Shown here: piece after piece, positions 1 to 64,000 of the stretch
How the letters are laid out: the number at the start of each line of letters is the position of its first letter
Position numbering within the stretch: the stretch's first letter is position 1
Source: Chloroflexota bacterium
GTDB lineage: Bacteria; Chloroflexota; Anaerolineae; DTLA01
NCBI GenBank assembly: GCA_014874485.1
Contig: JADBJK010000031.1
Span: forward strand, 22,532-86,531
Length of the DNA: 64,000 bases
Direction of reading: 5' to 3'
Position numbers and translations under genes: made by a program
Notes under the pieces: model-generated
Database searches by the model: none
Told to the model about the DNA's origin: nothing
Seen by the model: the letters and a program-made list of their open reading frames with translations, nothing else

Positions 1-2
1 CC

Positions 3-257
3 GAGGGGGTTGTCATCACCGATGAGGACAAGTGCATCGGCTGCTGGACGTGCGTAATGGTGTGCCCCTATGGCGTCATCGGCAGGCATCTGGAGACCCA
101 CCGCTCCTATCGGTGCGACCGCTGCCCCGACCGCGACGAGCCAGCCTGTGTGAGCGCGTGCCCCACCAAGGCCCTGGTCTATCAGACTGTGGATGAGTTC
201 TCGGCCAATGTGCGCCACGCAGCCGCTTCGGAGATGGTGGCCGGGGAAAGGGGGTGA
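3..257 (+). CDS. 4Fe-4S ferredoxin-type electron-transfer protein (5' truncated by window edge)
   Basis: Frame continues upstream of the ORF start: EGVVITDEDKCIGCWTCVMVCPYGVIG...CDRCPDRDEPACVSACPTKAL; two cysteine cluster motifs. Confidence 0.85.
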   Translation, partial: EGVVITDEDKCIGCWTCVMVCPYGVIGRHLETHRSYRCDRCPDRDEPACVSACPTKALVYQTVDEFSANVRHAAASEMVAGERG

Positions 258-261
258 ACCA

Positions 262-1509
262 ATGTCCCCCACACGATACGTGATCGTGGGAGGGAGCGCG
301 GCGGGGATGGCCGCGGCGCAGTCCATTCGGGAACTGGATGCCCACGGAGACATCCTGATCCTGTCCGCCGAGGCTGACGCGCCGTACTATCGCCCGCTCA
401 TCCCATACATCGTAACGCAGAAGAAGACCGCCGAAGAAATCGCGCTCATGGGCCAGGGGCCCTACACCGCCCGGGACATCCACGTGCGGCTCAACTCGCC
501 CGCGATTAGCGTGGACACAGGGGCCCGCGTCGTGAACGTGCTCGGCGGCGATGCCGTGCCCTACGACAAGCTGCTCATCGCAACGGGAGCCCGCCCCTAC
601 ATCCCGCCCGAAATCAAGGGCGTAGACACGCCCGGAGTCTACGCTCCGCGCACCCTGGCCGACGCCCGCAGCCTGGCAGCACGGGCTGGAATGGCCCGCC
701 ATGCAGTGATGGCAGGCGGTGGCCTGCTGAACCTCAAGACCTCGTTCGCGCTACTGGAACGGGGGGTAGCGGTAACGCTGGTCGTTGCGTCGCCCGAAGT
801 GCTGTCGCAGGTGATGGAGCCCGACGGCGCGGCCCTGATCCGCGCCGCGCTGGAGAAGGTGGGGCTTCGCATCCTCACGGGCCGCAATGTCGTGGAGGTC
901 CTCGCCGGTCCCAATGGCGTCTCAGGCGTGCGCCTGGACACCGGCGAGGAATTGCCATGTGAGATTCTCTGCATTGGCAAGGGAGTGCGCCCCAATGTGG
1001 AGTTTCTGGAAGGCAGTGGCATCGTGGTGGAGCGCGGCGTGGTCGCCGACGAGTACACAGCCTGCTCCGTGCCCGATGTCTACACCGCGGGCGACGTGGC
1101 AATTACCTTTGACCCTATCACCGGAAAGCGGATCATGACCGCCCTGTGGACCAATGCGGTGGAGATGGGGCGGTGCGCTGGCCGCAATATGGCCGGCCAC
1201 CCCACAGTATACTCCGGCACCTTTGGCGTCCTCAACGCCACGCAGGTAGCCGACGTCCCGTTCGTCTCCATGGGTATTGTCCACACCAGTGGCACGCCTT
1301 ATGAGGTGCACGTCCACGCCACAGCGAACACGTACCGCAAAGTCGTGTTCTCCGAAGACGGCAAGCGGCTCATCGGGGCCACGCTCGTGGGCGACATCTC
1401 ATGCGCGGGGTTCTACCGCCACCTCATCCGCGAGCGCACGCCGGTCAACGGCCTCAAGGCCGAAATCATCGGCCAGCGCCTGCACTACGGTCACTTCATT
1501 CGTTGGTAG
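262..1509 (+). CDS. FAD-dependent pyridine nucleotide-disulfide oxidoreductase family (NADH oxidase / ferredoxin-partner type)
   Basis: MSPTRYVIVGGSAAGMAAAQSIREL (GxGxxA FAD motif), second Rossmann motif, ...YTAGDVAITFDPITG; ATG at 262 preferred to the upstream ORF start. Confidence 0.85.
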   Translation: MSPTRYVIVGGSAAGMAAAQSIRELDAHGDILILSAEADAPYYRPLIPYIVTQKKTAEEIALMGQGPYTARDIHVRLNSPAISVDTGARVVNVLGGDAVPYDKLLIATGARPYIPPEIKGVDTPGVYAPRTLADARSLAARAGMARHAVMAGGGLLNLKTSFALLERGVAVTLVVASPEVLSQVMEPDGAALIRAALEKVGLRILTGRNVVEVLAGPNGVSGVRLDTGEELPCEILCIGKGVRPNVEFLEGSGIVVERGVVADEYTACSVPDVYTAGDVAITFDPITGKRIMTALWTNAVEMGRCAGRNMAGHPTVYSGTFGVLNATQVADVPFVSMGIVHTSGTPYEVHVHATANTYRKVVFSEDGKRLIGATLVGDISCAGFYRHLIRERTPVNGLKAEIIGQRLHYGHFIRW

Positions 1510-1521
1510 CCGCCAAAGGGG

Positions 1522-1560
1522 TTCAGGTGCGACGCGCTTCTGAAGTGCGTCGCACCTGAA
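1522..1560. repeat. Long palindrome TTCAGGTGCGACGC...GCGTCGCACCTGAA, intergenic
   Basis: 14-bp perfect arms, extendable inward with a G-T pair; related to palindromes near 27371 and at 63294. Confidence 0.8.
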
Positions 1561-1718
1561 CTGCCCGCCCAGAACGCACGCACAGGGTGAGCCCGCTGGT
1601 GCGCCATATAGGCCGCTGGTCGGCCTCGCGCCCCTTCCCGTCTCGCGGGCGCAACCGCAAGTTGCCCTCCCCGCGCACGGCGAGTACAATCGCGGCACAT
1701 CTACCAGGAGGGCGCATT

Positions 1719-2084
1719 GTGGACTATTCGCTCCGCACCGTGGACGACATAGAAGCCAAGCGGATTGACGAAGACTGGGGGAGCCTGCGCTGGCTCGCGG
1801 GCCAGGACATCGGCAACGCCCAGGGCATGGTCGTGGGCCGCGTCATCATCAAGCCAGGTCGCTCCAACCCCAGGCACAGCCACCCCAACTGCGAGGAGAT
1901 GCTGTACCTCCTGCGCGGACGGCTGGAGCACGCCGTGGGCGATCAGACCGTCATAACCGACGCGGGCGACGTGATCGTCGTACCGGCCGGCGTGCCCCAT
2001 GTGGCCCGCAACATCGGCGACGAGGACGCCGACATGATCGTTGCCTACTCCGCAGGTGTAAGAGGCTTCCGGCTGGAGCCGTAG
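1719..2084 (+). CDS. Cupin-domain protein
   Basis: GTG start after AGGAGG; H-x-H...E cupin motif PRHSHPNCEEMLYLLRGRLEH and second motif PAGVPHVARN. Confidence 0.8.
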   Translation: MDYSLRTVDDIEAKRIDEDWGSLRWLAGQDIGNAQGMVVGRVIIKPGRSNPRHSHPNCEEMLYLLRGRLEHAVGDQTVITDAGDVIVVPAGVPHVARNIGDEDADMIVAYSAGVRGFRLEP

Positions 2085-2085
2085 G

Positions 2086-2748
2086 TCAAACCCTGGCGGC
2101 AGCCACAATCTCCACCGGCAGGCCCCACATACGGGTCTCCACGGCGCGGACGATGCGGAAGCCCGCGCCCTCCAGCGCGCGCCGCGCGTGGATGGGCCGA
2201 CAGTCCACCCACACAGGCCAGCGGCGATGCGCCCACTCGTACAACCACACCATGCCCCCGCCGCCCTCGCGGGACAGCGCGACCACGCCCAGCCGCCCGC
2301 CCAGCCGCAGGACGCGCGCGCATTCGGCCAGCATGACGGGGATGTCCGGCGTGTCAAAGAGTTCCAGCGTGAACGCCATGAACACAGCGTCAAACGTGCC
2401 GTCGGCAAAGGGGAGCGCCACCGCATCCGCCATCATCAGCGGCGGACGCCTTGGCAATCCGGCCCGCTCCAGCCGCGCCCTTGCCATAGCCAACATGCCC
2501 TCGGCAATGTCCAGGCCGACGGCCAGCCCCGACGCGCCCGCCGCCCGCGCAATGGGCACGAGGGCGTACCCCGTGCCGCAGCCGATTTCCAGAACGCGCT
2601 TGCCCTCCTGCACTGCGAGCGTTCGCAGGCCCGCGTCCACAAAGCGCCGCTCCCAACGGGCCAGCGCATCGTACCAGCGGCTCATGCGGTTGTAGGCAGC
2701 CCTGGCCGCCTGCCTGGGCCGATTCACGCGACTCGCCTCGTTGTCCAT
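2086..2748 (-). CDS. Class I SAM-dependent methyltransferase (UbiE-like)
   Basis: VLEIGCGTGYALVPIARAAG motif I; ADAVALPFADGTFDAVF. Confidence 0.85.
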   Translation of the reverse strand: MDNEASRVNRPRQAARAAYNRMSRWYDALARWERRFVDAGLRTLAVQEGKRVLEIGCGTGYALVPIARAAGASGLAVGLDIAEGMLAMARARLERAGLPRRPPLMMADAVALPFADGTFDAVFMAFTLELFDTPDIPVMLAECARVLRLGGRLGVVALSREGGGGMVWLYEWAHRRWPVWVDCRPIHARRALEGAGFRIVRAVETRMWGLPVEIVAAARV

Positions 2749-2922
2749 GATGCCCCCGTCGACTCCGTGGCACCCATGCTACACTCCGGGCCGCTGTACG
2801 TCAAACAGGGGTAAAGTTGTCATTGCGAGGGCGCAACGCGCCCGAAGCAATCTCCCGCGCCCATTTTGTAACCGCTGTGTAACTGCGATATGCTACACTA
2901 AAATCGCGGTGCGGAGGGAAAG

Positions 2923-3846
2923 ATGGCTGGACGAAGGCTGTCGGCAATCGGGTACAAGGCTGCCCCGTTGTTCGCGTTTCCGTTCGCCCTGCTCGTGGCT
3001 CCAATCCTCGTCGCCTGCTCGGCCTCGCCCACTCCCACAGCCCTGCCCACAACCAACGGCGCGGCCAAGGTCAACGGCGTCGCCCTGCACTACGAAATCA
3101 CCGGCCAGGGCGAGCCGCTTATCCTCATACAGGGCCTCGGCACGGCCACCTGGCTCTGGTGGAAGCAGGTGCCCGAACTATCCCGCCACTTCCGCGTCAT
3201 CGCCTACGACCTGCGCGGCTCCGGCTGGAGCGACAAACCCGACGAGCCGTACTCCATCCCGATGTTCGCCGACGACCTGGCGGGCCTCATGGACGCGCTG
3301 AAAATCAAGCAGGCCCACATTCTCGGAATCTCGCTGGGGGGCTATGTCGCGCAGGAATTCGCCATTCGCTACCCCGACAGGGTCAAGCGCCTCGTCCTCT
3401 GCTCCACCAGCACCAACGGCCCCAACGCCGTGCCGCCGAGTCCCGACATCATCGTCGCCCTAATGACGCCCGTGGCGGGCAAGGACGACCTGCGCGACCG
3501 CATTGCCCTGTCCCTCAGCCCCGGATACGCCACGGCGCACCCGTCGGATGTGGAGCGGATGATGGCGTGGCGGCTGGACAACCCACAACCTGCCTACGCC
3601 TACAATCGTCAGCTGATGAGCGCCGTGGGCTGGACATCCGAGGGGCGGCTTGGCGAGATCACCATGCCCACGCTGGTGCTGGCCGGGTCCGAGGATCGCG
3701 TGGTGCCGCCGCAAAACGCCGACGTCCTCGCGGCGGGCATCCCCCACGCCGAGAAGGTCATCCTGCAGGGCGCCGGCCATCTCATCAACGTGGAGCAGCC
3801 GGACAAACTCAACAAGGAGGTCATTCGGTTTCTGACATGGAAATGA
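2923..3846 (+). CDS. Alpha/beta hydrolase, predicted lipoprotein
   Basis: Signal/lipobox-like LLVAPILVAC; nucleophile elbow GISLGGYVAQ; C-terminal GAGHLINVEQP. Confidence 0.85.
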   Translation: MAGRRLSAIGYKAAPLFAFPFALLVAPILVACSASPTPTALPTTNGAAKVNGVALHYEITGQGEPLILIQGLGTATWLWWKQVPELSRHFRVIAYDLRGSGWSDKPDEPYSIPMFADDLAGLMDALKIKQAHILGISLGGYVAQEFAIRYPDRVKRLVLCSTSTNGPNAVPPSPDIIVALMTPVAGKDDLRDRIALSLSPGYATAHPSDVERMMAWRLDNPQPAYAYNRQLMSAVGWTSEGRLGEITMPTLVLAGSEDRVVPPQNADVLAAGIPHAEKVILQGAGHLINVEQPDKLNKEVIRFLTWK

Positions 3847-4319
3847 ACGAAATCAGCGCCGCGTCTTTTGAAGCCTTCCTGCAACGAGCGCGCGCCAGCA
3901 CCTGGGCCAGCGGCGCGGAGCCAACGCGCGTAACCCCGCAAGGCGAAACGCTATACGAATACAAAGAAGAGGCACGCCTGTATCGGGACACCTACATGGG
4001 AACAGCCGACTCGTTCTTCGGGCAGGAGACGGTGTACGAAGTGGAGATGCCCCTGTGGAACATCATCTACGCCGGGCAGGTGCATCCCCACGCCGTTGGC
4101 GACCCAGGCTCCGATGCCATCTACGCCTTCCTGCGGCGCGCCCTCATCGCTACCGGCGAGAACAGCCGCCTGGGCCGCCAAGCGCACTACGAAGAGGGCG
4201 ACTGGGTGTACACCGACCAGGGCGAGACCCACGGCAACGAGTTCTGGGGCAACGAGTGGATCTCGTACCGCGGAGTGGAGGTGTACCGCCTGAAGTACGG
4301 CGGCGGCTGGATGGGATAG
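3837..4319 (+). CDS. DUF5680-like protein
   Basis: Overlaps upstream stop; ATG 3837; ...YRDTYMGTADSFFGQETVYE...PLWNIIYAG. Confidence 0.55.
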   Translation: MEMNEISAASFEAFLQRARASTWASGAEPTRVTPQGETLYEYKEEARLYRDTYMGTADSFFGQETVYEVEMPLWNIIYAGQVHPHAVGDPGSDAIYAFLRRALIATGENSRLGRQAHYEEGDWVYTDQGETHGNEFWGNEWISYRGVEVYRLKYGGGWMG

Positions 4320-4348
4320 GCCCAACAGTCCAAGAAGGAGATGAAATC

Positions 4349-5125
4349 ATGGAGCGATTGAAAGGGAAGGTAGCCATCATCACCGGCTCGGCCATGGGCA
4401 TCGGCAAGGCCACGGCCCTGAAGTTCGCCCGCGAGGGCGCGAAGGTCGTCGCCTGCGATGTGGTCGCCGAGGCAGGCCAGGCCGTCGTGGACGAGATTGC
4501 CGCCATGGGCGGCGAGGCGTTCTTCGTCGCGGTGGACGTAACGTCCGCGGAATCCGTCCAGGCGCTGGTGGACACCGTGATGACCCGCTGGGGCCGCGTG
4601 GACATCCTGGTCAACAACGCGGGCATCACGCGCGACGCCCTGCTCGTCAAGGTCAAGGACGGCGAAGTGGTGGATCAGATGAGCGAGGCCGCCTTTGATG
4701 CCGTCGTCAACGTCAACCTGAAGGGCGTGTTCCTGTGCACGCGCGCTGTGGCCCCCATCATGATCCGCCAGGGCAGCGGCGTCATCCTCAACGCCGCCTC
4801 GGTCGTCGGCCTCTACGGCAACTTCGGCCAGACGAACTACGTGGCCACCAAGGCCGGCGTCATCGGCATGACGCGGGTGTGGGCGCGGGAACTGGGGCGC
4901 AAGGGCATCCGCGTGAACACCGTCGCCCCCGGCTTCATCCTGACCGACATGGTGAAGAAGATGCCCGAAAAGGTGCTCGCGTCCATGCAGGAGAAGGTGC
5001 CCCTGGGTCGGCTCGGCGAACCGGAGGACGTAGCCAACGCCTACGCCTGGCTCGCCAGCGATGAGGCATCTTATGTCAATGGCGCCGTCATCTCGGTGGA
5101 TGGCGGCATTGTCATCGGAACCTAA
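4349..5125 (+). CDS. Short-chain dehydrogenase/reductase (FabG-like)
   Basis: TGSAMGIGKATA, NNAGI, YxxxK-type YVATKAGV; SD AAGGAG. Confidence 0.9.
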   Translation: MERLKGKVAIITGSAMGIGKATALKFAREGAKVVACDVVAEAGQAVVDEIAAMGGEAFFVAVDVTSAESVQALVDTVMTRWGRVDILVNNAGITRDALLVKVKDGEVVDQMSEAAFDAVVNVNLKGVFLCTRAVAPIMIRQGSGVILNAASVVGLYGNFGQTNYVATKAGVIGMTRVWARELGRKGIRVNTVAPGFILTDMVKKMPEKVLASMQEKVPLGRLGEPEDVANAYAWLASDEASYVNGAVISVDGGIVIGT

Positions 5126-5165
5126 CCACGCGCTCCGTGCGCAGAACGCCAGGAGGAAAGCATAT

Positions 5166-6173
5166 ATGGCAAGATACGCAACCATCATCGGAACCGGCAG
5201 GTACCTGCCGCCCATTGAGCGAACCAACGAGCAGTTCAAGCAGGACATGATGGCCGTCAACCCTGCCCTGGGCGAGGTCGTGGACAAGTTTGAGGCGTCC
5301 ACCGGCATCAAGACGCGCTGGTATGCCGCCGACGACTGGGCCACGTCCGACCTGGCCGCCGAGGCCGCCAAGGACGCCCTGGCCGACGCGGGCATCAAGG
5401 CCGAAGACCTGGACTGGATTCTGTTGGGCACCGACTCGCCCGACTACATCACCCCCGCCACGTCGGTGGTGGTGCAGCACAAGATCGGCGCGGTCAACGC
5501 GGGCACGGTGGACGTGGGGTGCGCGTGCGCGTCGTTCCCCACAGGTTTGGCGCTGGGCGCGGGCCTCATCGCCACAAACCCCTACATCAAGTACATCCTG
5601 GTCATCGGCGCGTACATGATGCACAAACTGGCCGACTGGAAGACCGACGTGGTGTCGTTCTTCTATGGCGACGGCGCCGGCGCGGCGGTGCTCGCCGTCA
5701 GCGACAAGCCAGGCTTCGTCTGCTCCACCGCCTTCGCCGACGGATCCTACCACAAGCACTGGGGCATCTATTCGGGCGGGACCTACGAACCCGCCACGGT
5801 GGAATCCGTGCAGGCGGGGCGCACCAAAGTCCGCCTCATCACCCCCTTCCCGCCGGACGTGAACAACGTGGGCTGGCCCAAGCGCATGCGCGAACTCGCG
5901 GCCCACGGCAACTTTGACCTGCAGGACGTGGACATGGCCATCTTCACCCAGGTGCGCCTGAACTCCATCCAACTGGTCATGCAGGACCTGGGGCTGCCCA
6001 TTGAGCGGGCGCACTGGATCATGGACAAGTGGGGCTACACAGGCTCGGCGTGCCTGCCCATGTGCTTTGACGACGCGCGGAAACTCGGCAAGGTCAAGAG
6101 CGGCGATTTGGTAACCTTCGTCGGTTCCGGCGTCGGGTACAATCAGGCGGGCGCCGCCTTCATCATGCCGTAA
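5166..6173 (+). CDS. 3-oxoacyl-ACP synthase III-like (KAS III superfamily), atypical catalytic residues
   Basis: MARYATIIGTGRYLPP; active-site Cys region GCACASFPTGLAL; FabH-like C-terminal half. Confidence 0.85.
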   Translation: MARYATIIGTGRYLPPIERTNEQFKQDMMAVNPALGEVVDKFEASTGIKTRWYAADDWATSDLAAEAAKDALADAGIKAEDLDWILLGTDSPDYITPATSVVVQHKIGAVNAGTVDVGCACASFPTGLALGAGLIATNPYIKYILVIGAYMMHKLADWKTDVVSFFYGDGAGAAVLAVSDKPGFVCSTAFADGSYHKHWGIYSGGTYEPATVESVQAGRTKVRLITPFPPDVNNVGWPKRMRELAAHGNFDLQDVDMAIFTQVRLNSIQLVMQDLGLPIERAHWIMDKWGYTGSACLPMCFDDARKLGKVKSGDLVTFVGSGVGYNQAGAAFIMP

Positions 6174-6186
6174 CCAAGGTCTGCCT

Positions 6187-7548
6187 ATGACATCGGCCAA
6201 CGACTTGTACAAACGGAAACGCATCTCCATCCCCGACGCGGTGGGCCTGGTCCAGTCGCACCAGACCATCGGCGTGGCGATGGCCGCATCGGAGCCGCCC
6301 GGCCTGCTCACCGAACTAGGGCGGCAGGGCGAGCGCCTGGAAGACGTGCGCCTTTGGGTCTGCCTGCCCATGCGCGAGTACGAGGCGGTGCTCAGCCCGC
6401 GCATGGCCGGCCACATCTTCGTGGAGAACTGGTTCTACGGCGCGCCCGACCGCAAGGCCCATCCCCAGGGCCGCATGTCGTACATCCCCAACAACCTGCA
6501 CCAGGCGGCCCGCGACAAACTGGCGCGGGATGGCAAGGTCAACATCTTCTGGGGCACGGCCACCCCGCCCGACCGCTACGGCAACATGTCGCTGTCCCTC
6601 GGCCTCGTGATTGAGAAGGCGCTCCTGGAAGCCGCCGACCTGGTCGTGTTGGAGATCAACGAGAACCTGCCCTGGACACTGGGCGACACCCAGGTGCACA
6701 TCTCGCAGGTGGACTACGTCGTGGAGAACACCTGCCCCCTGGTGGAACTCCCCCCCGCCCCATCCACGCCAGAAGAGGAGGCCATCGGCGGGTACATCGC
6801 CGACCTCATTGAGGACGGAGCCACAATCCAACTGGGCATCGGCGGGATTCCCAACGCCATCACGCGGTACCTCATGAATCGGCGGGATTTGGGTGTCCAC
6901 ACCGAGATGTTCACCGACGGCATGGTGGACCTGTTTGAGGCGGGGGTCATCACGGGCAAGCGCAAGACCCTGTGGAAGGGCAAGATGGTCGGGGCCTTCG
7001 CGCTGGGCACGCAGAAACTGTATAACTTCATCCACAACAACGTGGGCGTGGAGTTCCAGCAGGGCAAGGTAACCAACGACCCCTACATCATCGGGCAGAA
7101 CTACAAGATGGTGAGCGTCAACACCGCCCTGCAGGTGGACATCATCGGGCAGGTCTGTTCGCAATCGCTGGGCGTGCGCCACTTCAGCGGCACGGGTGGG
7201 CAACTGGACACCCATCGCGGCGCCCAGCGTTCGCCCGGCGGGCGCGGCATCATCGCGCTCCGCTCCACAGCCCGCAACGGCACCGTGAGCACCATCGTGC
7301 CCATTCTGGAGCCTGGCGCGGAAGTAACCGTCCCGTCCCAGGACGTGGACACCATCGTTACCGAGTTTGGCGTTGCCGAGTTGAGGGGGCGGTGCGTGCG
7401 CGACCGCGCCGAGGCGCTGATTCGCATCGCCCATCCCGACTTCCGCGACTACCTGCGCGAGGAAGTGGAGCGGCTAGGCATCGTGCCGAGGCTGGTCGTG
7501 CCGGGCGTTCAGGTGGGCGAGGGCCAACAAGGGCAGCAGGCCAAGTGA
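6187..7548 (+). CDS. Acetyl-CoA hydrolase/transferase family (4-hydroxybutyrate CoA-transferase-like)
   Basis: LQLGIGGIPNAITRYL, FTDGMVDLFEAGVITGKRK, GTGGQLDTHRGAQRSPGGRGIIAL. Confidence 0.88.
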   Translation: MTSANDLYKRKRISIPDAVGLVQSHQTIGVAMAASEPPGLLTELGRQGERLEDVRLWVCLPMREYEAVLSPRMAGHIFVENWFYGAPDRKAHPQGRMSYIPNNLHQAARDKLARDGKVNIFWGTATPPDRYGNMSLSLGLVIEKALLEAADLVVLEINENLPWTLGDTQVHISQVDYVVENTCPLVELPPAPSTPEEEAIGGYIADLIEDGATIQLGIGGIPNAITRYLMNRRDLGVHTEMFTDGMVDLFEAGVITGKRKTLWKGKMVGAFALGTQKLYNFIHNNVGVEFQQGKVTNDPYIIGQNYKMVSVNTALQVDIIGQVCSQSLGVRHFSGTGGQLDTHRGAQRSPGGRGIIALRSTARNGTVSTIVPILEPGAEVTVPSQDVDTIVTEFGVAELRGRCVRDRAEALIRIAHPDFRDYLREEVERLGIVPRLVVPGVQVGEGQQGQQAK

Positions 7549-7587
7549 GGCCGATGTTGAGGAGACGAGTTCTCTGGAGGTTAGGCG

Positions 7588-7911
7588 ATGAGCACACAAA
7601 CGATTGTAGGACTCTGGGAAATCCCCGCGGGCCAGGAGTACGCCGGGCTGCGATTCCGCTACAACCCCGACGGAACCTTTGAGGCCGACTATCCGCCGAT
7701 GGGCATCAAGTCCAGCGGGACGTGGACCCTCACCGGCAACGAACTGGACATGGACCAGACGCAGCATACCCTGGGCTGGGTGGGCCTCTTCCGCGCGCTG
7801 GTGGACATCTCGGAGGACGGCCAGACCATGAAGGTGGCAGTCGCTGCTGGGCCAAACCTGCCCAGGCCGACGGACTTCACCAAGTACCGCCTGTACAAAC
7901 GGCTGGAGTGA
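7588..7911 (+). CDS. Small conserved-type hypothetical (lipocalin-like beta-rich)
   Basis: SD (GGAGG) and colinearity; MSTQTIVGLWEIPAGQEYAGLRFRYNPDGTFEADYPP. Confidence 0.6.
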   Translation: MSTQTIVGLWEIPAGQEYAGLRFRYNPDGTFEADYPPMGIKSSGTWTLTGNELDMDQTQHTLGWVGLFRALVDISEDGQTMKVAVAAGPNLPRPTDFTKYRLYKRLE

Positions 7912-7945
7912 GCCGCGTCGAAATCCGGTCCAGACAGGAGTGGAC

Positions 7946-8743
7946 ATGAGCAGCATACAGGTCAACGGCGTAACGCTGCACTATGAGTGGCACGGGCCGG
8001 AGGACGCGCCGGTGGTCGTGCTGTCCAACGGCGTCCTCGCCAACACGGCCTCGTGGTTCAATCAGACGCCCGTGCTGAGCAAGCGGTTCCGGCTCCTGCT
8101 GTACGACTGTCGGGGGCAGGGCCGCTCGGAGCACCCCGCCGGCCCGTACAGCATGGAGATGCACGCGGACGACCTGGCGGCCCTTCTCCGCGCCCTGGGC
8201 GTGGAGAAGGCCCACATCGGCGGCATCTCCTACGGCGGCGAAATCAGCCTGCTGTTCGCCACCAAGTACCCGGAGATGACCCGCACCGTCGTGGCCATGA
8301 GCGCGGTGAGCGAGGTGCACCCGTTCCTCAAGGCCCAGATTGACCTGTGGGCGGCGGCAGCGAAGACGCGCGACCCGGCGCTGTTCTTCCAGGCAACGGT
8401 TACGCACAACTTCAGCGCGGGCTTCATCGCCGCCAACCAGGCCTTCCTGCAGGCGTCGGTGCCCCGCTTCGCGGCGCTGGACATTGACGCCGTGCTGGCG
8501 CTGCTGGATGCGTTCCAGCGCCTGGACATCACGGAGCAACTCTCGGCCATCACCGCACCCACGCTGCTCCTGTACGGCGCGGAGGACGCCCTGAAGCCAC
8601 CCGCCGTGTACGGGCGCATCATCGCCGAGCGGATTCCGCACGCCGAGTTTCTCACCGTCCCCGGTGCGGGGCACGTGGTCATCTGGGAGAAACCCGACGC
8701 CGTCAATTCTGCGCTCATGGGGTTCCTGCTCAAGCACTCGTAG
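7946..8743 (+). CDS. Alpha/beta hydrolase (3-oxoadipate enol-lactonase-like)
   Basis: VVLSNGVLANTASWFNQTPVLSKRFRLLLYDCRGQGRSEHP; GISYGGEISLL; GAGHVVIWEKP. Confidence 0.85.
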   Translation: MSSIQVNGVTLHYEWHGPEDAPVVVLSNGVLANTASWFNQTPVLSKRFRLLLYDCRGQGRSEHPAGPYSMEMHADDLAALLRALGVEKAHIGGISYGGEISLLFATKYPEMTRTVVAMSAVSEVHPFLKAQIDLWAAAAKTRDPALFFQATVTHNFSAGFIAANQAFLQASVPRFAALDIDAVLALLDAFQRLDITEQLSAITAPTLLLYGAEDALKPPAVYGRIIAERIPHAEFLTVPGAGHVVIWEKPDAVNSALMGFLLKHS

Positions 8744-8775
8744 CGTAGCGCGGGCACTGCCCGCAAGGAGGCAGC

Positions 8776-9207
8776 ATGCCAGACGAAATCCACATTCGGG
8801 ACGACTTTCAAATCGGCGAGACAGCGTCGTTCTCCAAGACCATCACGGAGTCGGACATCTACGCCTATGCGGGAATCAGCGGCGACTTCAACCCCGTCCA
8901 CGTGAACGCCGAGTTCGCCAAGAAGACCCGCTTCAAGGAGCGCATCGCCCACGGGATGCTGACCGCAGGGCTGGTTTCCGCCGTGCTGGGGATGAAACTG
9001 CCCGGCCCGGGCGCCATCTACCTCAGCCAGCAGATGGAGTTCCTGAAGCCCGTGCGAATCGGCGACACCATCACGGCCACGGCCGAGGTGCAGGCCTACA
9101 ACGCCGAGAAGCGCATCCTGACGTTGCGAACGACGTGCACCAACCAGCGCGGCGAGGCAGTCCTGGAGGGGCGCGCCGTCGTGATGATGGACCGCATTCA
9201 GGCGTGA
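8776..9207 (+). CDS. MaoC-family (R)-specific enoyl-CoA hydratase
   Basis: ESDIYAYAGISGDFNPVHVNAEFAKKTRFKERIAHGML hydratase motif. Confidence 0.9.
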   Translation: MPDEIHIRDDFQIGETASFSKTITESDIYAYAGISGDFNPVHVNAEFAKKTRFKERIAHGMLTAGLVSAVLGMKLPGPGAIYLSQQMEFLKPVRIGDTITATAEVQAYNAEKRILTLRTTCTNQRGEAVLEGRAVVMMDRIQA

Positions 9208-9368
9208 TGCTGCCCGTGCTGTTCGGCTTCTGGACACGTTGTCCATGTCAACGCGAGCGCCGAAAGGGAAAGGGGGTGAGGCCATCCTGGCAAAGTGAGA
9301 CCGTGTGAAACCCGGCCCATCAAGTGCGTTTACCCAAAGCCATGTAGTTCTTGAGGAGGAAAAGAAAG

Positions 9369-10733
9369 ATGAAACGCCTGTTTGGTGTTCTGACTGTCCT
9401 GGCCCTGCTGGGCATGGTGCTGTCTGGCTGCGTGCAGAAGGCCACGCCTACGGCCCCGCCGCCGTATCAGGCCAAGCCCACGCCGACCCCGGAGCCCACC
9501 GTCCCGCCCACGCCGACCGAAGCCCCCAAACTCGGCCCCGTGCTGAAGATCGGGCAGATTTCCATGCTGTCCGGCGTCATGGCCCTCTACGGCCAGCAGC
9601 AGGTGCGCGGGTTCGCGCTTGGCCTGGAATACGCATCGGGCGGGAAGAAGGACGACCAGGGCCGCTGGATCATCGCCAACCGTCCGGTTGAGGTCATCAC
9701 CCGCGACGACGAAGGCAACCCCGAGAAAGGCGTGCAGATTGCCCGCGAGTTGATTGAGAAGGAAGGCGTGGAGATTCTGCAGGGCCCCGTGAGCAGCGCG
9801 GTCGCAGCGGCGCTCACCACCGTGGCGCTGGAGAACAAGATCATCCTCATGGTGGACCCTGCCGCGTCGGCCTTCATCACGGGCGAGTACTTCAACCCCT
9901 ACGTCTTCCGCACCAGCCGCACCAGTTTTGACGATACCCTCGTCATCGCCAAGTACCTGGTGGAGAACGTGGGCAAGACGTTCGCCCACATCGGCGTGGA
10001 CAACGCCTTCGGTCGTGGCAGCGGGGTGGCCCTGGCCTACTCGGTCGCCAAGTTCGGTGGCAAGGTCATCGCCGACATCTACGCCCCGCTGAACACCACC
10101 GACTTCACCCCGTACATCCAGCAGGCGATGGATTCCGGCGCCGAGTGCCTGTTCCTCACCTGGTCGGGCACGGGCTACGTAACCCTGTTCCAGCAACTGG
10201 GCGACCTGGGCGCGCTGGAGAAGATGCGCGTGGCCACCGGCTTCGGCGACAATGCCTCGTTCGCCGCAGTGTTCGGGACCGCTGTGGGCCAGATCGGTCT
10301 GAACGTCTACCACTACACTGTGCCCAAGAACCCGGTCAATGACTGGCTCGTCCAGCGGCACCTGGAACTCTACAATGAGCCGCCAGACCTGTTCACCGCG
10401 GGCGGCATGGCGTCGGCCATCGCCCTGGCGAAGGCACTGGAGAAGACCGGCGGCGACACCAGCGGCGACAAGATGATCGCGGCGCTGGAAGGGCTGATGT
10501 TTGAAGGCCCCAAGGGCACCTACTACATCCGCCCCGAGGACCATGTCTGCCTGCAACCGATGAACATCCTGAAACTGGTGGACATCAACCCGCCGAAGGA
10601 CGAGAAGGGCCGCCCGACGTACAAGTTCTTTGAGACGGTGTACGTCTCCAAGTACGACGAACTCGGCGTGCCCTGCACGCTCACCGGCCAGTACGCCGAC
10701 CGCTGCGGCAACCTGCCCAGGATCGGCCAGTAG
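9369..10733 (+). CDS. Branched-chain amino acid-type ABC transporter substrate-binding lipoprotein (LivJ-like)
   Basis: Lipobox MVLSGC; Pro/Thr linker; LKIGQISMLSGVMALYGQQQVRGFALGLEYASGG. Confidence 0.88.
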   Translation: MKRLFGVLTVLALLGMVLSGCVQKATPTAPPPYQAKPTPTPEPTVPPTPTEAPKLGPVLKIGQISMLSGVMALYGQQQVRGFALGLEYASGGKKDDQGRWIIANRPVEVITRDDEGNPEKGVQIARELIEKEGVEILQGPVSSAVAAALTTVALENKIILMVDPAASAFITGEYFNPYVFRTSRTSFDDTLVIAKYLVENVGKTFAHIGVDNAFGRGSGVALAYSVAKFGGKVIADIYAPLNTTDFTPYIQQAMDSGAECLFLTWSGTGYVTLFQQLGDLGALEKMRVATGFGDNASFAAVFGTAVGQIGLNVYHYTVPKNPVNDWLVQRHLELYNEPPDLFTAGGMASAIALAKALEKTGGDTSGDKMIAALEGLMFEGPKGTYYIRPEDHVCLQPMNILKLVDINPPKDEKGRPTYKFFETVYVSKYDELGVPCTLTGQYADRCGNLPRIGQ

Positions 10734-10818
10734 TCGGACAACCAACAAGCAGGGGGGCGTTACACAGCCCCCCTGCTTGGACCGCACGGCAGCATGGCAG
10801 AATCACCAGGAGAGGACG

Positions 10819-11619
10819 ATGGCACCCGAAGCCGAAGAGCGCGAGATTATCCTGGAAGCGCGTAACCTGCGCAAGGAGTTCGGTGGCCTGGTGGCGGTGG
10901 ATGACGTGAGCATCCAGATACGCGCACGAACGCTCCACTCCATCATCGGCCCCAACGGCGCGGGCAAGACGACGCTGTTCAACCTGCTCAGCGGCACCAT
11001 GCCCCCCACCCGCGGGTCCGTGTTCTTCAAGGGCCGCGACATCACCCACTTGCCGCCGCACCGCATCGCACACCTGGGCCTGGGCCGCACCTTCCAGATC
11101 ACCAACATCTTCCCCAACCTCACCGTGCTGGAAAACGTGCGGCTGGGAGCGCAGGCCATGGGCCGCCACAACCTGCGCCTGCTCACCCACTCGGACAAGT
11201 ATACGCAGTACCTAGACCAGGCCGAACAAGTCATCGCCCAGGTGGGCCTTCGCGGGCGCGAGCACATGCTGGCCGCGAACCTGCCCCACGGCGACAAGCG
11301 CAAACTGGAACTCGGCATCATGCTGGCCGGGAACTTCGAGGTCCTCCTGCTGGACGAGCCGACCGCAGGGATGTCGTCCGAACAGGTACCGGCACTGTTG
11401 GAAATCATCCATAACATTCTCACATCGGGGAATCGCACCATCGTCCTGGTGGAGCATCGCATGGACATGGTGATGAGCATTTCGGACTTCATCACCGTGA
11501 TGCACCAGGGACGGGTGCTGGCCGAGGGAACGCCGCGCGAAATCGCGTCCAACGAGTTGGTCCAGAGCGCCTACCTCGGCGCATTGTACGGCGATTTGAC
11601 TGCCCAGGCGGAGAAGTAG
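10819..11619 (+). CDS. livG: Liv-type ABC transporter ATP-binding protein (LivG-like)
   Basis: Walker A GPNGAGKTT; LGRTFQITNIFPNLTVLENV; Walker B LLLDEPTAGM. Confidence 0.9.
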   Translation: MAPEAEEREIILEARNLRKEFGGLVAVDDVSIQIRARTLHSIIGPNGAGKTTLFNLLSGTMPPTRGSVFFKGRDITHLPPHRIAHLGLGRTFQITNIFPNLTVLENVRLGAQAMGRHNLRLLTHSDKYTQYLDQAEQVIAQVGLRGREHMLAANLPHGDKRKLELGIMLAGNFEVLLLDEPTAGMSSEQVPALLEIIHNILTSGNRTIVLVEHRMDMVMSISDFITVMHQGRVLAEGTPREIASNELVQSAYLGALYGDLTAQAEK

Positions 11620-11620
11620 C

Positions 11621-12349
11621 ATGGATGCCATTCTACAGGTTGAGAACATTCATACCTTCATCGGCCAGTTCCACATCCTGCAAGACGTGTCCCTGACGGT
11701 GGAACGCGGCAGCATCACGGTGCTCCTCGGCCGAAACGGCGCAGGCAAGACCACGACCCTCAAGTCCATCCTGGGCCTCACCCCGCCGAGCGAGGGCCGC
11801 GTCATCTTTGACGGGCAGGACATCCGGGGCAGGCGCGCCTTTGAAATCGCCGCCATGGGCATCGGGTACGTCCCCGAGCACCGCGCCATCTTCCGCGACC
11901 TCACCGTGGCCGAGAACCTGAAGATCGCCGAGCGGCGGCGCGGCGACCTGGACCGCAAGGCCGACTTCATCTTCGGCCTGTTCCCCGACCTGAAGCGGCT
12001 GTACCGCCTTCCGGGCAACCACCTGTCGGGCGGGCAGCAGCAGATGCTCGCCATCGCCCGCGCCCTGGTGCCCGACAACAAACTCCTGCTCATAGACGAG
12101 CCCAGCAACGGCCTCGCGCCCGTTCTCATAGAGCAGATGATGGAAGCCATACGCGGGTTGAGCGCCACGACGACCGTGCTCCTGGTGGAGCAGAACTTTA
12201 TCATGGCCAGCCAGTTGGCGCAGGCGTACTACATCCTGGATGATGGCAAGACCGTCCACAGCGGCGCGATGGCCGACCTGGTGAAGGACAAGGCACTCAT
12301 CCACCGATACCTGGGCGCTGTAGGGGAATCTGTCGGAGGTGAACGGTGA
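11621..12349 (+). CDS. livF: Liv-type ABC transporter ATP-binding protein (LivF-like)
   Basis: Walker A GRNGAGKTT; LSGGQQQMLAIARAL; LLIDEPSNGLAP. Confidence 0.92.
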   Translation: MDAILQVENIHTFIGQFHILQDVSLTVERGSITVLLGRNGAGKTTTLKSILGLTPPSEGRVIFDGQDIRGRRAFEIAAMGIGYVPEHRAIFRDLTVAENLKIAERRRGDLDRKADFIFGLFPDLKRLYRLPGNHLSGGQQQMLAIARALVPDNKLLLIDEPSNGLAPVLIEQMMEAIRGLSATTTVLLVEQNFIMASQLAQAYYILDDGKTVHSGAMADLVKDKALIHRYLGAVGESVGGER

Positions 12350-13833
12350 GGGTGAAGGCAATCTGGCAATACGGCAAGGTGTACATCATCCTTCTCATCG
12401 GGCTGATCATCCTCAGCGTCATCGGGTGGCGCGCTATGGGGCAGCAGTCCTTCGTGCGCACGGCCCTGTCCGGCCTGACGCTGGGCGCGCTGTACTTCAT
12501 GGTCGCCGCGGGCCTGACCATCATCTTCGGGCTGATGGACGTGCTCAACTTCGCCCACGGCGCGATGTTCATGATTGGCGCCTACGCCGGCTGGCAGTTC
12601 TACACCAACCCGACGTTCCTGTTCGGATTGGCTCCGCTGGTGCTCGCCCTGGTGGCCGGAATCGTGGTTACCCCGCTCATCCAGCCGCTGGCCATGCGCT
12701 GGGCCGTGCCCGCACGTTGGCAGCGGACACTGCGCGCGGTGGTCATCGTGGTCGCCGTTATCCTCATCATCGTTGCGCTGCTCGGCCTGGACGTTCGGGG
12801 GCTGGCCAAGACGGCGATGGTCGCCACCATGGTGGACCCGCTGGCCGAAGCCACACCCCAGGAGCCGCTGGCCGTGTTCTGGAAGCGCCCGCTCCTGTTC
12901 TTCCTGGCGGGGCTGCTCATCGCCCTGGCCCAGGCGCGCCCTGGCGACCGGACGCAGGTCATCCGCTCAGGTGCCGCGCCGCGGGCCATTGTCGCCCTCG
13001 TCGGCTTCGTGCTGCTGACCGTGGCGGCGACGCTGACCCGCGAATCGGGCGCCATCTCCGTGCTCAAGATGAACGCGGACGCCCGCTTCTTCCTGTCATT
13101 GGCCGCGGGTGCACTCATCGGCGCCGGCATCGGAGCCGCCATTGAAATCAGCCTGGTGCGCCCACTGTATGTGCGACCGACCTTCCTCATCCTGGCGACG
13201 ATGGGCCTGTCGTTCGTCCTGCGCGAGTTGACGCAGTTGCTGTGGGATCCCCTACCCTACGCCATGAGCCGGCCGCCGCTGTTCTCGCAGCCGGGCAAGG
13301 CCGCGTCCATACTGGAGTGGTTCTCCAAACACACGCTGACGGTGGAAATCATGGGCGTAACGTTCCCCAGTTACCGACTGTTCATCATCGCCCTGGGCCT
13401 TGCGATGTTCATCCTGCTCATGCTCGTGATGAACTACTCGCGCCTGGGCATGACCATCCGCGCGGGCGTGCAGGACCGCGACATGGTGGAGGCGCTGGGC
13501 ATCAACGTGCGGCGCGTCTTCACGTTGGTCTTCGCCCTGGGCGCGGGACTGGCGGCGCTCGGCGGCATCGGCGCAGCGCCCTTCGCGCCGGTGGAGCCGG
13601 TCATGGGCGACCGATTCCAGATGCAGGGGTTCATCACCGTGGTCATCGGCGGGATGGGGAGTTACAGCGGCGCGGCCATCGGCGCGCTGCTGCTGGGCCT
13701 GGCGCGCGCGTTCGGCGACTTCCTCGCGCTGAAGTTCAGCCTCACCCCCGCCGTGTCCGAAGCGTCCACCGTCATCATCATGGCGCTGGTGTTGTTGCTG
13801 CGGCCCGCCGGGCTGTTCGGAAAAAAGGAGTAG
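12346..13833 (+). CDS. livH: Liv-type ABC transporter permease (LivH-like) with a long internal hydrophobic insertion
   Basis: GLTLGALYFMVAAGLTIIFGLMDVLNFAHGAMFMIGAY; C-terminal IRAGVQDRDMVEALGINVRR. Confidence 0.88.
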   Translation: MRVKAIWQYGKVYIILLIGLIILSVIGWRAMGQQSFVRTALSGLTLGALYFMVAAGLTIIFGLMDVLNFAHGAMFMIGAYAGWQFYTNPTFLFGLAPLVLALVAGIVVTPLIQPLAMRWAVPARWQRTLRAVVIVVAVILIIVALLGLDVRGLAKTAMVATMVDPLAEATPQEPLAVFWKRPLLFFLAGLLIALAQARPGDRTQVIRSGAAPRAIVALVGFVLLTVAATLTRESGAISVLKMNADARFFLSLAAGALIGAGIGAAIEISLVRPLYVRPTFLILATMGLSFVLRELTQLLWDPLPYAMSRPPLFSQPGKAASILEWFSKHTLTVEIMGVTFPSYRLFIIALGLAMFILLMLVMNYSRLGMTIRAGVQDRDMVEALGINVRRVFTLVFALGAGLAALGGIGAAPFAPVEPVMGDRFQMQGFITVVIGGMGSYSGAAIGALLLGLARAFGDFLALKFSLTPAVSEASTVIIMALVLLLRPAGLFGKKE

Positions 13834-13836
13834 GCC

Positions 13837-14967
13837 ATGGCATCGCAATCCAAATCCCCCAAGCGATTCGCCGCATTGGATTCCTTGCTCCAGGGCCTGA
13901 AGCGGTCGCGCGGCTCGCTCCTCGTGCTGGCCGTGCTGATCCTCTTCCCGTTCGTCTTCGCCCGCATCACGGGCACGTCGGTGAACGAGGGGCCCGCCAA
14001 GTACTGGCAAGGCCAGTTCATCGCCGTGTTCATCATGGCCATCTTCGCCATGTCCTACGACCTGCTGCTGGGCTACACCGGCATTCTCACCTTCGGCCAC
14101 GCGGCCTTCTTCGGCGGCGGGGCCTACACCATGGCGCTGTTTCTCACCCATGTGGCCCCCCGCTTCGTGAAGACGTACCGCGTTAGCCTTCCGGGCGGGC
14201 TGGATGTAACGGAGCCCAGCGCATTCCTGCTGGCGATTCTCCTGGTGGTTGTGGTTTCGCTTGTCCTGGGGCTGCTGTTCAGCATCGTCTCCGTGCGCGT
14301 GAAAGGCGTGTACTTCGCCATCATCACGCTGGCCATGGCCGAGGCGATCCACATCCTGTCCAAGGCCACGGACTTCGTGAAGTGGACCGGGGCCGATGAG
14401 GGCCTCCACGGCGTGCCTGTGCCCGCCTGGATCAACCCGACGCAGTACCGCCTGCGGTTCTACTTCATCGCACTGGCCTTCGCGGTGGTCATGTACTGGC
14501 TCGCCCGCCGCATCGTCAACTCCCCGACGGGGCGCATCTTCGTCGCGCTGCGCGAGAACGAAAGCCGCGCGCGGATGATCGGCTACAACCCCGCGCTGTA
14601 CCGCACGATTGCGTTCGTGGTCTCGGCGCTCATCGCGGGGCTGGCGGGCGCGCTGTTCTCCGTCTGGACGGTCAGCGCCACGCCGTCCATGACCTCGGCG
14701 GTTACCACGGTGAACGCCCTCATCATGACCATCCTCGGCGGGATGGGAACACTGGTCGGGCCGATGCTCGGCGCTGCGGTGCTGGAGTTCTTCGGGCAGT
14801 TCCTGTACCAGTGGTTCGGAGCGCGTTGGCCGCTGGTCTTCGGCATCATCTTCATCGTGCTCGTGATGTTCCTCCCCTACGGCATCGTGGGCACGTGGCG
14901 ACTGCGCAGCGCCCAGTGGAAGCGCCGCTGGAGCCTGCGGAAGCAGCGCGCCGCCGCTCAGGAATAG
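13837..14967 (+). CDS. livM: Liv-type ABC transporter permease (LivM-like)
   Basis: YDLLLGYTGILTFGHAAFFGGGAY; FVALRENESRARMIGYN. Confidence 0.9.
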   Translation: MASQSKSPKRFAALDSLLQGLKRSRGSLLVLAVLILFPFVFARITGTSVNEGPAKYWQGQFIAVFIMAIFAMSYDLLLGYTGILTFGHAAFFGGGAYTMALFLTHVAPRFVKTYRVSLPGGLDVTEPSAFLLAILLVVVVSLVLGLLFSIVSVRVKGVYFAIITLAMAEAIHILSKATDFVKWTGADEGLHGVPVPAWINPTQYRLRFYFIALAFAVVMYWLARRIVNSPTGRIFVALRENESRARMIGYNPALYRTIAFVVSALIAGLAGALFSVWTVSATPSMTSAVTTVNALIMTILGGMGTLVGPMLGAAVLEFFGQFLYQWFGARWPLVFGIIFIVLVMFLPYGIVGTWRLRSAQWKRRWSLRKQRAAAQE

Positions 14968-15072
14968 CGAGGCCCGCGCCGCCCCGCTGCCCAGCGCCCC
15001 AGACACGGCAGAGCACGACACTCTGCCGTGTGTGATGAATGTCACAGCCTATTCGTCGCCACGTGAGGTATA

Positions 15073-16449
15073 ATGGCTTCGTGCACCGAACTTGGAGACG
15101 GAGGTCATGCCTTGCGTCCGCAATCGCGCTTCCATCGGCTATTCACCACTCCAGAGGGCCTTGCCCTGGTTGCCCTCGCGTGGGTCGGGCTTGTACTCGC
15201 CCTGCTTGCGCTGCTGTCGGGGCCTTCGCAGGCGCTGGGCATTGCGCGCTATCTGCCCATCACGCTGAACGAAGACCAGCGGGTGGGGCGCATCATCATG
15301 CTCTATCACAGCCTGGCAATCCCATTCCTTGCGTCGCTGGTCTATCTGACCCTCGCGCAGGTTGAGATTCCGCAGAGGATTGCCGAGGCGATCAAACCCG
15401 CCCTCACCGCGGGCTTCTTGCTCACCAGCATCGGCGGATTGACCTTCGGCTACCTGGGCCGAAACTGGCTGTTTCACGGCGTGTACCTGCTCGGCCTCAG
15501 CCTCACCTTCTACGCGGGCGTGCTCCTTGCCGTGGGCCTGTTCCCCCGCAAGGGCAGTCCTGAACGGCTGGCTCGGTGGGCCTTCTGGCTCATGGCCGTC
15601 GCCACGCTGATCTCGGCCATCATCGGCGCGGCGGTCGGCTCGTTTTTCGGCAACGGGTTCAAGGCCGTCCTGGCCGAGGACATCATCCGCCAAGAGCATG
15701 ACGTATTCCAACGCGGCGTCATCGCACATCTGCACATCATGCTCACCCTGATTGACGTGGCGATCCTGCTGCTGGTCGCGCGCATCACGCCCATGGGCAA
15801 GCGCACCGCCCGCTGGGTGTACGGCCTGACGATTGTCGGCACGGTCATCGTGTCCCTCGCCACGTGGAGCGTCATCATCGGCCCGCTGGAGAAAATCGCG
15901 CACAAAGCCATCAACGTGGGCGCGGGTTTCCTGCTGCCTGCGGGCATCCTGGTCGCGGTCGTCGGCTTCCGAACGCTGGTGCGCGAGGGGGGCCTGCTGC
16001 GCGATCCATTCCGACTCGGCCTCTACTGGTTCCTGGTTTTCGTGAACACGGTGGTTACCGTCCCAGGCGTCTACGTCGCCATGAACCTGGAGACCTACCG
16101 CCTGCCCGCGTACCTGGAGGTCGAGCGCACCATCGCCGTTGGCCACTGGCACGTGCTGGCGACGTTGTCGGCCGCCATGGGTTTCCTGCTGGTCGCGCAC
16201 CTGCGCCGCTCGCCCACGCGGGCTGCCCGCCTGAGCGCCTGGGGCATGGTCGCAGGCACGTCGGCGGCGCTTGCGTTCATCATGCCCTACATGTTCCGCC
16301 AGCCTGGAACCACCGTTACGTGGCCAGAGCCGTTCTTTGAGGCGGGAGTCGGCGTGGCGATGCTGTCGCTGGCCACCTACCTGGTCGCCGAAATCGCCGC
16401 CTTCTTCCGCAGCCAGACTGTAGAGTCCGAAGGAGGCAGCGCGCCATGA
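15073..16449 (+). CDS. Polytopic membrane protein, possible divergent heme-copper oxidase subunit I-like
   Basis: ~12 hydrophobic segments with intramembrane His (MLYHSLAIPF, EHDVFQRGVIAHLHIML, GHWHVLATLSA); ATGA overlap with ctaB-like gene. Confidence 0.5.
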   Translation: MASCTELGDGGHALRPQSRFHRLFTTPEGLALVALAWVGLVLALLALLSGPSQALGIARYLPITLNEDQRVGRIIMLYHSLAIPFLASLVYLTLAQVEIPQRIAEAIKPALTAGFLLTSIGGLTFGYLGRNWLFHGVYLLGLSLTFYAGVLLAVGLFPRKGSPERLARWAFWLMAVATLISAIIGAAVGSFFGNGFKAVLAEDIIRQEHDVFQRGVIAHLHIMLTLIDVAILLLVARITPMGKRTARWVYGLTIVGTVIVSLATWSVIIGPLEKIAHKAINVGAGFLLPAGILVAVVGFRTLVREGGLLRDPFRLGLYWFLVFVNTVVTVPGVYVAMNLETYRLPAYLEVERTIAVGHWHVLATLSAAMGFLLVAHLRRSPTRAARLSAWGMVAGTSAALAFIMPYMFRQPGTTVTWPEPFFEAGVGVAMLSLATYLVAEIAAFFRSQTVESEGGSAP

Positions 16450-17351
16450 GCGACCTGCACAACTCGCGAGCGCTCGCGCTGCACCTCGGCGGCATGGCCC
16501 TGCTGCGCGACCTGTTCGCGCTGACGAAGTTCCGCCAGACCCTGCTGCTTCTCATCACCGGCGTCTGCGCCTACGCGCTCACGCTCCCTGGCGCGATCCG
16601 CTGGGGGGAACTGGGGTTGGCAACCCTGGCGCTGCTGGCGTCCATCTCGGGATGCACGGCCCTCAACATGGTCGTGGACCGCGACATTGACGCGGCCATG
16701 CGGCGCACCGCGAGGCGGCCCCTTGCCGAGGGTCGCCTCTCGCCCTCCACGGCGGTTGCCTTCGGCGCGGGGTTGTCCGCCGCTGGCATCCTCACCGCAT
16801 GGCGGCTTCAGCCGCTGTTTGGCCTTATCGTAACCGCAGGCTTCGCGCTGGATTTCGGCGTGTACACGCTGTGGCTCAAGCGGAGAACGCCCACGTCCAT
16901 CCTGTGGGGCGGGCTGTCGGGCGGGATGCCAGCCCTGGCGGGGCGAAGCCTGGCGCTGGGCCACGTGGACGCCATCGGTGTCCTGCTCGCGCTGGCCGTG
17001 CTGCTCTGGATTCCCGCCCACATTCTGAGCCTCGCCACGCGCCACGCCGACGACTACGCGCGGGCCGGGGTGCCTGTCTGGCCCAACGTGTACGGCCTGC
17101 ACGCCACATACCGCCTGATCGCCATCGCGACCATGCTGAACGTCGTGGTCCTGCAACTGGCGGGAGTCCTGTTGTCGCTCGGCGCAGCGGCCCTGGCTGC
17201 ACTGGGCGTATGTGGCGGCGCGCTGCTCGCGCTCGCGCTGGTCGCGTGGGCGCGCCCTTCCGACGGCAACACCTGGCGGCTGTTCAAGTTCGCCTCCATG
17301 TACATGCTCGTCTCGTTTGCGCTGCTCACAATCGGGGCCATCGTTCGGTAA
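16446..17351 (+). CDS. ctaB: UbiA-family prenyltransferase, protoheme IX farnesyltransferase-like
   Basis: LNMVVDRDIDAAMRRTARRPLAEGRLSPSTAVAFG; WIPAHILSLATRHADDYARAGVPVWPNVYG. Confidence 0.8.
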   Translation: MSDLHNSRALALHLGGMALLRDLFALTKFRQTLLLLITGVCAYALTLPGAIRWGELGLATLALLASISGCTALNMVVDRDIDAAMRRTARRPLAEGRLSPSTAVAFGAGLSAAGILTAWRLQPLFGLIVTAGFALDFGVYTLWLKRRTPTSILWGGLSGGMPALAGRSLALGHVDAIGVLLALAVLLWIPAHILSLATRHADDYARAGVPVWPNVYGLHATYRLIAIATMLNVVVLQLAGVLLSLGAAALAALGVCGGALLALALVAWARPSDGNTWRLFKFASMYMLVSFALLTIGAIVR

Positions 17352-17398
17352 CCAGCCTCAGCCGCCCGACGGCGAGCGGACTTGTGGCGTCGCCGATT

Positions 17399-17427
17399 TT
17401 GACAACACCGCGCGACTTGTGTAGAAT
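17399..17427 (+). promoter_or_regulatory. Sigma70-type promoter of the tRNA operon
   Basis: TTGACA - 17 bp - TAGAAT, ending 12 bp before tRNA-Phe. Confidence 0.75.
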
Positions 17428-17439
17428 ACAAGCAGGGTT

Positions 17440-17512
17440 GCCGAGGTAGCTCAGTTGGAAGAGCACATCACTGAAAATGATGGGGTCCCCAGTTCAAATC
17501 TGGGCTTCGGCA
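17440..17512 (+). tRNA. tRNA-Phe (GAA)
   Basis: Acceptor GCCGAGG/CTTCGGC; anticodon stem-loop CATCA-CTGAAAA-TGATG; GTTCAAATC T-loop. Confidence 0.95.
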
Positions 17513-17519
17513 CCTTTGG

Positions 17520-17591
17520 GCGGAAGTGGCTCAGCGGTAGAGCATCTCCTTGCCAAGGAGAGGGTCGCGGGTTCAAATCCCGTCTTCCGCT
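17520..17591 (+). tRNA. tRNA-Gly (GCC)
   Basis: Acceptor GCGGAAG/CTTCCGC; TCTCC-TTGCCAA-GGAGA; GTTCAAATC. Confidence 0.95.
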
Positions 17592-17595
17592 CCTT

Positions 17596-17683
17596 TTGTT
17601 CTGTTGGGCGACGTAGCCAAGTGGCAAGGCAGGGGTCTGCAAAACCCCGACCGCGGGTTCAAGTCCCGCCGTCGCCTCCACAA
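17596..17683. repeat. Left 88-bp direct repeat (candidate attL)
   Basis: Identical base-for-base to 21863..21950; flanks differ immediately outside. Confidence 0.95.
17607..17680 (+). tRNA. tRNA-Cys (GCA), first copy, CCA encoded
   Basis: GGCGACG/CGTCGCC; GGGGT-CTGCAAA-ACCCC; TCCA 3' end. Confidence 0.95.
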
Positions 17684-17750
17684 CACTACAGGTAGCCCCC
17701 AAAGCGGCCTTTGCCCCCTACAGGTAGGGCCGCTTTCGCTTTGCCCTTCG

Positions 17751-17785
17751 CCTGATGGTGCTGACGGCATCATTACACCATCAGG
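17751..17785. promoter_or_regulatory. 10-bp perfect inverted repeat upstream of integrase
   Basis: CCTGATGGTG (17751-17760) / CACCATCAGG (17776-17785), 15-bp spacer, 9 bp before integrase ATG. Confidence 0.65.
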
Positions 17786-17794
17786 AGGTGCACC

Positions 17795-18907
17795 ATGACC
17801 CGCCGAAACCCAGGCGAAGGAAGCGTCTTTCAGCGCCGCGATGGGCGCTGGCAGGCCTCGCTCCAACTGAACGGCATCCGCAAAGTTGTTTACGGCAAGA
17901 CGGCCCAGGAAGCCCGCCAGAAGTTGGCCGCCTTGCGAAAGCAGGTGGCCACGCTGAACGGCCTACCCGACGCGGGACGGCGAACGGTAAATGACCTGCT
18001 GGACGCCTGGCTTGAGGTTTGCGCCCCGTCCTGGAGACCGTCCACGCTGGAGAGCCACCGCGAAGTGGCCGACCTGCACATTCGCCCCACGCTGGGCAAG
18101 GTGCGCCTGGAGCGGCTTTCGCCCGTCCAGGTGCAAGGCCTCACCAAGACCCTACAGAAAGCCGGGAAGCCGCGAACGGCGCTGAAGGCCTACGCCGTCC
18201 TGCACCGCGCCTGCCAGTTGGCCGTCCTGTGGGGCTGGCTTCCGCAAAACCCGTGCGGTAGGATACCGCGCCCCCAGTACCGCCCCGAAGGTAGGCAGGT
18301 TTGGACAACCGCCCAACTCCAAGCGTTCCTGCAAGAGACGCGGGGCCACTGGCTTGGCCCGCTGTGGGCGTTCCTTGCGGCTTCGGGCTGTCGCATCGGC
18401 GAAGCGCTTGGGCTGTCCTGGGACGCCGTCAACTGGGAGACCGCCACCGTTGCCATCGCCCACAACCTGCAGAGAGTGGGGGGCCGCTGGGAGTTGGAGC
18501 GGCCCAAGACCGCATCGGGCGAACGCACCATTGCCCTGCCTGACTGGGGCATCGCCGCGCTGAAGCGGCAACGGGTACAGCAAGCCGAATGGCGTTTGCA
18601 AGCCGGGGCATCCTGGGCAAACGAGCGGGGCCTCGTGTTCACCAGGGCGAACGGTGCGCCGCTCCACTGCACAACGGTTGCCAGGGCCATGCGGGAAGTG
18701 TGCAAGCGCCTGGAGTTGCCGCCGCTATCGCCTCACGGGCTGCGACATCTCCACGCAAGCCTGCTACTGGCAGAGGGCGTGGGAGTCCCGCAAGTGGCCC
18801 AACGGCTTGGCCACGCCGACCCGCGCATCACGCTGCAGGTGTACGGCCACGCCCTGGGCGGTGATGACGCGGCTACAAAGGCGCTAGGGCGGGCGATTCG
18901 GGGGTAG
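17795..18907 (+). CDS. int: Tyrosine recombinase / phage-type integrase
   Basis: Catalytic motifs GCRIGEALGL, HGLRHLHASLLL, HADPRITLQVYGH; N-terminal SAM-like core-binding domain. Confidence 0.95.
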   Translation: MTRRNPGEGSVFQRRDGRWQASLQLNGIRKVVYGKTAQEARQKLAALRKQVATLNGLPDAGRRTVNDLLDAWLEVCAPSWRPSTLESHREVADLHIRPTLGKVRLERLSPVQVQGLTKTLQKAGKPRTALKAYAVLHRACQLAVLWGWLPQNPCGRIPRPQYRPEGRQVWTTAQLQAFLQETRGHWLGPLWAFLAASGCRIGEALGLSWDAVNWETATVAIAHNLQRVGGRWELERPKTASGERTIALPDWGIAALKRQRVQQAEWRLQAGASWANERGLVFTRANGAPLHCTTVARAMREVCKRLELPPLSPHGLRHLHASLLLAEGVGVPQVAQRLGHADPRITLQVYGHALGGDDAATKALGRAIRG

Positions 18908-19006
18908 GCCGTAAAATGACCTATGGGGGGCGTCCTCATGCGCCCCCCGCCCCTGCTGTGAACGTTAGTCAACGCATAGCCGGTAAACGCGGGGCGCTGC
19001 CACGCA

Positions 19007-19035
19007 TTGCCAAGCGCCGCGCCCTGTGGTACAAT
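19007..19035 (+). promoter_or_regulatory. Promoter of putative RNA copy A
   Basis: TTGCCA (19007-19012) - 17 bp - TACAAT (19030-19035), extended -10 TG. Confidence 0.6.
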
Positions 19036-19041
19036 TGCCGC

Positions 19042-19159
19042 AAAGAAAGCGCCCTGCGACGCGCGAACGTCCAGGGCGGCGGCTAGGGCGGGCCTATCGC
19101 CCCAGCGAGTGGATTGTAGCACAATGGCCCGTCCTGGCAAACGCTGGGGCGGGCTTTTT
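19042..19159 (+). ncRNA. Putative structured ncRNA, copy A (ends in intrinsic terminator)
   Basis: HP1 CGCCCTG-c-GACG-CGCGAA-CGTC-CAGGGCG (19050-19078); HP2 GCT-a-GGGCG...CGCCC-c-AGC (19082-19106); TAGCACAA (19117-19124); terminator stem 19127-19154 + TTTTT; same architecture as 21583..21706. Confidence 0.6.
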
Positions 19160-19174
19160 GCTGCGAGGCGGAGT

Positions 19175-19825
19175 ATGGACACGTGGAAAGAAACCCATAT
19201 CGTGGAAGGCAAACTTGAAGACCTTGCCCGGTATCTCTTGCGGAAGACGCGCCCCTACTGGCACGTTGACCTGGGCGAGGGCAAAAGCCTGCAGGTTCAG
19301 TGTGCGCGCCCGCGGCTGAACGCGCTGCCCGACCCCGATGATGCCATTTTGGAGATGGAAGCCTTCTTGCTGAAGCCAGACCCCGACAATCCCAACGCCG
19401 CCGTCGCATGGCCGGTAGGGAGCGCCGTGGAGTTTCGCCTGCTGCGAATCACAGACAACCGCACCGAGGTTACCGTGCAATGCCACTACCCGCAATTGAC
19501 CGACCGCGTGCAAGCCTTAATCGCTGCGGTTCTGGAGACGTGGCCCCATCCCGTGCAGAGCGCGGCGCAAAGAGTTGACGCGCCCCGGCCCGAGACCTCG
19601 GAGCCTGCGGTGCATAAGGGCGAAGAGGCAGACTGCCTCGCCGCTATCCGAGAAGGGCCTGATAGAGACATAATCAGATTATGGCGCGAAGGCTATACCG
19701 CCTCTGAAATCGCAGAGCAGAGCGGCTTCGCCAGCAAGACGGTGAGCAACCGCATTTGCGAGTTGCGAAAGACGTTTGGGGATGGCGTGGTGCCACGCCG
19801 CAGGCCTCACAGATGGAAAAACTGA
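19175..19825 (+). CDS. Element-encoded hypothetical with C-terminal helix-turn-helix
   Basis: C-terminal IIRLWREGYTASEIAEQSGFASKTVSNRICELRKTFG is a typical HTH; SD GAGGCGG. Confidence 0.7.
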   Translation: MDTWKETHIVEGKLEDLARYLLRKTRPYWHVDLGEGKSLQVQCARPRLNALPDPDDAILEMEAFLLKPDPDNPNAAVAWPVGSAVEFRLLRITDNRTEVTVQCHYPQLTDRVQALIAAVLETWPHPVQSAAQRVDAPRPETSEPAVHKGEEADCLAAIREGPDRDIIRLWREGYTASEIAEQSGFASKTVSNRICELRKTFGDGVVPRRRPHRWKN

Positions 19826-19910
19826 TGGAATCCGGGTATTGATTCCCTGGAATAGGCAGGGCTAGACTGGCGGGTGAAAGAACCCGCCAGTTTCTTTTGG
19901 GAGGACAGAC

Positions 19911-20072
19911 ATGCAAAGCCCAATCAGGTTTCGGCTTCTGTTGTCCGAGGAAGAGTACCACGCCCTGGTGCGCCTGTCGGAGCGGGAACTGCGACCGCTG
20001 ATGCACCAGGTGCGAGCCATACTGCGAGCGGAACTCCAGCGGGAGGGGCTTCTGGAGCCGACGCAGGAGTAA
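19911..20072 (+). CDS. 53-aa ribbon-helix-helix-like small protein (absent from supplied ORF track)
   Basis: MQSPIRFRLLLSEEEYHALVRLSERELRPLMHQVRAILRAELQREGLLEPTQE; upstream purine-rich SD GGGAGGA. Confidence 0.6.
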   Translation: MQSPIRFRLLLSEEEYHALVRLSERELRPLMHQVRAILRAELQREGLLEPTQE

Positions 20073-20125
20073 GAACTTGCCCCCGACGCTGGCACGCCGG
20101 GGGCGGGACAAAAGGGGGTTGTGTT

Positions 20126-20491
20126 ATGCATGGTACCAACGAGCGGGAGCGCTGTCAAATCTACGCCCAGGGGCGGGTTGTGGGCCACGTCCAGGGCGAC
20201 GTTTTCGTGAAGCGTGTCCGTGGGAGCGTCCACATGCTACGGAAACCCAGGGCCTGGGCGCTGGACTGCCAAAGCCTTGACGATGCCGAGGCCCTCGGAG
20301 CGCGGCAAGTGGAAGTCCACGACACGGAGTCGGGGCTGACCTATCGGGCCTCGGTTGCCCTGATTCGCGCGCGGGGCTTTCAGTTTGACCGCGGCTTCGG
20401 GCGGCAAATCGCCTTGCCGCTTGACCAGTGGAACATGGAGCGGCCAGGTGCGCCGAAGGCTGTGCAGTTGGGCCTTGCCCTGGGAGTGTGA
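20126..20491 (+). CDS. Element-encoded hypothetical protein
   Basis: MHGTNERERCQIYAQGRVVGHVQGDVFVKRVRGSVHMLRKPRAWALDCQ...; SD AGGGGG; overlaps into next gene region. Confidence 0.6.
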   Translation: MHGTNERERCQIYAQGRVVGHVQGDVFVKRVRGSVHMLRKPRAWALDCQSLDDAEALGARQVEVHDTESGLTYRASVALIRARGFQFDRGFGRQIALPLDQWNMERPGAPKAVQLGLALGV

Positions 20492-20495
20492 GGCG

Positions 20496-21173
20496 GTGGG
20501 CGGCGGCAACGGCGCAGGGTGGGTGCGAGTCCCCAAATCGGCGGCCTTTGACAAGCGGCTGTCGTGTACCGAGCGCCTTGTCCTAGTGGCGCTGCTGTCC
20601 TTTGACTTCTCCGACGCGCGGGGCAAGTCCAAAGGCTACTGCTGGCCGTCGGTTGGCACGCTGGCCGAACTTGTCGGACGTTCGCGTCGCACCATTCAGG
20701 CGGCGCTTGCCAGGCTTGAGGCCGTCGGCTACATCCGCGTTGAGCACAACGTCGGAGGCCCAGGTGGGGGAAGTAGCAATCGGTACCACCTTGTGCTGGA
20801 GAGCGACGTGCAGAAAACTGCACCTCGCTATGCGAGCGACGCGCAATTTTCTGCGAGCGACGTGCAGAAAATTGCACCCCCCGACACGCAGAAAATTGCA
20901 CCCGAAGAAGAAGAAGATAGAAGAAGCACAACCGAAGAAGAAGAAACTTACGACCCTCGCATTCGTGATTTTATGGACATCTTGAAAGCGACGGTTGCTC
21001 CGTCCACGTTTGGAGCCTACCTTGCGGATATGAGGGTGTCGGCCTCGGACGGGCTTTTGGTGGTAGCCGAAGCGCATGGCATGGCCGCCACGCGGTTGCG
21101 GCCAAAGGTAGAAAGCGCGGCGAAGCAGGCTGGTTTCGCCGCTGTGGTGTTCGCTGAACAGGCGGCGGGGTAG
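20496..21173 (+). CDS. Replication-initiator-like protein: N-terminal winged HTH, repeat linker, DnaA domain-I-like C-terminus (GTG start inferred)
   Basis: STLAELVGRSRRTIQAALARLEAVGYIRVE wHTH; SDVQKTAP/SDVQKIAP/DTQKIAP linker; C-term ILKATVAPSTFGAYLADMRVSASDGLLVVAEAHGMAATRLRPKVESA. Confidence 0.65.
   Translation: MGGGNGAGWVRVPKSAAFDKRLSCTERLVLVALLSFDFSDARGKSKGYCWPSVGTLAELVGRSRRTIQAALARLEAVGYIRVEHNVGGPGGGSSNRYHLVLESDVQKTAPRYASDAQFSASDVQKIAPPDTQKIAPEEEEDRRSTTEEEETYDPRIRDFMDILKATVAPSTFGAYLADMRVSASDGLLVVAEAHGMAATRLRPKVESAAKQAGFAAVVFAEQAAG
20801..20902. repeat. Four iteron-like repeats (core GCAGAAAAyTGC; second copy inverted) inside the initiator-like gene
   Basis: Cores at 20810-20821, 20843-20854 (reverse), 20864-20875, 20888-20899; followed by purine-rich tract from 20904. 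Confidence 0.75.
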
Positions 21174-21510
21174 AGTTGCGGCCTGTGCGCGCGGGACGGG
21201 AAGGGGACATCCCAGGACGCGGGAAGCCGCCATCCCGGCACCCCGCGCGGGGTAGGGGGGCATCATGCGAGACGAGATGCTGATTTGTAGCCCACAGGGG
21301 GGTTGTGTGTGGCAGTCTTGCGGGCGGGCAAGCCTTCAGTTGGGCCAAAAGCCCAGGCGGGAGACGGCGAAGGGCCGCCCATCTAAACGGCTGAAAAATG
21401 GCCCCTGTGCAACTTCCGACTAGGCGCATTATGTAAATACGTCAAGCCTTGCCGCGTCCTCATGCGCCCGAATGCGGGCGAGTAAGGCCATTGCCCCTAA
21501 ATGCCCCAGA

Positions 21511-21540
21511 GTGGCCAAAAATGGCCAAAAGCGGCCAAGA
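21511..21540. repeat. Three 10-bp phased repeats (g/a)(t/c)GGCCAAAA
   Basis: GTGGCCAAAA ATGGCCAAAA GCGGCCAAGA contiguous. Confidence 0.8.
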
Positions 21541-21582
21541 ACGACCTAACACTTTCGGGCCGACCTGTGCTATACTGTAGGC

Positions 21583-21706
21583 AAGCGAAAGCCCCCGCAA
21601 GGCCGCAACCTTCGGGGGCGTGGCCCGGATGGGGTAGCATCCGAGCGGGGATAGGATAGCACAACGCCCTGCCTGGTGCAAACGACCGGGCGGGGCTTCT
21701 GTTTTT
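21583..21706 (+). ncRNA. Putative structured ncRNA, copy B (ends in intrinsic terminator)
   Basis: -10 TATACT 21571-21576 with TG extension; HP1 GCCCCCG-c-AAGG-CCGCAA-CCTT-CGGGGGC (21591-21619); HP2 GC-c-CGGATG-gggtag-CATCCG-a-GC (21623-21646); TAGCACAA (21657-21664); 12-bp terminator stem with GCAAACG loop + T tract. Confidence 0.6.
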
Positions 21707-21862
21707 GACAGCATCAGTACACCATCATCAGAGCGAAGGGGTATAGGCGCATGGGGGCCTGCAGGGGCGTTTACGGGCATTTAGAGGCGCTGCTGGGCGT
21801 TGACGGGCGTGAAGTAGCCCAGGGCCGCAAGGAAGCGCATCTTGTCCCGTTCCCTCTTTCGC

Positions 21863-21950
21863 TTGTTCTGTTGGGCGACGTAGCCAAGTGGCAAGGCAGG
21901 GGTCTGCAAAACCCCGACCGCGGGTTCAAGTCCCGCCGTCGCCTCCACAA
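21863..21950. repeat. Right 88-bp direct repeat (candidate attR)
   Basis: Identical to 17596..17683, offset 4267 bp. Confidence 0.95.
21874..21947 (+). tRNA. tRNA-Cys (GCA), second full copy
   Basis: Identical to 17607..17680. Confidence 0.93.
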
Positions 21951-21981
21951 GGCTGTCATTCCGATGGCAGCCTTTGTTTTT
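21951..21981 (+). terminator. Intrinsic terminator after second tRNA-Cys
   Basis: GGCTGTCAT-TCCG-ATGGCAGCC followed by TTTGTTTTT. Confidence 0.8.
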
Positions 21982-22074
21982 CGCCCCTAACCCGGCGGAA
22001 CATGACCCACGTCATGGCACTCGCCCCAACATTCCGCTATACTCTCCTTGTAAATCCATTCACGGAGGAATGCC

Positions 22075-22542
22075 ATGAGCGAGATGCCGAAACCCGGCCA
22101 GGCCGCGCCTGACTTTGAACTGCCGTCGGACCGCGGCGACAAGGTCCGCCTGTCCAACTTCCGAGGCAAGAAAGTCGTCCTGTACTTCTACCCCAAGGAC
22201 ATGACTTCGGGCTGCACCAAAGAAGCCTGCTCGTTCCGCGACAACTATCCCCAGTACGAGGAACAAGGCGCCGTCATCCTGGGCGTCAGCCCGGACCCGC
22301 CCCAAAGCCACGTGCGCTTCAAGAGCAAGTACAATCTCCCCTTCCTGCTCCTATCCGACGAGGATCACAAGGTCGCCGAACAGTACGGCGTCTGGGGCGA
22401 GAAGCAGATGTACGGCCGCGCCTACCAGGGCATCCTGCGCACCACCTTCGTCATTGACGAAGAAGGCGGAATCGCCAAGGTCTTCACCAAGGTTAAACCC
22501 GACGGCCACGGCGAGGAAGTGTTGGGGGCACTGGCCGAATAG
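22075..22542 (+). CDS. bcp: Thioredoxin-dependent peroxiredoxin (BCP-type)
   Basis: PGQAAPDFELPSDRGD...YFYPKDMTSGCTKEACSFRD. Confidence 0.95.
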   Translation: MSEMPKPGQAAPDFELPSDRGDKVRLSNFRGKKVVLYFYPKDMTSGCTKEACSFRDNYPQYEEQGAVILGVSPDPPQSHVRFKSKYNLPFLLLSDEDHKVAEQYGVWGEKQMYGRAYQGILRTTFVIDEEGGIAKVFTKVKPDGHGEEVLGALAE

Positions 22543-22548
22543 GCCCTC

Positions 22549-24132
22549 TCACGGGTCAATCCGCAAGTTGGCGGGCTGCACCATCTCTATCCAGTAGCCC
22601 TGGCCCGGCGTCATCTGCTTCAGCGTGTTCGCCTCGGGCGGCACCGTGAAATCGTAGAGCAGCCACGGCGAATCCGGCCGGTCGGCCCTGTAGGTATAGA
22701 GCCGCACGTACTTGCCTGTAATGGAAGCGAGCGCATCGGACACGTCGCGCGGCTCAAGGGAAGGATAGCCGATCAGGTTGAGGCCCGTGATGAGGGGAAT
22801 CTCCGTAGACGTTACTACGCGCAACCCCGAAACGGTGAGCGTACAGGGTTCGGTGGCGCGGAGCCATATCCCGTAGCGCAGGTCCAGGGCATCCAGCCCG
22901 CCGGTCTGCACCGGAGCGCCGGGCTGGTACACCCGCCAGCGGCTGTTGGATGCGAAGGCGTCGTACTGCATCGCCATGTCGTACTGGCTCGCGATGCTGG
23001 CAAAGACGTTGCTCGGCGTCGTATCGCTGATCGCGATGGGGATTGAGACCAAGTTCCAGCCCGCCTGCAACGGCTGCGTGAACGTTACGACAGGCTTGGG
23101 CGTTGCGGTCGGCGTTGGGGTTGGCTGGGGCGTCGGAGTGGGTTGCATCCCCATCAGGCTGATGCCCGTGTAATAGTGGCGCAAAATCTCATCAAACGTG
23201 GCGCCGCGCCTGGCCATGGCGATGGCCCCCTCCTGACACATCCCGACGCCGTGCCCCCACATCCACGTGTACCCGCACTCGCAGGCGACGCTGCGGCAAT
23301 AGGGCAGCGCCTGCACCCACACGTCCTCGCTGTTCCGCGTGTGCCCGTCGCAGTGGCCGAAGTAGAAGGCGCGGATAATGCTCCCGCGGTATGTGGCGAA
23401 CACGCCCCGCGTCTCCTCCACCGCCTGGTTCGTGCGCGAGAAGTGGACGCCCTTCCACACCTGACAGTGAGTCGTCGTGCAGACGTTGGCCCCCTGGGCG
23501 GCGTGATTCCAAGAGGTAACGGCGTAACTGCGTGCGGCCACGGCCTGGGCTTTCAATGCTTCCAACGGCGCAGAGGGCGGCAATTCCTGGGGCACCACGC
23601 CCTTCACGTACTCCTCCAGGTCCATCTCCACAACCTGGCCGTCGGGCATGAGCACGCGGATGGTGGTCGGCGCGGCAGCGATGGCGACGTCAAAATCGGG
23701 GGACCACGCCTGCTCGGGCGGGGTAGCCATCAGGCGGAACAGTTCTTCCTCTTGCGCGGGCGTGGGGTTCTCCACCACCAGGTCAAAGTCCACGCGGGCC
23801 GTGCGGCCGACCAGCACCCGCACATAGGTCTGCGACATGTCCAGGTAGCCCGCGGCACGGATCGCCACCGTCCACTGGCCGGGGGGCGCGGCGAGACGAT
23901 AGTACCCATCCGCGTCCGTGTACACGCCGCCGCGACCGCCCTCCAGGTACACGAACGCGCTTGCCACAGGGCGCTGCGTCAGGATGTCCCGCGCCTGCCC
24001 CCAGATGGCCCCGCTCTCAACAGGCGGCGCGAATCCCAACCCTGTGCCCGTCGCGGGCGCAGATGCCCACGCGAGCGGCGCGACCCAAAGGCATGCGACT
24101 GCCAAGACAAAAGCCCAACGACGCGCACCCAT
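22549..24132 (-). CDS. SpoIID/LytB-domain secreted protein with N-terminal carboxypeptidase-regulatory-like domain
   Basis: VEMDLEEYVKGVVPQELPPSAPLEALKAQAVAARSYA; GHGVGMCQEGAIAMARRG. Confidence 0.88.
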   Translation of the reverse strand: MGARRWAFVLAVACLWVAPLAWASAPATGTGLGFAPPVESGAIWGQARDILTQRPVASAFVYLEGGRGGVYTDADGYYRLAAPPGQWTVAIRAAGYLDMSQTYVRVLVGRTARVDFDLVVENPTPAQEEELFRLMATPPEQAWSPDFDVAIAAAPTTIRVLMPDGQVVEMDLEEYVKGVVPQELPPSAPLEALKAQAVAARSYAVTSWNHAAQGANVCTTTHCQVWKGVHFSRTNQAVEETRGVFATYRGSIIRAFYFGHCDGHTRNSEDVWVQALPYCRSVACECGYTWMWGHGVGMCQEGAIAMARRGATFDEILRHYYTGISLMGMQPTPTPQPTPTPTATPKPVVTFTQPLQAGWNLVSIPIAISDTTPSNVFASIASQYDMAMQYDAFASNSRWRVYQPGAPVQTGGLDALDLRYGIWLRATEPCTLTVSGLRVVTSTEIPLITGLNLIGYPSLEPRDVSDALASITGKYVRLYTYRADRPDSPWLLYDFTVPPEANTLKQMTPGQGYWIEMVQPANLRIDP

Positions 24133-24203
24133 AGCGTCTCCCCGGAATAGGGTTCCCTCTCATCCAAGAAAACGCGCCATGCCGCCGCAAGGTACGGCGA
24201 GAC

Positions 24204-25091
24204 TCAACGCGGAGTCTGCTTGAGTATCTGGAATCGGTTTGCCACCATGATGCCCAGCAGGATCGCCCCCATGCCGACGAGCGATGTCCAGTGGATGTTC
24301 TCGCCCAGGAGCAGCCACCCCCAGAACAGCGCCCCAATGGGGATGATGTAGGTTACCAGGGACGCCTGAACAGCGCCGCCGTGTTCCAGGATCCAATAGT
24401 AGATGAGGTAGGCGATCGCCGTGCCCAGGAACGACAGCGCCAGCGTGGAGCCCCAGGCCTTCAGCGAAGGCGAGAGGGCAAACGGCCGCTCAAACGCAAG
24501 GGCCAGCGGCACGGTGATGGTGAACCCGGCCAGCAACATGCCCGTGGACAGCACGGCCGGCTCATGCCCCGCCAGATGCCGCCGCGCGAACACCGCCGCG
24601 ATGGCGTAACTCAAGCCCGCGCCGATGACGGCCAGGTCGCCGAGGATGTTGTGCGTAACGCCGGCCCGAAGGTCGGGCGCGACGAGCACCACAACCCCCG
24701 CGAAGCCGATCACCACGCCGGCCGCCTTGAATCCGTCCATGCGCTCGCCCTTTGACCAGAAGTGCGCCAAGATGACGGTGAACAAGGGCATCGTCCCCGT
24801 GAGAATCGCCGCAAGGGCGCTGGAGATGTGCAGTTCGCCCCAGTTGATGAGGCCATAGGGGATGAGCGTGTTGAACAGGCCCATGACGAACAGCGGCCGC
24901 CAGAGTTCGCGCGACGGCAGTCGCTGCCCCCGCAGGAGCAGGTAGGCGGCCAGCAATCCGCCGCCCAGCCCCGTGCGCAGCATCACGAACGTCAGCGGCG
25001 TGATCTCCGCCACGCTGACCTTGATGAACATGTACGACGCGCCCCAGATGGTGCCCAACAGGAGCAGCATGAACGCATTCTGCAATGGCAT
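24204..25091 (-). CDS. DMT-superfamily EamA transporter
   Basis: 10 TM repeats, GTIWGASYMFIKVSV, WGSTLALSFLGTAIAYLIYYWIL. Confidence 0.88.
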   Translation of the reverse strand: MPLQNAFMLLLLGTIWGASYMFIKVSVAEITPLTFVMLRTGLGGGLLAAYLLLRGQRLPSRELWRPLFVMGLFNTLIPYGLINWGELHISSALAAILTGTMPLFTVILAHFWSKGERMDGFKAAGVVIGFAGVVVLVAPDLRAGVTHNILGDLAVIGAGLSYAIAAVFARRHLAGHEPAVLSTGMLLAGFTITVPLALAFERPFALSPSLKAWGSTLALSFLGTAIAYLIYYWILEHGGAVQASLVTYIIPIGALFWGWLLLGENIHWTSLVGMGAILLGIMVANRFQILKQTPR

Positions 25092-25136
25092 ATCGTTCTC
25101 CTGCGTTTGAGATGTCCGTTGGAACGCGCTCCGCGG

Positions 25137-25439
25137 CTACAGCAAGGCGGAGAGCAGCCAATAAGCGAGCATGCCCGCGAAGATCGTCCACAGCACCGAC
25201 CGCGTGCGCCAGGCCACCACAACCCCCACCGCGGCAGCAGGGATTTGAGGCCCCAACGTCAGGCGGCGGTCAACGAGAAGCACGGCGGGTGCGATGAGCG
25301 CCGACAGAATCGCCACAGGCACCAGTTGCAGGTACCGCAGGACCGGCCTCGGGAGTTCCCGCGACAGCAGCGGCATCATCGCGAACCGCGTCAGGTACGT
25401 TGCCAGCGCCATGCCGGCGAACACGGCCCAGGGATTCAA
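25137..25439 (-). CDS. azlD: AzlD-family branched-chain amino acid transport protein (TTG start, TTGA overlap)
   Basis: NPWAVFAGMALATYLTRFAMMPLL; adjacent to azlC. Confidence 0.78.
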   Translation of the reverse strand: MNPWAVFAGMALATYLTRFAMMPLLSRELPRPVLRYLQLVPVAILSALIAPAVLLVDRRLTLGPQIPAAAVGVVVAWRTRSVLWTIFAGMLAYWLLSALL

Positions 25440-26134
25440 CTCCGCGCGCCCCCTTCCCGCGCGGCAGCCAGGCCCGCCAGCGACCCCAGCAGCCCCGCGC
25501 CGATGATGTGCCAGTTCCCCGGAAGCCACACCGCGCCCAAGACCGCCGCAACCGCCGCAACACCCGCCGCCACCGCCGAGGCGCGCCCCTTGAAAAACGA
25601 CGCCGCCAGGCCGATGAACGCCAGCGGGAACACCATCTCCAGCCCGTACCGCGACAGGTCGGGGATGGACTGCCCCGCCACCGCGCCCGCCAGCCCCGAC
25701 GGCCACCACACGACCCAGATGCACAGGTTCGCGCCTAGAAAGTGCCACTCGCTGCCCCTGCCCCGCTCATACGCCGCGATGGCGGTCGCATACGACTCAT
25801 CCGACATCCACAGCGCCAGGAGCATCTTCCACCGCAGCGGGAGGTGCTTCAAGTAGGGCGCGACAGAGGCCCCCATCAGCAGGTGCCGCAGGTTGATGAT
25901 GAGCGTCGTCAGCATGATGGCGCTCGGAGTCGCCGAGAGCCACATGCCCAGCGCCGCGAACTGCGAGGACCCCGCGTGGACGATGGCTGACATCCCGGCC
26001 GTCTCCACCGGAGACAGACCGACTGCCCTCGCCGCCACACCGTACACCAAGCCGAACATCACAACGCCCGGCGTCAACGGCAGGGCGTCCAGGAATCCGC
26101 GTGCAAGCGATGCTGACCGACGGGTTGCACTCAT
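25436..26134 (-). CDS. azlC: AzlC-family branched-chain amino acid permease
   Basis: RGFLDALPLTPGVVMFGLVYGVAARAVGLSPVETAGMSAIVHAGSSQFAAL. Confidence 0.88.
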   Translation of the reverse strand: MSATRRSASLARGFLDALPLTPGVVMFGLVYGVAARAVGLSPVETAGMSAIVHAGSSQFAALGMWLSATPSAIMLTTLIINLRHLLMGASVAPYLKHLPLRWKMLLALWMSDESYATAIAAYERGRGSEWHFLGANLCIWVVWWPSGLAGAVAGQSIPDLSRYGLEMVFPLAFIGLAASFFKGRASAVAAGVAAVAAVLGAVWLPGNWHIIGAGLLGSLAGLAAAREGGARS

Positions 26135-26209
26135 TGGGAATATATGATACCATTCCGCCGCCAGAACGCAAAAAGACGGCGGCTCGCATCGCGCTCCCAG
26201 GAGGCGACC

Positions 26210-26977
26210 ATGGCATCGCTGCTCCAAACTCACAACGTGATTCTCCTCGCGGCGCTGGCGACGTTGGGGACCGGCTTCGCCACAGGCGTCGGCGCGCTGC
26301 CCACGCTCCTGACCGTGCGCGTCAGCGACAAACTGCTGGACGGCCTGCTGGGATTCGCAGCGGGCGTCATGCTCGCGGCCACCTCGTTCAGCCTGCTCAT
26401 CCCGTCCATGGAAACGGGCGGCATCTGGGTTACCGTCGCCGGTGTCCTGGTGGGGGCTGCGTTTGTCGCCCTCATGGACCGGGTTGTCCCCCACATGCAC
26501 TTCATCTCCGGTCCGGAAGGCCCGCCCTCCGCGACCCTGAAACGCATCACGCTCCTCATCCTGGCCATCACAATCCACAACTTCCCCGAGGGGCTGGCGG
26601 TCGGCGTCGGGTTCGGAGGCGGCGATTTGACGGTGGCCGTCGCGCTGGCCATCGCCATTGGCTTGCAAAACATGCCGGAGGGGCTTGCGGTGGCCTTGCC
26701 CCTTGTCCGCGAAGGCTACTCGCGCTGGAAGGCGGTGGGATACGCCCTGCTGTCCGGCCTCGTGGAGCCGATTGGCGGGGTCCTCGGCGCGGCGCTGGTG
26801 TCCGTGGCGCGGCCCATCCTGCCCTGGGGGCTGAGTTTCGCCGCAGGCGCCATGCTCTACGTCGTGAGCGAGGAGATGATACCCGAGACGCACCGCAAGG
26901 GGTTCGCCAAGGTCGGCACGACCGGCCTGCTCATCGGCTTCGTTGTGATGATGACGCTGGACAACCTGTTCGGCTAG
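26210..26977 (+). CDS. ZIP-family metal transporter
   Basis: AITIHNFPEGLAVGVGFGGG and IGLQNMPEGLAVALPL motifs. Confidence 0.92.
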   Translation: MASLLQTHNVILLAALATLGTGFATGVGALPTLLTVRVSDKLLDGLLGFAAGVMLAATSFSLLIPSMETGGIWVTVAGVLVGAAFVALMDRVVPHMHFISGPEGPPSATLKRITLLILAITIHNFPEGLAVGVGFGGGDLTVAVALAIAIGLQNMPEGLAVALPLVREGYSRWKAVGYALLSGLVEPIGGVLGAALVSVARPILPWGLSFAAGAMLYVVSEEMIPETHRKGFAKVGTTGLLIGFVVMMTLDNLFG

Positions 26978-27019
26978 CAGATGGCATTGCGAGCGAGGGG
27001 AAGCCACCCAGGCCCCATC

Positions 27020-27343
27020 TGTCATTGCGAGCGAAGGGAAGCAATCCCGGCCCCCATCTGTCATGCTGAGCGTAGCGAAGCATCTCGGCTGACGAGATTC
27101 TTCGGCGCTCCGCGCCTCAGAATGACAGTTCGCGGGGATTGCTTCGGGCACTCCGCGCCCTCGCAATGACAAGCCCCCACCTGTCATTGCGAGCGAAGCG
27201 AAGCAATCCCGGCCCCCATCTGTCATGCTGAGCGTAGCGAAGCATCTCGGCTGACGAGATTCTTCGGCGCTCCGCGCCTCAGAATGACAGTTCGCGGGGA
27301 TTGCTTCGGGCACTCCGCGCCCTCGCAATGACAAGCCCCCACC
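27020..27343. repeat. Tandem duplication of a 162-bp unit made of palindromic dispersed repeats
   Basis: Units 27020-27181 and 27182-27343 differ at one base (gaaGGGaag vs gaaGCGaag); third partial unit starts 27344. Confidence 0.9.
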
Positions 27344-27497
27344 TGTCATTGCGAGCGAAGCGAAGCCACCCAGGCCCACGTGCGGCGCACCTCGGAGGTG
27401 CGTCGCACGTGCACGTCATTGTGAGCGAGACGTGCGTCCAGGAATCACCGCAGCGAAGCGCCAGGCCGCGCGGCAGGCCCGAAGCCACGCAGCCTGC

Positions 27498-28691
27498 CTA
27501 CTTCAGCGCGCGGGCGAAACGCGCCCCGAACTCCTCGGCAGCCTTCAGGTCTTCCGCCGTCGGCCCCCCGCGGAACTCCAGCGTCTCCACCAGATCCCAC
27601 TTGAGGGGCGTGATGAGGTCGGTCAGTTCCTTCTGCGCACCGCCGCTCCAACCGTAACTCCCAAACCATGCCGCCTTCTTGTTCATCACACGCTTGCGCG
27701 CGGCAATGTCCAGCACGTGCGCCATCGGCGGGAACAGGCCCACCTCATACGTGGGCGCGCCCATCATCACGCCGGACTTCGTCCAAAGCGAGGGCAGGAT
27801 GTAACTGAAATGCGTGCGCGCCACGTCAAAAACCTCAATGGCGATATCCTCGCGCGAAATCCCCTGCGCCACCGCGTTCATCATCTTCTCGGTGTTGCCG
27901 TACATGGAGCCATAGAGCAGGGTAACGCCGGGCTCCGCAGGCTCCGTCGCGTAGCGCGCCCACTGCGCGTACAGTTCCACGATGCGCTGCGGGTTCTTGC
28001 GCCAGATGAGACCGTGGGACGGCGCGATGATCTCAACCGGCACCGGCTGCAGTTTCTTGATTGCCCGAAGCACCGGCCCGCTGAACTTTGCGATGATGTT
28101 GACGTAGTAGCGCAGCGCCTCGCGTTCGTAGAAGCCCATGTCCACGCACTGGTCGTCAAAGATGGCGCCCCGCAGCGCCCCGTAGCCGCCAAAGGCATCG
28201 CAGGAGAACAGCACCTTCTCGCCCTGGTCGTAGGTCATCATCGTCTCCGGCCAGTGCACAAAGGGCGTGGAGAAGAACTGGAGCGTGTGGCGTCCCAGGC
28301 TCAGCGTTTCGCCATCCTGCACCACGCGCACCGACTCCGCGCCGCCGTAGAAGGCCTCCAGCAACTCCTTGGTCTTCTCCGTGCCCAGAATCGTGGCCTG
28401 GGGGGCAAGCCTGCGGAAAAGGGAGAGCAAACCGGAGTGGTCAGGCTCAATGTGGTTGATGACCACATAGTCAATCGCCCCCAAGTCGCACACCTGGGCG
28501 ATCTGTCCCAGGAATTCGTCGGCCTTGAATGCCTTGGCCAGGTCAATCAACGCAGTCTTCTCGTCTCGGACAAGATACGCATTGTAGGAGACGCCTTCCC
28601 GATCAATGGGCCAAAGACCCTCAAACAGGTCTGTCGTCCTGTCGTTGACGCCGATCCAGTAGATGTCCGGGCGCACTTGCACGACGCTCAT
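27498..28691 (-). CDS. FprA-family A-type flavoprotein (flavodiiron protein)
   Basis: VVINHIEPDHSGLL (H-x-E-x-D), FCSDAFGG, flavodoxin domain LLYGSMYGNTEKMMNAVAQG. Confidence 0.93.
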   Translation of the reverse strand: MSVVQVRPDIYWIGVNDRTTDLFEGLWPIDREGVSYNAYLVRDEKTALIDLAKAFKADEFLGQIAQVCDLGAIDYVVINHIEPDHSGLLSLFRRLAPQATILGTEKTKELLEAFYGGAESVRVVQDGETLSLGRHTLQFFSTPFVHWPETMMTYDQGEKVLFSCDAFGGYGALRGAIFDDQCVDMGFYEREALRYYVNIIAKFSGPVLRAIKKLQPVPVEIIAPSHGLIWRKNPQRIVELYAQWARYATEPAEPGVTLLYGSMYGNTEKMMNAVAQGISREDIAIEVFDVARTHFSYILPSLWTKSGVMMGAPTYEVGLFPPMAHVLDIAARKRVMNKKAAWFGSYGWSGGAQKELTDLITPLKWDLVETLEFRGGPTAEDLKAAEEFGARFARALK

Positions 28692-28711
28692 GGGGCCACC
28701 TCCTCCCTGAG

Positions 28712-29917
28712 ATGCACAATGTTTGCGAAGAATATCTTACCCCATTGTTGCAGAATGCGCAAAGTCTCTCTCGTTCTGCGGCCTCGTTCTGCGGCGAAAG
28801 GGAAGCCGCCCGCATATCTTTGACAAAGGGCAACGCGGATAGTAGAATGCGGCCAGACAGGGGCTGCGCCCACCGGCAGCGGCCAGCCCTGCCATTCCCA
28901 GAACTCCGGAGTTCTTCCGTGATCGGCAGCGACGCAGAGAACGCCTTGCATGTGTTCCTAGAGGTTCGGCCAGCGCGCGGCGACGGCCACAGGATACCGC
29001 TACCCCTCGCAGAAGCCCGTATGCGCACGGCGCGGCACCTAGCCCAAGCCGCGCAGGAATGCGGGGCCCGCGCCGAACTGTTGGATGGCAACCACCGCGA
29101 GCCGCACAGTCCGCCCGCCGGCCATGCCCTCTGGGTGCGCTGGGGCGCGGGCGCGCTGCTGGACGGCGAATCCATCTGCCGTCTTGGACTCGCCGCGCGG
29201 GATGGCTCGGTCTGGGGCAACCGCCGCGAGTACCCAGACCTATGGGCCTTCCCCGCGGGACTGTGGCCCAAGCCGGGAAGCAAGCCGCAGAAGGTATTCC
29301 CGCCCAGCGCCGCGACCCTGTTCCGCCTGGCCACGGGTGGCGACCTGTGCCTGCTTGCCGCGCTCGGCCCGCAGGGTCTCGCACGCGCCGACGACCTCGG
29401 CGCAAGCCCCGCCGTCCTGGACCGCATCCACGCCGTTACGCGCCTGCTGACAAAGCGAACGGCCGAACTGCTCGTCGTGGGCGATCCGGGCACGGAGGGC
29501 TGGCGACACCTGGAGCAGGAAACGGCCTGCCGCGTGCGCCTGCTGGCCGACGCCGCGGGGGGAGTGCTGGCATCGCTGCTGGCGTCCGCGGGGCCTGCGC
29601 AGTTCGTGCGGTATCTGTACGAACTCGGCGACGCGTTCCTGGTGAACACGCGCATCCTGTTCGCGGATGCAGACCGTCCCGCCCCACAGGACTTCTTCCA
29701 GTCCGACCTGGGACTGGTGGACCGCATCGCCCATCGGGGGCTACGCCTGCTCACGGAGGCGCTCCTGAGCGGCAGCCGCCCCGTCATCCTCGGGGGCAGC
29801 AGCCTGCTGACGGGCGGCATCTACCTGCTGATAGAACGCGCCTGGGAAGGCAAGGATTTGCCACGGCAATACGAGACAGTCCCAGCGCCCAGCGCCAAGC
29901 AAATCACAAAGGAGTGA
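28712..29917 (+). CDS. Hypothetical protein upstream of glyA-gcvT fusion (start uncertain)
   Basis: Long ORF coherent in C-terminal 250 aa; ends 5 bp before next ATG; no family recognised. Confidence 0.5.
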   Translation: MHNVCEEYLTPLLQNAQSLSRSAASFCGEREAARISLTKGNADSRMRPDRGCAHRQRPALPFPELRSSSVIGSDAENALHVFLEVRPARGDGHRIPLPLAEARMRTARHLAQAAQECGARAELLDGNHREPHSPPAGHALWVRWGAGALLDGESICRLGLAARDGSVWGNRREYPDLWAFPAGLWPKPGSKPQKVFPPSAATLFRLATGGDLCLLAALGPQGLARADDLGASPAVLDRIHAVTRLLTKRTAELLVVGDPGTEGWRHLEQETACRVRLLADAAGGVLASLLASAGPAQFVRYLYELGDAFLVNTRILFADADRPAPQDFFQSDLGLVDRIAHRGLRLLTEALLSGSRPVILGGSSLLTGGIYLLIERAWEGKDLPRQYETVPAPSAKQITKE

Positions 29918-29921
29918 GAGC

Positions 29922-32900
29922 ATGGGTGAGAATCGCGATTTTCTGTTCAGGGGGCCCCTCGCCTCGCTGGACCCCGACGTGCAGGCCCTTATTGACCTGG
30001 AGCAAGAGCGCCAGTCCCGCCGCATCATCCTGATCCCCTCGGAGAGCATGGCCCCGGCGGCTGTGCGCGAGGCCCTATCTTCCGAGTTCTCCCACATCTA
30101 CGCGGAGGGCTATCCCCCGACCCGCATGACGCGGGAGCCCGAAGACCTCGTGCTGGACTACGAGCACCAACTGGCTTACTACCGACGATATGCCGACCGT
30201 CGGTTCTACAAGGGCGCGGATTATGTAAACTTTGTGGAAACCCTGGCCCAGCGACGGGCCGCCGCCTGCTTCGCCAACGACCGCGTGCGCGCCGACCAAA
30301 TCTACGCGAACGTGCAGCCCCTGTCGGGAGCCGCCGCCAACAACGCCATCTACGAGGCGTTCGTGCGGCCCGGCGAAACCGTCATGGGCATGAACCTGAT
30401 GCACGGCGGCCACCTCACCCACGGCAGCCAGTTCAACCGCTCGGGCAAGCAGTACCGCATCGTCTCCTACACCGTGGACCCCAAAACCGAACGCCTGGAC
30501 TACGACGCCATCCGCGAGTTGGCGCTCCAGCACCGCCCGAAGATGATCATCGCGGGCTACACGTCCTACCCCTGGGCGCCGGACTGGCAAAAGTTCCGCG
30601 AGATCGCCGACGCCGTGGGCGCGATCCTCATGGCCGACATCGCCCACACGGCAGGCATGGCCATCGCCGGGGTCTATCCCAGCCCGGTGGGCATCGCCGA
30701 CGTTACCGTATTCACCACGCACAAGACCATCTGCGGGCCGCGCGCCGCCGTCATCCTCACCACCTCGGAGGAGCACGCCACCAAGATTGACAGCGCCGTG
30801 TTCCCAGGCGAACAGGGCGGGCCTCACGTCAACACGTTCGCGGCGCTGGCCGTGGCGTTCAAACTGGCCCAGACGCCCCAGTTCCACGCCCTGCAGAAGC
30901 AGATTGTCGTCAATGCGCGGGCGCTGGCCCAGAGTTTGCAGGATCGCGGCCTGCGCCTGGCCTACGGCGGCACCGACACCCACCTGCTGCTCGTGGACCT
31001 CAAATCCGTGAAGTCGGCCAACGGCGAGTTCCCACGAGGCGAGGTGGCCGCGCGCCTGCTGGAAATCTGCGGCATCATCGTCAACAAGAACACCATCCCC
31101 GGCGACGACATCACCGCCCTCGCCAGCGGGATTCGGCTCGGCACGCCCTGGGTTACCCAGCGGGGCATGCGCGAGCAGGACATGGACCAGATTGCCGACT
31201 TCATCTTCCGCGTCGTGCGGGAGATTCGCCCGTTCCAGTACCTGGGACTGAGCGGCGTGCTGCCGCGCGGGAAGGCACCGTTCGCGCTCCTGCGCCAGGT
31301 GCGGCGCGAGGTGGACGAGTTTGCGGCGCGGTTTGAACCGAAGACCGAGCAGCGCTCCGCCTACCCCCACTATCACCTGCCCGCGGCGCAGAATGCCCCC
31401 GCCTGGCCGACGCAGGGCCGCCAGGCCGACGCCGCAACCGCCGCGCGCGCCCTGGCCGAAGGCGCAGTCATCGTTGACCCATCGCAGTTCAGCGTCCTCA
31501 TGGTGCGCGGCACCCGAGCCCATGCTTTCCTCCAAGAGGCCACCACCGCCAACCTGGCCGCGCTGGGGCCCGGCCAGATGGCGCACACCGCGCTGCTGGA
31601 CGGCGACGGGCAAGTGCTGGATGATGTGGTCGTCGTGCGCCTTGCCCCCACCCCGCGCGGCGAGGACAGGTACTACGTGCTCGCCAACGCCACAAACGCC
31701 GACACGGTCAAGGACTGGCTCCGCGCGCTGAGCGATGGGTACGTGCTTTTTGACAAGCGCGACGTGCTCCGCAAGGTGCAGGGCCCCGCCATCGTGGCCG
31801 ATGCCACCAATGAGGTAGCCGATGAGGAAGCGCGGCTGCTGGCGATTGCAGTGGTCGGGCCGGCGGCGTCGGCGCTCCTGAAAAAGACGCTGGCCCTGGC
31901 CGACGTGGGCGGCAACGGCGTCGTGGAAACGCAGGTCGCGGGCAAGTCGCTGCTGGTCGCTCGGATGCCCTCGTTGCGCGATGGCTTCCTCTGCATCGGC
32001 AGCCCCGACGCCCTGCTGGCCCTGGAGACCGGCCTCACGGGCGCGGGCGCCGTCGCGGGCGGCAGCGACGCATGGGCAGCGGTGCGGCGTTCGGCGGGGC
32101 TTCCCGTGTACGACCAGGCGTCGCCCCGTCCCAGCGGCCTGGCCCTGCTCCACGGCGGCCACGAGCGCCTGTTTGACCTGCGCAAGCCCTACTTCGTGGG
32201 ACAGGATTCCCTCGCCGCCTCGGCCCCTGTGGAGAGCCTGCCCGAATTCGTGTGGGAATGGCGGGAGGAAGAGACCCTGAAGCGCACGCCGCTCTACGAG
32301 GAGCACAAGAAGCGCACGCGCAAGTTGATCCCCTTCGCCGGATGGGAGATGCCCGTCTGGTACACCAGCGTGGGCGAGGAGCACGCCGCCGTTCGCAAGG
32401 CCGCGGGCCTGTTTGACGTGGCCCACATGGGCGTGCTAGAGGTCTCCGGGCCGCACGCCGCCGCGTTCCTGGATGCCGTGGCGTCCAACTACGTGCGCTG
32501 GCTAGAGCCGGGCCAGTCGCAGTACGCCTACCTGCTGGACACTGACGGCAACGTGCTGGACGACATCATCATCTATTGCCTGGGCCGCGAGCGGTACATG
32601 GTCGTGGTGAACGCCGCCAACGCGGAGAAAGATTGGGCGTGGCTGAACGCCGTGAATGAGGGGCGCGTGCTCATTGACCGCAACCGACCCTACGTGCGGG
32701 TTGAGGCCCCCGCCATCCTGCGCGACCTCAAAGACCCGCGCTGGGGCAAGGATTGCAGAGTGGACCTGGCGCTGCAAGGCCCGGCGTCCCTCGCCATCCT
32801 GCAGACGCTGGCCCGCGACGCCCGACAAGCCACGGAGTTGGCCCATATCCGCCGCACGGAGTTGATAGAGACGACCCTGGCGGGCATTCCGCTGGTCGTG

Positions 32901-33530
32901 TCGCGGACGGGCTACACGGGCGAGCCGGTGGGGTTTGAACTGTTCGTCCACCCCGATGAGGCCGTGCGCCTGTGGAACCTGCTGCTGGAGAAGGGCGAGC
33001 CGTTCGGGCTGAAGCCTGCCGGCCTAGCGGCGCGCGACTCCACCCGCATTGAGGCGGGCTTGCCCCTGTACGGGCACGAGTTGGCCGGCCCCTACAACAT
33101 CACGCCGATTGAGGCCGGCTTTGAGCCTTATGTCAAGTATCACAAGCCGTTCTTCGTGGGGCGTGAGGCCATCCTGCGCCACTCGGCGGAAGCCGCCAAC
33201 ACCATCGTCCGGTTCCGCGTCAACTCGCCCAACGCCCGCGCTTTCCGGGGCCACGAACCGGTCGTGAACAAGCGCGGCCAGTACATCGGGCGCGTTACCA
33301 GTTGCACCCTGGTGGGCGAGACCCAAATCGGCATGGCGCTGGTGGACAAACGCTACGCCCAGGAGGGCACAGAGATCGCCATCTTCCCGACGGCCGCCGC
33401 GAAGAGCGACAAGCCGCTGTCTCTCGCCGAACTGGAGCGCGGGGACCAGGTCCTGCTGCCCGAATGGTGCACCGTCTTGGCTCGGTTCCCCAGGCTGGGC
33501 ATGCCCGTGGCCCCTGACGCCAACGAGTAG
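29922..33530 (+). CDS. Serine hydroxymethyltransferase fused to a GcvT-like domain and a GcvT (aminomethyltransferase) domain
   Basis: SHMT: PSESMAPAAVREALSSEFSHIYAEGYP, ADIAHTAGMAIAG, FTTHKTICGPRAA; GcvT: LIPFAGWEMPVWYTSVGEEHAAVRKAAGLFDVAHMGVLEVSG, ARDSTRIEAGLPLYGHEL. Confidence 0.9.
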   Translation: MGENRDFLFRGPLASLDPDVQALIDLEQERQSRRIILIPSESMAPAAVREALSSEFSHIYAEGYPPTRMTREPEDLVLDYEHQLAYYRRYADRRFYKGADYVNFVETLAQRRAAACFANDRVRADQIYANVQPLSGAAANNAIYEAFVRPGETVMGMNLMHGGHLTHGSQFNRSGKQYRIVSYTVDPKTERLDYDAIRELALQHRPKMIIAGYTSYPWAPDWQKFREIADAVGAILMADIAHTAGMAIAGVYPSPVGIADVTVFTTHKTICGPRAAVILTTSEEHATKIDSAVFPGEQGGPHVNTFAALAVAFKLAQTPQFHALQKQIVVNARALAQSLQDRGLRLAYGGTDTHLLLVDLKSVKSANGEFPRGEVAARLLEICGIIVNKNTIPGDDITALASGIRLGTPWVTQRGMREQDMDQIADFIFRVVREIRPFQYLGLSGVLPRGKAPFALLRQVRREVDEFAARFEPKTEQRSAYPHYHLPAAQNAPAWPTQGRQADAATAARALAEGAVIVDPSQFSVLMVRGTRAHAFLQEATTANLAALGPGQMAHTALLDGDGQVLDDVVVVRLAPTPRGEDRYYVLANATNADTVKDWLRALSDGYVLFDKRDVLRKVQGPAIVADATNEVADEEARLLAIAVVGPAASALLKKTLALADVGGNGVVETQVAGKSLLVARMPSLRDGFLCIGSPDALLALETGLTGAGAVAGGSDAWAAVRRSAGLPVYDQASPRPSGLALLHGGHERLFDLRKPYFVGQDSLAASAPVESLPEFVWEWREEETLKRTPLYEEHKKRTRKLIPFAGWEMPVWYTSVGEEHAAVRKAAGLFDVAHMGVLEVSGPHAAAFLDAVASNYVRWLEPGQSQYAYLLDTDGNVLDDIIIYCLGRERYMVVVNAANAEKDWAWLNAVNEGRVLIDRNRPYVRVEAPAILRDLKDPRWGKDCRVDLALQGPASLAILQTLARDARQATELAHIRRTELIETTLAGIPLVVSRTGYTGEPVGFELFVHPDEAVRLWNLLLEKGEPFGLKPAGLAARDSTRIEAGLPLYGHELAGPYNITPIEAGFEPYVKYHKPFFVGREAILRHSAEAANTIVRFRVNSPNARAFRGHEPVVNKRGQYIGRVTSCTLVGETQIGMALVDKRYAQEGTEIAIFPTAAAKSDKPLSLAELERGDQVLLPEWCTVLARFPRLGMPVAPDANE

Positions 33531-33614
33531 CGCACAATTCGCACCGCCGAAATCGTGGAGACCGCAGAGGTCTGTCAGCAACGCTCTCTGTGGTCTCCGC
33601 GTCTGCTGCGGCGG

Positions 33615-34754
33615 TCAGCGTTCCGCCACAATCCGCTCGGCCAGTTGACGTATCCCGCGCGCCGCCTTGTTGCGTGGGTTCGTCAGCATGATGGGGCTGC
33701 CCTGATTGGCGGCCAGGGCCACCTCCACGCCGCCCGATTCCAGCGGGAAAGGCTCCCTCCCGCCAAGCACGCGCTTCACATCCTGCTCGCGAATGCCGGT
33801 ATCCACGCCCGTGCCGTTGAGGACGGGCATCACCTTGTCCGCAGGGTAGCCCAGCGTGCGCGCCAGCGTGAGGAACAGACTGGCGTTGCGCAACGCGCCG
33901 ATGTCTGCGGTCAGGACCAGCAGCACGAGTTCGGCCTTGTCCAGAACCATCAGCGTGCGGTCGTCGTACACCCGCTGGGTATCCACCACGATGTAGTCAA
34001 AACTGTGCGAGGCCAGGTCCAGGACCCGCCCAATCAGCCGCGCCGAGACTTCTTCCGCGCGCTCGGGGCGCGGCGGCGACAGCAGAACGCGGATGCCCGA
34101 TGGGTGCTCCACCATCGCCTGGGCGAGCATCGCCGTGTCCAGTTCCTCCACATATTGCACGAGGTCGTTGATGGTGTGAACCGGCGGCACGTTCAGGTGC
34201 AAGCCCACATCGCCGAAGGACAGGTCGGCGTCAATCAGGGCAACGGCCTCGCCCGTGATCTGCCGCAGCGCCAGGGCCAGATTCACGGCCAGCGTGGTGG
34301 TCCCCACCCCGCCTTTGCAGCCGAACACCGCTACGATGGTCGCCAGCTTCTCCTGAGCGGCAGCGGGTGCCGGGGCAGCGCCGCGCCGCGCCAACAGGGA
34401 CTTGATCCGCACCTCCAACTCCACCGGCTCAAAAGGCTTCACCATGTAGTCGTCGGCGCCTGCCTCAAAGCCGGCGACCTTGTCCGCCACGTCTCCACGC
34501 GACGTGAGCACCAGCACGGGGATCGCGCTCGTGCGAGGGTCCTTGCGAATCCTGCGCACGAGTTCGTATCCGTCCATGTCGGGCATGACCACGTCGGTGA
34601 TGACCAGGTCCACGGGCTGCGCCCCCAGGATGGCCAGCGCCTCAGGCCCGCTGCTGGCTTCCACCACTTGCAGCCCGAACCGCACGAGCGCCGCTCTCAC
34701 GAACGCTCGCGCTGCGGCACTGTCGTCCACCACCAGGATTTTGGGCGCACTCAT
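33615..34754 (-). CDS. REC receiver domain fused to CpaE/MinD-like P-loop ATPase
   Basis: ILVVDDSAAARAFVRAAL...VITDVVMPDMDGYELVRRI; VFGCKGGVGTTTLAVNLAL. Confidence 0.9.
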   Translation of the reverse strand: MSAPKILVVDDSAAARAFVRAALVRFGLQVVEASSGPEALAILGAQPVDLVITDVVMPDMDGYELVRRIRKDPRTSAIPVLVLTSRGDVADKVAGFEAGADDYMVKPFEPVELEVRIKSLLARRGAAPAPAAAQEKLATIVAVFGCKGGVGTTTLAVNLALALRQITGEAVALIDADLSFGDVGLHLNVPPVHTINDLVQYVEELDTAMLAQAMVEHPSGIRVLLSPPRPERAEEVSARLIGRVLDLASHSFDYIVVDTQRVYDDRTLMVLDKAELVLLVLTADIGALRNASLFLTLARTLGYPADKVMPVLNGTGVDTGIREQDVKRVLGGREPFPLESGGVEVALAANQGSPIMLTNPRNKAARGIRQLAERIVAER

Positions 34755-34815
34755 CGGTCTTGCGCTCTGCCTCCGCAGTCAGACTGGTACTCTATAAAAG
34801 TGATTCTAGATGGTG

Positions 34816-34888
34816 TGTCATTGCGAGGGCGCGCAGCGCCCGAGGCAATCCCCGCGAGCCGAGATTGCTTCGCTCGCTCGCAATGACA
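34816..34888. repeat. Dispersed palindromic repeat (TGTCATTGCGAGGG...CGCTCGCAATGACA)
   Basis: Same terminal sequences as copies near 2818, 27020, 39282, 63264. Confidence 0.8.
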
Positions 34889-34895
34889 ACCGACA

Positions 34896-36353
34896 CTAGG
34901 GCTGCCAGCGCAGTTTGGGTTCCCGCGCCGCCCGCACGTCGTCCAGCCGACGCAGCGGCGCGGTGAACGGCGCGTTGTGCAGCGTATCCGGCTCAGTGCG
35001 CGCCTCCTCCGCAATCCGTAGCATCGCATCGGCGAAGGCGTCCAGCGTCTCCAGCGACTCCGTCTCCGTCGGCTCAATCATCAGGGCTTCGGGCACGATC
35101 AACGGGAAGTAGATGGTAGGCGGATGGAAGCCGAAATCCATCAGCCGCTTGGCGATGTCAATGGTGCGCACGCCCTCCGCGCCGGGGAGTCTGCCCGACA
35201 GGACGAACTCGTGCATGCACACGCGCCTGTACGGCAGCGGATACGTATCCTGGAGCCGCACGCGCAGGTAGTTGGCGTTCAGCACCGCATGCTCGGCCAC
35301 GCGGCGCAGCCCCTCCGCGCCGAGATGGCGGATGTAGGCATAGGCACGCACCAGCACCCCGAAATTGCCGTAGAAAGACTTCAACCGTCCGATACTCTTG
35401 GGCGGCATGTACAGGCCGTATTCGGGCTCGTCATCGGGCGAATCGCTGGACGCAGGCCACATGCCCGCGATGGGGCCGGGAAGGAAGTCGGCCAGGGCAT
35501 CCGTTACCCCGACCGGTCCTGCGCCCGGGCCGCCTCCGCCGTGTGGCGTAGAGAACGTCTTGTGCAGGTTGAAATGCATCACGTCAAAGCCGAGTTCCGC
35601 AGGCTTGGCCACGCCCACGATGGCGTTGAGGTTCGCGCCGTCGCCGTACAGAAGCCCGCCGCACGAGTGCACGATGTCGGCAATCTCCAGGATGTGCTCG
35701 TCAAACAGGCCCAGCGTGTTGGGATTGGTGAGCATCATCCCCGCCACGTGCTCGTCGCAGTGAGCCCTGAGGTCGTCCAGGTCCACGTTGCCGCGCGCGT
35801 CCGAGCGAATCTCCACCACCTCGTAGCCGCACATGGCCGTGGATGCGGGGTTGGTGCCGTGCGCCGAATCGGGCACCAGCACCTTCGTGCGGCCGGTATC
35901 GCCTCGGTCCAGATGATAGGCGCGGATCATCAGCATTCCGGCGAATTCGCCGTGCGCTCCTGCCGCGGGCTGCAACGACACCGCCGCAAACCCGCTGATC
36001 GCCTTCAGGCACTCCTGGAGTTCAAACATGAGTTGCAGGCAGCCCTGAACCGTGAACTGGGACTGATAGGGATGGACTGCCGTGAAGCCCGGCAGGCGAG
36101 CCGCCACTTCGTTCATCTTGGGGTTGTACTTCATCGTGCACGAACCCAGCGGGTAGAACCCCGTGTCCACCGCGTGATTCATGTGCGACAGGCGCACGTA
36201 GTGGCGCACCAGGTCCAACTCGCTCACCTCGGGCAATGGCAACTCGTCGCGCACGAGATTCTTCGGCAATGCCGCCTGCGGGACGTCGCACTCCGGCAAG
36301 GATGCGGCACAGCGGCCCGGTCTGCTGATTTCAAAGATAAGCGGCTCGGTCAT
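34896..36353 (-). CDS. gcvPB: Glycine dehydrogenase (decarboxylating) subunit 2
   Basis: [43 protein letters not shown]-lysine region. Confidence 0.95.
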
Positions 36354-37690
36354 TGCGCAACCTCCCGGAGCGACTCGGCGAGATAGTCAATCTCCTCCCG
36401 CGAGTTGCGCTCCGTAACGCACAGGAGCATGTGCTTGTCCAAGTCAGGGTAGTCTCCGGCGAGGTCGTACCCCCCGATGATCCCGTATTCCAGCAGCGCA
36501 TCGTTGAGGTCGGCCACCGGCATCGGACACTGGACGACAAACTCCTTGAAGAAAGGCTTCTTCGTTGCGACCTTGAACCCGCGAATCTTGGAGATCACCT
36601 GGGCCGCGTAGTGGGCCTTGTGGTAGCACAACTCCGCCATTCGCCGCAGGCCGCATTTGCCCAGGGCCGACAGGAAGACCGCCGCCGCCAGCGCGTTCAG
36701 CGCCTCGTTGCTGCAAATGTTGGACGTCGCCCGCTCGCGCCGGATGTGCTGCTCGCGAGCGGAAAGCGTGAGGACGAAGCCCCGCTTCCCTTCGGCGTCC
36801 ACCGTCTCGCCCACCAGCCGCCCGGCCATCTTGTGCACAAACCGCTCGCGGGTGGCGAAGAACCCCAGGTACGGCCCGCCGAAATTGATGGGATTGCCAA
36901 GCGGCTGCCCCTCGCCCACGACGATGTCCGCGCCGTAGTCCCCCGGAGCCTTGAACAAGCCCAGCGCGATCGGGTCCGCGACAACGACCCACAGCGCGCC
37001 TTTCGCGTGCACGCGGTCGGCGATGCCGTCCAGGTCTTCCACCTCGCCCAGGAAGTTGGGCGTCTGGGTAACGAGGCAGGCCGTCTCCTCATCCACCATG
37101 TCCAGCAGCGCAGCCGTGTCCTGCCTGTGCTCATCGCCCACGATCTGTATCCCCAGCCCCTGCACGTAGGTGCGGGCCGTGGCGCGGTACTCCGGGTGCA
37201 CATAGGGAGACATGACCACCTTGGTGCGCTTCTTCCGCTGCACGTTGTAGGCCATGACGACGGCCTCGGCCACGGCGGTCGCCCCGTCGTAGTGCGAAGC
37301 GTTCGCCACCTCCATGCCGGTGAGGGCGCAGATGAGGCTCTGATACTCAAAGATGGCCTGCAACGTGCCCTGGCTGATTTCCGGCTGGTACGGCGTGTAG
37401 GCAGTGTAGAACTCGGAGCGGCTCACGATGTGATCCACAACGCTCGGGATGAAATGCCGGTACGCGCCCGCTCCCAGGAAACAAATGAAGGAATTGAGGT
37501 CGGCGTTCAACTGCGCAAGCGCGCCCAGGTAATCCAACACCTCGGCTTCCGACAGCGGCTCGGGCAGGCGGAACTCGGCGTATCGCGCCTTGGCCGGTAT
37601 ATCGCTGAACAGGTCCTCAATCCTCTCTACCCCGATGGCCTTGAGCATGGCGGCGCGGTCGGCGTCGCTGTGGGGTATGTATGGCATCAA
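36350..37690 (-). CDS. gcvPA: Glycine dehydrogenase (decarboxylating) subunit 1
   Basis: [54 protein letters not shown]. Confidence 0.95.
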
Positions 37691-38088
37691 TGCCCTCCTT
37701 TTTGTGCCTCCTCGGCGAGGAACTTGGCATAGGCGTCAGCGCTCAGCAGGTCTTTGGCCTCGTCCGGGTCGCTTACCTTGATGCGGACCAACCAACCCTT
37801 GCCGTAGGGGTCTTCGTTCACCAGTTGCGGCGAGTTCTCCAACTCCTTGTTGACCGCGATGATCTCGCCGCTCAACGGCAGATACAGGTCGGACGCGGCC
37901 TTCACCGACTCCACTGCGCCGAACACGTCGCCTTTGGCAAACGTGTCGCCGACCTCCGGCAGTTCCACATAGACCACGTCGTTGAGTTCTTCCTGGGCGA
38001 AGTCCGAGATGCCGACAACGGCCTCGTCGCCTTCAAGACGCACCCACTCGTGGCTTTCCTGGTACAGCAGTCCCTGCTCCACCTTCAT
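37687..38088 (-). CDS. gcvH: Glycine cleavage system H protein
   Basis: SHEWVRLEGDEAVVGISDFAQEELNDVVYVELPEVGD; GAVESVKAASDLY lipoyl-lysine motif. Confidence 0.96.
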   Translation of the reverse strand: MKVEQGLLYQESHEWVRLEGDEAVVGISDFAQEELNDVVYVELPEVGDTFAKGDVFGAVESVKAASDLYLPLSGEIIAVNKELENSPQLVNEDPYGKGWLVRIKVSDPDEAKDLLSADAYAKFLAEEAQKGGH

Positions 38089-38139
38089 GTTGGCACCTCC
38101 GTGAAATGTGTTCTGTCAGGCTGTGCAGACCCAACGGCA

Positions 38140-39171
38140 CTAGAAGAAGACCTGCGCCAATCGGTACAAATCCAGGTCAACCTGCCGGACGCCCGCCTTC
38201 AGCACGCTCAAGGGAACCGGCTCAATCTTGTTGCCGTGCAGGGCGGTCATTTGCCCGAATCGGCCCTCGCGGATGAGGTCCACGGCGCGGACGCCCATGC
38301 GCGTCGCCAGCACCCGGTCAAAGACGGTGGGCGAACCGCCGCGCTGCAGATGGCCTACGACCACGAAGCGCGCTTCAAAGTGCGCGCACTTCTCTATGCC
38401 CTGCGCGACTGCCTCGCCGATGCCTCGCAGGTCCATGCGCGGGCGGCCAAAGGAATCGGGCGGGCCTGGCTCCAGCGTGCTGGGCAAGTCGGGCAAGCGC
38501 GCGCCCTCCGCCACCACGATGATGCTGTGGTGCTTGCCCGCCTGGGCGCGGCGCTGTAGGTGCTCGCAGATTTCGCTGATGGTGGTGGGCACTTCCGGGA
38601 TAACGATGAAATCTGCCCCGCCTGCCAGACCGCTCACCGTCGCCAGCCACCCCGCTTCGCGCCCCATCACCTCCACCACGATGGCCCGGCTGTGGGCGCT
38701 GGCGGTCGTGTGCAACTTGTCCAGCGCCTCGGCGATGGTCGCCACGGCCGAGTCAAACCCCAGGCACTGGTCGGTTCCGGGGACGTTGTTGTCAATGGTC
38801 TTGGGGATGCCAACGAGCGGGGCGTCGTGTTCTTCGTACAGCCGCTGCGCGATGCCGAGGGTATCCAGACCGCCGATGACCACCACGGCGTCCAAACTGC
38901 GCGCCTTGATGGTGTTCAGAACTTTCTGCACGCCATCGGGGATGGCGAACACGTTGGTCCGCGTCGCGCCGAGGATTGTCCCGCCGGTGTGCATGATGCC
39001 CGAAACCGAGTAGCGGGTGAACTCGGTTACCTGGTCTTCAATCAGGCCCAGCCAGCCATTCTGGATGCCGCAGACCTGATACCCGTACTGGAATGCCCGC
39101 CTGGCCACAGCGCGAATCGCCGCGTTGAGGCCAGGTGCATCCCCTCCTCCTGTAAGCACTCCGATACGCAC
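38140..39171 (-). CDS. pfkA: 6-phosphofructokinase (group III-like)
   Basis: MRIGVLTGGGDAPGLNAAIRAV; GIPKTIDNNVPGTDQCLGFDSAV; EVMGREAGWLA. Confidence 0.92.
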   Translation of the reverse strand: MRIGVLTGGGDAPGLNAAIRAVARRAFQYGYQVCGIQNGWLGLIEDQVTEFTRYSVSGIMHTGGTILGATRTNVFAIPDGVQKVLNTIKARSLDAVVVIGGLDTLGIAQRLYEEHDAPLVGIPKTIDNNVPGTDQCLGFDSAVATIAEALDKLHTTASAHSRAIVVEVMGREAGWLATVSGLAGGADFIVIPEVPTTISEICEHLQRRAQAGKHHSIIVVAEGARLPDLPSTLEPGPPDSFGRPRMDLRGIGEAVAQGIEKCAHFEARFVVVGHLQRGGSPTVFDRVLATRMGVRAVDLIREGRFGQMTALHGNKIEPVPLSVLKAGVRQVDLDLYRLAQVFF

Positions 39172-39281
39172 CTCTCACCTCCCACGAGTATTCGCAGCCC
39201 TCTGGGGCAGTATAGCACAAGACGGGGCAGCCGAAAAGGCCGCGCGCGCTGCACAGCTCGGTTCCCGAGTGCATTGGCAAC

Positions 39282-39702
39282 TGTCATTGCGAGCGAAGCG
39301 AAGCAATCTCACGCGCCATCTGTCATGCTGAGCGAAGCGAGGCATCAGCGAAGCGAAGCATCAGCGAAGCGAAGCATCTCGGTTGACGAGATTCTTCGCG
39401 GCTTCGCCGCTCAGAATGACAGGCTGCAGTGATTGCTTCGGGCGCTTCGCGCCCTCGCAATGACAACGGCTACCCGTCATTGCGAAGCGAAGCATCTCGG
39501 TTGACGAGATTCTTCGCGGCTTCGCCGCTCAGAATGACAGGCTGCAGTGATTGCTTCGGGCGCTTCGCGCCCTCGCAATGACAACGGCTACCCGTCATTG
39601 CGAAGCGAAGCATCTCGTTGACGAGATTCTTCGGCCCTCTGCGCCTCAGTAGGGACAATTCATGAATTGTCCCTACGGGCGCTGCGCGCCCTCGCAATGA
39701 CA
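39282..39702. repeat. Composite repeat island: nested palindromes, 118-bp tandem units and a 28-bp perfect palindrome
   Basis: 118-bp units at 39364-39481 and 39482-39599 with third partial; GTAGGGACAATTCATGAATTGTCCCTAC at 39649-39676. Confidence 0.9.
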
Positions 39703-39716
39703 GAACACAGCACGCG

Positions 39717-40973
39717 TTACTCACTCCCCAGGGCCATCAGCCGCCCGATCAGCGAGCGCCGAAGTTCCACCGCGTTCTCCGGGCAGACCTCGTGGCAGCA
39801 GTAGCAACGAATACACTTGTTCCAGTCCATATGCGCACGCCCGTTCACCAGGCTAATGGCCTGCACGGGACAACTCCGCACGCACACCCCGCAGCCGATG
39901 CACCGCTCCGTCGCCTGGGGATTCGCCACCACCTGGCGGGTAACCCAACTGCGGATGGACTTGGGGGCTGTACCCACGTCCAGCGCGGCGTAGTCCTCGG
40001 TGTCGCAGGCGGGTTTCCCATCCACCGTCCGCGCGGCGAGAATCCTCCGCCCCAGCCGCCGTATGGCCCGCGGGAAGATGCCCGTGTCCATCGTGGTCGC
40101 CGTGCCGTACCGGAAGCCCTCCAGCCGGACATCCTCCAGGCGGAGCCCGACGATCGGCACGTCCTCCACACGGCACGAAGAGAGCCCCCGCGACGCCGCC
40201 ACCTTGAGCGGTGGGACGCTCATGGGGTCCATCCCGACAAGCGTGGCGAAGACCACGTCCATGGCGAAGGGGTCGGCGGACGCCAGCAGCAGATTGGCCG
40301 GATAGGGGTCGCCGCCCGACGGCCCGTTGCCGTGCATGCCCACGATGCCGTCCATGACCGTCAGCACAGGCTTCACGTAGGTGATGATGTCCACCAGCGC
40401 CTCGGAGAACCGCATGGCATCCTGCAACTTGGCGTGATAGCCGAACTTGGTAACGCCGGGCACCACGCCGAAGAGGATTTTCGTCGCGCCGGTTATGCGG
40501 GTCAGGTTGTGCGTCTTGAACTTCGGCAGCGCGATGACCGCGTCGGCGTCGGCCACGGCTTTCAGGATGTCCAGCCGCTTGATGAGGCGACCTTCGGGGT
40601 GCGACACCTGTAGTGTGGACACATCGTAGTTCAGTTCCATCCCGACTTCCTCGGCGACCTTGTCGTAGCCGCCGCGGGTGTAGGCCAGCCGCAGGGCCGC
40701 CTTGTTGAACGGCCCCGCCGGGCTTTCGGCCAGGATGGGAGTGGCGCCCGCCTCGCGCACCAGGATCGCCACCGCGCGCACCACGGCCGGGTGGGTGATG
40801 ATGGCCGAATCGGGGGTGGCAGCGCGCAGGATGTTGGGCTTCAGCACGACCCGCCACCCAGGCTTCACAAAGGCGCTCATGCCCCCCAACAGCCCAACGG
40901 CCGAGCGCACGGCGTGCTCAACCTCCTCCGTGTTGTAGGTGGTGCAGCGAAGCATGGCAACAGGACCGGACAT
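39717..40973 (-). CDS. DUF362-domain protein with C-terminal 2x4Fe-4S ferredoxin
   Basis: VVLKPNILRAATPDSAIITHPAVVRA; CIGCGVCVRSCPVQAI...CIRCYCCHEVCPENAVEL. Confidence 0.9.
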   Translation of the reverse strand: MSGPVAMLRCTTYNTEEVEHAVRSAVGLLGGMSAFVKPGWRVVLKPNILRAATPDSAIITHPAVVRAVAILVREAGATPILAESPAGPFNKAALRLAYTRGGYDKVAEEVGMELNYDVSTLQVSHPEGRLIKRLDILKAVADADAVIALPKFKTHNLTRITGATKILFGVVPGVTKFGYHAKLQDAMRFSEALVDIITYVKPVLTVMDGIVGMHGNGPSGGDPYPANLLLASADPFAMDVVFATLVGMDPMSVPPLKVAASRGLSSCRVEDVPIVGLRLEDVRLEGFRYGTATTMDTGIFPRAIRRLGRRILAARTVDGKPACDTEDYAALDVGTAPKSIRSWVTRQVVANPQATERCIGCGVCVRSCPVQAISLVNGRAHMDWNKCIRCYCCHEVCPENAVELRRSLIGRLMALGSE

Positions 40974-41056
40974 GTTCAAGAGCCTCCGCGCAAGATGGAG
41001 AATCGCACTACAGCGGGTTGGAGTATAACACGCCTCCGCCTTCACACCAAAAGCGG

Positions 41057-41929
41057 CTACTTGGGCTCCACATTGCCCAGGATGCGCTCCTCCAGCCGCG
41101 GCGCGCCGAAGCGGATGGCCACCACGCCCTCCAGCGAGCGCAGCGGCGTCTCCGCCGTGATGGTGGACGAGCCGCGCGCCACATAGGTTATGCGGCCAAT
41201 CCCGCGGCACAGCCCCTCCGCGTCCACAAAGGCGCAGATGCGTTGCGCCGTCGGGAGCAGCCAGTTGATGGCCGCAATGGACTGGAGCGGGAAGGTCAGG
41301 GGCACAGCCTGTCGGAAGTAGGCTTCCCATCGCTCGCGCCGCCAGGCCACGCGCTCCGCTCGGCTCCGCATGCGGGCGTGGGGCGAGGCGCGCAGCGTCG
41401 TGATCCGAACCAGCGGGTGATTGCGCCACGAGGTCAGGATGGGGTTCAATTCCGCGCCCCGCGCCAGGGTGATCACATGGCAGGGCATCAGCAGGTCAAT
41501 CTTCGCCGACTTCAGCGCCAGGCCCCCCTGCCCCGGATCCACAAGTCCCGTGGAGTCCACGATGACCGTCTCCGCCCCCAGCGAAAGCGCCTTCTTGTAC
41601 AGCGTGTGCACGCCTACGAGGATGCGAAGCATGTGCCCGCGCGGGGAAATCGCGCCGACGAAGAAGCAGTAGTCCGTGTACGTGGAGCCTGTGAACACCC
41701 GCAGGGTCATCGTGGCGGGCAGGCCCAGCACACCCTGCCCCACGTCGCAGTCCATCAGGGCAATGGTTCGCAACCGCCCCGACCACTGCTGCACCAGGTA
41801 CGAGGCCAACGACGTCTTGCCGCTGTCCGTTCCGCCGATGAGGAGCACCGCGCCCCGCATATCCTGGGCCGCCAGCGACTCCCATTCGGGCGGCACGATG
41901 AGATTGGAAACCGCGTTCGCCTGCGCCAT
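41057..41929 (-). CDS. Clp1/Grc3-type P-loop protein (putative polynucleotide 5'-hydroxyl kinase)
   Basis: Walker A IGGTDSGKTSLASYLV; ALMDCDVGQGVLGLPATMTL; VIVDSTGLVDPGQGGLALKSAKIDLL. Confidence 0.7.
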   Translation of the reverse strand: MAQANAVSNLIVPPEWESLAAQDMRGAVLLIGGTDSGKTSLASYLVQQWSGRLRTIALMDCDVGQGVLGLPATMTLRVFTGSTYTDYCFFVGAISPRGHMLRILVGVHTLYKKALSLGAETVIVDSTGLVDPGQGGLALKSAKIDLLMPCHVITLARGAELNPILTSWRNHPLVRITTLRASPHARMRSRAERVAWRRERWEAYFRQAVPLTFPLQSIAAINWLLPTAQRICAFVDAEGLCRGIGRITYVARGSSTITAETPLRSLEGVVAIRFGAPRLEERILGNVEPK

Positions 41930-42017
41930 GATCCCCACCTCCAGCCACCCTCGCGCAGATGCATTATAGCCACCCCGCCGCGCCCTGACAAGAGAAACAC
42001 CGCGTCGCCGAAAGGCA

Positions 42018-42042
42018 ATAGTTGACAAAATCGGTCAACTAC
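42018..42042. promoter_or_regulatory. IscR type-1-like operator overlapping a TTGACA promoter element
   Basis: ATAGTTGACAAAATCGGTCAACTAC; perfect 7-bp arms AGTTGAC/GTCAACT; TTGACA 42022-42027. Confidence 0.6.
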
Positions 42043-42067
42043 TCCAAAATAGCAGCGGAGGAGCGCC

Positions 42068-42505
42068 ATGCGCATCACAAGCAAGGGTCGCTACGCCGTG
42101 AGGGTGCTGGTGGACATCGCGCTGAGCCACGGCGCGCCGGTGAACCGCCGCGTGCTGGCCGCGCGGCAGGGAATCCCGCCCGACTACCTCGCCCAAATCC
42201 TGCAGCCGCTGCGCGCCGCAGGGTTCGTCGCCGGGGTCAAGGGGCCGGGTGGGGGATACGCGCTGGCCCGCGACGCCAGGGAGATTCGCGTCGGCGACGT
42301 CCTTCGCGCAACCGAAGGGCCCATCGCCCTGTCCGACTGCACCGTTGAGGACGCGGCCGTCCAATGCCAGTTCCTGGAGACATGCAAGAGCCGCTTGTTC
42401 TGGGAAGGACTCGCGCGGGTCATTGCGGAGTACGCCGACGGCTGGACCATCGCCGACCTCTGCGAGACTCCGCCACACGCAACCGCACAGGAGCAGGGAG
42501 CATGA
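42068..42505 (+). CDS. Rrf2-family transcriptional regulator with three-Cys region
   Basis: [38 protein letters not shown]-x8-C-x5-C ([20 protein letters not shown]). Confidence 0.92.
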
Positions 42506-43428
42506 GAATCCACAACGACATCACGGAGACCATCGGCAACACCCCCCTCGTCCGGCTGAACCGAGTTACCGCCGGGCTTCATGCCACCGTCATCGCCAAG
42601 GTGGAGGCGTTCAACCCGCTGGGCAGCGTCAAGGACCGCATCGGTGCGGCGATGATCCGTGCCGCGGAGGAGGCCGGCCTGATTCGCGAGGACACCATCA
42701 TCCTGGAGCCCACCAGCGGGAACACGGGCATCGCCCTGGCCGCCGTCTGCGCCGCGCGGGGGTATCGCCTGGTGCTCACCATGCCCGAGACGATGAGCGT
42801 GGAGCGGCGCAAGTTGCTCCAGGCGCTTGGCGCGGAGTTGATCCTGACGCCCGGGGCCGAGGGCATGGCCGGCGCGGTTCGCAAAGCCGAGGAGATGGCC
42901 GCCGCAGACCCGCGCTACTTCATTCCACAGCAATTCCGCAACCCCGCCAATCCCGACATCCATCGGCGCACCACAGCCGAGGAAATCTGGCGCGACACCG
43001 ATGGCCAAGTGGACATCTTCGTCGCGGGGGTTGGGACCGGAGGCACCATCACCGGCGTGGCCGAGCGGCTCAAGCAGTACAAGCCCGGCCTCATCGCCGT
43101 GGCGGTGGAGCCGGCGGGTTCGCCCGTGCTGTCAGGGGGCCAGCGTGGGCCGCACAAGATTCAGGGAATCGGCGCCGGGTTCATCCCCGACGTGCTGCGG
43201 CTTGACCTGGTGGACGAGATTGTGCGGGTTACCGACGAGGACGCCACAGCCATGGCCCGCAGGCTCGCGAGGGAAGAAGGGCTTCTCGTGGGAATATCGT
43301 CGGGCGCGGCGGCCTTTGCGGCCCTGCAGGTGGCAGCCAGGCCCGAACACGCAGGGCGGCTCATCGTCGTCATCCTGCCCGATACCGGCGAGCGATACCT
43401 GAGCACCGAGTTGTTCGCCAGCGCCTAG
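42502..43428 (+). CDS. cysK: Cysteine synthase A
   Basis: [26 protein letters not shown] lysine; [11 protein letters not shown]. Confidence 0.95.
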
Positions 43429-43444
43429 TGCTACAATCCATTTG

Positions 43445-43536
43445 TCATTCTGAGGAGCGGAGCGACGAAGAATCTCGCATCAGAGTAAGACGAGGCCGCG
43501 CACATCCAGGCGATGCATCGCTCCACTCAGAATAAC
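43445..43536. repeat. Diverged palindromic repeat (TGTCATTCTGAGGAGCGGAGCGACGAAGAATCTC...CTCAGAATAACA)
   Basis: Related in layout to the CATGCTGAGCG / CTCAGAATGACA repeats at 27058 and 39320. Confidence 0.6.
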
Positions 43537-43596
43537 ACAGCATAACTGCGGCTGTGCCATTGGCCGCGCGATTGGATTTCACAGGACGGAGGACCC

Positions 43597-44583
43597 ATGT
43601 TCGCCCGCATCAAAGAAGACATCGCCACAGTATTTGCCAAAGACCCCGCCGCCCGCACGGTGTGGGAAGTGCTGTTCTGCTATCCGGGGCTGCATGCGAT
43701 CTGGCTACACCGCATCGCGCACGCGCTGTGGAAGCGGCGGCTTCACTTTATCGCCCGCCTGGTTTCCCACATCAACCGCTGGCTAACAGGCGTGGAGATT
43801 CACCCAGGCGCCAAGATCGGGCGGCGCTGCTTCATTGACCACGGCATGGGCGTCGTCATCGGCGAGACGACCGAAGTCGGCGATGACGTGCTGCTCTACC
43901 AGGGAGTTGTCCTTGGCGGCACCAGTTCGGAGAAGGTGAAGCGGCACCCGACGGTGGGCAACCACGTCGTCATCGGAGCCGGCGCCATTGTGCTAGGCCC
44001 CATCCACATCGGCGACCGCGCGCGCATCGGAGCCGGGTCGGTAGTCATCAAGTCCGTCCCGCCCGGCATGACCGTGGTGGGCGTCCCGGGCCGCTTCGCG
44101 GAGCCGGAACGCGAGGCCGCGCCCAAGCCCGACCTGGCCCACGGCGACCTGCCCGACCCCGCCCTGAAGACACTGGCCGAGGTTCTGGCGCGGCAAAGCC
44201 AGTTGGAAGAGCGCGTCCGGCAGTTGGAGCAGGCGCTGGCAAGGGCGGAAGGCATCACCCCAGCCGAGGCGAAACGCGAGGGGCTTGACCGGCAGCAGGT
44301 GCTCGCCGCGCTCCAAGACGTGATTGACCCCGAAGCCGGAATCAGCGTCGTGGACCTGGGCCTGATTCGGGACATCATGGTGGACGGCAACCGCGTGGAG
44401 GTCGTGATGACGCTGACCACCGCCGCGTGCCCGCTGGCCGACTACCTCATGGACCAGGTGCGGCGCAAGGTAACCGGCATTCGCCCGGACATCCAGGTGG
44501 ACGTGATGCTCAAAGGCCCCGCCCACAATGGGACGGCCCTGCCCGAACCCGCCGACGCGGGCGCTAGCCCACCGCATCAATGA
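43597..44583 (+). CDS. cysE: Serine O-acetyltransferase fused to C-terminal MIP18/SufT-like domain
   Basis: Cys[42 protein letters not shown]-term [47 protein letters not shown] (MIP18). Confidence 0.92.
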
Positions 44584-45031
44584 GTTGGGCATCCACCGCG
44601 CGGATGAGGTCCTGCGGCGACAGGCGTAGGTTCACCCCGCGCTTGCCCGCGCTGACCATGATCCGCTCGTGGGCCAGTGCGGAGCGGTCCAGGAACACAG
44701 GGAACCGCTTGTCCCGCAGCGCCAGCGCCGAGATGCCGCCAACCTGCAGGCCGGTCAACGCTTCGGCCTCGCGGTGCGACGCCAGGGCCACCTTCTTCTC
44801 GCCCACCGCCGCCGCGACCTTGCGCAGGTCAACTTCGCTGTCGCCTGGAGCGATCACGAGGAAAGGCTTGCCGTTGGGACGCAGGAGCACCAGCGTCTTG
44901 AACACCTCCCGCGCCGGAATCCCCGTAACCTCTGCCACGCCCACCGCCGAGTGGATGTCGGGCGAGAAGGTATAGACCTCATAGGAGACGCCCAGCCGGT
45001 CCAGCAGGCGCATGCTGTTCGTCTTCTCCAT
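44564..45031 (-). CDS. ybaK: YbaK/EbsC-family Cys-tRNA(Pro)/aminoacyl-tRNA deacylase
   Basis: [56 protein letters not shown]. Confidence 0.9.
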
Positions 45032-45050
45032 GCCGCCCTCCCCGCGGAAT

Positions 45051-46751
45051 CTAGGGCACGTAGTCGGCCAGGATGGAGTCGCCGATGAACTCGCGCAGGA
45101 TAGAGTTGTCGGGAACCAGGTGCGAATCGCAGGGCAGGAACCACTGCAGGAACGCCAGCAGCCGCTTGGCCTCCACGTACTCCAGCGTGCCCGGCTCTAC
45201 CTGCCGCAGCAACGGCTCTGCGAAGGGCTTCAGCACCGCCAACTCGTAGGCCAGCGCCGAGTTGAACATGGCATCGGCGTTCTCCTGGTACGGGAAGATG
45301 CGCACCGCCTCGCTCCGCGTTACGCTGCCCCAGCGGCTGATGGTACTCGCGGCGTTGTAGCCACGTGTGCGGGCATCCCGAACGATGCGCCGCAGCAGGC
45401 GCGTATCGGTGGTCGGGATACGATTGTGGCTGTCCAGGTTCAGTTGTGTCAGCGCCGACACGTAGATGCGGAACACGCTGCTCTGCGGAAGGTCAGGGAT
45501 CAAATCCGGATTCAGCCCGTGAATCCCCTCGGCGATGATGACCTGATCGTCCTTCAGACGCACACGCGGCCCGTCCTCGCGCTTCCCCAGACGGAAGTTG
45601 TAGTGCGGCAGCATAATTTCCTCGCCGCGGAACAATTGCAGCAGGTGCTGGTTCAGCAGCGAGCGGTCCAGCGCATCCAGCGATTCAAAATCGTAGGCCC
45701 CGTGTTCATCCCGCGGCGTCTTCTCGCGGTCCACGAAGTAGTCGTCCATCTCCAGCGTGAACGGGCGCACGCCGTGCGCCAGCAATTGCACCGCCAGGCG
45801 CTTGGAGAACGTCGTCTTGCCCGACGACGTAGGCCCGGCGATGAGCACCAGCCGCACATGGGGGCGCAGGTCGGCAATCTGGTGGGCGATGGCCGCGATG
45901 CGATCCTCGTGGAGCGCCTCGGAGACCAGGACGGCCTCCCGAATGCGGTTGCTCTCCACCGCCTCGTTCAGCGAACCCACGTCGTTGATGTGCAGCAAGT
46001 TCATCCACGTGGTGTGCTCGCTGAAGACGGCAGCCAATTTCGGTGAGTCGCGGTACTCGGGCAAGACTAGCGGGTTCTCCCGGCGGGGAAAGCGCAAGAT
46101 GAACCCAGGCGGGTACGAATGCAGCGCGAATGTCCTCAGATATCCTGTAGAAGGAACCAAGTACCCGTAGAAGTAATCCGTAACACCCCGCAGGCGATAG
46201 ACGGTGAGGTAGTCTTTCGTGCGGTAGCGCAAGAGGCGGACCTTGTCCGTGTATCCCTGCCGCTGGAAGATGGCCTTCGCCTCGTCCAGCGGAAGCCGCT
46301 CCTTGACGATGGGCTCATCCGCCTGAGCGATCTCGCGCATCCGAGCCTCAAGGCGCGCCAGTTCGTCCTCGGTGAGAGGGTCCCGCCCGATGAGGCGGCA
46401 GTACAGCCCCGACAGCGTGAGCGAATGGTCCACCAGCACCTGCGCATCGGGGAAGAGTTCGTGCGCCGCCACGACCAGCAGGAGCGACAGCGACCGCTGC
46501 AGAATGCGCAGTCCGTCGCTCGTTGCCGTCGTCAGGGGGATGACCTCGCAGTCCTGCGTAACCGGCGAGCAGAGGTCGCGGATCTCCCGATTCACCAAAG
46601 CGGCCACGACCGGCGCTTCCTGCCGGCTACAGGCCACCCGTATGAATTCCTCCAGCCGCGTGCCCACCGGGCCTTCGTATGTTCGGCCATCGGGCAGATG
46701 GATTTGAACAGTATCGCGAGGTCGGGCCTCGCGAATCAGAGTTTTCGCCAT
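45051..46751 (-). CDS. TGS-domain nucleoside (uridine-type) kinase
   Basis: N-term TGS (VQIHLPDGRTYEGPVGTRLEEFI); ThrRS SAD-like; Walker A IAGPTSSGKTTFSKRL; EMDDYFVDREKTPRDEHG. Confidence 0.88.
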   Translation of the reverse strand: MAKTLIREARPRDTVQIHLPDGRTYEGPVGTRLEEFIRVACSRQEAPVVAALVNREIRDLCSPVTQDCEVIPLTTATSDGLRILQRSLSLLLVVAAHELFPDAQVLVDHSLTLSGLYCRLIGRDPLTEDELARLEARMREIAQADEPIVKERLPLDEAKAIFQRQGYTDKVRLLRYRTKDYLTVYRLRGVTDYFYGYLVPSTGYLRTFALHSYPPGFILRFPRRENPLVLPEYRDSPKLAAVFSEHTTWMNLLHINDVGSLNEAVESNRIREAVLVSEALHEDRIAAIAHQIADLRPHVRLVLIAGPTSSGKTTFSKRLAVQLLAHGVRPFTLEMDDYFVDREKTPRDEHGAYDFESLDALDRSLLNQHLLQLFRGEEIMLPHYNFRLGKREDGPRVRLKDDQVIIAEGIHGLNPDLIPDLPQSSVFRIYVSALTQLNLDSHNRIPTTDTRLLRRIVRDARTRGYNAASTISRWGSVTRSEAVRIFPYQENADAMFNSALAYELAVLKPFAEPLLRQVEPGTLEYVEAKRLLAFLQWFLPCDSHLVPDNSILREFIGDSILADYVP

Positions 46752-47072
46752 CGGTCTCCTGGATTGATGCGGCGCTACGATGGGCAACCGTTGCCCCGCC
46801 GCAGGATTCCAAGCAAGTATAGTCAAGTGCCGTACGTTCGGCAAACGGAACCGGCAAACGGCTCGGCTTCTGGGAGCGGGGTCTTCCATTCCGTTGCGAC
46901 GCGCCGACTATGGCCGAACCGGCCGCGCGGGGTGCATTTCAGTTTGGGGGGCAAGCCTCCTGCAATGGGCACATCGGAGCAGGACCGTGAGCCGCTCCCC
47001 GCCAACGAAATCCACTTTCGCCGCCCGACGTGCAGCGAAGGGGCTGCTTGACCTCACCTAACCCCTCCCACA

Positions 47073-47114
47073 CCCTCCCCTTTCCTCTCCGCGGGCGGAG
47101 AGGAAAGGGGAGGG
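47073..47114. repeat. 20-bp perfect inverted repeat (CCCTCCCCTTTCCTCTCCGC / GCGGAGAGGAAAGGGGAGGG, 2-bp spacer)
   Basis: Direct reading. Confidence 0.9.
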
Positions 47115-47268
47115 CCGGGGTGGGGATAGGTGAGGTAGATTCGGCGCGACAACCTAACGACATTCGGTCATTCTCGCCCAAAAACGGAAACGCACCCATC
47201 GCGCGACGCACTTGCCCGCCGCGCAGAATGGTAGTACAATGTGCGAAACTCGCGCTGGAGAGACCATC

Positions 47269-47850
47269 ATGGACGAGATGAGCCCGTCCCCTGGGGATGC
47301 CCCGAACCCCGCCCCCCAAGACCACAGCACCTCGTGGCTGCGCGAGACGGCGGAAACCATCATTCTGGCTGTCGTCCTTTTTCTGCTGTTGCAGTTGGTG
47401 GTGAGGAACTTCCGCATCCAGGGCGACAGTATGCTGCCAACGCTGGAGACCGGCCAGTTCGTGCTCGTGGAGCGCGTGAGTTACCGCTTCTCGGAGCCGC
47501 AGCGGGGCGACATCGTGGTGTTTGAATATCCGCGCGCCCCCCAAGAGGATTTTGTCAAGCGCATCATTGGGCTTCCCGGCGAGACGGTGGAAATCACCGG
47601 CGGGCAAGTGTACATCAACGGCAACTTGCTCGCAGAACCCTATGTCCACGGTCAGCCGACCCTGACATACCGCCCCGTCAACATCACCCTGGGGCAAGAC
47701 GAGTACTTCGTGATGGGCGACAACCGCGCGGCCAGCAGCGATTCGCGCACCTGGGGGCCGCTCCCGCGCCAGAACATCATCGGGCGGGCGTGGCTGTCCT
47801 ACTGGCCGCCGTCGCGCTGGGGCCTGATTCCGCGCGCCGCATATCCATGA
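47269..47850 (+). CDS. lepB: Signal peptidase I
   Basis: GDSMLPTLETGQFVLVERV; DFVKRIIGLPGETVEI; GDNRAASSDSRTWGPL. Confidence 0.95.
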   Translation: MDEMSPSPGDAPNPAPQDHSTSWLRETAETIILAVVLFLLLQLVVRNFRIQGDSMLPTLETGQFVLVERVSYRFSEPQRGDIVVFEYPRAPQEDFVKRIIGLPGETVEITGGQVYINGNLLAEPYVHGQPTLTYRPVNITLGQDEYFVMGDNRAASSDSRTWGPLPRQNIIGRAWLSYWPPSRWGLIPRAAYP

Positions 47851-48096
47851 GCGGCGGCTTGCAAAGACATTCGCAACATTGCGAAACCCGTCGCAGGCGT
47901 GCATTCAACTTGCCGCCCGTCCAGCAGCGTAGTATAATACGCTCACGACTCCGAAAGGGGCTCTGGCGAAGGTGCTATCCATCTACACGGTACACGCAGA
48001 TTCAGCCAATCGGGGGATCGCGACAACACAGGCCTGAGGACGTGGGCTACCTGCGCTCTCAGGCCTTATTTGCGCTCTGATCACGGAGAAAGGGAC

Positions 48097-48942
48097 ATGC
48101 GAGAAATCCATTACAACACCATCGTTGAAGCCGTGGAACGGCTCTGCATGGAATCCAACTACTTCCTGGGCGACGACGTGCTTCAGTCCGTCCAGAAAGC
48201 CCTGGGGCGCGAAGAATCGCCGACGGGGCGCGAGATTCTCCGGGAAATCCTGGAGAACGCCCGCATCGCCCGTGAGGACGAGATGCCGCTGTGCCAGGAC
48301 TGCGGGTACACCGTCGTGTTCGCGGACATCGGCCAGGACGTGCACATCGTCGGCGGCGACTTCAACGAGGCCATCGCCGAAGGGACGCGGCGCGGCTACA
48401 TCAAGGGCTACCTGCGCAAGTCGGTAGTCGCTCACCCGTACTCCAGCCGCATCAACACAAAGGACAACACGCCCCCGGTCATCCACGTCCGCATCGTGCC
48501 GGGCGACAAGTTGCGCCTCACCGTGGCCCCCAAAGGCGGCGGCAGCGAGAACATGAGCGCCCTGGGCATGCTGAAACCCGCCGACGGGCGCGAGGGCGTC
48601 ATCAAGTTCGTCGTGGAAACCGTCCGCAAGGCGGGGGCAAATCCCTGCCCGCCCATCATCGTGGGCGTGGGCATCGGCGGGACGGCCGAGCAGGCCATGC
48701 TCCTGGCCAAGCGGTCGCTCCTGCGCGAGGTCGGCCAGCCCAGCGAGGACCCGGAAGATGCCGCGCTGGAAGCCGACATCCTCACCCGCGTCAACAAACT
48801 CGGCATCGGGCCGCAGGGCCTTGGCGGCCGCATCACGGCGCTGGCCGTCCACGTGCTGAGCCAGCCGTGCCACATCGCGAGTTTGCCGGTGGCCGTCAAC
48901 ATCCAGTGCCACAGCGCGCGGCACAAGGAAATCGTTCTGTAG
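48097..48942 (+). CDS. Fumarate hydratase class I, alpha subunit
   Basis: PLCQDCGYTVVFADIGQDVHI; PKGGGSENMSALGMLKPADG. Confidence 0.93.
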   Translation: MREIHYNTIVEAVERLCMESNYFLGDDVLQSVQKALGREESPTGREILREILENARIAREDEMPLCQDCGYTVVFADIGQDVHIVGGDFNEAIAEGTRRGYIKGYLRKSVVAHPYSSRINTKDNTPPVIHVRIVPGDKLRLTVAPKGGGSENMSALGMLKPADGREGVIKFVVETVRKAGANPCPPIIVGVGIGGTAEQAMLLAKRSLLREVGQPSEDPEDAALEADILTRVNKLGIGPQGLGGRITALAVHVLSQPCHIASLPVAVNIQCHSARHKEIVL

Positions 48943-48963
48943 ACGAGCGGAGGGCTGTGGACG

Positions 48964-49512
48964 ATGAAAATACACACACCGTTGACCGATGACGTTGTCG
49001 CCAGCCTGCGGGCTGGGCAGAAGGTGCTCATCTCGGGCACCATCTACGTGGCGCGAGACGCCGCCCACAAGCGAATCGTAGAGGCCATGGACGCGGGCGC
49101 GCCACTCCCGCTGGAACTCCAGGGGCAGATCATCTACTACATGGGCCCCGCGCCTGCCAAGCCCGGCCAGCCCATCGGCTCCGCAGGCCCCACCACCTCG
49201 TACCGCATGGACCCCTATACGCCGCGCCTGCTGGCTGCTGGGCTGAAGGGCATGATCGGCAAGGGCAACCGCTCCCAGGCGGTCAAGGACGCCATACGGC
49301 AGTACCGCGCTGTGTACTTCGCATCCACAGGCGGCGCGGGCGCGCTCATCGCCAAGTCGGTGAAGAAGGCCGAAGTCATCGCCTACGAAGACCTGGGGGC
49401 CGAGGCGCTGTGGAAACTTGAAGTGGAAGACTTCCCCGCTACCGTCATCAACGACATCTACGGAGGCGATGCATACGAAGATGGCGTGCGTCAGTACGCC
49501 ATCCCAGACTAG
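48964..49512 (+). CDS. Fumarate hydratase class I, beta subunit
   Basis: LTDDVVASLRAGQKVLISGTIYVARDAAHKRI; GPTTSYRMDPYTPRLL; GKGNRSQ. Confidence 0.93.
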   Translation: MKIHTPLTDDVVASLRAGQKVLISGTIYVARDAAHKRIVEAMDAGAPLPLELQGQIIYYMGPAPAKPGQPIGSAGPTTSYRMDPYTPRLLAAGLKGMIGKGNRSQAVKDAIRQYRAVYFASTGGAGALIAKSVKKAEVIAYEDLGAEALWKLEVEDFPATVINDIYGGDAYEDGVRQYAIPD

Positions 49513-49524
49513 TCTGGAGGCGCC

Positions 49525-49932
49525 ATGCGAATCCAACTGTCGGCCACGAAGGTCCACAACGACTTCATCCGCAAAGTGGAGGATATGAGCGGGCAGGACC
49601 TGCTCAAGTGCTACCAGTGCGGCGAGTGCTCCGCGGGATGCCCCGCCGCCTTCGCCATGGACATCCTGCCCAACCAGGTGATTCGCCTCCTGCAACTGGG
49701 CGAGCACGAGGCGGTGCTCAAGTCCAAGACCATCTGGCTCTGCGCGGCGTGCCAGCAGTGCTACACCCGCTGCCCCAAGGGCGTGGACCTGTCCCGCATC
49801 ATGGAGGCCGTCCGAGACCTGCTGATGCTGGAACACGGCGACCGCATCGTCATAGAGAAACTCCCCGCCGAAACGCTTGCCGAGTTCCCCCAGCAGGCGT
49901 TCATCAGCGGGTTCCGGAAGTACACAGCCTAG
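49525..49932 (+). CDS. hdrC: Heterodisulfide reductase subunit C-like (copy 1)
   Basis: CYQCGECSAGCPAAFAMDILPNQVIRLLQLG; CAACQQCYTRCPKGVDLSRIME. Confidence 0.92.
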   Translation: MRIQLSATKVHNDFIRKVEDMSGQDLLKCYQCGECSAGCPAAFAMDILPNQVIRLLQLGEHEAVLKSKTIWLCAACQQCYTRCPKGVDLSRIMEAVRDLLMLEHGDRIVIEKLPAETLAEFPQQAFISGFRKYTA

Positions 49933-49952
49933 CGCGACGGTGAGGTGCGGGC

Positions 49953-50822
49953 ATGAGAATTCCCTACTATCCCGGCTGCACTCTCAGCACCAAGGCAAAG
50001 GGATTTGACCAGGCGGCAAGGCAGTCCTTCGCCGCACTTGGGATAGAGTTGGCCGAACTGAAGACGTGGAACTGCTGCGGCGCGACCTTCCCACTGAGCC
50101 GCGACAACCTGCTGGACCTGGCCGGCCCCGTGCGCAATCTGGTCAGCGCGGCGGCCGAGGGCGACAAACTGGCCGTCGCGTGCTCCACCTGCTTCAACGT
50201 TTTGAAACGATCCAACCTCGTCATGCGCAACGAGGAGGACAAGCGGGAGAAGATCAACTTCTTCATTGAGGCCGACTACGCGGGCAGTGTGCAGGTGCTC
50301 CACCTGCTGGAAATCCTCCGCGACGAGGTGGGCTGGGACAACCTGGCGAAAGCCGTGAAGAAGAACCTGGCCGACCTGTCGGTAGCGCCCTACTACGGCT
50401 GCATGTTCCTGCGCCCGCCCAAGGAGATGGGATTTGACGACCACGAAAACCCCCAGATACTGGAGAACTTCATCCGTGCGCTGGGTGCCCAGGTAGCCGA
50501 CTATCCGCACCGCGCCGAATGCTGCGGCAACTACATCGCCGCCTTTGACCTGGAAACGACGAGGGAAATGTCCTACCTCATCCTGGCCTCGGCCAGGAAG
50601 GCGGGCGCGGACCTGATCGTAACCAGTTGCCCGCTGTGCCAGTTCAACCTGGACCGGTGGCAGCAGGACCTGGCCATGAAACACGGCGGGTTCCGTCCCA
50701 TTCCGGTCCTGTACGACACGCAACTGCTCGGCATCGCGCTTGGGCTGGACACGACAACGTTTGACCTGGACAAGCACTACGTGGACCCCAGGCCGGTTCT
50801 GGCCGAGAAGGGGCTGATCTAG
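49953..50822 (+). CDS. hdrB: Heterodisulfide reductase subunit B-like (copy 1)
   Basis: YYPGCTLSTKAKGFD; two CCG domains WNCCGATFP and AECCGNYIA. Confidence 0.92.
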   Translation: MRIPYYPGCTLSTKAKGFDQAARQSFAALGIELAELKTWNCCGATFPLSRDNLLDLAGPVRNLVSAAAEGDKLAVACSTCFNVLKRSNLVMRNEEDKREKINFFIEADYAGSVQVLHLLEILRDEVGWDNLAKAVKKNLADLSVAPYYGCMFLRPPKEMGFDDHENPQILENFIRALGAQVADYPHRAECCGNYIAAFDLETTREMSYLILASARKAGADLIVTSCPLCQFNLDRWQQDLAMKHGGFRPIPVLYDTQLLGIALGLDTTTFDLDKHYVDPRPVLAEKGLI

Positions 50823-50832
50823 GAGACGCACC

Positions 50833-52191
50833 GTGGCGGAACACGAGACGCCCATCACAAGGGTTCTCATCATCGGGGCCGGTATCGCCGGAATACAGGC
50901 GGCGCTGGACATCGCCAACTCCGGCTACGAGGTCGTGCTGGTGGAGAAGGAGCCATCCATCGGCGGGCGGATGCTCCAACTGTCGGAGACCTTCCCCACC
51001 CTGGACTGCGCCCAGTGCATCCTCACGCCGCGCACCGTGGAAGCCGGCCACCACGAGCGCATCCGCCTCATGACCTTCTCGGAGGTTACCGACATCACGG
51101 GCGACATCGGCCACTTCACCGTAACGGTGCAGCGGAAACCCGCATCGGTCAACTGGGACGTGTGCACGGGGTGCGGCCTGTGCCAGGAGAAATGCCCTAC
51201 CAAAGTCGCCTCGCCCTTTGACCGAGCGATGGGCAAGCGCAAGGCCATCTACACCCTATCGCCCCAGGCCGTGCCCAACAAGCCGGTCATAGACCGCGAG
51301 GCGTGCACCTGGTTCACGCGCGGCAAATGCCGCCTCTGCGAGAAGGTCTGCCCCGTCCACGCCATAGACTACGAGCAGCAGGCCACCACCACCCAGGTGG
51401 AGGTCGGCGCGGTCATCATCGCCACGGGGTACACCCTGTACAGCCTGCAGAACCTGGGTGAGTACGGGTATGGGAAGATCCCCGACGTGGTGGACGGCCT
51501 GGCATTTGAGCGGTTGCTATCGGCATCGGGCCCCACGGCGGGCAAGGTCCGGCGCCCCTCGGACGGCAAGGAGCCCAAGCAGGTGGTGTTCATCCAGTGC
51601 GCCGGCTCGCGCGCGCCGGAAACCGCCATGCCCTACTGCTCCAAGATTTGCTGCATGTACACGGCCAAACACGCCATGCTGTACAAGCACCGGGTGCACG
51701 ACGGCACGGCCTACGTGTTCTACATAGACGTGCGCGCGGCAGGCAAGCGGTACGAGGAGTTCTACCACCGCGCCACCGAGGAGGACCGCGTGATCTACGT
51801 CCGCGGCAAAGTGGCGCGGGTGTTCCGCGACGGCGACCAGGTGGTCGTCTGGGGCGCGGACACGCTGAGCGGGGCGTCGGTGGAAGTCGCGGCGGACATG
51901 GTGGTGCTGGCCCCGGCCATGGTCCCGCACCCCGAGACCCAGCGACTCGCCGAGATGCTGGGCATCCCCGCCAACGAGTACGGGTTCCTGCTGCCGCTGG
52001 ATGACAACATCCTGCCCGTGGAGACGACGCGCCCGGGCGTGTTCCTGGCAGGGGCGGTTACCAGCCCCAAGGACATCCCGGAGACTGTGGCCCAGGCCAG
52101 CGCCGCCGCGGCCAAAGTCCTGTCGCTGTTCGCCCAGTGGAGCGGCGTCCCCCAGGCCATGGAGACCCCCGTCGGAGCGGAGGCATCATGA
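50833..52191 (+). CDS. hdrA: HdrA-like flavoprotein (copy 1, with Cys-cluster motif)
   Basis: VLIIGAGIAGIQAALDIANSG; FPTLDCAQCILTPRTVEAG; CTGCGLCQEKCP. Confidence 0.92.
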   Translation: MAEHETPITRVLIIGAGIAGIQAALDIANSGYEVVLVEKEPSIGGRMLQLSETFPTLDCAQCILTPRTVEAGHHERIRLMTFSEVTDITGDIGHFTVTVQRKPASVNWDVCTGCGLCQEKCPTKVASPFDRAMGKRKAIYTLSPQAVPNKPVIDREACTWFTRGKCRLCEKVCPVHAIDYEQQATTTQVEVGAVIIATGYTLYSLQNLGEYGYGKIPDVVDGLAFERLLSASGPTAGKVRRPSDGKEPKQVVFIQCAGSRAPETAMPYCSKICCMYTAKHAMLYKHRVHDGTAYVFYIDVRAAGKRYEEFYHRATEEDRVIYVRGKVARVFRDGDQVVVWGADTLSGASVEVAADMVVLAPAMVPHPETQRLAEMLGIPANEYGFLLPLDDNILPVETTRPGVFLAGAVTSPKDIPETVAQASAAAAKVLSLFAQWSGVPQAMETPVGAEAS

Positions 52192-53921
52192 AGCGGATTG
52201 GCGTGTTCATTTGCCACTGCGGCATCAACATCGCGGGCACGGTGGATGTGAAGCGCGTCGCCGAGGCGCTGAAGGATTACCCGGGCGTCGTCCTTGCCAC
52301 CGACTACATGTACATGTGCTCGGACCCCGGCCAATCCCTGATTCGCCAGTCCATCAAGGAGCAAAACCTTGAGGGCGTCGTGGTCGCCGCGTGCAGCCCG
52401 GCCATGCACGAGGTTACGTTCCGCAAAGCGTCGGCCCAGGCGGGGCTGAACCCCTACCAGACCGAGATCGCCAACATCCGCGAACAGGTCTCGTGGGTGC
52501 ACCAGGACGACAAAGAGGCCGCCACCCGCAAGGCGATAGAGCACATCAAGACCATCGTGGAGAAGGTCAAGTACAACGAGTCGCTGATACCGCTGTCCCT
52601 CTCGCTGGTCAAGAAGGCCCTCGTCATCGGCGGGGGCATCGCCGGACTCCAGGCGGCCATAGACATCGCCACCGCAGGCTACCCCGTCGTCCTCGTGGAA
52701 CGCTCGGACCGACTGGGCGGGCACGTCGGCCAACTGTCGGGCGTGTATGTCAACTTCAACGCGGCACGCGACCTGCTGCAATCCAAGTTGCAGGCCGTCC
52801 AGGCCAACCCGCGCATCCAGGTCTTCCTGGAGACCGAGGTGGAAGAACTCGGCGGATACGTGGGCAACTTCACCGCGAAACTGAAACATCGCGGGAGCGA
52901 CGGCAGCGAGCCAACGTTCTCCGAGCATACCTTCGGCGCGGTCATCGTGGCGACGGGCCACTCACTCCGCCCCCTGTCCAAGTTCGGCGAGTACGGCGGC
53001 GGCCGTTACCCCGACATCATAGACGCGCTGACCTTTGAGCGGATGCTGGCACCCGATGGCCCGACAGGTGGCGAAATCCGCCGGCCATCGGATGGCCAGG
53101 TGCCGCGGCAGGTGGTGTTCGTACAGTGCGCCGGCTCGCGCGACCCCGAACATCACATGCCCTACTGCTCCAAGATTTGCTGCATGTACACGGCCAAGCA
53201 GGCGGCGCTGTATCGCCAGCGGGTGCCCGACGGCCAGGCATACGTGTTCTACATAGACATCCGCTCGCAGGGGCGCGACTACGAGGAATTCGTCCAGTCG
53301 GCCATGACCCAGCACGACGTGCTGTACGTGCGCGGCAAGGTGGCGCGCCTGTATGAGGAAGACGGCAAGGTCATCGCCTGGGGAGCCGACACCCTCACCG
53401 GCAAGCCGGTGGAGGTGCAGGCCGACCTGGCCGTGCTCGCGACGGCGGTCATGCCCGCCGAGGGCGCGGTGGAACTAGCCCAGAAACTGCGCATCGCCAC
53501 CGACGAGCATGGCTTCTTCAGCGAGGCCCACCCGAAACTGCGCCCCGTGGAGAGCCTCACCGCGGGCATCTTCCTGGCCGGCACGGCCCAAGCGCCCAAA
53601 GACATCCCGGAGACCGTCGCCCAGGCCAGCGCCGCCGCGGCCAAAGTCCTGTCCCTGTTTTCGCAGCGCGAGTTGGTCGCCGAGCCGACCATCGCCTACG
53701 TGGACGAGGAACTGTGCTCCGGCTGCGGGCTGTGCATCCCCGCGTGCCCCTACCAGGCGCGCACGATGCACCCGTGGAAGCACAAGGCCATCGTGAACGA
53801 GGCGCTGTGCCAGGGGTGCGGGGCCTGCGTGGTGGCCTGCCCCAACAAGGCGTGCAAACTGCGGAACCTCACGCCAAGCCACGTGCTGGCGATGATGGAC
53901 GCGTACCTGGCGGAGGTGTAG
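52188..53921 (+). CDS. hdrA: HdrA-like flavoprotein (copy 2, C-terminal 2x4Fe-4S, lacks DCxxC cluster motif)
   Basis: MKRIGVFICHCGINIAGTVDV; ALVIGGGIAGLQAAIDIATAG; CSGCGLCIPACPYQAR. Confidence 0.92.
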   Translation: MKRIGVFICHCGINIAGTVDVKRVAEALKDYPGVVLATDYMYMCSDPGQSLIRQSIKEQNLEGVVVAACSPAMHEVTFRKASAQAGLNPYQTEIANIREQVSWVHQDDKEAATRKAIEHIKTIVEKVKYNESLIPLSLSLVKKALVIGGGIAGLQAAIDIATAGYPVVLVERSDRLGGHVGQLSGVYVNFNAARDLLQSKLQAVQANPRIQVFLETEVEELGGYVGNFTAKLKHRGSDGSEPTFSEHTFGAVIVATGHSLRPLSKFGEYGGGRYPDIIDALTFERMLAPDGPTGGEIRRPSDGQVPRQVVFVQCAGSRDPEHHMPYCSKICCMYTAKQAALYRQRVPDGQAYVFYIDIRSQGRDYEEFVQSAMTQHDVLYVRGKVARLYEEDGKVIAWGADTLTGKPVEVQADLAVLATAVMPAEGAVELAQKLRIATDEHGFFSEAHPKLRPVESLTAGIFLAGTAQAPKDIPETVAQASAAAAKVLSLFSQRELVAEPTIAYVDEELCSGCGLCIPACPYQARTMHPWKHKAIVNEALCQGCGACVVACPNKACKLRNLTPSHVLAMMDAYLAEV

Positions 53922-54533
53922 ATGACGACCGGCGCAACTGCATCCCTGTCCAGTGCGGTGAGAACGAGCGCGGCGCCCACGTCCGGCAGCGCGCTGCGCG
54001 TGGACCCAGCGTTCCTGCCGACGGTGGAAGCGATCAGCCACGAGAACATTCGGCTTTGCTACTACTGCCTGAAGTGCACGGCTGGCTGCCCGACGGCCTA
54101 TGCCATGGACTACGGCCCCGCGCACGTCCTCAAACTGGTGCAACTGGGCCAGAAGGACAAGGTCCTGCGGAGCAAGGCCATCTGGCTGTGCGTGGGGTGC
54201 GAGACCTGCTGGACCCGCTGCCCCAACGGCATCGCCGCCGGCCACGTCATGGACGCGCTCAAGCAGATGGCCCTGCAGGAAGGCTACGCCCCGGCCGAGC
54301 GCCGCGTGCTGGTCCTGCACCGCCAGTTCCTCACCAGCATCCGCCTCTTCGGGCGCGTGCACGAGTTGAGCATGTTGGCACTGTACAAACTCCTGAGCGG
54401 CGACCTGTTCACCGACCTTGACCTGGGTGCCCGCATGTTCCTGCGAGGCAAGATTCCCATCCTGCCCGAACGCATCAAGGGCACGTCCAAAATCCGGCAA
54501 CTTTTCAGCAAGCAACCGCGAGGACAAGCGTGA
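53922..54533 (+). CDS. hdrC: Heterodisulfide reductase subunit C-like (copy 2)
   Basis: CYYCLKCTAGCPTAYAMDYGPAHVLKLVQLG; CVGCETCWTRCPNGI. Confidence 0.92.
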   Translation: MTTGATASLSSAVRTSAAPTSGSALRVDPAFLPTVEAISHENIRLCYYCLKCTAGCPTAYAMDYGPAHVLKLVQLGQKDKVLRSKAIWLCVGCETCWTRCPNGIAAGHVMDALKQMALQEGYAPAERRVLVLHRQFLTSIRLFGRVHELSMLALYKLLSGDLFTDLDLGARMFLRGKIPILPERIKGTSKIRQLFSKQPRGQA

Positions 54534-55384
54534 AATACTCGTACTATCCAGGCTGCACGCTGCACTCTACGGCGATTGAATACGGATGGTCCACCGAGGC
54601 CGTCTGCGAGGCTCTGGGCATTGAACTCGTGGAGATAGAGGACTGGAACTGTTGCGGAGCTTCGTCGGCGCACTCGCTGGACCCGCATCTGGCGCTGGCG
54701 CTGCCCACCCGCGACCTGATGCGGGCGCAGGCCGTGGGTGCCGACATCGTCATGCCGTGCGCCGCCTGCTACGGCCGCATGGCCGCCGCCGACCAAAAGA
54801 TGCGGTCGGACCCCGCGTGGCGCAAGGAAATGGAAGCCGCGTTCCAGACCGAGTACATCGGCGCGGCGCGGCCCCGCACGCTGGTGGACGTGCTGGGCAA
54901 CGACCTGCCCATAGAGGCGCTGGCGGCAAAGGTCAAGCGGCCCCTCACCGGACTGCGCACCGTGTCGTACTACGGCTGCCTGCTGGTTCGCCCGCCCGAC
55001 CTCACCAACCGATGGGACGACCCAGAGCACCCCGTCGTGATGGACAGCATCCTGAAGGCCCTGGGCGCGGAGCCGGTCCAGTGGGCGCACGCCGTGGAGT
55101 GCTGCGGGGCGTCGCTGGCGCTGGACAGGGCCGATGTGGTTACCGTCCTGTCGGGGCGCATTGTCCGGGGCGCGAACGACGCCGAGGCCGATTGCATCGT
55201 GTGCGCGTGCCCGCTGTGCCAGGCCAACCTGGACAGCCGACAGAAAGGCATATCGCCCAAGGTTCCGGTGCTATACATCACCGAACTCATGGGCATCGCC
55301 CTTGACCTGCCGGGGCGGAACAAGTGGTTTGCGAAGCATCTCGTGGATCCTCGGCCCATGCTGCACCGCAAGGGGCTGGAATGA
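54530..55384 (+). CDS. hdrB: Heterodisulfide reductase subunit B-like (copy 2)
   Basis: YYPGCTLHSTAIEYGWSTEAVCEALGIEL; WNCCGASSAHS; VECCGASLAL. Confidence 0.92.
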   Translation: MKYSYYPGCTLHSTAIEYGWSTEAVCEALGIELVEIEDWNCCGASSAHSLDPHLALALPTRDLMRAQAVGADIVMPCAACYGRMAAADQKMRSDPAWRKEMEAAFQTEYIGAARPRTLVDVLGNDLPIEALAAKVKRPLTGLRTVSYYGCLLVRPPDLTNRWDDPEHPVVMDSILKALGAEPVQWAHAVECCGASLALDRADVVTVLSGRIVRGANDAEADCIVCACPLCQANLDSRQKGISPKVPVLYITELMGIALDLPGRNKWFAKHLVDPRPMLHRKGLE

Positions 55385-55414
55385 GCGACTTAGTCAGCGA
55401 TTTGAGGATGCGAC

Positions 55415-58400
55415 ATGGCTGATGCCGCCGTTGATAAGCGTTCCAACGCCGTTCTTATCGTAGGTGCGGGGCTGAGCGGAATGCAGTCCGGGCTGCTGCT
55501 CGCCCAGCGCGGCCACCCTGTGTACCTGGTGGACGAAGCGCCCGGCATCGGGGGCTCGCTGCACCTGCTGGACCGCACCTTCCCCACGGACTCGTGCGGC
55601 CTGTGCATCAGTTCGCCCACCAACGCCACCTATTGCCCGTCCATAGAGTGCAGCCTGCATCCCAATATCGCGCCGCTGCCCCTGGCCGAGTTGCTGGCGC
55701 TGGATGGCGAGCCGGGGCATTTCCGCGCGCGCATTCGCCGCAACCCGCGTTATGTCAACGTAGAGCGGTGTACCCTGTGCGGGGACTGCGCCGCCGTATG
55801 CCCGGCCACACGCCCGCATCCCCACGAAGGCGATCTGGCCCCCCAGAAGGCCATCTACGCCCCGCCGCCCCGCGCCGTGCCCAATGCCTACGTGATTGAC
55901 ATGGCCGCCTGCATCCGCTGCGGCAAGTGCGTGGAGGCATGCCCCACCGAGGCCATCAACCTGGACGAGCAGCCCACCGAAGAGACGCTGGAAGTCGGTG
56001 CGGTCATCCTCAGCCCAGGCTACGCGCCTTTTGACGCGCGGCGCAAGGGCGAATTCGGCTTCGGCGTGCTCAGCAACGTGGTTACCAGCATCCAGTTTGA
56101 GCGGATGGCCAGCCCGCCCGGCTCCACCAGGGGCAAACTCGTTCGGCCATCCGACGGCAAGCCCCCCAAGCGCATCGCCTTCATCCAGTGCGTCGGTTCG
56201 CGCGACCAAACCGTGGGGCGCGAATACTGCTCGTCCATCTGCTGCATGTACACGGCCAAGCAGGCGCGGGCCGCGCTGGAATCCCAGCCCGACGCCGAAA
56301 TCACCGTCTTCACCATGGACATCCGAACCTTCGGCAAGGGGTACGAACGCTACTGGGACGGCGTGCAGCAGGAAGGCATCCGCTTCCGCCGGGCAATGGT
56401 CTCCAAGGCCAAGCAGCACCCCAAGACGGGCCACGTCGCCCTGAACTACGTCGGCGAGGCCGGCGGGCCGAAGGAAGAAGAGTTTGACCTCGTCGTGCTC
56501 GCTGTGGGACTTGAGTCGCCGCAGTCGGCCCGCGAATTGGCCCAGCGCATCGGGCTGGACGTGAACCCCTACGGATTCGGCGAGACGGGCGAGTTCGCGC
56601 CTGTCGCCAGCAACCGAAGCGGCATCTTCATCGCAGGCTGCTACGCGGAACCGAAGGACATCCCCGACACCGTGGCCGAGGCTGCCGCAGCCGCCGCCGG
56701 CGCAGCGCAAATGCTCGCCCCTGCGCCCGAGAAGCGCCCCGAAGCGCCGACGGCGACCGTCCCGCCGGACGCCGAGCCAGCCATCGGCGTCTTCATCTGC
56801 ACGTGCCACGGCACGGTGGGGCAGACTGTGGACGTCGACGCGCTGGCCGACTATGCGGCGTCCCTGCCCCATGTGGCGGCAGTGGGACGTGCGGAAGACT
56901 GCTGCACGGAACAAGGCATCGCGAGCCTGAGCGCCTGGATCAAGGCCAGCGGCGTCAACCGCCTGGTCTTCGCGGGGTGCTCGCCCCGCCTCTGCCAGAC
57001 CGAACTGGCCCAGGCCCTCGCGCGGGCGGGGCTGGCCGAGCCGCTCCTCCAGCGGGCGAACATCCGCGAGGGGTGCGCGTGGGTGCACCGCGACTCGCCC
57101 GCCCAGGCAACGGAGAAGGCCCAGGACGTGGTCGCCATGGCCGCCGCGCGCGCGGTCCACGCCAATCCGGTCAAGGCGCAGACCGCTCCCGTCCAGGAGG
57201 GCGTGCTCGTCATCGGCGGCGGGCTTGCGGGCATGACCGCCGCCCTTACCCTGGCGAACCTGGGCCACCCCGTAACCCTTGTGGAACGGGAAACCACGCT
57301 GGGCGGGCAATTGCACAACATCGGCTTCACCGCCCAGACGCCCAACCCCAAGGCGCAGGCCGAGGCGCTGGCCCAGAAGGTAACGAGCCACGAGCGCATC
57401 ACCGTGCACCTGGGCGCGACCCTGGCGTCGTTCTCCGGCACGGGCGGGCAGTTCCAGGCCGAAGTCCAGAAGGGCGACGGGGAGCGCGTGCCCGTCTCGG
57501 TGGGTGCCGTCATCGTGGCGACCGGCGGGCGCGAGGCCCTCGTGCACGAGTACCGCTACGGCGAAGACCCGCGCGTGCTGCTCCAGGGCGACCTGTCGCG
57601 CGTCCTCGCCGGCGGGCAGGAGAGCCTGGCGCAATCCGCATTCCGCGACGTGCGCAACCTGGTCATGATCCAGTGCGCCGGATCGCGCGACGAGAATCGG
57701 CCCTACTGCTCGCGCATCTGCTGCACCCAGGCCGTCAAGAACGCCATCCGACTCAAGGAACTCAAGCCCGACGCCAACGTGTTCATCCTGTACCGCGACA
57801 TCCGCACGTTCGGGATGCACGAACTGCTGTACCGCCGGGCGCGGGACCTGGGCGTGGTCTTCGTTCGCTACGCACTGCCCGACAAGCCCGTGGTGGAGCC
57901 TGCCGCCGATGGCCTCGCGGTTCGGGTAACCGATGCGACCCTGGGCGAGCCGGTGCTGCTGCCTGCGGACGCGGTCGTGCTCAGTACGGGCATCGCCCCG
58001 AACCCCAATGCGGACCTGGCGCAGTTGCTGGGCGTGCCGCTGGACAGCGACGGCTTCTTCCAGGAACAGCACCCGAAGATGCGGCCGCTGAACTTCATGA
58101 AGCCGGGGGGGTTCCTGTGCGGGCTGGCGCACGGGCCGCACTTCGTGCCCGAGACCATCGTCCAGGCCCAGGGCGCGGCAATGCGGGCCGCTGCTTACCT
58201 CAGCGAAAGACAGCGCAGGAGCAAGACCACCCGCGTGGACGTCAACAAGCGCCTGTGCAGTTTCTGCGGGCTGTGCGTGTCGGCGTGCCCCTACGGCGCG
58301 CGCGTGATGGACTACGACGAGCGGGTGGCGCGCGTGCTCACCGACCTGTGCCAGGGATGCGGCATCTGCGCCGTAACGTGCCCGAACAAGGCCACGCAGC

Positions 58401-58462
58401 AGTACACGTTTGAGCACAAAGCCCTGCTCGCCGAAGTTGACGCAGGCGCGCTGGGGTTGTAA
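55415..58462 (+). CDS. hdrA: Double HdrA fusion (1015 aa): two FAD/HdrA modules plus C-terminal ferredoxin
   Basis: First module VLIVGAGLSGMQSGLLLAQRG + FPTDSCGLCISSPTN; second AIGVFICTCHGTVGQTVDVDA + VLVIGGGLAGMTAALTLANLG; CSFCGLCVSACPYGAR. Confidence 0.92.
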   Translation: MADAAVDKRSNAVLIVGAGLSGMQSGLLLAQRGHPVYLVDEAPGIGGSLHLLDRTFPTDSCGLCISSPTNATYCPSIECSLHPNIAPLPLAELLALDGEPGHFRARIRRNPRYVNVERCTLCGDCAAVCPATRPHPHEGDLAPQKAIYAPPPRAVPNAYVIDMAACIRCGKCVEACPTEAINLDEQPTEETLEVGAVILSPGYAPFDARRKGEFGFGVLSNVVTSIQFERMASPPGSTRGKLVRPSDGKPPKRIAFIQCVGSRDQTVGREYCSSICCMYTAKQARAALESQPDAEITVFTMDIRTFGKGYERYWDGVQQEGIRFRRAMVSKAKQHPKTGHVALNYVGEAGGPKEEEFDLVVLAVGLESPQSARELAQRIGLDVNPYGFGETGEFAPVASNRSGIFIAGCYAEPKDIPDTVAEAAAAAAGAAQMLAPAPEKRPEAPTATVPPDAEPAIGVFICTCHGTVGQTVDVDALADYAASLPHVAAVGRAEDCCTEQGIASLSAWIKASGVNRLVFAGCSPRLCQTELAQALARAGLAEPLLQRANIREGCAWVHRDSPAQATEKAQDVVAMAAARAVHANPVKAQTAPVQEGVLVIGGGLAGMTAALTLANLGHPVTLVERETTLGGQLHNIGFTAQTPNPKAQAEALAQKVTSHERITVHLGATLASFSGTGGQFQAEVQKGDGERVPVSVGAVIVATGGREALVHEYRYGEDPRVLLQGDLSRVLAGGQESLAQSAFRDVRNLVMIQCAGSRDENRPYCSRICCTQAVKNAIRLKELKPDANVFILYRDIRTFGMHELLYRRARDLGVVFVRYALPDKPVVEPAADGLAVRVTDATLGEPVLLPADAVVLSTGIAPNPNADLAQLLGVPLDSDGFFQEQHPKMRPLNFMKPGGFLCGLAHGPHFVPETIVQAQGAAMRAAAYLSERQRRSKTTRVDVNKRLCSFCGLCVSACPYGARVMDYDERVARVLTDLCQGCGICAVTCPNKATQQYTFEHKALLAEVDAGALGL

Positions 58463-58520
58463 TCTTGGAACGCCGGATTTCTATTGGAACGGTTCTGAAA
58501 GCAGAAAAAGGAGGTAACCC

Positions 58521-59183
58521 ATGTTAGTCGGAGAACGGATGAGCCATCACCCTGTTACCACCGGACCCGAAATGCCCATCAACGAAGCGCTCAAACTGAT
58601 GAAAGAGCGAAAGGTACGGCGGTTGCCCGTCGTGGACAAGCGCGGGCACCTCATCGGCATCGTCTCGGAGAAGGACCTGCTCTACGCGTCGCCGTCGCCG
58701 GCCACCACCTTGAGCGTGTGGGAGTTGAACTACCTCATCTCCCGCATCACGGTGGCGGACGTCATGACGAAGAACGTCATCACCGTAACCGAGTTCACGC
58801 CGCTGGAAGAAGCCGCCCGCATCATGGCCGACAACAAGATCGGCGGCCTGCCCGTCGTGCGCGACAGCCGCCTCATCGGGATCATCACCGAGACGGACAT
58901 CTTCAAGACATTCATTGAGATGCTCGGCGCACGGGAGGCGGGAATCCGCATCACCGTACTCGTGCCCGAAGAGCCCGGCATGCTCGCCACCATCACGGGC
59001 GAAATCGCCAAGTTGGGCGGCAACATCGTGAGCCTGGGCACCTTCCTCGGCGAAGACGCCAGCAACCGCACCGTAACCATCAAAGTGGCGGGGGTTCCCA
59101 AAGAGAAGTTGCAGCAGGCCATGGAAGCCCTGGGGATGACCATCGTGGACATCCGCGAGGTGCCGGCCGCATCGCAAGCGTAA
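58521..59183 (+). CDS. CBS-domain pair with C-terminal ACT domain
   Basis: MSHHPVTTGPEMPINEALKLMKERKVRRLPVVDKRG; second CBS ADVMTKNVITVTEFTPLEEAARIM; ACT-like ITVLVPEEPGMLATITGEIAKLGGNIVSLG. Confidence 0.9.
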   Translation: MLVGERMSHHPVTTGPEMPINEALKLMKERKVRRLPVVDKRGHLIGIVSEKDLLYASPSPATTLSVWELNYLISRITVADVMTKNVITVTEFTPLEEAARIMADNKIGGLPVVRDSRLIGIITETDIFKTFIEMLGAREAGIRITVLVPEEPGMLATITGEIAKLGGNIVSLGTFLGEDASNRTVTIKVAGVPKEKLQQAMEALGMTIVDIREVPAASQA

Positions 59184-59240
59184 CTCACCCGGCACGCCAG
59201 GCCATTCCGAAACCGTGCGCTGCCGCTATCGGAGAGATCA

Positions 59241-59669
59241 ATGGCTGATACGGAGTTTGAACCCAGGATCATCGCGTTTCTCTGCAACTGGTGCACGTAC
59301 ACCGGCGCGGACCTTGCCGGCACGTCCCGCATCCAGTACCCGCCCAACATCCGCGTCATCCGCCTGATGTGCAGCGGGGCGCTGGACCCCGTGTACGTGA
59401 GCAAGGCGCTCCTGGAGGGGGCGGACGGCGTCCTCATCGGCGGGTGCCATCCGGGCGACTGCCACTACCAGACCGGCAACTACAAGGCCCGCCGGCGCGT
59501 CGCCATCCTGAAAAGCATCCTGAAGCAACTGGGCTTTGACGAAGACCGCATCTGGCTCCGCTGGATCAGCGCCAGCGAGGGCCGCCTGTTCGCCGACACC
59601 GTTACCGAGATGGTCGCCGCCCTCAAGGCCAAAGGCCCGAACCCGCTAAAGGGCGCGTGGGACATCTGA
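59241..59669 (+). CDS. mvhD: MvhD/FrhD-type hydrogenase/Hdr iron-sulfur subunit
   Basis: IIAFLCNWCTYTGADLAGTSRIQYPPNIRVIRLMCSGALDPVYVSKALLEGADGVLIGGCHPGDCHYQTGNY. Confidence 0.95.
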   Translation: MADTEFEPRIIAFLCNWCTYTGADLAGTSRIQYPPNIRVIRLMCSGALDPVYVSKALLEGADGVLIGGCHPGDCHYQTGNYKARRRVAILKSILKQLGFDEDRIWLRWISASEGRLFADTVTEMVAALKAKGPNPLKGAWDI

Positions 59670-59695
59670 TCGCTGAAGGGAGGACTTCACGGCTC

Positions 59696-60808
59696 ATGGT
59701 TCATAGCGTTCTCAAAACCGACGGCAATCCCTCGGAGGCGATCCATTCGCTGCTGCGCAGGCTTCTGGACGAGGGCATCGTGGACGCGCTGCTGGTCCCG
59801 CTGAGGGTGGCGTCGGGCGACAACACCGTGCAGACCCTGGTGCGCGACGCGCGGCGGCTGGAGGGCATGGACGTGCTGGCCCCCGTGATGCCCGTAACCA
59901 CGGCCCGGCTCGTGTCCGCCATCACCATGACCGGCATCAAGGAGCGGGTTGGCGTCGTCATGCGCGACTGCGAGATTCGGGCCGTGGTGGAACTGGTGAA
60001 ACTCCAGCAGGCCAAGGCCGACAACCTGCTCATCATCGGCATGGACTGCCTGGGGACCTACGAGGTGCCGGACTACGCCGACCTCATGCGCAGCGGCGCA
60101 GACGTGGAAGGCGCACTGCTGGCGCACGCCATCGGCGGCCAGCCGCAACCCCACGAGGGCAAGGCGTTTCGCACGGCCTGCCAGATGTGCGAGAAGTTCA
60201 CGCCCAGCCACGGCGACCTGCGCATCCACCTGTTCGGCGACGACCCCATGGAGCGCATCCACGTGGAGGTCGCCGACGACCTGGCCGCGAGACTGGGCCT
60301 GGAACCTGCCGCGCCCGCCCAGGCGCGCGAGAACGTCGTCGCCGCCATCGCCAGGCAGCGCACCGAGACGCGCGACCGGCTGTTCGCGTCCTTCCGCGAG
60401 CGCACGAAGGACATCGCCGGCCTGCAGGCGTACCTCTCCACGTGCATCCGCTGCCACAACTGCATGGTGAACTGCCCGATTTGTTACTGCAAGGAGTGCA
60501 TCTTCCGCACGCCCATCTTTGACCACGAGTCCGAGAAGTACCAGATGTGGGCGGCGCGCAAGGGCGCGGTTCGGCTTCCCACCGACACGCTCCTGTTCCA
60601 CATCACGCGGCTCAACCACATGGTAACGTCGTGCGTGGGATGTGGGATGTGCGACAGCGCCTGCCCCAGCCACCTGCCCATCGCTACCATGTTCCGCGCC
60701 GTCGGGCAGGAGGTGCAGGCCCTGTTTGACTACGTGCCCGGGCGGAGCCTAGACGAGCCGCCGCCCGTTGCCACATTCCGCGAAGACGAGTTGGAGGGTA
60801 TTCAGTGA
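59696..60808 (+). CDS. FrhB/FdhB-type Fe-S protein (coenzyme F420 hydrogenase/formate dehydrogenase beta-like)
   Basis: CIRCHNCMVNCPICYCKECIF; CVGCGMCDSACPSHLPIATMFRAVG. Confidence 0.85.
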   Translation: MVHSVLKTDGNPSEAIHSLLRRLLDEGIVDALLVPLRVASGDNTVQTLVRDARRLEGMDVLAPVMPVTTARLVSAITMTGIKERVGVVMRDCEIRAVVELVKLQQAKADNLLIIGMDCLGTYEVPDYADLMRSGADVEGALLAHAIGGQPQPHEGKAFRTACQMCEKFTPSHGDLRIHLFGDDPMERIHVEVADDLAARLGLEPAAPAQARENVVAAIARQRTETRDRLFASFRERTKDIAGLQAYLSTCIRCHNCMVNCPICYCKECIFRTPIFDHESEKYQMWAARKGAVRLPTDTLLFHITRLNHMVTSCVGCGMCDSACPSHLPIATMFRAVGQEVQALFDYVPGRSLDEPPPVATFREDELEGIQ

Positions 60809-61491
60809 TGGCCGACCAAGAACTGATTCCCATCTACATCATGAACAAGCAGTACCTGGTGCCGCCAACGCTCACCATCATGAGGGCCTTGGAGTACGCG
60901 GGCTACAAACTCATCCGCGGCGTGGGCTGCCGCGCGGGGTTCTGCGGCGCGTGTGCCACCGTCTATCGCACGGCAGGCGACTACCGGCTGAAGATCGGCC
61001 TGGCGTGCGCCACCTTGGTGGAGCCGGAGATGTACCTGGCGCAGATTCCCTTCTTCCCCGCACCCCGCGCCCAGTACCACCTGGAGGAACTCAAGCCCGA
61101 CATGAGTGCGCTCCTGAAGACCTACCCGGAGGTGCTGCGCTGCCTGAGTTGCGGAACGTGCACCAAGGTCTGCCCGCAGGACATAGACGTGAAGGACTAC
61201 ATGGCCGAGGCCATGCGCGGCAACATCGCCGGAGTCGCCGACAAGTCCTTTGACTGCATCATGTGTGGGCTGTGCGCGGCCCGCTGCCCCGCCGAGGAGA
61301 AGCAGTATCAGATCGCCATCCTGTGCCGGCGGCTGTACGGCAAGTACCTGGCCCCGCGCGCGGAGCATCTCCACAAGCGGGTGCAGGAGATCATGGACGG
61401 CAAGCACGACGCCGAACTGATTCGGTTCAAAACCATGTCCAAAGACGAACTGAAGAAGGCGTACTACGAACGCGATATTGAGCCTGAATAG
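60808..61491 (+). CDS. Succinate dehydrogenase/fumarate reductase-type iron-sulfur subunit
   Basis: 2Fe-2S region GCRAGFCGACATVYR; CLSCGTCTKVCPQDIDVKDYM; CIMCGLCAARCPAE. Confidence 0.88.
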   Translation: MADQELIPIYIMNKQYLVPPTLTIMRALEYAGYKLIRGVGCRAGFCGACATVYRTAGDYRLKIGLACATLVEPEMYLAQIPFFPAPRAQYHLEELKPDMSALLKTYPEVLRCLSCGTCTKVCPQDIDVKDYMAEAMRGNIAGVADKSFDCIMCGLCAARCPAEEKQYQIAILCRRLYGKYLAPRAEHLHKRVQEIMDGKHDAELIRFKTMSKDELKKAYYERDIEPE

Positions 61492-61543
61492 CCGTGGCCT
61501 GTGCCCGGCCAGGGTATCCGATCACGAATAGCGGAGGAGATTC

Positions 61544-63157
61544 ATGGGTTATCCGCAGTACATGCGAGATTCCATTGCGAAGGTAGAGGCGACCCGCCCC
61601 CGGCGGCTCCAGGAAACGTTCCCAATGCTGACCGCGCAGGAGAAGCAAGCCCTGCTGGAGAAGTTCCACCCCGACTACATCCGCGAGGCCATGCGGGAAC
61701 TGCGCGTCGGGCCGAACAAGGGCACGCGCACGCCCCACGAACTGGCCGACCTGCTGGAGGCGCGGCCCGTGCTGGACCCCAAGGCCGTGAACCTGGACAA
61801 CGTGGATTACGAGACCGACGTCCTCATCATCGGCGGGGGCGGCGCGGGTTCGGCGGCGGCCATCAAGGCGCGCGAGGCCGGCGCCAAGGTCATCATGGCC
61901 ACGAAACTGCGCCACGGCGACGCCAACACCATGATGGCCCAGGGCGGCATCCAGGCGGCGGACAAGGAGAACGACTCCCCCGCCATCCACTACCTGGACG
62001 TGATGGGCGGCGGCGGGTTCACCAATGACCCCGACCTGGTGGAGGCCCTGGTCAAGGACGCGCCGCTGGTCATCCAGTGGCTGGAAAGCCTGGGCTGCAT
62101 GTTTGACAAGCAACCCGACGGGACGATGATCACCATCCACGGCGGCGGCACGTCGCGCAAGCGCATGCACTCGGCCCGCGACTACTCGGGCGCCGAGATC
62201 ATGCGCACCCTCCGCGATGAGGTGCGCTCGTGGCCCGAGGACATCCGGGTCATTGAGTTCGCGCCCGCCGTGGAACTCCTCATGGACACCAATGGCCGGG
62301 TCGCCGGCGCAGTCCTGATGAACCTGGAAACCAACGAGTACCTGGTCGTCAAGGCCAAGTGCACCATCATCGCCACCGGCGGCAGCGGGCGGCTCCACTA
62401 CCAGAACTACCCCACGACGAACCACTACGGGGCCACCGGCGACGGCCTCGTGATGGCCTACCGCGTTGGCGCGCGCCTGGCGTTCATTGACACCATGCAG
62501 TACCACCCCACCGGCGCGGCCTTCCCCGAGCAGATCGTGGGCCTGCTGGTTACCGAGAAAGTGCGCGGCCTGGGCGCTCAGGTCGTGAACATAGACGGCG
62601 AGCAGTTCGTCTTCCCGCGCGAGACCCGCGACGCCGAATCCGCCGCCATCATCCGCGAGTGCGTGGAGCGCGGCAAGGGCGTTACCACTCCGTCGGGCAT
62701 CCAGGGCGTGTGGCTGGATTCGCCCATGATTGAAATCATCCACGGCCCGGGCACCGTGCAGAAGGAACTGCCCGCCATGGTGCGCCAGTTCGGGCGCTTC
62801 GGCATAGACATCACGAAGGAGCCCATGCTCGTGTACCCGACGTTGCACTACCAGAACGGCGGCATCGCCATCAAGCCGGACTGCACGACGGACATCCCCG
62901 GCCTGTACGTGGCCGGCGAGGCGTCGGGCGGCGTCCATGGCCGCAACCGACTGATGGGCAACTCGCTGCTGGACGTGTGCGTGTTCGGACGCCGAGCGGG
63001 CATCACCGTGGGCCAGCACTTCCGCGAGGTAACGCTGGGCAAGTTGACCCTGAGCCACCTGGACAGGTGGGAGAAGGAGTTGAAGGACGCCGGGCTAGAC
63101 CCCAAAGTCTGCGCCCCCATCCTCCTGCCCGACTACACGCGGCGGAAGGGCGTGTAG
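61544..63157 (+). CDS. Succinate dehydrogenase/fumarate reductase-type flavoprotein subunit, ~95-aa N-terminal extension
   Basis: VLIIGGGGAGSAAAIKAREAGAKVIMATK; HPTGAAFPEQIVGLLVTEKVRGLG; GEASGGVHGRNRLMGNSLLD. Confidence 0.92.
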   Translation: MGYPQYMRDSIAKVEATRPRRLQETFPMLTAQEKQALLEKFHPDYIREAMRELRVGPNKGTRTPHELADLLEARPVLDPKAVNLDNVDYETDVLIIGGGGAGSAAAIKAREAGAKVIMATKLRHGDANTMMAQGGIQAADKENDSPAIHYLDVMGGGGFTNDPDLVEALVKDAPLVIQWLESLGCMFDKQPDGTMITIHGGGTSRKRMHSARDYSGAEIMRTLRDEVRSWPEDIRVIEFAPAVELLMDTNGRVAGAVLMNLETNEYLVVKAKCTIIATGGSGRLHYQNYPTTNHYGATGDGLVMAYRVGARLAFIDTMQYHPTGAAFPEQIVGLLVTEKVRGLGAQVVNIDGEQFVFPRETRDAESAAIIRECVERGKGVTTPSGIQGVWLDSPMIEIIHGPGTVQKELPAMVRQFGRFGIDITKEPMLVYPTLHYQNGGIAIKPDCTTDIPGLYVAGEASGGVHGRNRLMGNSLLDVCVFGRRAGITVGQHFREVTLGKLTLSHLDRWEKELKDAGLDPKVCAPILLPDYTRRKGV

Positions 63158-63293
63158 CGCGGAGCCCCTCGCCCGCCGAGAGGCCCAGGGATGCGGAGCA
63201 CAGAACCCATAACAAAGCGCGAAAGGGAATACTCTTCCTCTACCGCAGGGATTCTTGATGGTGTGTCATTGCGAGGGAGAGCAGTGCGGTGTT

Positions 63294-63328
63294 CAGTTGC
63301 GACGCACCTGCGAGGTGCGTCGCAACTG
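63294..63328. repeat. 16-bp perfect inverted repeat CAGTTGCGACGCACCT-gcg-AGGTGCGTCGCAACTG nested in a dispersed repeat (63264-63363)
   Basis: Direct reading; outer repeat TGTCATTGCGAGGG...GATTGCTTCGCTCCGCTCGCAAGGACA. Confidence 0.85.
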
Positions 63329-63469
63329 ATGGCGGAGATTGCTTCGCTCCGCTCGCAAGGACAGCGGGCAACTTTCTCTGTGGCGAAGTACTTTCCTTTC
63401 GCGCTTTTTGTTGTCCTTCTGCGATCAGACTCGGCGCTGCACCCGAACCTTATGTCCTGCGCCTGCCTG

Positions 63470-63883
63470 TTACCGCACCTGATACTCCAGCGTGCGATCC
63501 AGTGTACCGTTCAGGTACAGGTCCACCTTGTACTTGCCCACCGGCCAGGGCCCCTTGTTCGTCAGATCAAACGTCAGGTCGCCGTCTCCGGTAGTCAGCG
63601 ATGCCTCGTCAATCAGCGTGTTCGCATCCACACCCTCCACGTCCACCGCGGTCCACACCGCCTTCACCTGCGTGTCCGAGGGGGCATTGGCCAGTTTCAC
63701 GATGCAGTACACGGTCAGGTCATCCGGGCTGAACACCGTGGTCTCCGGGCTGCCGCTCTCGTTGGCCGACAATTTGGCGCTGCGGATGTTCGCCGTGCTG
63801 ACGCCTACGCCGACGGAACATGCGGCCATCACCGCCACTAGGGTAGCCAGCGCAACCGCCACGAACCACTTGCTCTTGGACAT
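63470..63883 (-). CDS. Small predicted lipoprotein, unknown function
   Basis: MSKSKWFVAVALATLVAVMAACS lipobox; SD-like AGGAGAAAA upstream. Confidence 0.65.
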   Translation of the reverse strand: MSKSKWFVAVALATLVAVMAACSVGVGVSTANIRSAKLSANESGSPETTVFSPDDLTVYCIVKLANAPSDTQVKAVWTAVDVEGVDANTLIDEASLTTGDGDLTFDLTNKGPWPVGKYKVDLYLNGTLDRTLEYQVR

Positions 63884-64000
63884 CTCGTTTTCTCCTCGTT
63901 CGGAATTCGTCGCGCACCACCCGCCAGCCTGCGCCAGCATCGCCGTGCGCACCTTCATTATGCCCCCTCCGCGCCCTGGTGTATATGACCTATATCACGT

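Follow-up and report, generated by a model that had tools for sequence, protein, structure and literature searches.

The 64,000-nucleotide stretch of DNA analysed here (the window) contains a 4.3-kb element which is inserted into a tRNA-Cys gene and carries two diverged copies of an RNA cassette. In each cassette, an antisense RNA appears to be encoded on the minus strand within a plus-strand leader, and the leader usually ends in a terminator hairpin. At the level of sequence, comparisons establish the insertion together with its empty site, the genes carried, the family of relatives, the covarying cassette and the opposite-strand terminator and promoter features. As a whole, the data are probably best explained by a plasmid-like integrative element with antisense-controlled attenuation.

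Insertion, attachment repeats and gene content

The element comprises the following features:

17596..21950, + strand: whole integrative element, both att repeats included (exact repeat; empty site in two congeners)
17596..17683, + strand: attL, 88-bp repeat enclosing the complete tRNA-Cys at 17607-17680
17762..17783, + strand: 22-bp direct repeat just 5' of the int start codon, candidate integrase arm-binding site
17795..18907, + strand: tyrosine integrase, 370 aa (P0001; Pfam Phage_integrase 1.4e-20; phrog_1 1.9e-69)
19175..19825, + strand: P0002, an HTH protein of 216 aa whose gene opens the replication operon; HTH matches sub-threshold only
19911..20072, + strand: RHH-like protein, 53 aa (P0003), RHH fold judged by eye
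20126..20491, + strand: P0004, 121 aa, orphan and family marker protein directly 5' of the replication gene
20496..21173, + strand: replication initiator-like protein, 225 aa (P0005; Pfam HTH_36 1.3e-12; phrog_270 4e-18; phrog_391 7.8e-17)
20801..20962, + strand: candidate origin inside the initiator gene, four iteron-like copies (three of them direct, the fourth inverted) with a purine-rich stretch after them
21706..21727, + strand: second 22-bp repeat adjoining the copy B terminator, candidate integrase arm-binding site
21863..21950, + strand: attR, 88-bp repeat enclosing the complete tRNA-Cys at 21874-21947

The two att repeats are identical over 88 bp at a spacing of 4267 bp, ARAGORN predicts a complete tRNA-Cys(gca) in each of them, and the rest of the genome contains only one further match, of 77%; a chance origin of such an exact repeat is impossible. 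Two congeners, G002 and G001, possess a single tRNA-Cys with joined flanks and no element sequence between them (left-flank identity 92.5% and 81.6%, right-flank identity 91.0% and 83.2%, respectively), and the insertion is therefore real. The preliminary description had reported the exact whole-tRNA repeats and proposed a comparison with empty sites; the former were reproduced, and the latter is provided by these two genomes. That two ancestral tandem tRNA-Cys genes enclose core chromosome, or that the region is misassembled, can practically be set aside: the genome is a draft of 122 contigs, but both flanks are syntenic on one 86.5-kb contig, both congeners lack an integrase relative (E up to 1e-50) and any match to P0004 or the initiator, and their empty sites rule out tandem ancestral genes.

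The gene list given earlier (tyrosine integrase, HTH, RHH-like, unknown ORF and initiator-like protein) stands, and no relaxase, capsid or packaging family is found among the protein matches of the element. Conjugation families, which together with relaxases mark ICEs, IMEs and AICEs, are likewise absent from these proteins. The earlier view of a satellite- or plasmid-like gene set that is neither a prophage nor an ICE is supported. The 22-bp repeats are 91% identical, comparable 21-bp repeat pairs are present in three relatives (L034, L095, L098), and we infer from this arrangement that the integrase may bind them. P0003 has no Pfam match; its homologs adjoin P0004 in L117, L125 and L129. P0004 has no counterpart in plasmids and a single weak one in phages (Moorella phage, 29% over 60%), with no annotated replication gene adjoining. 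Neither the P0004 profile nor the initiator gave a significant match in the PDB, and the AlphaFold model of P0004, built from a single sequence (pLDDT 48), was left out of the interpretation. By eye, the C-terminus of the initiator is a candidate for a DnaA-N-like domain.

Relatives are frequent within the bacterial class of the element, the one relative with a name belongs to the Chloroflexota, and P0004 occurs in about one tenth of the sampled class genomes. No published name for the family was found in the open-access literature; it is apparently large, abundant and undescribed. In 18 tRNA-bounded elements of ~4-11 kb, the anticodon loop lies inside every repeat (18/18), and the duplicated portion is the 3' part, the 5' part or the entire tRNA gene. 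Since all three styles occur in one family, whole-tRNA repeats are a recurring style, and the duplication that had been regarded as unusual is present but not peculiar to this element. One relative, L111, is bounded by two complete, diverged tRNA-Gly copies whose identity is confined to positions 26-48, a pattern which suggests that its attP carried a full tRNA of its own. Gene conversion was considered as an origin for the second tRNA's 5' half, but is judged unlikely, since conversion requires homology on both sides and the L111 copies are identical only over positions 26-48.

A family of predicted sense/antisense RNA cassettes

The two cassette copies and their predicted antisense RNAs are located as follows:

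19007..19160, + strand: RNA cassette copy A with promoter (19007-19035), P1 and P2 region and P3 terminator-like hairpin (19126-19155); E 5.5e-28
19036..19106, - strand: putative antisense transcript of copy A, ~70 nt long, with its -10 box at 19113-19118 and ending in the P1' hairpin and a T-run
21567..21708, + strand: RNA cassette copy B, directed outward to attR, its P3 terminator-like hairpin at 21666-21696; E 9.4e-26
21578..21646, - strand: predicted antisense RNA of copy B

Both putative RNAs of the preliminary description are present; what it missed is that they are homologous members of one new, covarying sense/antisense family. A search of Rfam yielded no match for the cassette, only tRNAs and weak unrelated matches. 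The cassette occurs in 79 of the 298 genomes sampled from the class, and this share of about one quarter points to an abundant element family. Thirteen copies beyond the training set were recovered (E 3e-18 to 6e-8), and double compensatory changes occur in all 15 predicted antisense pairs. In a tree, copies A and B cluster according to their position in the element.

The strand bias of the G-U pairs is opposite for P1 and P2 on the one hand and P3 on the other: P1 and P2 together have 1 on the plus strand versus 19 on the minus strand, and P3 has 20 versus 1. In 19 further copies, this bias was repeated for P2 (1:9) and P3 (19:1), but not for P1 (2:1). In view of this test, P1 and P2 are no longer assigned to the plus-strand RNA, and two RNAs account for the opposite bias of P2 and P3 better than does a single-stranded-DNA promoter of the Frpo or sso type. 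On the minus strand, 28 of 30 copies have a -10 box at a distance of 6-7 nt from P2, and a T-run follows P1'. Four relatives (L121, L128-L130) have no clear P3. Outside of elements, the cassette precedes genes for BrxP, SNF2/PLD-helicase, TIR and methyltransferase proteins.

Proposed lifestyle and antisense control

In the favored model, the tyrosine integrase would recombine a circular form into the tRNA-Cys gene, most likely at the anticodon loop, with an attP that holds a complete tRNA gene, thereby leaving an intact tRNA at both junctions. The excised circle would replicate from the iterons within the initiator gene. Copy A, which ends 15-20 nt 5' of the HTH start codon, would act as the leader of the HTH-RHH-P0004-rep operon; pairing of its antisense RNA with the leader would free the P3 arm, the terminator would form and replication would thus be limited, as in pT181/pIP501-type control. 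Copy B might control int likewise, but in the circle alone, in which the two would be brought together across the att junction; this is the weakest step of the model. Counting against the model, copy B is located ~365 nt before int in the predicted circle, with the tRNA and a hairpin between them, its alternative pairing is weak, the P1 bias was not repeated and four relatives have no clear P3.

It is also possible, yet doubtful, that the element is a minimal satellite, similar to a PICI or PICMI, which spreads in the capsids of a helper phage. This reading competes with the plasmid-like lifestyle and not with the anatomy of the element. Integrase, regulator and replication gene are found together in one small island, as in PICIs and PICMIs, and PICMI consists of six genes, including int, a regulator and a primase, with no capsid-remodelling genes among them (PMC10803314). 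Terminase-small-subunit-like proteins in three relatives (L095, L115, L121; phrog_2538, 1.1e-9 to 1.9e-12) point to phage packaging, and L111 carries restriction-modification cargo; however, the window element has no terminase-like gene, neither four of its proteins nor a P0004 consensus had a match in viral contigs, and a helper phage is not known.

As to the cassettes themselves, we infer antisense-controlled attenuation. Alternatively, P3 might merely terminate an upstream transcript, and the minus-strand RNA might be a free-standing small RNA directed at other targets. This is unlikely, although it would account for the weak pairing of copy B with its own leader (z -0.5), for the absence of a gene directly behind copy B in the integrated state and for the fact that some copies have a weak plus promoter or none. 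Against it, most copies have a good plus promoter 5' of P1, and the start codons behind copy A lie within a few tens of bases after P3, leaving no space for a further promoter. Furthermore, a Shine-Dalgarno sequence is located inside the P3 3' arm of L095, L102 and L124, and the predicted alternative pairing of the P3 5' arm with the upstream leader (z -3.8 for copy A of the window) exceeds that of shuffled sequences in 26 of 29 copies.

Decay from a larger prophage or ICE would explain the small size and the lack of transfer genes, but is very improbable: every gene has an open reading frame, neither att site shows a defect, and equally compact relatives of 5-11 kb share the order int, cassette A, HTH, RHH, P0004, rep, cassette B.

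On the attenuation model, attachment, replication and the predicted control of both are contained in 4.3 kb, which makes the element a compact model. More broadly, and with slightly less than an even chance of being right, we tentatively propose that this undescribed RNA family of promoter, leader and terminator with an embedded antisense RNA is a common switch for tRNA-integrated mini-elements and anti-phage defence operons across much of the phylum, and that in the elements two diverged copies gate replication and, in the circle only, the integrase. With the cassette lying ahead of BREX, helicase, TIR and methyltransferase genes, the notion that mobile elements and phage defence have an RNA switch in common can be put directly to the test.

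Comparison with known systems

In the lambda O layout, iterons lie inside the initiator gene and are followed by a purine-rich stretch. The element resembles it in having a winged-HTH initiator with similarity to initiator families, iterons (whose binding is predicted) within its own gene and a purine-rich stretch after them. It differs in that the similarity covers only residues ~9-154 of the element initiator and the iterons are unrelated; a P-like helicase loader was not seen in the element.

The tDNA islands of the Islander survey share with the element a tyrosine integrase, a tRNA target, an anticodon-loop crossover (a probable one here) and tRNA sequence at both ends (PMC4383910). That survey looks for a tRNA paired with a partial copy (3760 3' and 159 5' fragments) and filters out full-length matches, whereas both tRNA copies are complete here. 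Whole-tRNA cases will therefore be under-recorded, and island finders which drop full-length copies will overlook such elements.

PICMIs and PICIs (PMC10803314) are similar in their small size, their integrase, regulator and replication gene, their site-specific insertion and their lack of capsid genes, and a TerS-like gene is present in some members of the element family. In contrast, the window element has no packaging gene or known helper and uses another att site, and antisense cassettes are not reported for those satellites in the text searched.

The copG-repB/RNAII system of pMV158 also combines a small RHH-type gene and an antisense RNA (predicted here) around a replication gene (PMC4485353). 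In pMV158 the antisense RNA lies across the gap between copG and repB and prevents translation, whereas the predicted RNA of the element covers the leader 5' of the first gene. A parallel in mechanism may be the rep mRNA attenuation of pT181 and pIP501, in which a short antisense RNA acts on the untranslated leader of the replication operon and a terminator before the gene is subject to competing pairing (PMC5703833), both of which are predicted here. The cassette has no homology to known control RNAs of this type (no Rfam match), and it differs from them in belonging to an integrative element, in having a second, diverged copy that faces int and in being reused before defence genes.

Insertion site and gene content

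The element (17596-21950) is bounded by two 88-bp direct repeats (attL, 17596-17683; attR, 21863-21950), which match exactly, are spaced 4267 bp apart and each contain a complete tRNA-Cys(gca), as the preliminary description had claimed; no third copy was found in the genome. The empty-site check proposed there was carried out with two congeners, in which a single tRNA-Cys is preceded by the same Phe-Gly tRNA pair and directly joined to the same downstream gene, which we take to be a peroxiredoxin-like ORF (named by eye). The flanks are continuous, with 81-93% identity to the window on either side of the insertion point. The 11-bp spacer preceding the tRNA (17596-17606 and 21863-21873) varies among species of the genus and reads TTGTTCTGTCG and TTGTTCCCCCG in the congeners and TTGTTCTGTTG in both window copies. 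Since the two window spacers are the same but differ from those of the congeners, the att segment is lineage-specific, and attP is an unusually good match for this host lineage. A GC-rich hairpin (AAAGCGGCC..GGGCCGCTTT) just inside the element after attL (17690-17750) may stop tRNA transcription ahead of int.

All gene types initially read from the sequence were recovered: an integrase (Pfam Phage_integrase, 1.4e-20), an HTH protein (P0002), a 53-aa RHH-like protein, the orphan P0004 of 121 aa, and a protein of the HTH_36 family, which resembles phage replication initiators (phrog_270, 4e-18; O-like phrog_391, 7.8e-17). Within the initiator gene, an iteron-like sequence occurs four times together with a purine-rich stretch, an origin-within-initiator-gene layout that is a candidate origin; the HTH_36 initiator gene of the related element L098 has a four-copy array of its own. 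Protein family searches detected no transfer or packaging genes among the element proteins, in line with the earlier reading, in which no relaxase, capsid or packaging gene was visible. Excision, replication and transcription of the element are predictions from its sequence.

A family of tRNA-associated elements

Searches with the integrase and P0004 recovered many relatives, mostly in draft genomes, and stretches of up to 20 kb around them were examined for tRNA repeats. Eighteen elements of 4.3 to 10.7 kb are bounded in this way. The repeats cover the 3' part of the tRNA (L034, L093, L097, L098, L100, L129, L173), its 5' part (L096, L119, L121) or the whole gene (the window, L095, L115, L124, L180, L183); the L174 repeat shares tRNA positions 9-50, and in L111 the two tRNA-Gly copies, both complete, have diverged so that identity is confined to positions 26-48. 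Every repeat includes positions 33-39, the anticodon loop. A single crossover in this loop, with attP supplying one or both halves of the tRNA gene, would explain all repeat types.

L111 carries an extra cassette (2912-3058) just left of its left tRNA-Gly, mirroring copy B left of the right one, and probably represents two tandem elements at one tRNA-Gly(ccc) site; the right-hand element (3177-11317) encodes a methyltransferase and a SacI-like nuclease. L095 encodes at its distal end (3079-3429) a small, conserved nuclease-like protein that matches RusA-like Holliday junction resolvases (4.5e-7) and has relatives in L096, L097, L098 and L111.

P0004, which is present in 29 of 298 class genomes, has no match in Pfam, PHROG, NCBIfam, PADLOC or PDB. 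The gene 3' of it is replication-like in 24 of 25 loci, the exception being L119; 20 genes were tested, and L096, L116, L126 and L130 were judged by eye. Nineteen of the 20 match a replication-type Pfam family, and L112 has a sub-threshold HTH_36. These genes are of mutually unrelated kinds (HTH_36, AAA_25 helicase, CHC2 primase or D5 helicase, Prim-Pol, Phage_CRI, NrS-1-type polymerase).

The RNA cassette

The two putative RNAs of the preliminary description are both present and align to each other; combined into a profile, they detect homologues in relatives; their transcripts are predicted only.

19007-19160: copy A, between int and the replication operon, oriented into the operon
21567-21708: copy B, at the far end, oriented outward over att, i.e., toward int in the circular form

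A covariance model built from 17 copies, whose E-values are rough because calibration was brief, finds 30 copies at E<1e-6 across the family loci analysed, including 13 outside the training set (3e-18 to 6e-8). At E<=1e-4, 79 of 298 class genomes have at least one copy and both congeners have none; in a phylum sample, the cassette occurs in 22 of 201 genomes, 16 of them outside the class. At L175 (4484-12738), three to four successive cassettes are accompanied by 100-bp and 59-bp direct repeats, and neither an integrase nor a tRNA was found there; this is apparently a different kind of cassette array.

The folding strand was read from G-U pairs. In the 30 copies, hairpins P1 and P2 have 1 plus-strand and 19 minus-strand pairs (binomial p about 4e-5) and the terminator-like P3 has 20 and 1 (p about 2e-5), p-values that treat related copies as independent. 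Nineteen other copies gave the same bias for P3 (19:1) and P2 (1:9); the minus bias of P1 was not repeated (2:1). The minus-strand consensus comprises an extended -10 box TGTGCTATACT followed by hairpins P2' and P1' and a T-run, and double compensatory changes occur in 15 of 15 predicted minus-strand pairs. The spacing between the minus-strand -10 box and P2 is 6-7 nt in 28 of 30 copies. Because of this strand bias, covariation and arrangement, each cassette seems to be a plus-strand leader, P3-terminated in most copies, with an embedded short antisense RNA.

The tree of copies groups them by position (5 changes vs 10.1 in shuffles), with few branches well supported. In copy A, P3 closely precedes start codons; the SD of L095, L102 and L124 falls within the P3 3' arm. 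Compared with shuffled arms, the P3 5' arm shows the better pairing to the upstream leader in 26 of 29 copies (z of -3.8 for window copy A, only -0.5 for copy B). Position and alternative pairing suit a model in which the antisense RNA would drive attenuation of the replication-operon leader at P3; by extrapolation, copy B would act likewise toward int once the element is circular.

Eight genes immediately 3' of cassettes outside recognised elements were scanned with PADLOC, and four gave defence matches.

Cassettes preceding defence genes
L184, 8685-8834: before a BrxP match (3.1e-89)
L185, 8500-8653: before an SNF2 helicase with a PLD domain (HKD+Snf2 helicase, 2.5e-48)
L181, 9361-9506: before a TIR-domain protein (PDC-S66, 4.1e-62)
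L175, 8694-8842: before a D12 methyltransferase (type II methyltransferase, 7.7e-57)

An enrichment of defence genes is suggested by these four of eight. The 905-aa TIR/FGE-sulfatase protein of L181 (9513-12227) and P0002 each lie directly behind a cassette; their N-terminal parts look alike by eye, and a shared N-terminal domain is possible.

Comparison with known systems

No description of the family or the cassette was found in the open-access literature searched. The Islander catalogue lists 3760 islands with 3' tRNA fragments and 159 with 5' fragments, and full-length tRNA hits were filtered out (PMC4383910), whereas both tRNA copies of the window element are complete. Small HTH proteins related to terminase small subunits (TerS) in L095, L115 and L121 (phrog_2538, 1.1e-9 to 1.9e-12) point to part of the family being phage satellites; L124 encodes a related protein with a weak phrog_2538 match, and all four genes sit in the interval from rep to copy B. 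PICMI, which like the window element is small and devoid of capsid genes, is able to spread (PMC10803314). Antisense-driven attenuation is known from pT181 and pIP501 (PMC5703833), whereas for copy A it is predicted. In pMV158, a CopG tier operates beside antisense control (PMC4485353), and a CopG-like second control tier is possible for the window element.

Follow-up and report, generated by a model that had tools for sequence, protein, structure and literature searches.

A two-strand RNA unit recurring in Chloroflexota mobile elements and predicted to act as an antisense-controlled transcription attenuator

The question raised by this locus is why a 4.27-kb integrative element carries two diverged copies of one structured sequence, and on which DNA strand that structure acts. 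In the window, which is the whole 64,000-nucleotide stretch of DNA that was analysed, the copies extend from the -10 hexamer to the end of the T-run at 19030-19159 (copy 1) and 21571-21705 (copy 2). An earlier note, made from the same DNA, had described two diverged structured copies at these places inside a small integrative element, and both descriptions hold. The element has the layout of one that targets a tRNA gene, with perfect 84-bp direct repeats containing tRNA-Cys at its two ends and a tyrosine integrase beside one of them (Table 1). Both copies have the same orientation, copy 1 after the integrase and copy 2 before attR. Two small ORFs are also found within the element.

Table 1. 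Features of the integrative element and of the two structured copies (window positions).
Feature	Position	Strand	Basis
attL, 84-bp direct repeat with tRNA-Cys(gca)	17600..17683	+	perfect repeat, ARAGORN
22-nt repeat near attL, candidate integrase arm site	17762..17783	+	91% identical partner at 21706-21727
Tyrosine integrase	17795..18907	+	PF00589, E 1.4e-20
Copy 1 sense promoter, TTGCCA-17-TACAAT, TG extended -10	19007..19035	+	sequence; conserved in family; start expected near 19042
Copy 1 sense leader to intrinsic terminator (predicted transcript)	19042..19159	+	anatomy
Copy 1 antisense RNA, ~65 nt: hairpin 2', linker, hairpin 1', U-rich tail (predicted transcript)	19043..19106	-	wobble strand bias, promoter position; predicted start ~19106
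Copy 1 hairpin 1, putative intrinsic terminator of the antisense RNA	19050..19078	-	alignment, covariation, wobble bias
Copy 1 hairpin 2; same bases on + strand hold the predicted antiterminator	19082..19106	-	covariation, cognate complementarity
Copy 1 antisense promoter: -10 TACAAT 19113-19118 (in the 'invariant box'), -35 TTGCCA 19135-19140 (terminator loop)	19113..19140	-	promoter scan
Copy 1 attenuator terminator hairpin and T-run	19126..19159	+	G.U excess on + strand
216-aa protein, weak C-terminal HTH match, predicted copy 1 target	19175..19825	+	start codon 16 nt past T-run
HTH_36 winged-helix protein, presumably replication-initiator-like	20496..21173	+	PF13730, E 1.3e-12
Copy 2 sense extended -10 TGCTATACT	21571..21576	+	sequence, promoter scan
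Copy 2 sense leader to intrinsic terminator (predicted transcript)	21583..21705	+	anatomy
Copy 2 antisense RNA, ~65 nt: hairpin 2' 21623-21646, hairpin 1' 21591-21619 (predicted transcript)	21583..21646	-	wobble bias, promoter position
Copy 2 antisense promoter: -10 TATCCT 21653-21658, -35 TTTGCA 21677-21682	21653..21682	-	promoter scan
Copy 2 attenuator terminator hairpin and T-run	21666..21705	+	alignment, wobble bias
22-nt repeat near attR, candidate integrase arm site	21706..21727	+	partner of 17762-17783
attR, second 84-bp repeat copy with tRNA-Cys(gca)	21867..21950	+	perfect repeat, ARAGORN

When the two copies were aligned, 30 of the 31 proposed pairs were standard pairs in each, and the compensatory changes noticed earlier were recovered as two-sided changes at five pairs of hairpin 1, two of hairpin 2 and two of the terminator. 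Each copy folded better than its dinucleotide shuffles (z about -2.9), and no difference between them is seen in TAGCACAA or in the loop GCAAACG. Covariance model R1, for which only these two copies were used, found exactly these two in the window's own genome, and plain DNA similarity revealed no additional copies there. Across the class, R1 matched 54 of 299 genomes and 47 of 185 genera, with matches in other genomes reaching E values of about 1e-17 (best 8.7e-18). A refined model of 61 sequences (R2) matched 53 of 399 Chloroflexota genomes at E values up to 1e-3, and in a negative control of 100 viral-contig loci (870 kb) its scores never rose above 18.4 bits. A pattern scan of viral-contig DNA for TAGCACAA with GCAAACG returned chance-looking hits among the matches listed, the integrase of a related element had no relatives among viral contigs, and gene 2 as a query found nothing among three genomes. 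Among the 116 aligned copies, two-sided changes were present at all 31 pairs (911 cells, against 240 in shuffles), and the covariation score was 0.632, compared with 0.166 for shuffled alignments and at most 0.097 with slid partners. Comparison with Rfam gave no family matching the region, the near-matches being irrelevant, and no published description of the family was found in open-licence papers. These copies belong to a large Chloroflexota-wide family, apparently undescribed so far, whose range may well go beyond this phylum.

A helix that is selected as RNA tolerates G.U on the transcribed strand, and the same pairs look like A.C on the opposite strand. Read in the orientation of the earlier note, the 116 copies hold 44 A.C against 11 G.U cells in hairpin 1 and 133 against 11 in hairpin 2, whereas the terminator hairpin holds 152 G.U against 27 A.C. 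By-sequence sign tests gave p values of 9e-6 for hairpin 1, 1e-21 for hairpin 2 and 9e-15 for the terminator, which serve as guides only, since related sequences are not independent. The bias was repeated in 41 copies from a later search of the phylum, and as the models were built on the + strand, any bias resulting from them would favour G.U there. Because of this wobble asymmetry, we assign hairpins 1 and 2 to an opposite-strand RNA and the terminator alone to one of the + strand, which does not agree with the single ~120-nt sense RNA that had been proposed. The a.c and c.a mismatches reported in the earlier note do both occur in hairpin 2, although at neighbouring pairs and not at the same pair, and they are G.U pairs on the opposite strand.

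An antisense promoter was located by a promoter scan. Copy 1 has ATTGTAGCACAA, which on the - strand reads as an extended -10, TTGTGCTACAAT; a -35 element, TTGCCA in copy 1 and TTGACA in several other copies, is read on that strand from the terminator loop. In 59 of 61 copies hairpin 2 and the start of the antisense -10 are 12-13 nt apart, and the spacer is 17 nt in 45 copies and 16-18 nt in all 61, the scan having permitted only 16-18. The score of this promoter was 14.8, against 8.9 (sd 1.55) in random stretches of the same loci, a result that was repeated on a larger set. Sense promoters scored 14.1 against 9.7 (sd 1.4), with 81% exceeding the 95th percentile of the control and a lower share in the distant set; they are weaker and less fixed in position than the antisense promoters, and 19-23% fall below that percentile. 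The antisense RNA is predicted to start at about the first base of hairpin 2' and to terminate at hairpin 1' with its U-rich tract; it would be ~65 nt long, its 3' end falling where the sense leader begins. On this evidence TAGCACAA, the 'invariant' box, and the conserved loop of the terminator, which had been taken for RNA motifs, are the -10 and -35 elements of the antisense promoter.

The sense leader was found to have a second fold, in which hairpin 2 pairs with the 5' arm of the terminator. When each hairpin 2 was tested against its own terminator arm and against shuffled partners, cognate complementarity stood out with z=-9.9 among 75 copies and z=-12.1 among 116, where the energies of the larger set carry a constant offset from terminator-less copies and only z values were used. 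The same test on hairpin 1 gave z=-0.9 (75 copies) and z=0.04 (116 copies), and base composition is therefore argued against as the cause of the hairpin 2 signal. Two registers of the antiterminator occur, formed by the 3' side of hairpin 2 and the linker in some copies and by the 5' side and the loop in others. In the nascent leader, before the 3' arm of the terminator is present, the antiterminator has a probability greater than 0.5 in 70 of 95 copies, and of 0.998 and 0.80 in the copies of the window. The terminator probability of the full leader averages 0.70 when free and 0.85 with hairpins 1 and 2 blocked. Any switch would have to be kinetic, because the full leader at equilibrium favours the terminator (0.70) even without antisense RNA. 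This alternative fold had been missed in the earlier note.

The loops of the two hairpins are hypervariable, with 104 distinct hairpin 1 loops and 109 distinct hairpin 2 loops among 116 copies. Pairs of copies from the same element are no more alike than random pairs in six of seven elements, and their loops differ in all seven. YUNR U-turn motifs occur in 34% of hairpin 1 loops, compared with 17% (sense) and 21% (antisense) of shuffled loops, and almost nothing unpaired is conserved beyond the bulge and the promoter bases. Loop diversity and U-turns are as expected for self-recognising antisense pairs; a common target or ligand pocket would not fit them.

Taken with the strand assignments, both promoters, the antiterminator complementarity, the loop diversity and the positions of the copies, all of which have comparative support, we think it quite probable that each copy is a control region of convergent transcripts, in which an antisense RNA decides between termination of a leader and read-through into a target gene. 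We infer that both RNAs are produced and that the antisense RNA acts on the leader, as well as the biological purpose of the arrangement. The + strand leader would terminate at an intrinsic terminator just before the target gene, and on the - strand a promoter lying within the terminator region of the leader would give rise to the two-hairpin antisense RNA of ~65 nt, which would end near the leader start. In the nascent leader the hairpin 2 region would hold the 5' arm of the terminator, and RNA polymerase would read on into the gene; ample antisense RNA would pair with hairpins 1 and 2 of the leader, starting from the variable loops, upon which the terminator would form and transcription stop. 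A target gene would be expressed while the element is newly arrived or rare in the cell, and less so after the element has become established. Copy 1 would control the gene after the integrase. Copy 2 has no gene behind it in the integrated state, and in the excised circle it would lead through attP into the integrase, its inferred target there. An integrated copy could also silence incoming sister elements. The earlier note had guessed at copy control, immunity or regulation of the integrase, and as a guess this was a good one.

Similar logic is known from the repC attenuator of the Staphylococcus plasmid pT181, where an antisense RNA is complementary to the 5' part of a leader, an antiterminator holds the 5' part of a terminator, and that terminator precedes the gene (PMC4878617). 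The Chloroflexota family shares this antisense/antiterminator/terminator logic, and differs in that its targets are the integrase, the first cargo gene and defence genes, its antisense promoter is built into the attenuator terminator, and it forms a chromosomal, multi-copy family. No sequence relation was found in Rfam, whose pT181 and pIP501 antisense families gave no match in the window stretch (E cutoff 5) or in 15 relatives (E cutoff 0.5). In the Inc18 plasmid pIP501, RNAIII likewise induces premature termination in the leader of repR and so controls the replication initiator; leader attenuation is common to it and the Chloroflexota family, and the differences are those from pT181 together with the replication-initiator target. 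The features of the pT181/pIP501 type that can be computed are all found here: a predicted antisense RNA opposite the 5' leader with its own promoter and terminator, a leader whose intrinsic terminator lies ahead of the target gene, and an antiterminator in the antisense-covered region that pairs with the 5' arm of the terminator. As far as can be judged from sequence, the unit works like a pT181-type attenuator in its mechanism and belongs to no known sequence family.

Other explanations have to be weighed against this. A single ~120-nt sense small RNA, acting in trans via TAGCACAA or the terminator loop, would account for a unit framed by a sense promoter and a terminator; we regard it as very unlikely, since on the sense strand hairpins 1 and 2 tolerate A.C and not G.U (177 against 22 cells together), and the correctly spaced -10 and -35 of the antisense promoter account for the box and the loop. 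A - strand antisense or stand-alone small RNA gene beside an ordinary terminator, working by promoter collision or on a trans target with no attenuation, deserves more attention, as the antisense unit is the most constant part of the family and persists in copies without a terminator. Such a gene has no need of the cognate co-variation between hairpin 2 and the terminator 5' arm, a sense-strand signal with z=-12, and hypervariable loops argue against a common trans target, which makes this explanation unlikely.

It is also conceivable that the copies are DNA sites folded as single strands, such as a single-strand origin, an ssDNA promoter or an attC-like recombination site. Hairpins with promoter motifs in replicating or integrating elements would fit this, and folded single-stranded DNA would tolerate G.T wobble too, but the hairpins are selected on two different strands, unlike those of one folded strand, and the copies sit between genes as leaders with ribosome-binding sites behind them, many without an integrase in the stretch examined; we consider a DNA site highly improbable. 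A riboswitch-like leader sensing a ligand or protein appears scarcely credible: such leaders typically combine a conserved bulge with a terminator/antiterminator pair, as here, but there is little unpaired conservation, the loops all differ, the folded hairpins are antisense, and the downstream genes share no common pathway. Once strand, promoters and loops had been tested, four candidate identities were dropped, namely an ssDNA origin, an attC site, a riboswitch and a 6S-like RNA.

A tRNA lies within 400 nt downstream in 28 of 112 copies, mostly at 90-190 nt, and upstream in 1 of 111. For terminal copies with an integrase in the stretch examined, the integrase was every time on the 5' side and on the same strand. 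Twelve elements of 4.3-8.2 kb could be delimited by att repeats, and in their excised circles the terminal copy would lie 123-363 nt before the integrase frame; the delimiting script sought only this arrangement, so that the number twelve speaks for its commonness and is no proof that exceptions are absent. Internal copies lie after the integrase and before the first cargo gene, and in many the start codon of the target, with a ribosome-binding site, follows shortly past the T-run. Copies without an integrase in the stretch examined precede genes for type IIG restriction-modification, DUF499 and HmaC-like ATPases and BrxP- and BrxF-like proteins, and also ResIII, HSDR_N, D12 methylase, Schlafen AlbA_2, Fic, HNH and serine recombinase genes; some copies have no convincing gene close behind. 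Defence-like first genes make up roughly 11 of 46, a figure obtained with a choice of genes that was not blind and with no background rate.

We propose, with somewhat less than even confidence, that one portable antisense-RNA module, acting through either a terminator or a ribosome-binding site, is the dosage switch shared by the mobile elements and defence operons of Chloroflexota. The integrase would be driven only in the circle, cargo and defence genes would be on at arrival and then damped, and each copy would have its private loop code. Antisense attenuation is known from a handful of plasmids and phages; here it would form a large, diverse, phylum-wide family attached to the integrase and to several kinds of phage-defence operon, and it would explain, in a form open to direct testing, how small integrative elements and defence genes can stay quiet and still be expressed when they arrive. 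More than 100 natural sense/antisense pairs that differ in their loops would become available for use as RNA switches independent of one another. A promoter hidden in a terminator would let a single conserved piece of DNA serve two transcripts, which can mislead motif finders that place all signals on one strand.

Several other systems resemble parts of this arrangement. The c4 RNAs of P1 and P7 and the CI RNA of P4 are small RNAs that block mobile-element genes, with termination in a leader; they are made from the same transcript, whereas the Chloroflexota antisense RNA would have an opposite promoter, and the c4 family in Rfam gave no match to the Chloroflexota copies. Reverse promoters and antisense RNAs regulate the restriction-modification genes of EcoRI and Eco29kI (PMC3874152); they are intragenic and act by promoter convergence or RNA pairing, with no attenuator or shared family described there. 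A terminator near the end of Tn916 limits transcription across the element end (PMC11658703). The terminator of a terminal Chloroflexota copy differs in that a promoter, an antisense RNA and an antiterminator of its own are predicted for it, and in that it would lead into the integrase in the circle.

About 20 divergent copies have no terminator, and because it is absent attenuation cannot be their output; the cognate test on them was marginal (z=-1.8). In L274, L280, L281 and L285 the ribosome-binding site is part of hairpin 2 and the start codon follows directly, and in L265, L268, L269, L271 and L275 it lies just past the antisense promoter. As a preliminary reading, the antisense unit may be the constant part of the family, with translation as the output of these copies. 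Antisense control of translation operates in ColIb-P9 and pMU720, which are possible analogues of the terminator-less copies, given a ribosome-binding site in or near the antisense-covered hairpin. Beyond the window, contig G537:C39 also carries a copy inside an integrase element, and an integrase relative at 51% identity is present in a Chloroflexi MAG.

Among the divergent copies of the control region, those at loci L265, L268, L269, L271, L274, L275-L277, L279-L281 and L285 lack the terminator. In these copies the ribosome-binding site is located either within hairpin 2 or, read along the sense strand, a short way past the antisense promoter, which suggests that the output of the antisense unit would here be translational. 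Genome G144 carries nine copies (loci L161, L162, L165 and L166), several of them arrayed in rows at a spacing of 0.9-4 kb. Since the hairpin 1 loop region, TCTGCCAA, is identical in three of these, the copies that have it in common might cross-regulate one another.

Weak pairwise similarity connects the first genes 3' of the internal copy, which follows the integrase, at five loci. A domain resembling sigma-70 region 4 occurs in the L193 protein, and a weak HTH match was obtained for the one encoded in the window. This first gene is possibly a regulator of the element.

Coordinates and characteristics of genes and leaders associated with the copies or with related elements
Feature	Locus	Position	Strand	Remark
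First gene after internal copy	window	19175-19825
First gene after internal copy	L193	7047-7931
First gene after internal copy	L164	8963-9754
First gene after internal copy	L207	13133-14194
First gene after internal copy	L183	13815-14405
Gene behind the terminator-less copy, serine recombinase	L281			559 aa; TTG start directly after hairpin 2
T-box leader RF00230	L141	1025-1277	-	adjoins tRNA-Arg att site
T-box leader RF00230	L136	2099-2389	+	adjoins tRNA-Arg att site

A 22-nt repeat, TGACRGCATCAKTACACCATCA, lies immediately internal to each att site of the window element (17762-17783 and 21706-21727), and these are likely integrase arm sites; in other elements, strings resembling TTGACAGCATC occur downstream of terminal copies. 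Within the replication-like winged-helix gene of the window, a 24-nt iteron-like repeat (GAGCGACGTGCAGAAAACTGCACC) is present three times (20801-20902), each containing the short inverted repeat TGCAGAAAAYTGCA. In two related genomes, a T-box leader (Rfam) is found immediately past the tRNA-Arg att site. Short dispersed repeats at 26980-27480 of the window, which give CHCERREAI-like peptides if read in several frames, are probably a non-coding repeat family.

Follow-up and report, generated by a model that had tools for sequence, protein, structure and literature searches.

A probable lambda-ori-like replication origin inside the initiator gene of a small tRNA-Cys-integrated element from an Anaerolineae bacterium

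The gene at 20496-21173 of the window (the whole 64-kb stretch of DNA that we analysed) belongs to an integrative element of 4,267 bp, which sits in a tRNA-Cys gene of an Anaerolineae-class bacterium. We believe that this gene, which we call rep, probably encodes the initiator of the element, and that a lambda-ori-like replication origin is located inside rep itself. An in-gene origin of the lambda O type had been suggested in the earlier note on this DNA, and we found support for it in a match to O-like protein families, in repeats that are kept at the DNA level, in the weakest duplex of the element directly adjoining them, and in a fold that resembles DnaA domain I at the end of the protein. 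The coordinates of the features are collected in Table 1.

Table 1. Features of the integrated element, in window coordinates.
Feature	Position	Strand	Remarks
attL, left end, 88-bp direct repeat	17596..17683	+	complete tRNA-Cys at 17607-17680; 88/88 identical to 21863-21950
Tyrosine integrase, 370 aa	17795..18907	+	Pfam Phage_integrase 1.4e-20; PHROG 1 integrase 1.9e-69
ORF3, C-terminal helix-turn-helix, probable regulator	19175..19825	+	start codon uncertain; weak, sub-cut-off HTH_28/HTH_23 matches
ORF4, conserved gene directly before rep	20126..20491	+	tblastn relatives
rep, probable initiator, 225 aa	20496..21173	+	wHTH aa 21-80; linker encoded by the putative origin, aa ~103-150; C-terminal DnaA-domain-I-like domain
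Iteron 1	20808..20823	+	GTGCA-GAAAAC-TGCAC
Iteron 2	20841..20856	-	GCGCA-ATTTTC-TGCGA (on + strand), core inverted; encodes AQFSA instead of VQKIAP
Iteron 3	20862..20877	+	GTGCA-GAAAAT-TGCAC
Iteron 4	20886..20901	+	ACGCA-GAAAAT-TGCAC
Putative DNA-unwinding element (DUE), purine-rich tract	20904..20953	+	least stable 50 bp of the element
DnaA-domain-I-like C-terminal domain, aa 151-225	20946..21170	+	single-sequence AlphaFold, PDB fold matches, profile score
attR, right end, second 88-bp copy	21863..21950	+	complete tRNA-Cys at 21874-21947

The element and its insertion site

The element is flanked by perfect 88-bp duplications of tRNA-Cys, and a tRNA-Cys was called in both copies. Two congeners (G001 and G002) have an empty site, and their similarity to the window ends exactly at 17683. 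In G002 a tRNA-Phe-Gly-Cys cluster runs straight into a peroxiredoxin gene, and the sequence to the right of attR continues as in this empty site, into the peroxiredoxin gene at 22075. Because the congeners match up to the end of the left repeat and the G002 cluster is uninterrupted, we conclude that the 4,267-bp element was inserted at tRNA-Cys. We found everything that marks a tRNA-integrating element, namely att repeats that span the tRNA, a tyrosine integrase at one end, and an empty site in relatives. The earlier note had overlooked this setting.

Two further observations concern the ends. The native hairpin and T-run that follow tRNA-Cys in the empty site are now left behind the right copy only (17683/17684 and 21951), and therefore transcription of the tRNA operon may continue into the integrase gene. 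There is also an exact 16-nt direct repeat, GCGTCCTCATGCGCCC, at 18930-18945 (just 3' of the integrase gene) and at 21454-21469 (before the right end), and the two copies are possible integrase arm sites.

The gene content of the element is a tyrosine integrase, a probable HTH regulator, the conserved ORF4 and the initiator gene rep. The integrase has relatives with 36-58% identity in other genomes of the class. ORF4 has tblastn relatives with 42-58% identity in full-length matches, which stand upstream of the replication genes in three related elements (L096, L098 and L102); it had no PHROG or NCBIfam match, and the longer form of the ORF had no Pfam match. For ORF3 there was no NCBIfam match. 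Among the viral contigs, we found no relatives of ORF3, ORF4 or the integrase, the last of which was queried singly. The Pfam and PHROG matches of the four ORFs included no relaxase, and no terminase was recognised in the element. When compared with PICI-like elements, the element has int and a rep with its putative ori, and no recognised phage-packaging gene. The ORF list holds no plausible gene for a lambda P-type loader between 21173 and attR.

It is unlikely that we are looking at a decaying remnant, in which the repeats mark a former origin and the element no longer moves or replicates. The failure to recognise a relaxase or terminase would suit a remnant, as would the absence of the element from both congeners searched, and an assembly shows no excised form; but the frames of the integrase, ORF4 and rep are all open, the att repeats have stayed identical over their full 88 positions, and the iteron arms are intact. 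The element may well be mobile at present.

Elsewhere in the window, a single 1202-aa ORF (29922-33530) combines serine hydroxymethyltransferase with two GCV_T (aminomethyltransferase) stretches, which may be either a genuine fusion or a product of the assembly. Tandem arrays with periods of 162 bp and 118 bp are present at 26985-27377 and 39331-39633; these are 97-99% identical and are based on the motif GCGAAGCGAAGCA(A)TC.

Repeats and weak duplex inside rep

The core GCAGAAAAYTGC has exactly four copies in the window, at 20810+, 20843-, 20864+ and 20888+. The earlier note had listed four core copies at these positions, including the inverted one, as well as longer embedding units, GAGCGACGTGCAGAAAAYTGCACC; our exact search of the 64 kb agrees with the first and the longer units are present as described. 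It had also pointed to a purine-rich tract straight after the repeats, and we counted 38 purines in the 43 nt at 20904-20946, with no other such 43-nt stretch in the 64 kb.

We describe the iterons as four 16-bp hyphenated dyads inside rep (20808-20901) with the consensus GTGCA-GAAAAY-TGCAC, where arms of GYGCA/TGCRC surround a 6-bp A/T-rich spacer. The inversion of iteron 2 is confined to the core, and its flank GAGCGAC is still direct. When we searched the whole 3.74-Mb genome with the extended motif, the good matches were these copies only. Others had two mismatches, and the genome-wide totals were close to those of a reversed-pattern control, which we take as background. There were no further dyad matches in the 4.2-kb element. 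The window had 28 matches to DnaA boxes where 27 were expected, and we rejected a dependence on them; the near-match TTATGGACA at 20971 stands alone.

By nearest-neighbour energies, the 50-bp window that starts at 20904 is the weakest among all 4,130 in the element (rank 0), and it begins 2 nt past the last repeat unit. Of 500 synonymous shuffles, 481 were more stable than it. All eight Glu codons in the tract are GAA, a codon with a usage of 40% in the other genes of the element and 29% in nearby host genes. We do not accept the position of the DUE as proof by itself. In most HTH_36 ORFs the weakest part is the linker, with or without detectable repeats, and because linkers without a significant repeat cluster also hold the weakest stretch, the position alone is weak evidence.

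We considered whether the dyads could be operators, at which Rep or another regulator represses or blocks transcription through rep, with the origin elsewhere in the element. The wHTH proteins are often regulators, dimeric repressors suit palindromic sites, and the wHTH of Rep also gives weak Pfam matches of the GntR/MarR type. However, the sites lie 310 bp into rep and not at a promoter, and an origin explains better why four phased copies adjoin the weakest duplex of the element. The family matches of Rep are to initiators, and the layout recurs in lambda and in a related element, L100 (discussed in a later section). We judge the operator explanation quite unlikely, although the two roles do not exclude each other and an initiator could also autoregulate.

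We also looked at what the coding sequence by itself would produce. Within rep there are 14 direct and 3 inverted exact 12-mer pairs, against means of 0.8-1.0 direct and 0.02-0.05 inverted in synonymous shuffles and draws. The direct count was reached in 0 of 400 of these and the inverted count in 1 of 400; in a second run, both were reached in 0 of 200. Four sites in the linker appeared in 14 of 20,000 synonymous redraws with the codon usage of the element, and in 5 of 20,000 with that of the host. A single inverted copy with at most one mismatch was not rare in the redraws (12% with element usage and 5% with host usage), so the weight rests on the full set of four sites. The direct copies encode VQKIAP or VQKTAP, and all three use the rare alanine codon GCA, which has a usage of 6-10%. 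Repeats conserved only as amino acids would have spoken against the reading of the earlier note, and what the redraws and shuffles show is constraint on the DNA. Judged from its sequence, rep has repeats that are constrained at the DNA level, beyond the constraint of coding. Phylogenetic footprinting of the iterons had no material to work with, as the searches of viral contigs and genome contigs yielded no close relative of Rep.

It is highly improbable, and already disfavoured, that the repeats serve the protein as a repeated VQKIAP-type linker, with the likeness of the DNA a by-product of recent in-frame duplication: the spacings of 33, 21 and 24 are each a multiple of 3, the three direct copies give similar peptides and repetitive linkers are common among HTH_36 proteins, but the inverted copy has the same DNA motif and a different peptide, the rare GCA recurs in three of three, so few of the redraws (5-14 of 20,000) have four sites, and similar dyads in lambda and in L028, L048 and L079 encode unrelated peptides.

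The Rep protein and a proposed mechanism

The N-terminus of Rep matches Pfam HTH_36 (1.3e-12), PHROG 270 replication initiation (4e-18), and the O-like PHROGs 391, 678, 8540 and 345 (best 7.8e-17); the wHTH region also has a weak RP-C match in Pfam. The earlier note had likened the layout, with its N-terminal wHTH, to that of lambda O, and the match to PHROG families named "replication initiation (O-like)" supports this. It had also called for a comparison of the C-terminus with DnaA domain I, and we found the two to be alike by fold and, more weakly, by profile. Rep had no Pfam match to a dedicated lambda-O family, with only HTH families at E <= 1, and none to RepA_N.

The structure model of full-length Rep hit generic wHTH and MarR-type entries in the PDB, with RepA-type initiators among them. 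As the linker was too poorly modelled there, we modelled the C-terminus separately. A single-sequence AlphaFold model of the C-terminal 75 aa has a pLDDT of 82.6 and the order H-H-E-E-H-E, or alpha-alpha-beta-beta-alpha-beta. With Foldseek, the PDB entries of DnaA domain I ranked 1 (2JMP), 2-3 (4TPS), 10 and 18 (2WP0) and 22 (2E0G), with a modest best E-value of 0.025 and with unrelated folds interspersed and close behind. There was no match to Pfam DnaA_N in the Rep protein of the window. In hhalign, the single-sequence C-terminus had only 25% probability against DnaA domain I; the same profile score exceeds those of 200 out of 200 shuffles and of unrelated control domains. A profile of four sequences that includes the Rep C-terminus scored 98.7% against DnaA_N, which is mainly due to the other members. 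Elsewhere in the phylum, a Pfam DnaA_N tail is joined to HTH_36 in three proteins, two of them above the cut-off (L033 and L044) and one just below (L043), so the pairing of HTH_36 with DnaA_N recurs.

We propose that the integrase would first excise the element. Rep would then bind the four iterons with its N-terminal winged helix, presumably as dimers since the sites are dyads, and these dimers would form an O-some-like complex next to which the tract at 20904-20953 would melt. The DnaA-I-like tail of Rep would then recruit the host replicative helicase, either directly or via the host DnaA or loader, and in this would take the place of lambda P. The domain I of E. coli DnaA binds the helicase, whereas that of B. 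subtilis does not seem to (PMC5448010). With recruitment built into Rep, the element could do without a loader gene, and none was recognised beside rep.

Related elements and known systems

The integrase search led to related elements of ~4-9 kb at other tRNA genes of the class (L095-L102). The integrase is common to all of them and ORF4 is often present, and their replication genes differ. By Pfam these are an AAA_25 ATPase in L096 and L099, a Prim-Pol in L102 and a wHTH in L100, and the others are without a Pfam assignment. L097 has a terminase-small-subunit-like gene (3097-3678, minus strand; PHROG 2538, 1.1e-9), which is a hint that some sister elements are phage satellites or prophage remnants.

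L100 is an element from the same class that has 97-bp repeats and an integrase 47% identical to that of the window. It resembles the window element in this related integrase, in its tRNA integration, in dyad iterons within a wHTH rep, and in the weakest duplex that comes after them. Its HTH_36 rep gene has four dyads at a spacing of 33/21/21, of which three are identical 21-bp copies and one is a variant, and then the least stable 50 bp of the L100 element (rank 0/4605). L100 differs in its tRNA-Arg target, in its dyad sequence, which is unrelated to the window iterons although the spacing is similar, and in its C-terminal domain, for which profile comparison found no resemblance to DnaA domain I. 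On the evidence of these sequences, L100 appears to be an independent replicate of the in-gene origin layout.

We surveyed 33 loci, namely HTH_36-type ORFs together with the window rep, the L100 rep and lambda O, and made 100 synonymous shuffles of each. Repeat clusters that no shuffle reached were present in 16 loci, which are the window rep, 13 HTH_36-type ORFs, the L100 rep and lambda O. In 13 of the 16, no more than 60 bp separate the end of the cluster from the start of the least stable 50 bp of the ORF, a co-location that is partly a property of the linker because the linker is also weakest in most ORFs without a cluster. We also saw striking dyads or inverted repeats, for example GGTGTCACGGTGACACC and CCGTCACCATGACGG, in the linkers of five HTH_36 initiators of the phylum (L028, L048, L079, L050 and L027), and we regard these as candidate in-gene origins.

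Origins within initiator genes are known from lambda O (PMC3985674), SPP1 gp38 (PMC6316719), RepA_N of pSK41 (PMC5703833) and RepC (PMC3155836). Like lambda O and ori-lambda (PMC3985674), rep has four dyad iterons with A-rich spacers in the linker that follows the wHTH, inside the initiator gene, and an A-rich, purine-rich weak duplex directly 3' of them on the coding strand. In our lambda control (NC_001416 39034-39118), each iteron was a dyad with an A-rich spacer between its arms, and 5 nt after iteron 4 came the start of the least stable 50 bp of gene O. The window differs from lambda in the sequence of its iterons, in their spacing (33/21/24, where that of lambda is 20/24/23 and not in-frame), and in the DnaA-I-like C-terminus of Rep. 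We did not class it as a lambda O-P system because there is no adjacent lambda P-like loader gene and no match to a dedicated lambda-O Pfam family.

The RepA_N plasmid pSK41 has four Rep boxes in the centre of rep, and its initiator has a DNA-binding N-terminus, a dispensable linker encoded by the origin, and a C-terminal recruitment domain (PMC5703833), all of which are similar to the arrangement here. However, RepA_N and DnaD-like domains belong to pSK41, while Rep lacks a RepA_N match in Pfam and its C-terminus is alpha/beta by model and not all-helical like the DnaD-like C-terminus of RepA_N. The SPP1 initiator gp38 also has its binding sites within its own gene (oriL), where direct repeats are accompanied by an AT-rich DUE, but it requires a phage loader, gp39, and a phage helicase, gp40 (PMC6316719). 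The oriV of repABC plasmids is likewise within the initiator gene, repC, where silent changes in an A+T-rich region abolish replication; unlike in the window, no iterons were found in repC (PMC3155836). The HTH_36 plasmid Reps of Paracoccus share the Pfam wHTH family and have iteron-like repeats, whereas the available part of that source (PMC3832669) reports neither repeats within rep nor a DnaA-I tail.

In the open-access literature that we searched, there was no description of an initiator that fuses HTH_36 to DnaA_N and carries an internal origin, which is not proof of novelty. Origins inside initiator genes are already known and what is new, as far as this literature shows, is the DnaA-I-like tail on a minimal tRNA-integrated element.

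Such origins are textbook knowledge for lambda and some plasmids, but their discovery has mostly concerned single replicons. The layout predicted here belongs to an element that is among the smallest of the tRNA-integrated kind, from a class whose mobile elements have been little studied, and the DnaA-I-like tail makes a testable claim about the source of the element's helicase. A bolder idea, which we hold to be doubtful, is that the borrowed DnaA domain I is an adaptor. Rep bound to the iterons would either pair with host DnaA through domain I dimerisation or capture the helicase directly, with no need for a loader gene, and replication of the element would be coupled to host initiation or compete with it. 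The half with the wHTH and origin and the recruitment tail would then be exchanged independently across the small tRNA-integrated elements of the class, which would make these elements plug-and-play replicons. The screen (a wHTH gene, a DNA-level repeat cluster, an adjoining weak duplex, and a synonymous-shuffle control) flags about half of the HTH_36 initiators that we examined. It could point to candidate origins in many phages and elements that have yet to be studied, and could supply small replicons for work on the genetically intractable Anaerolineae.
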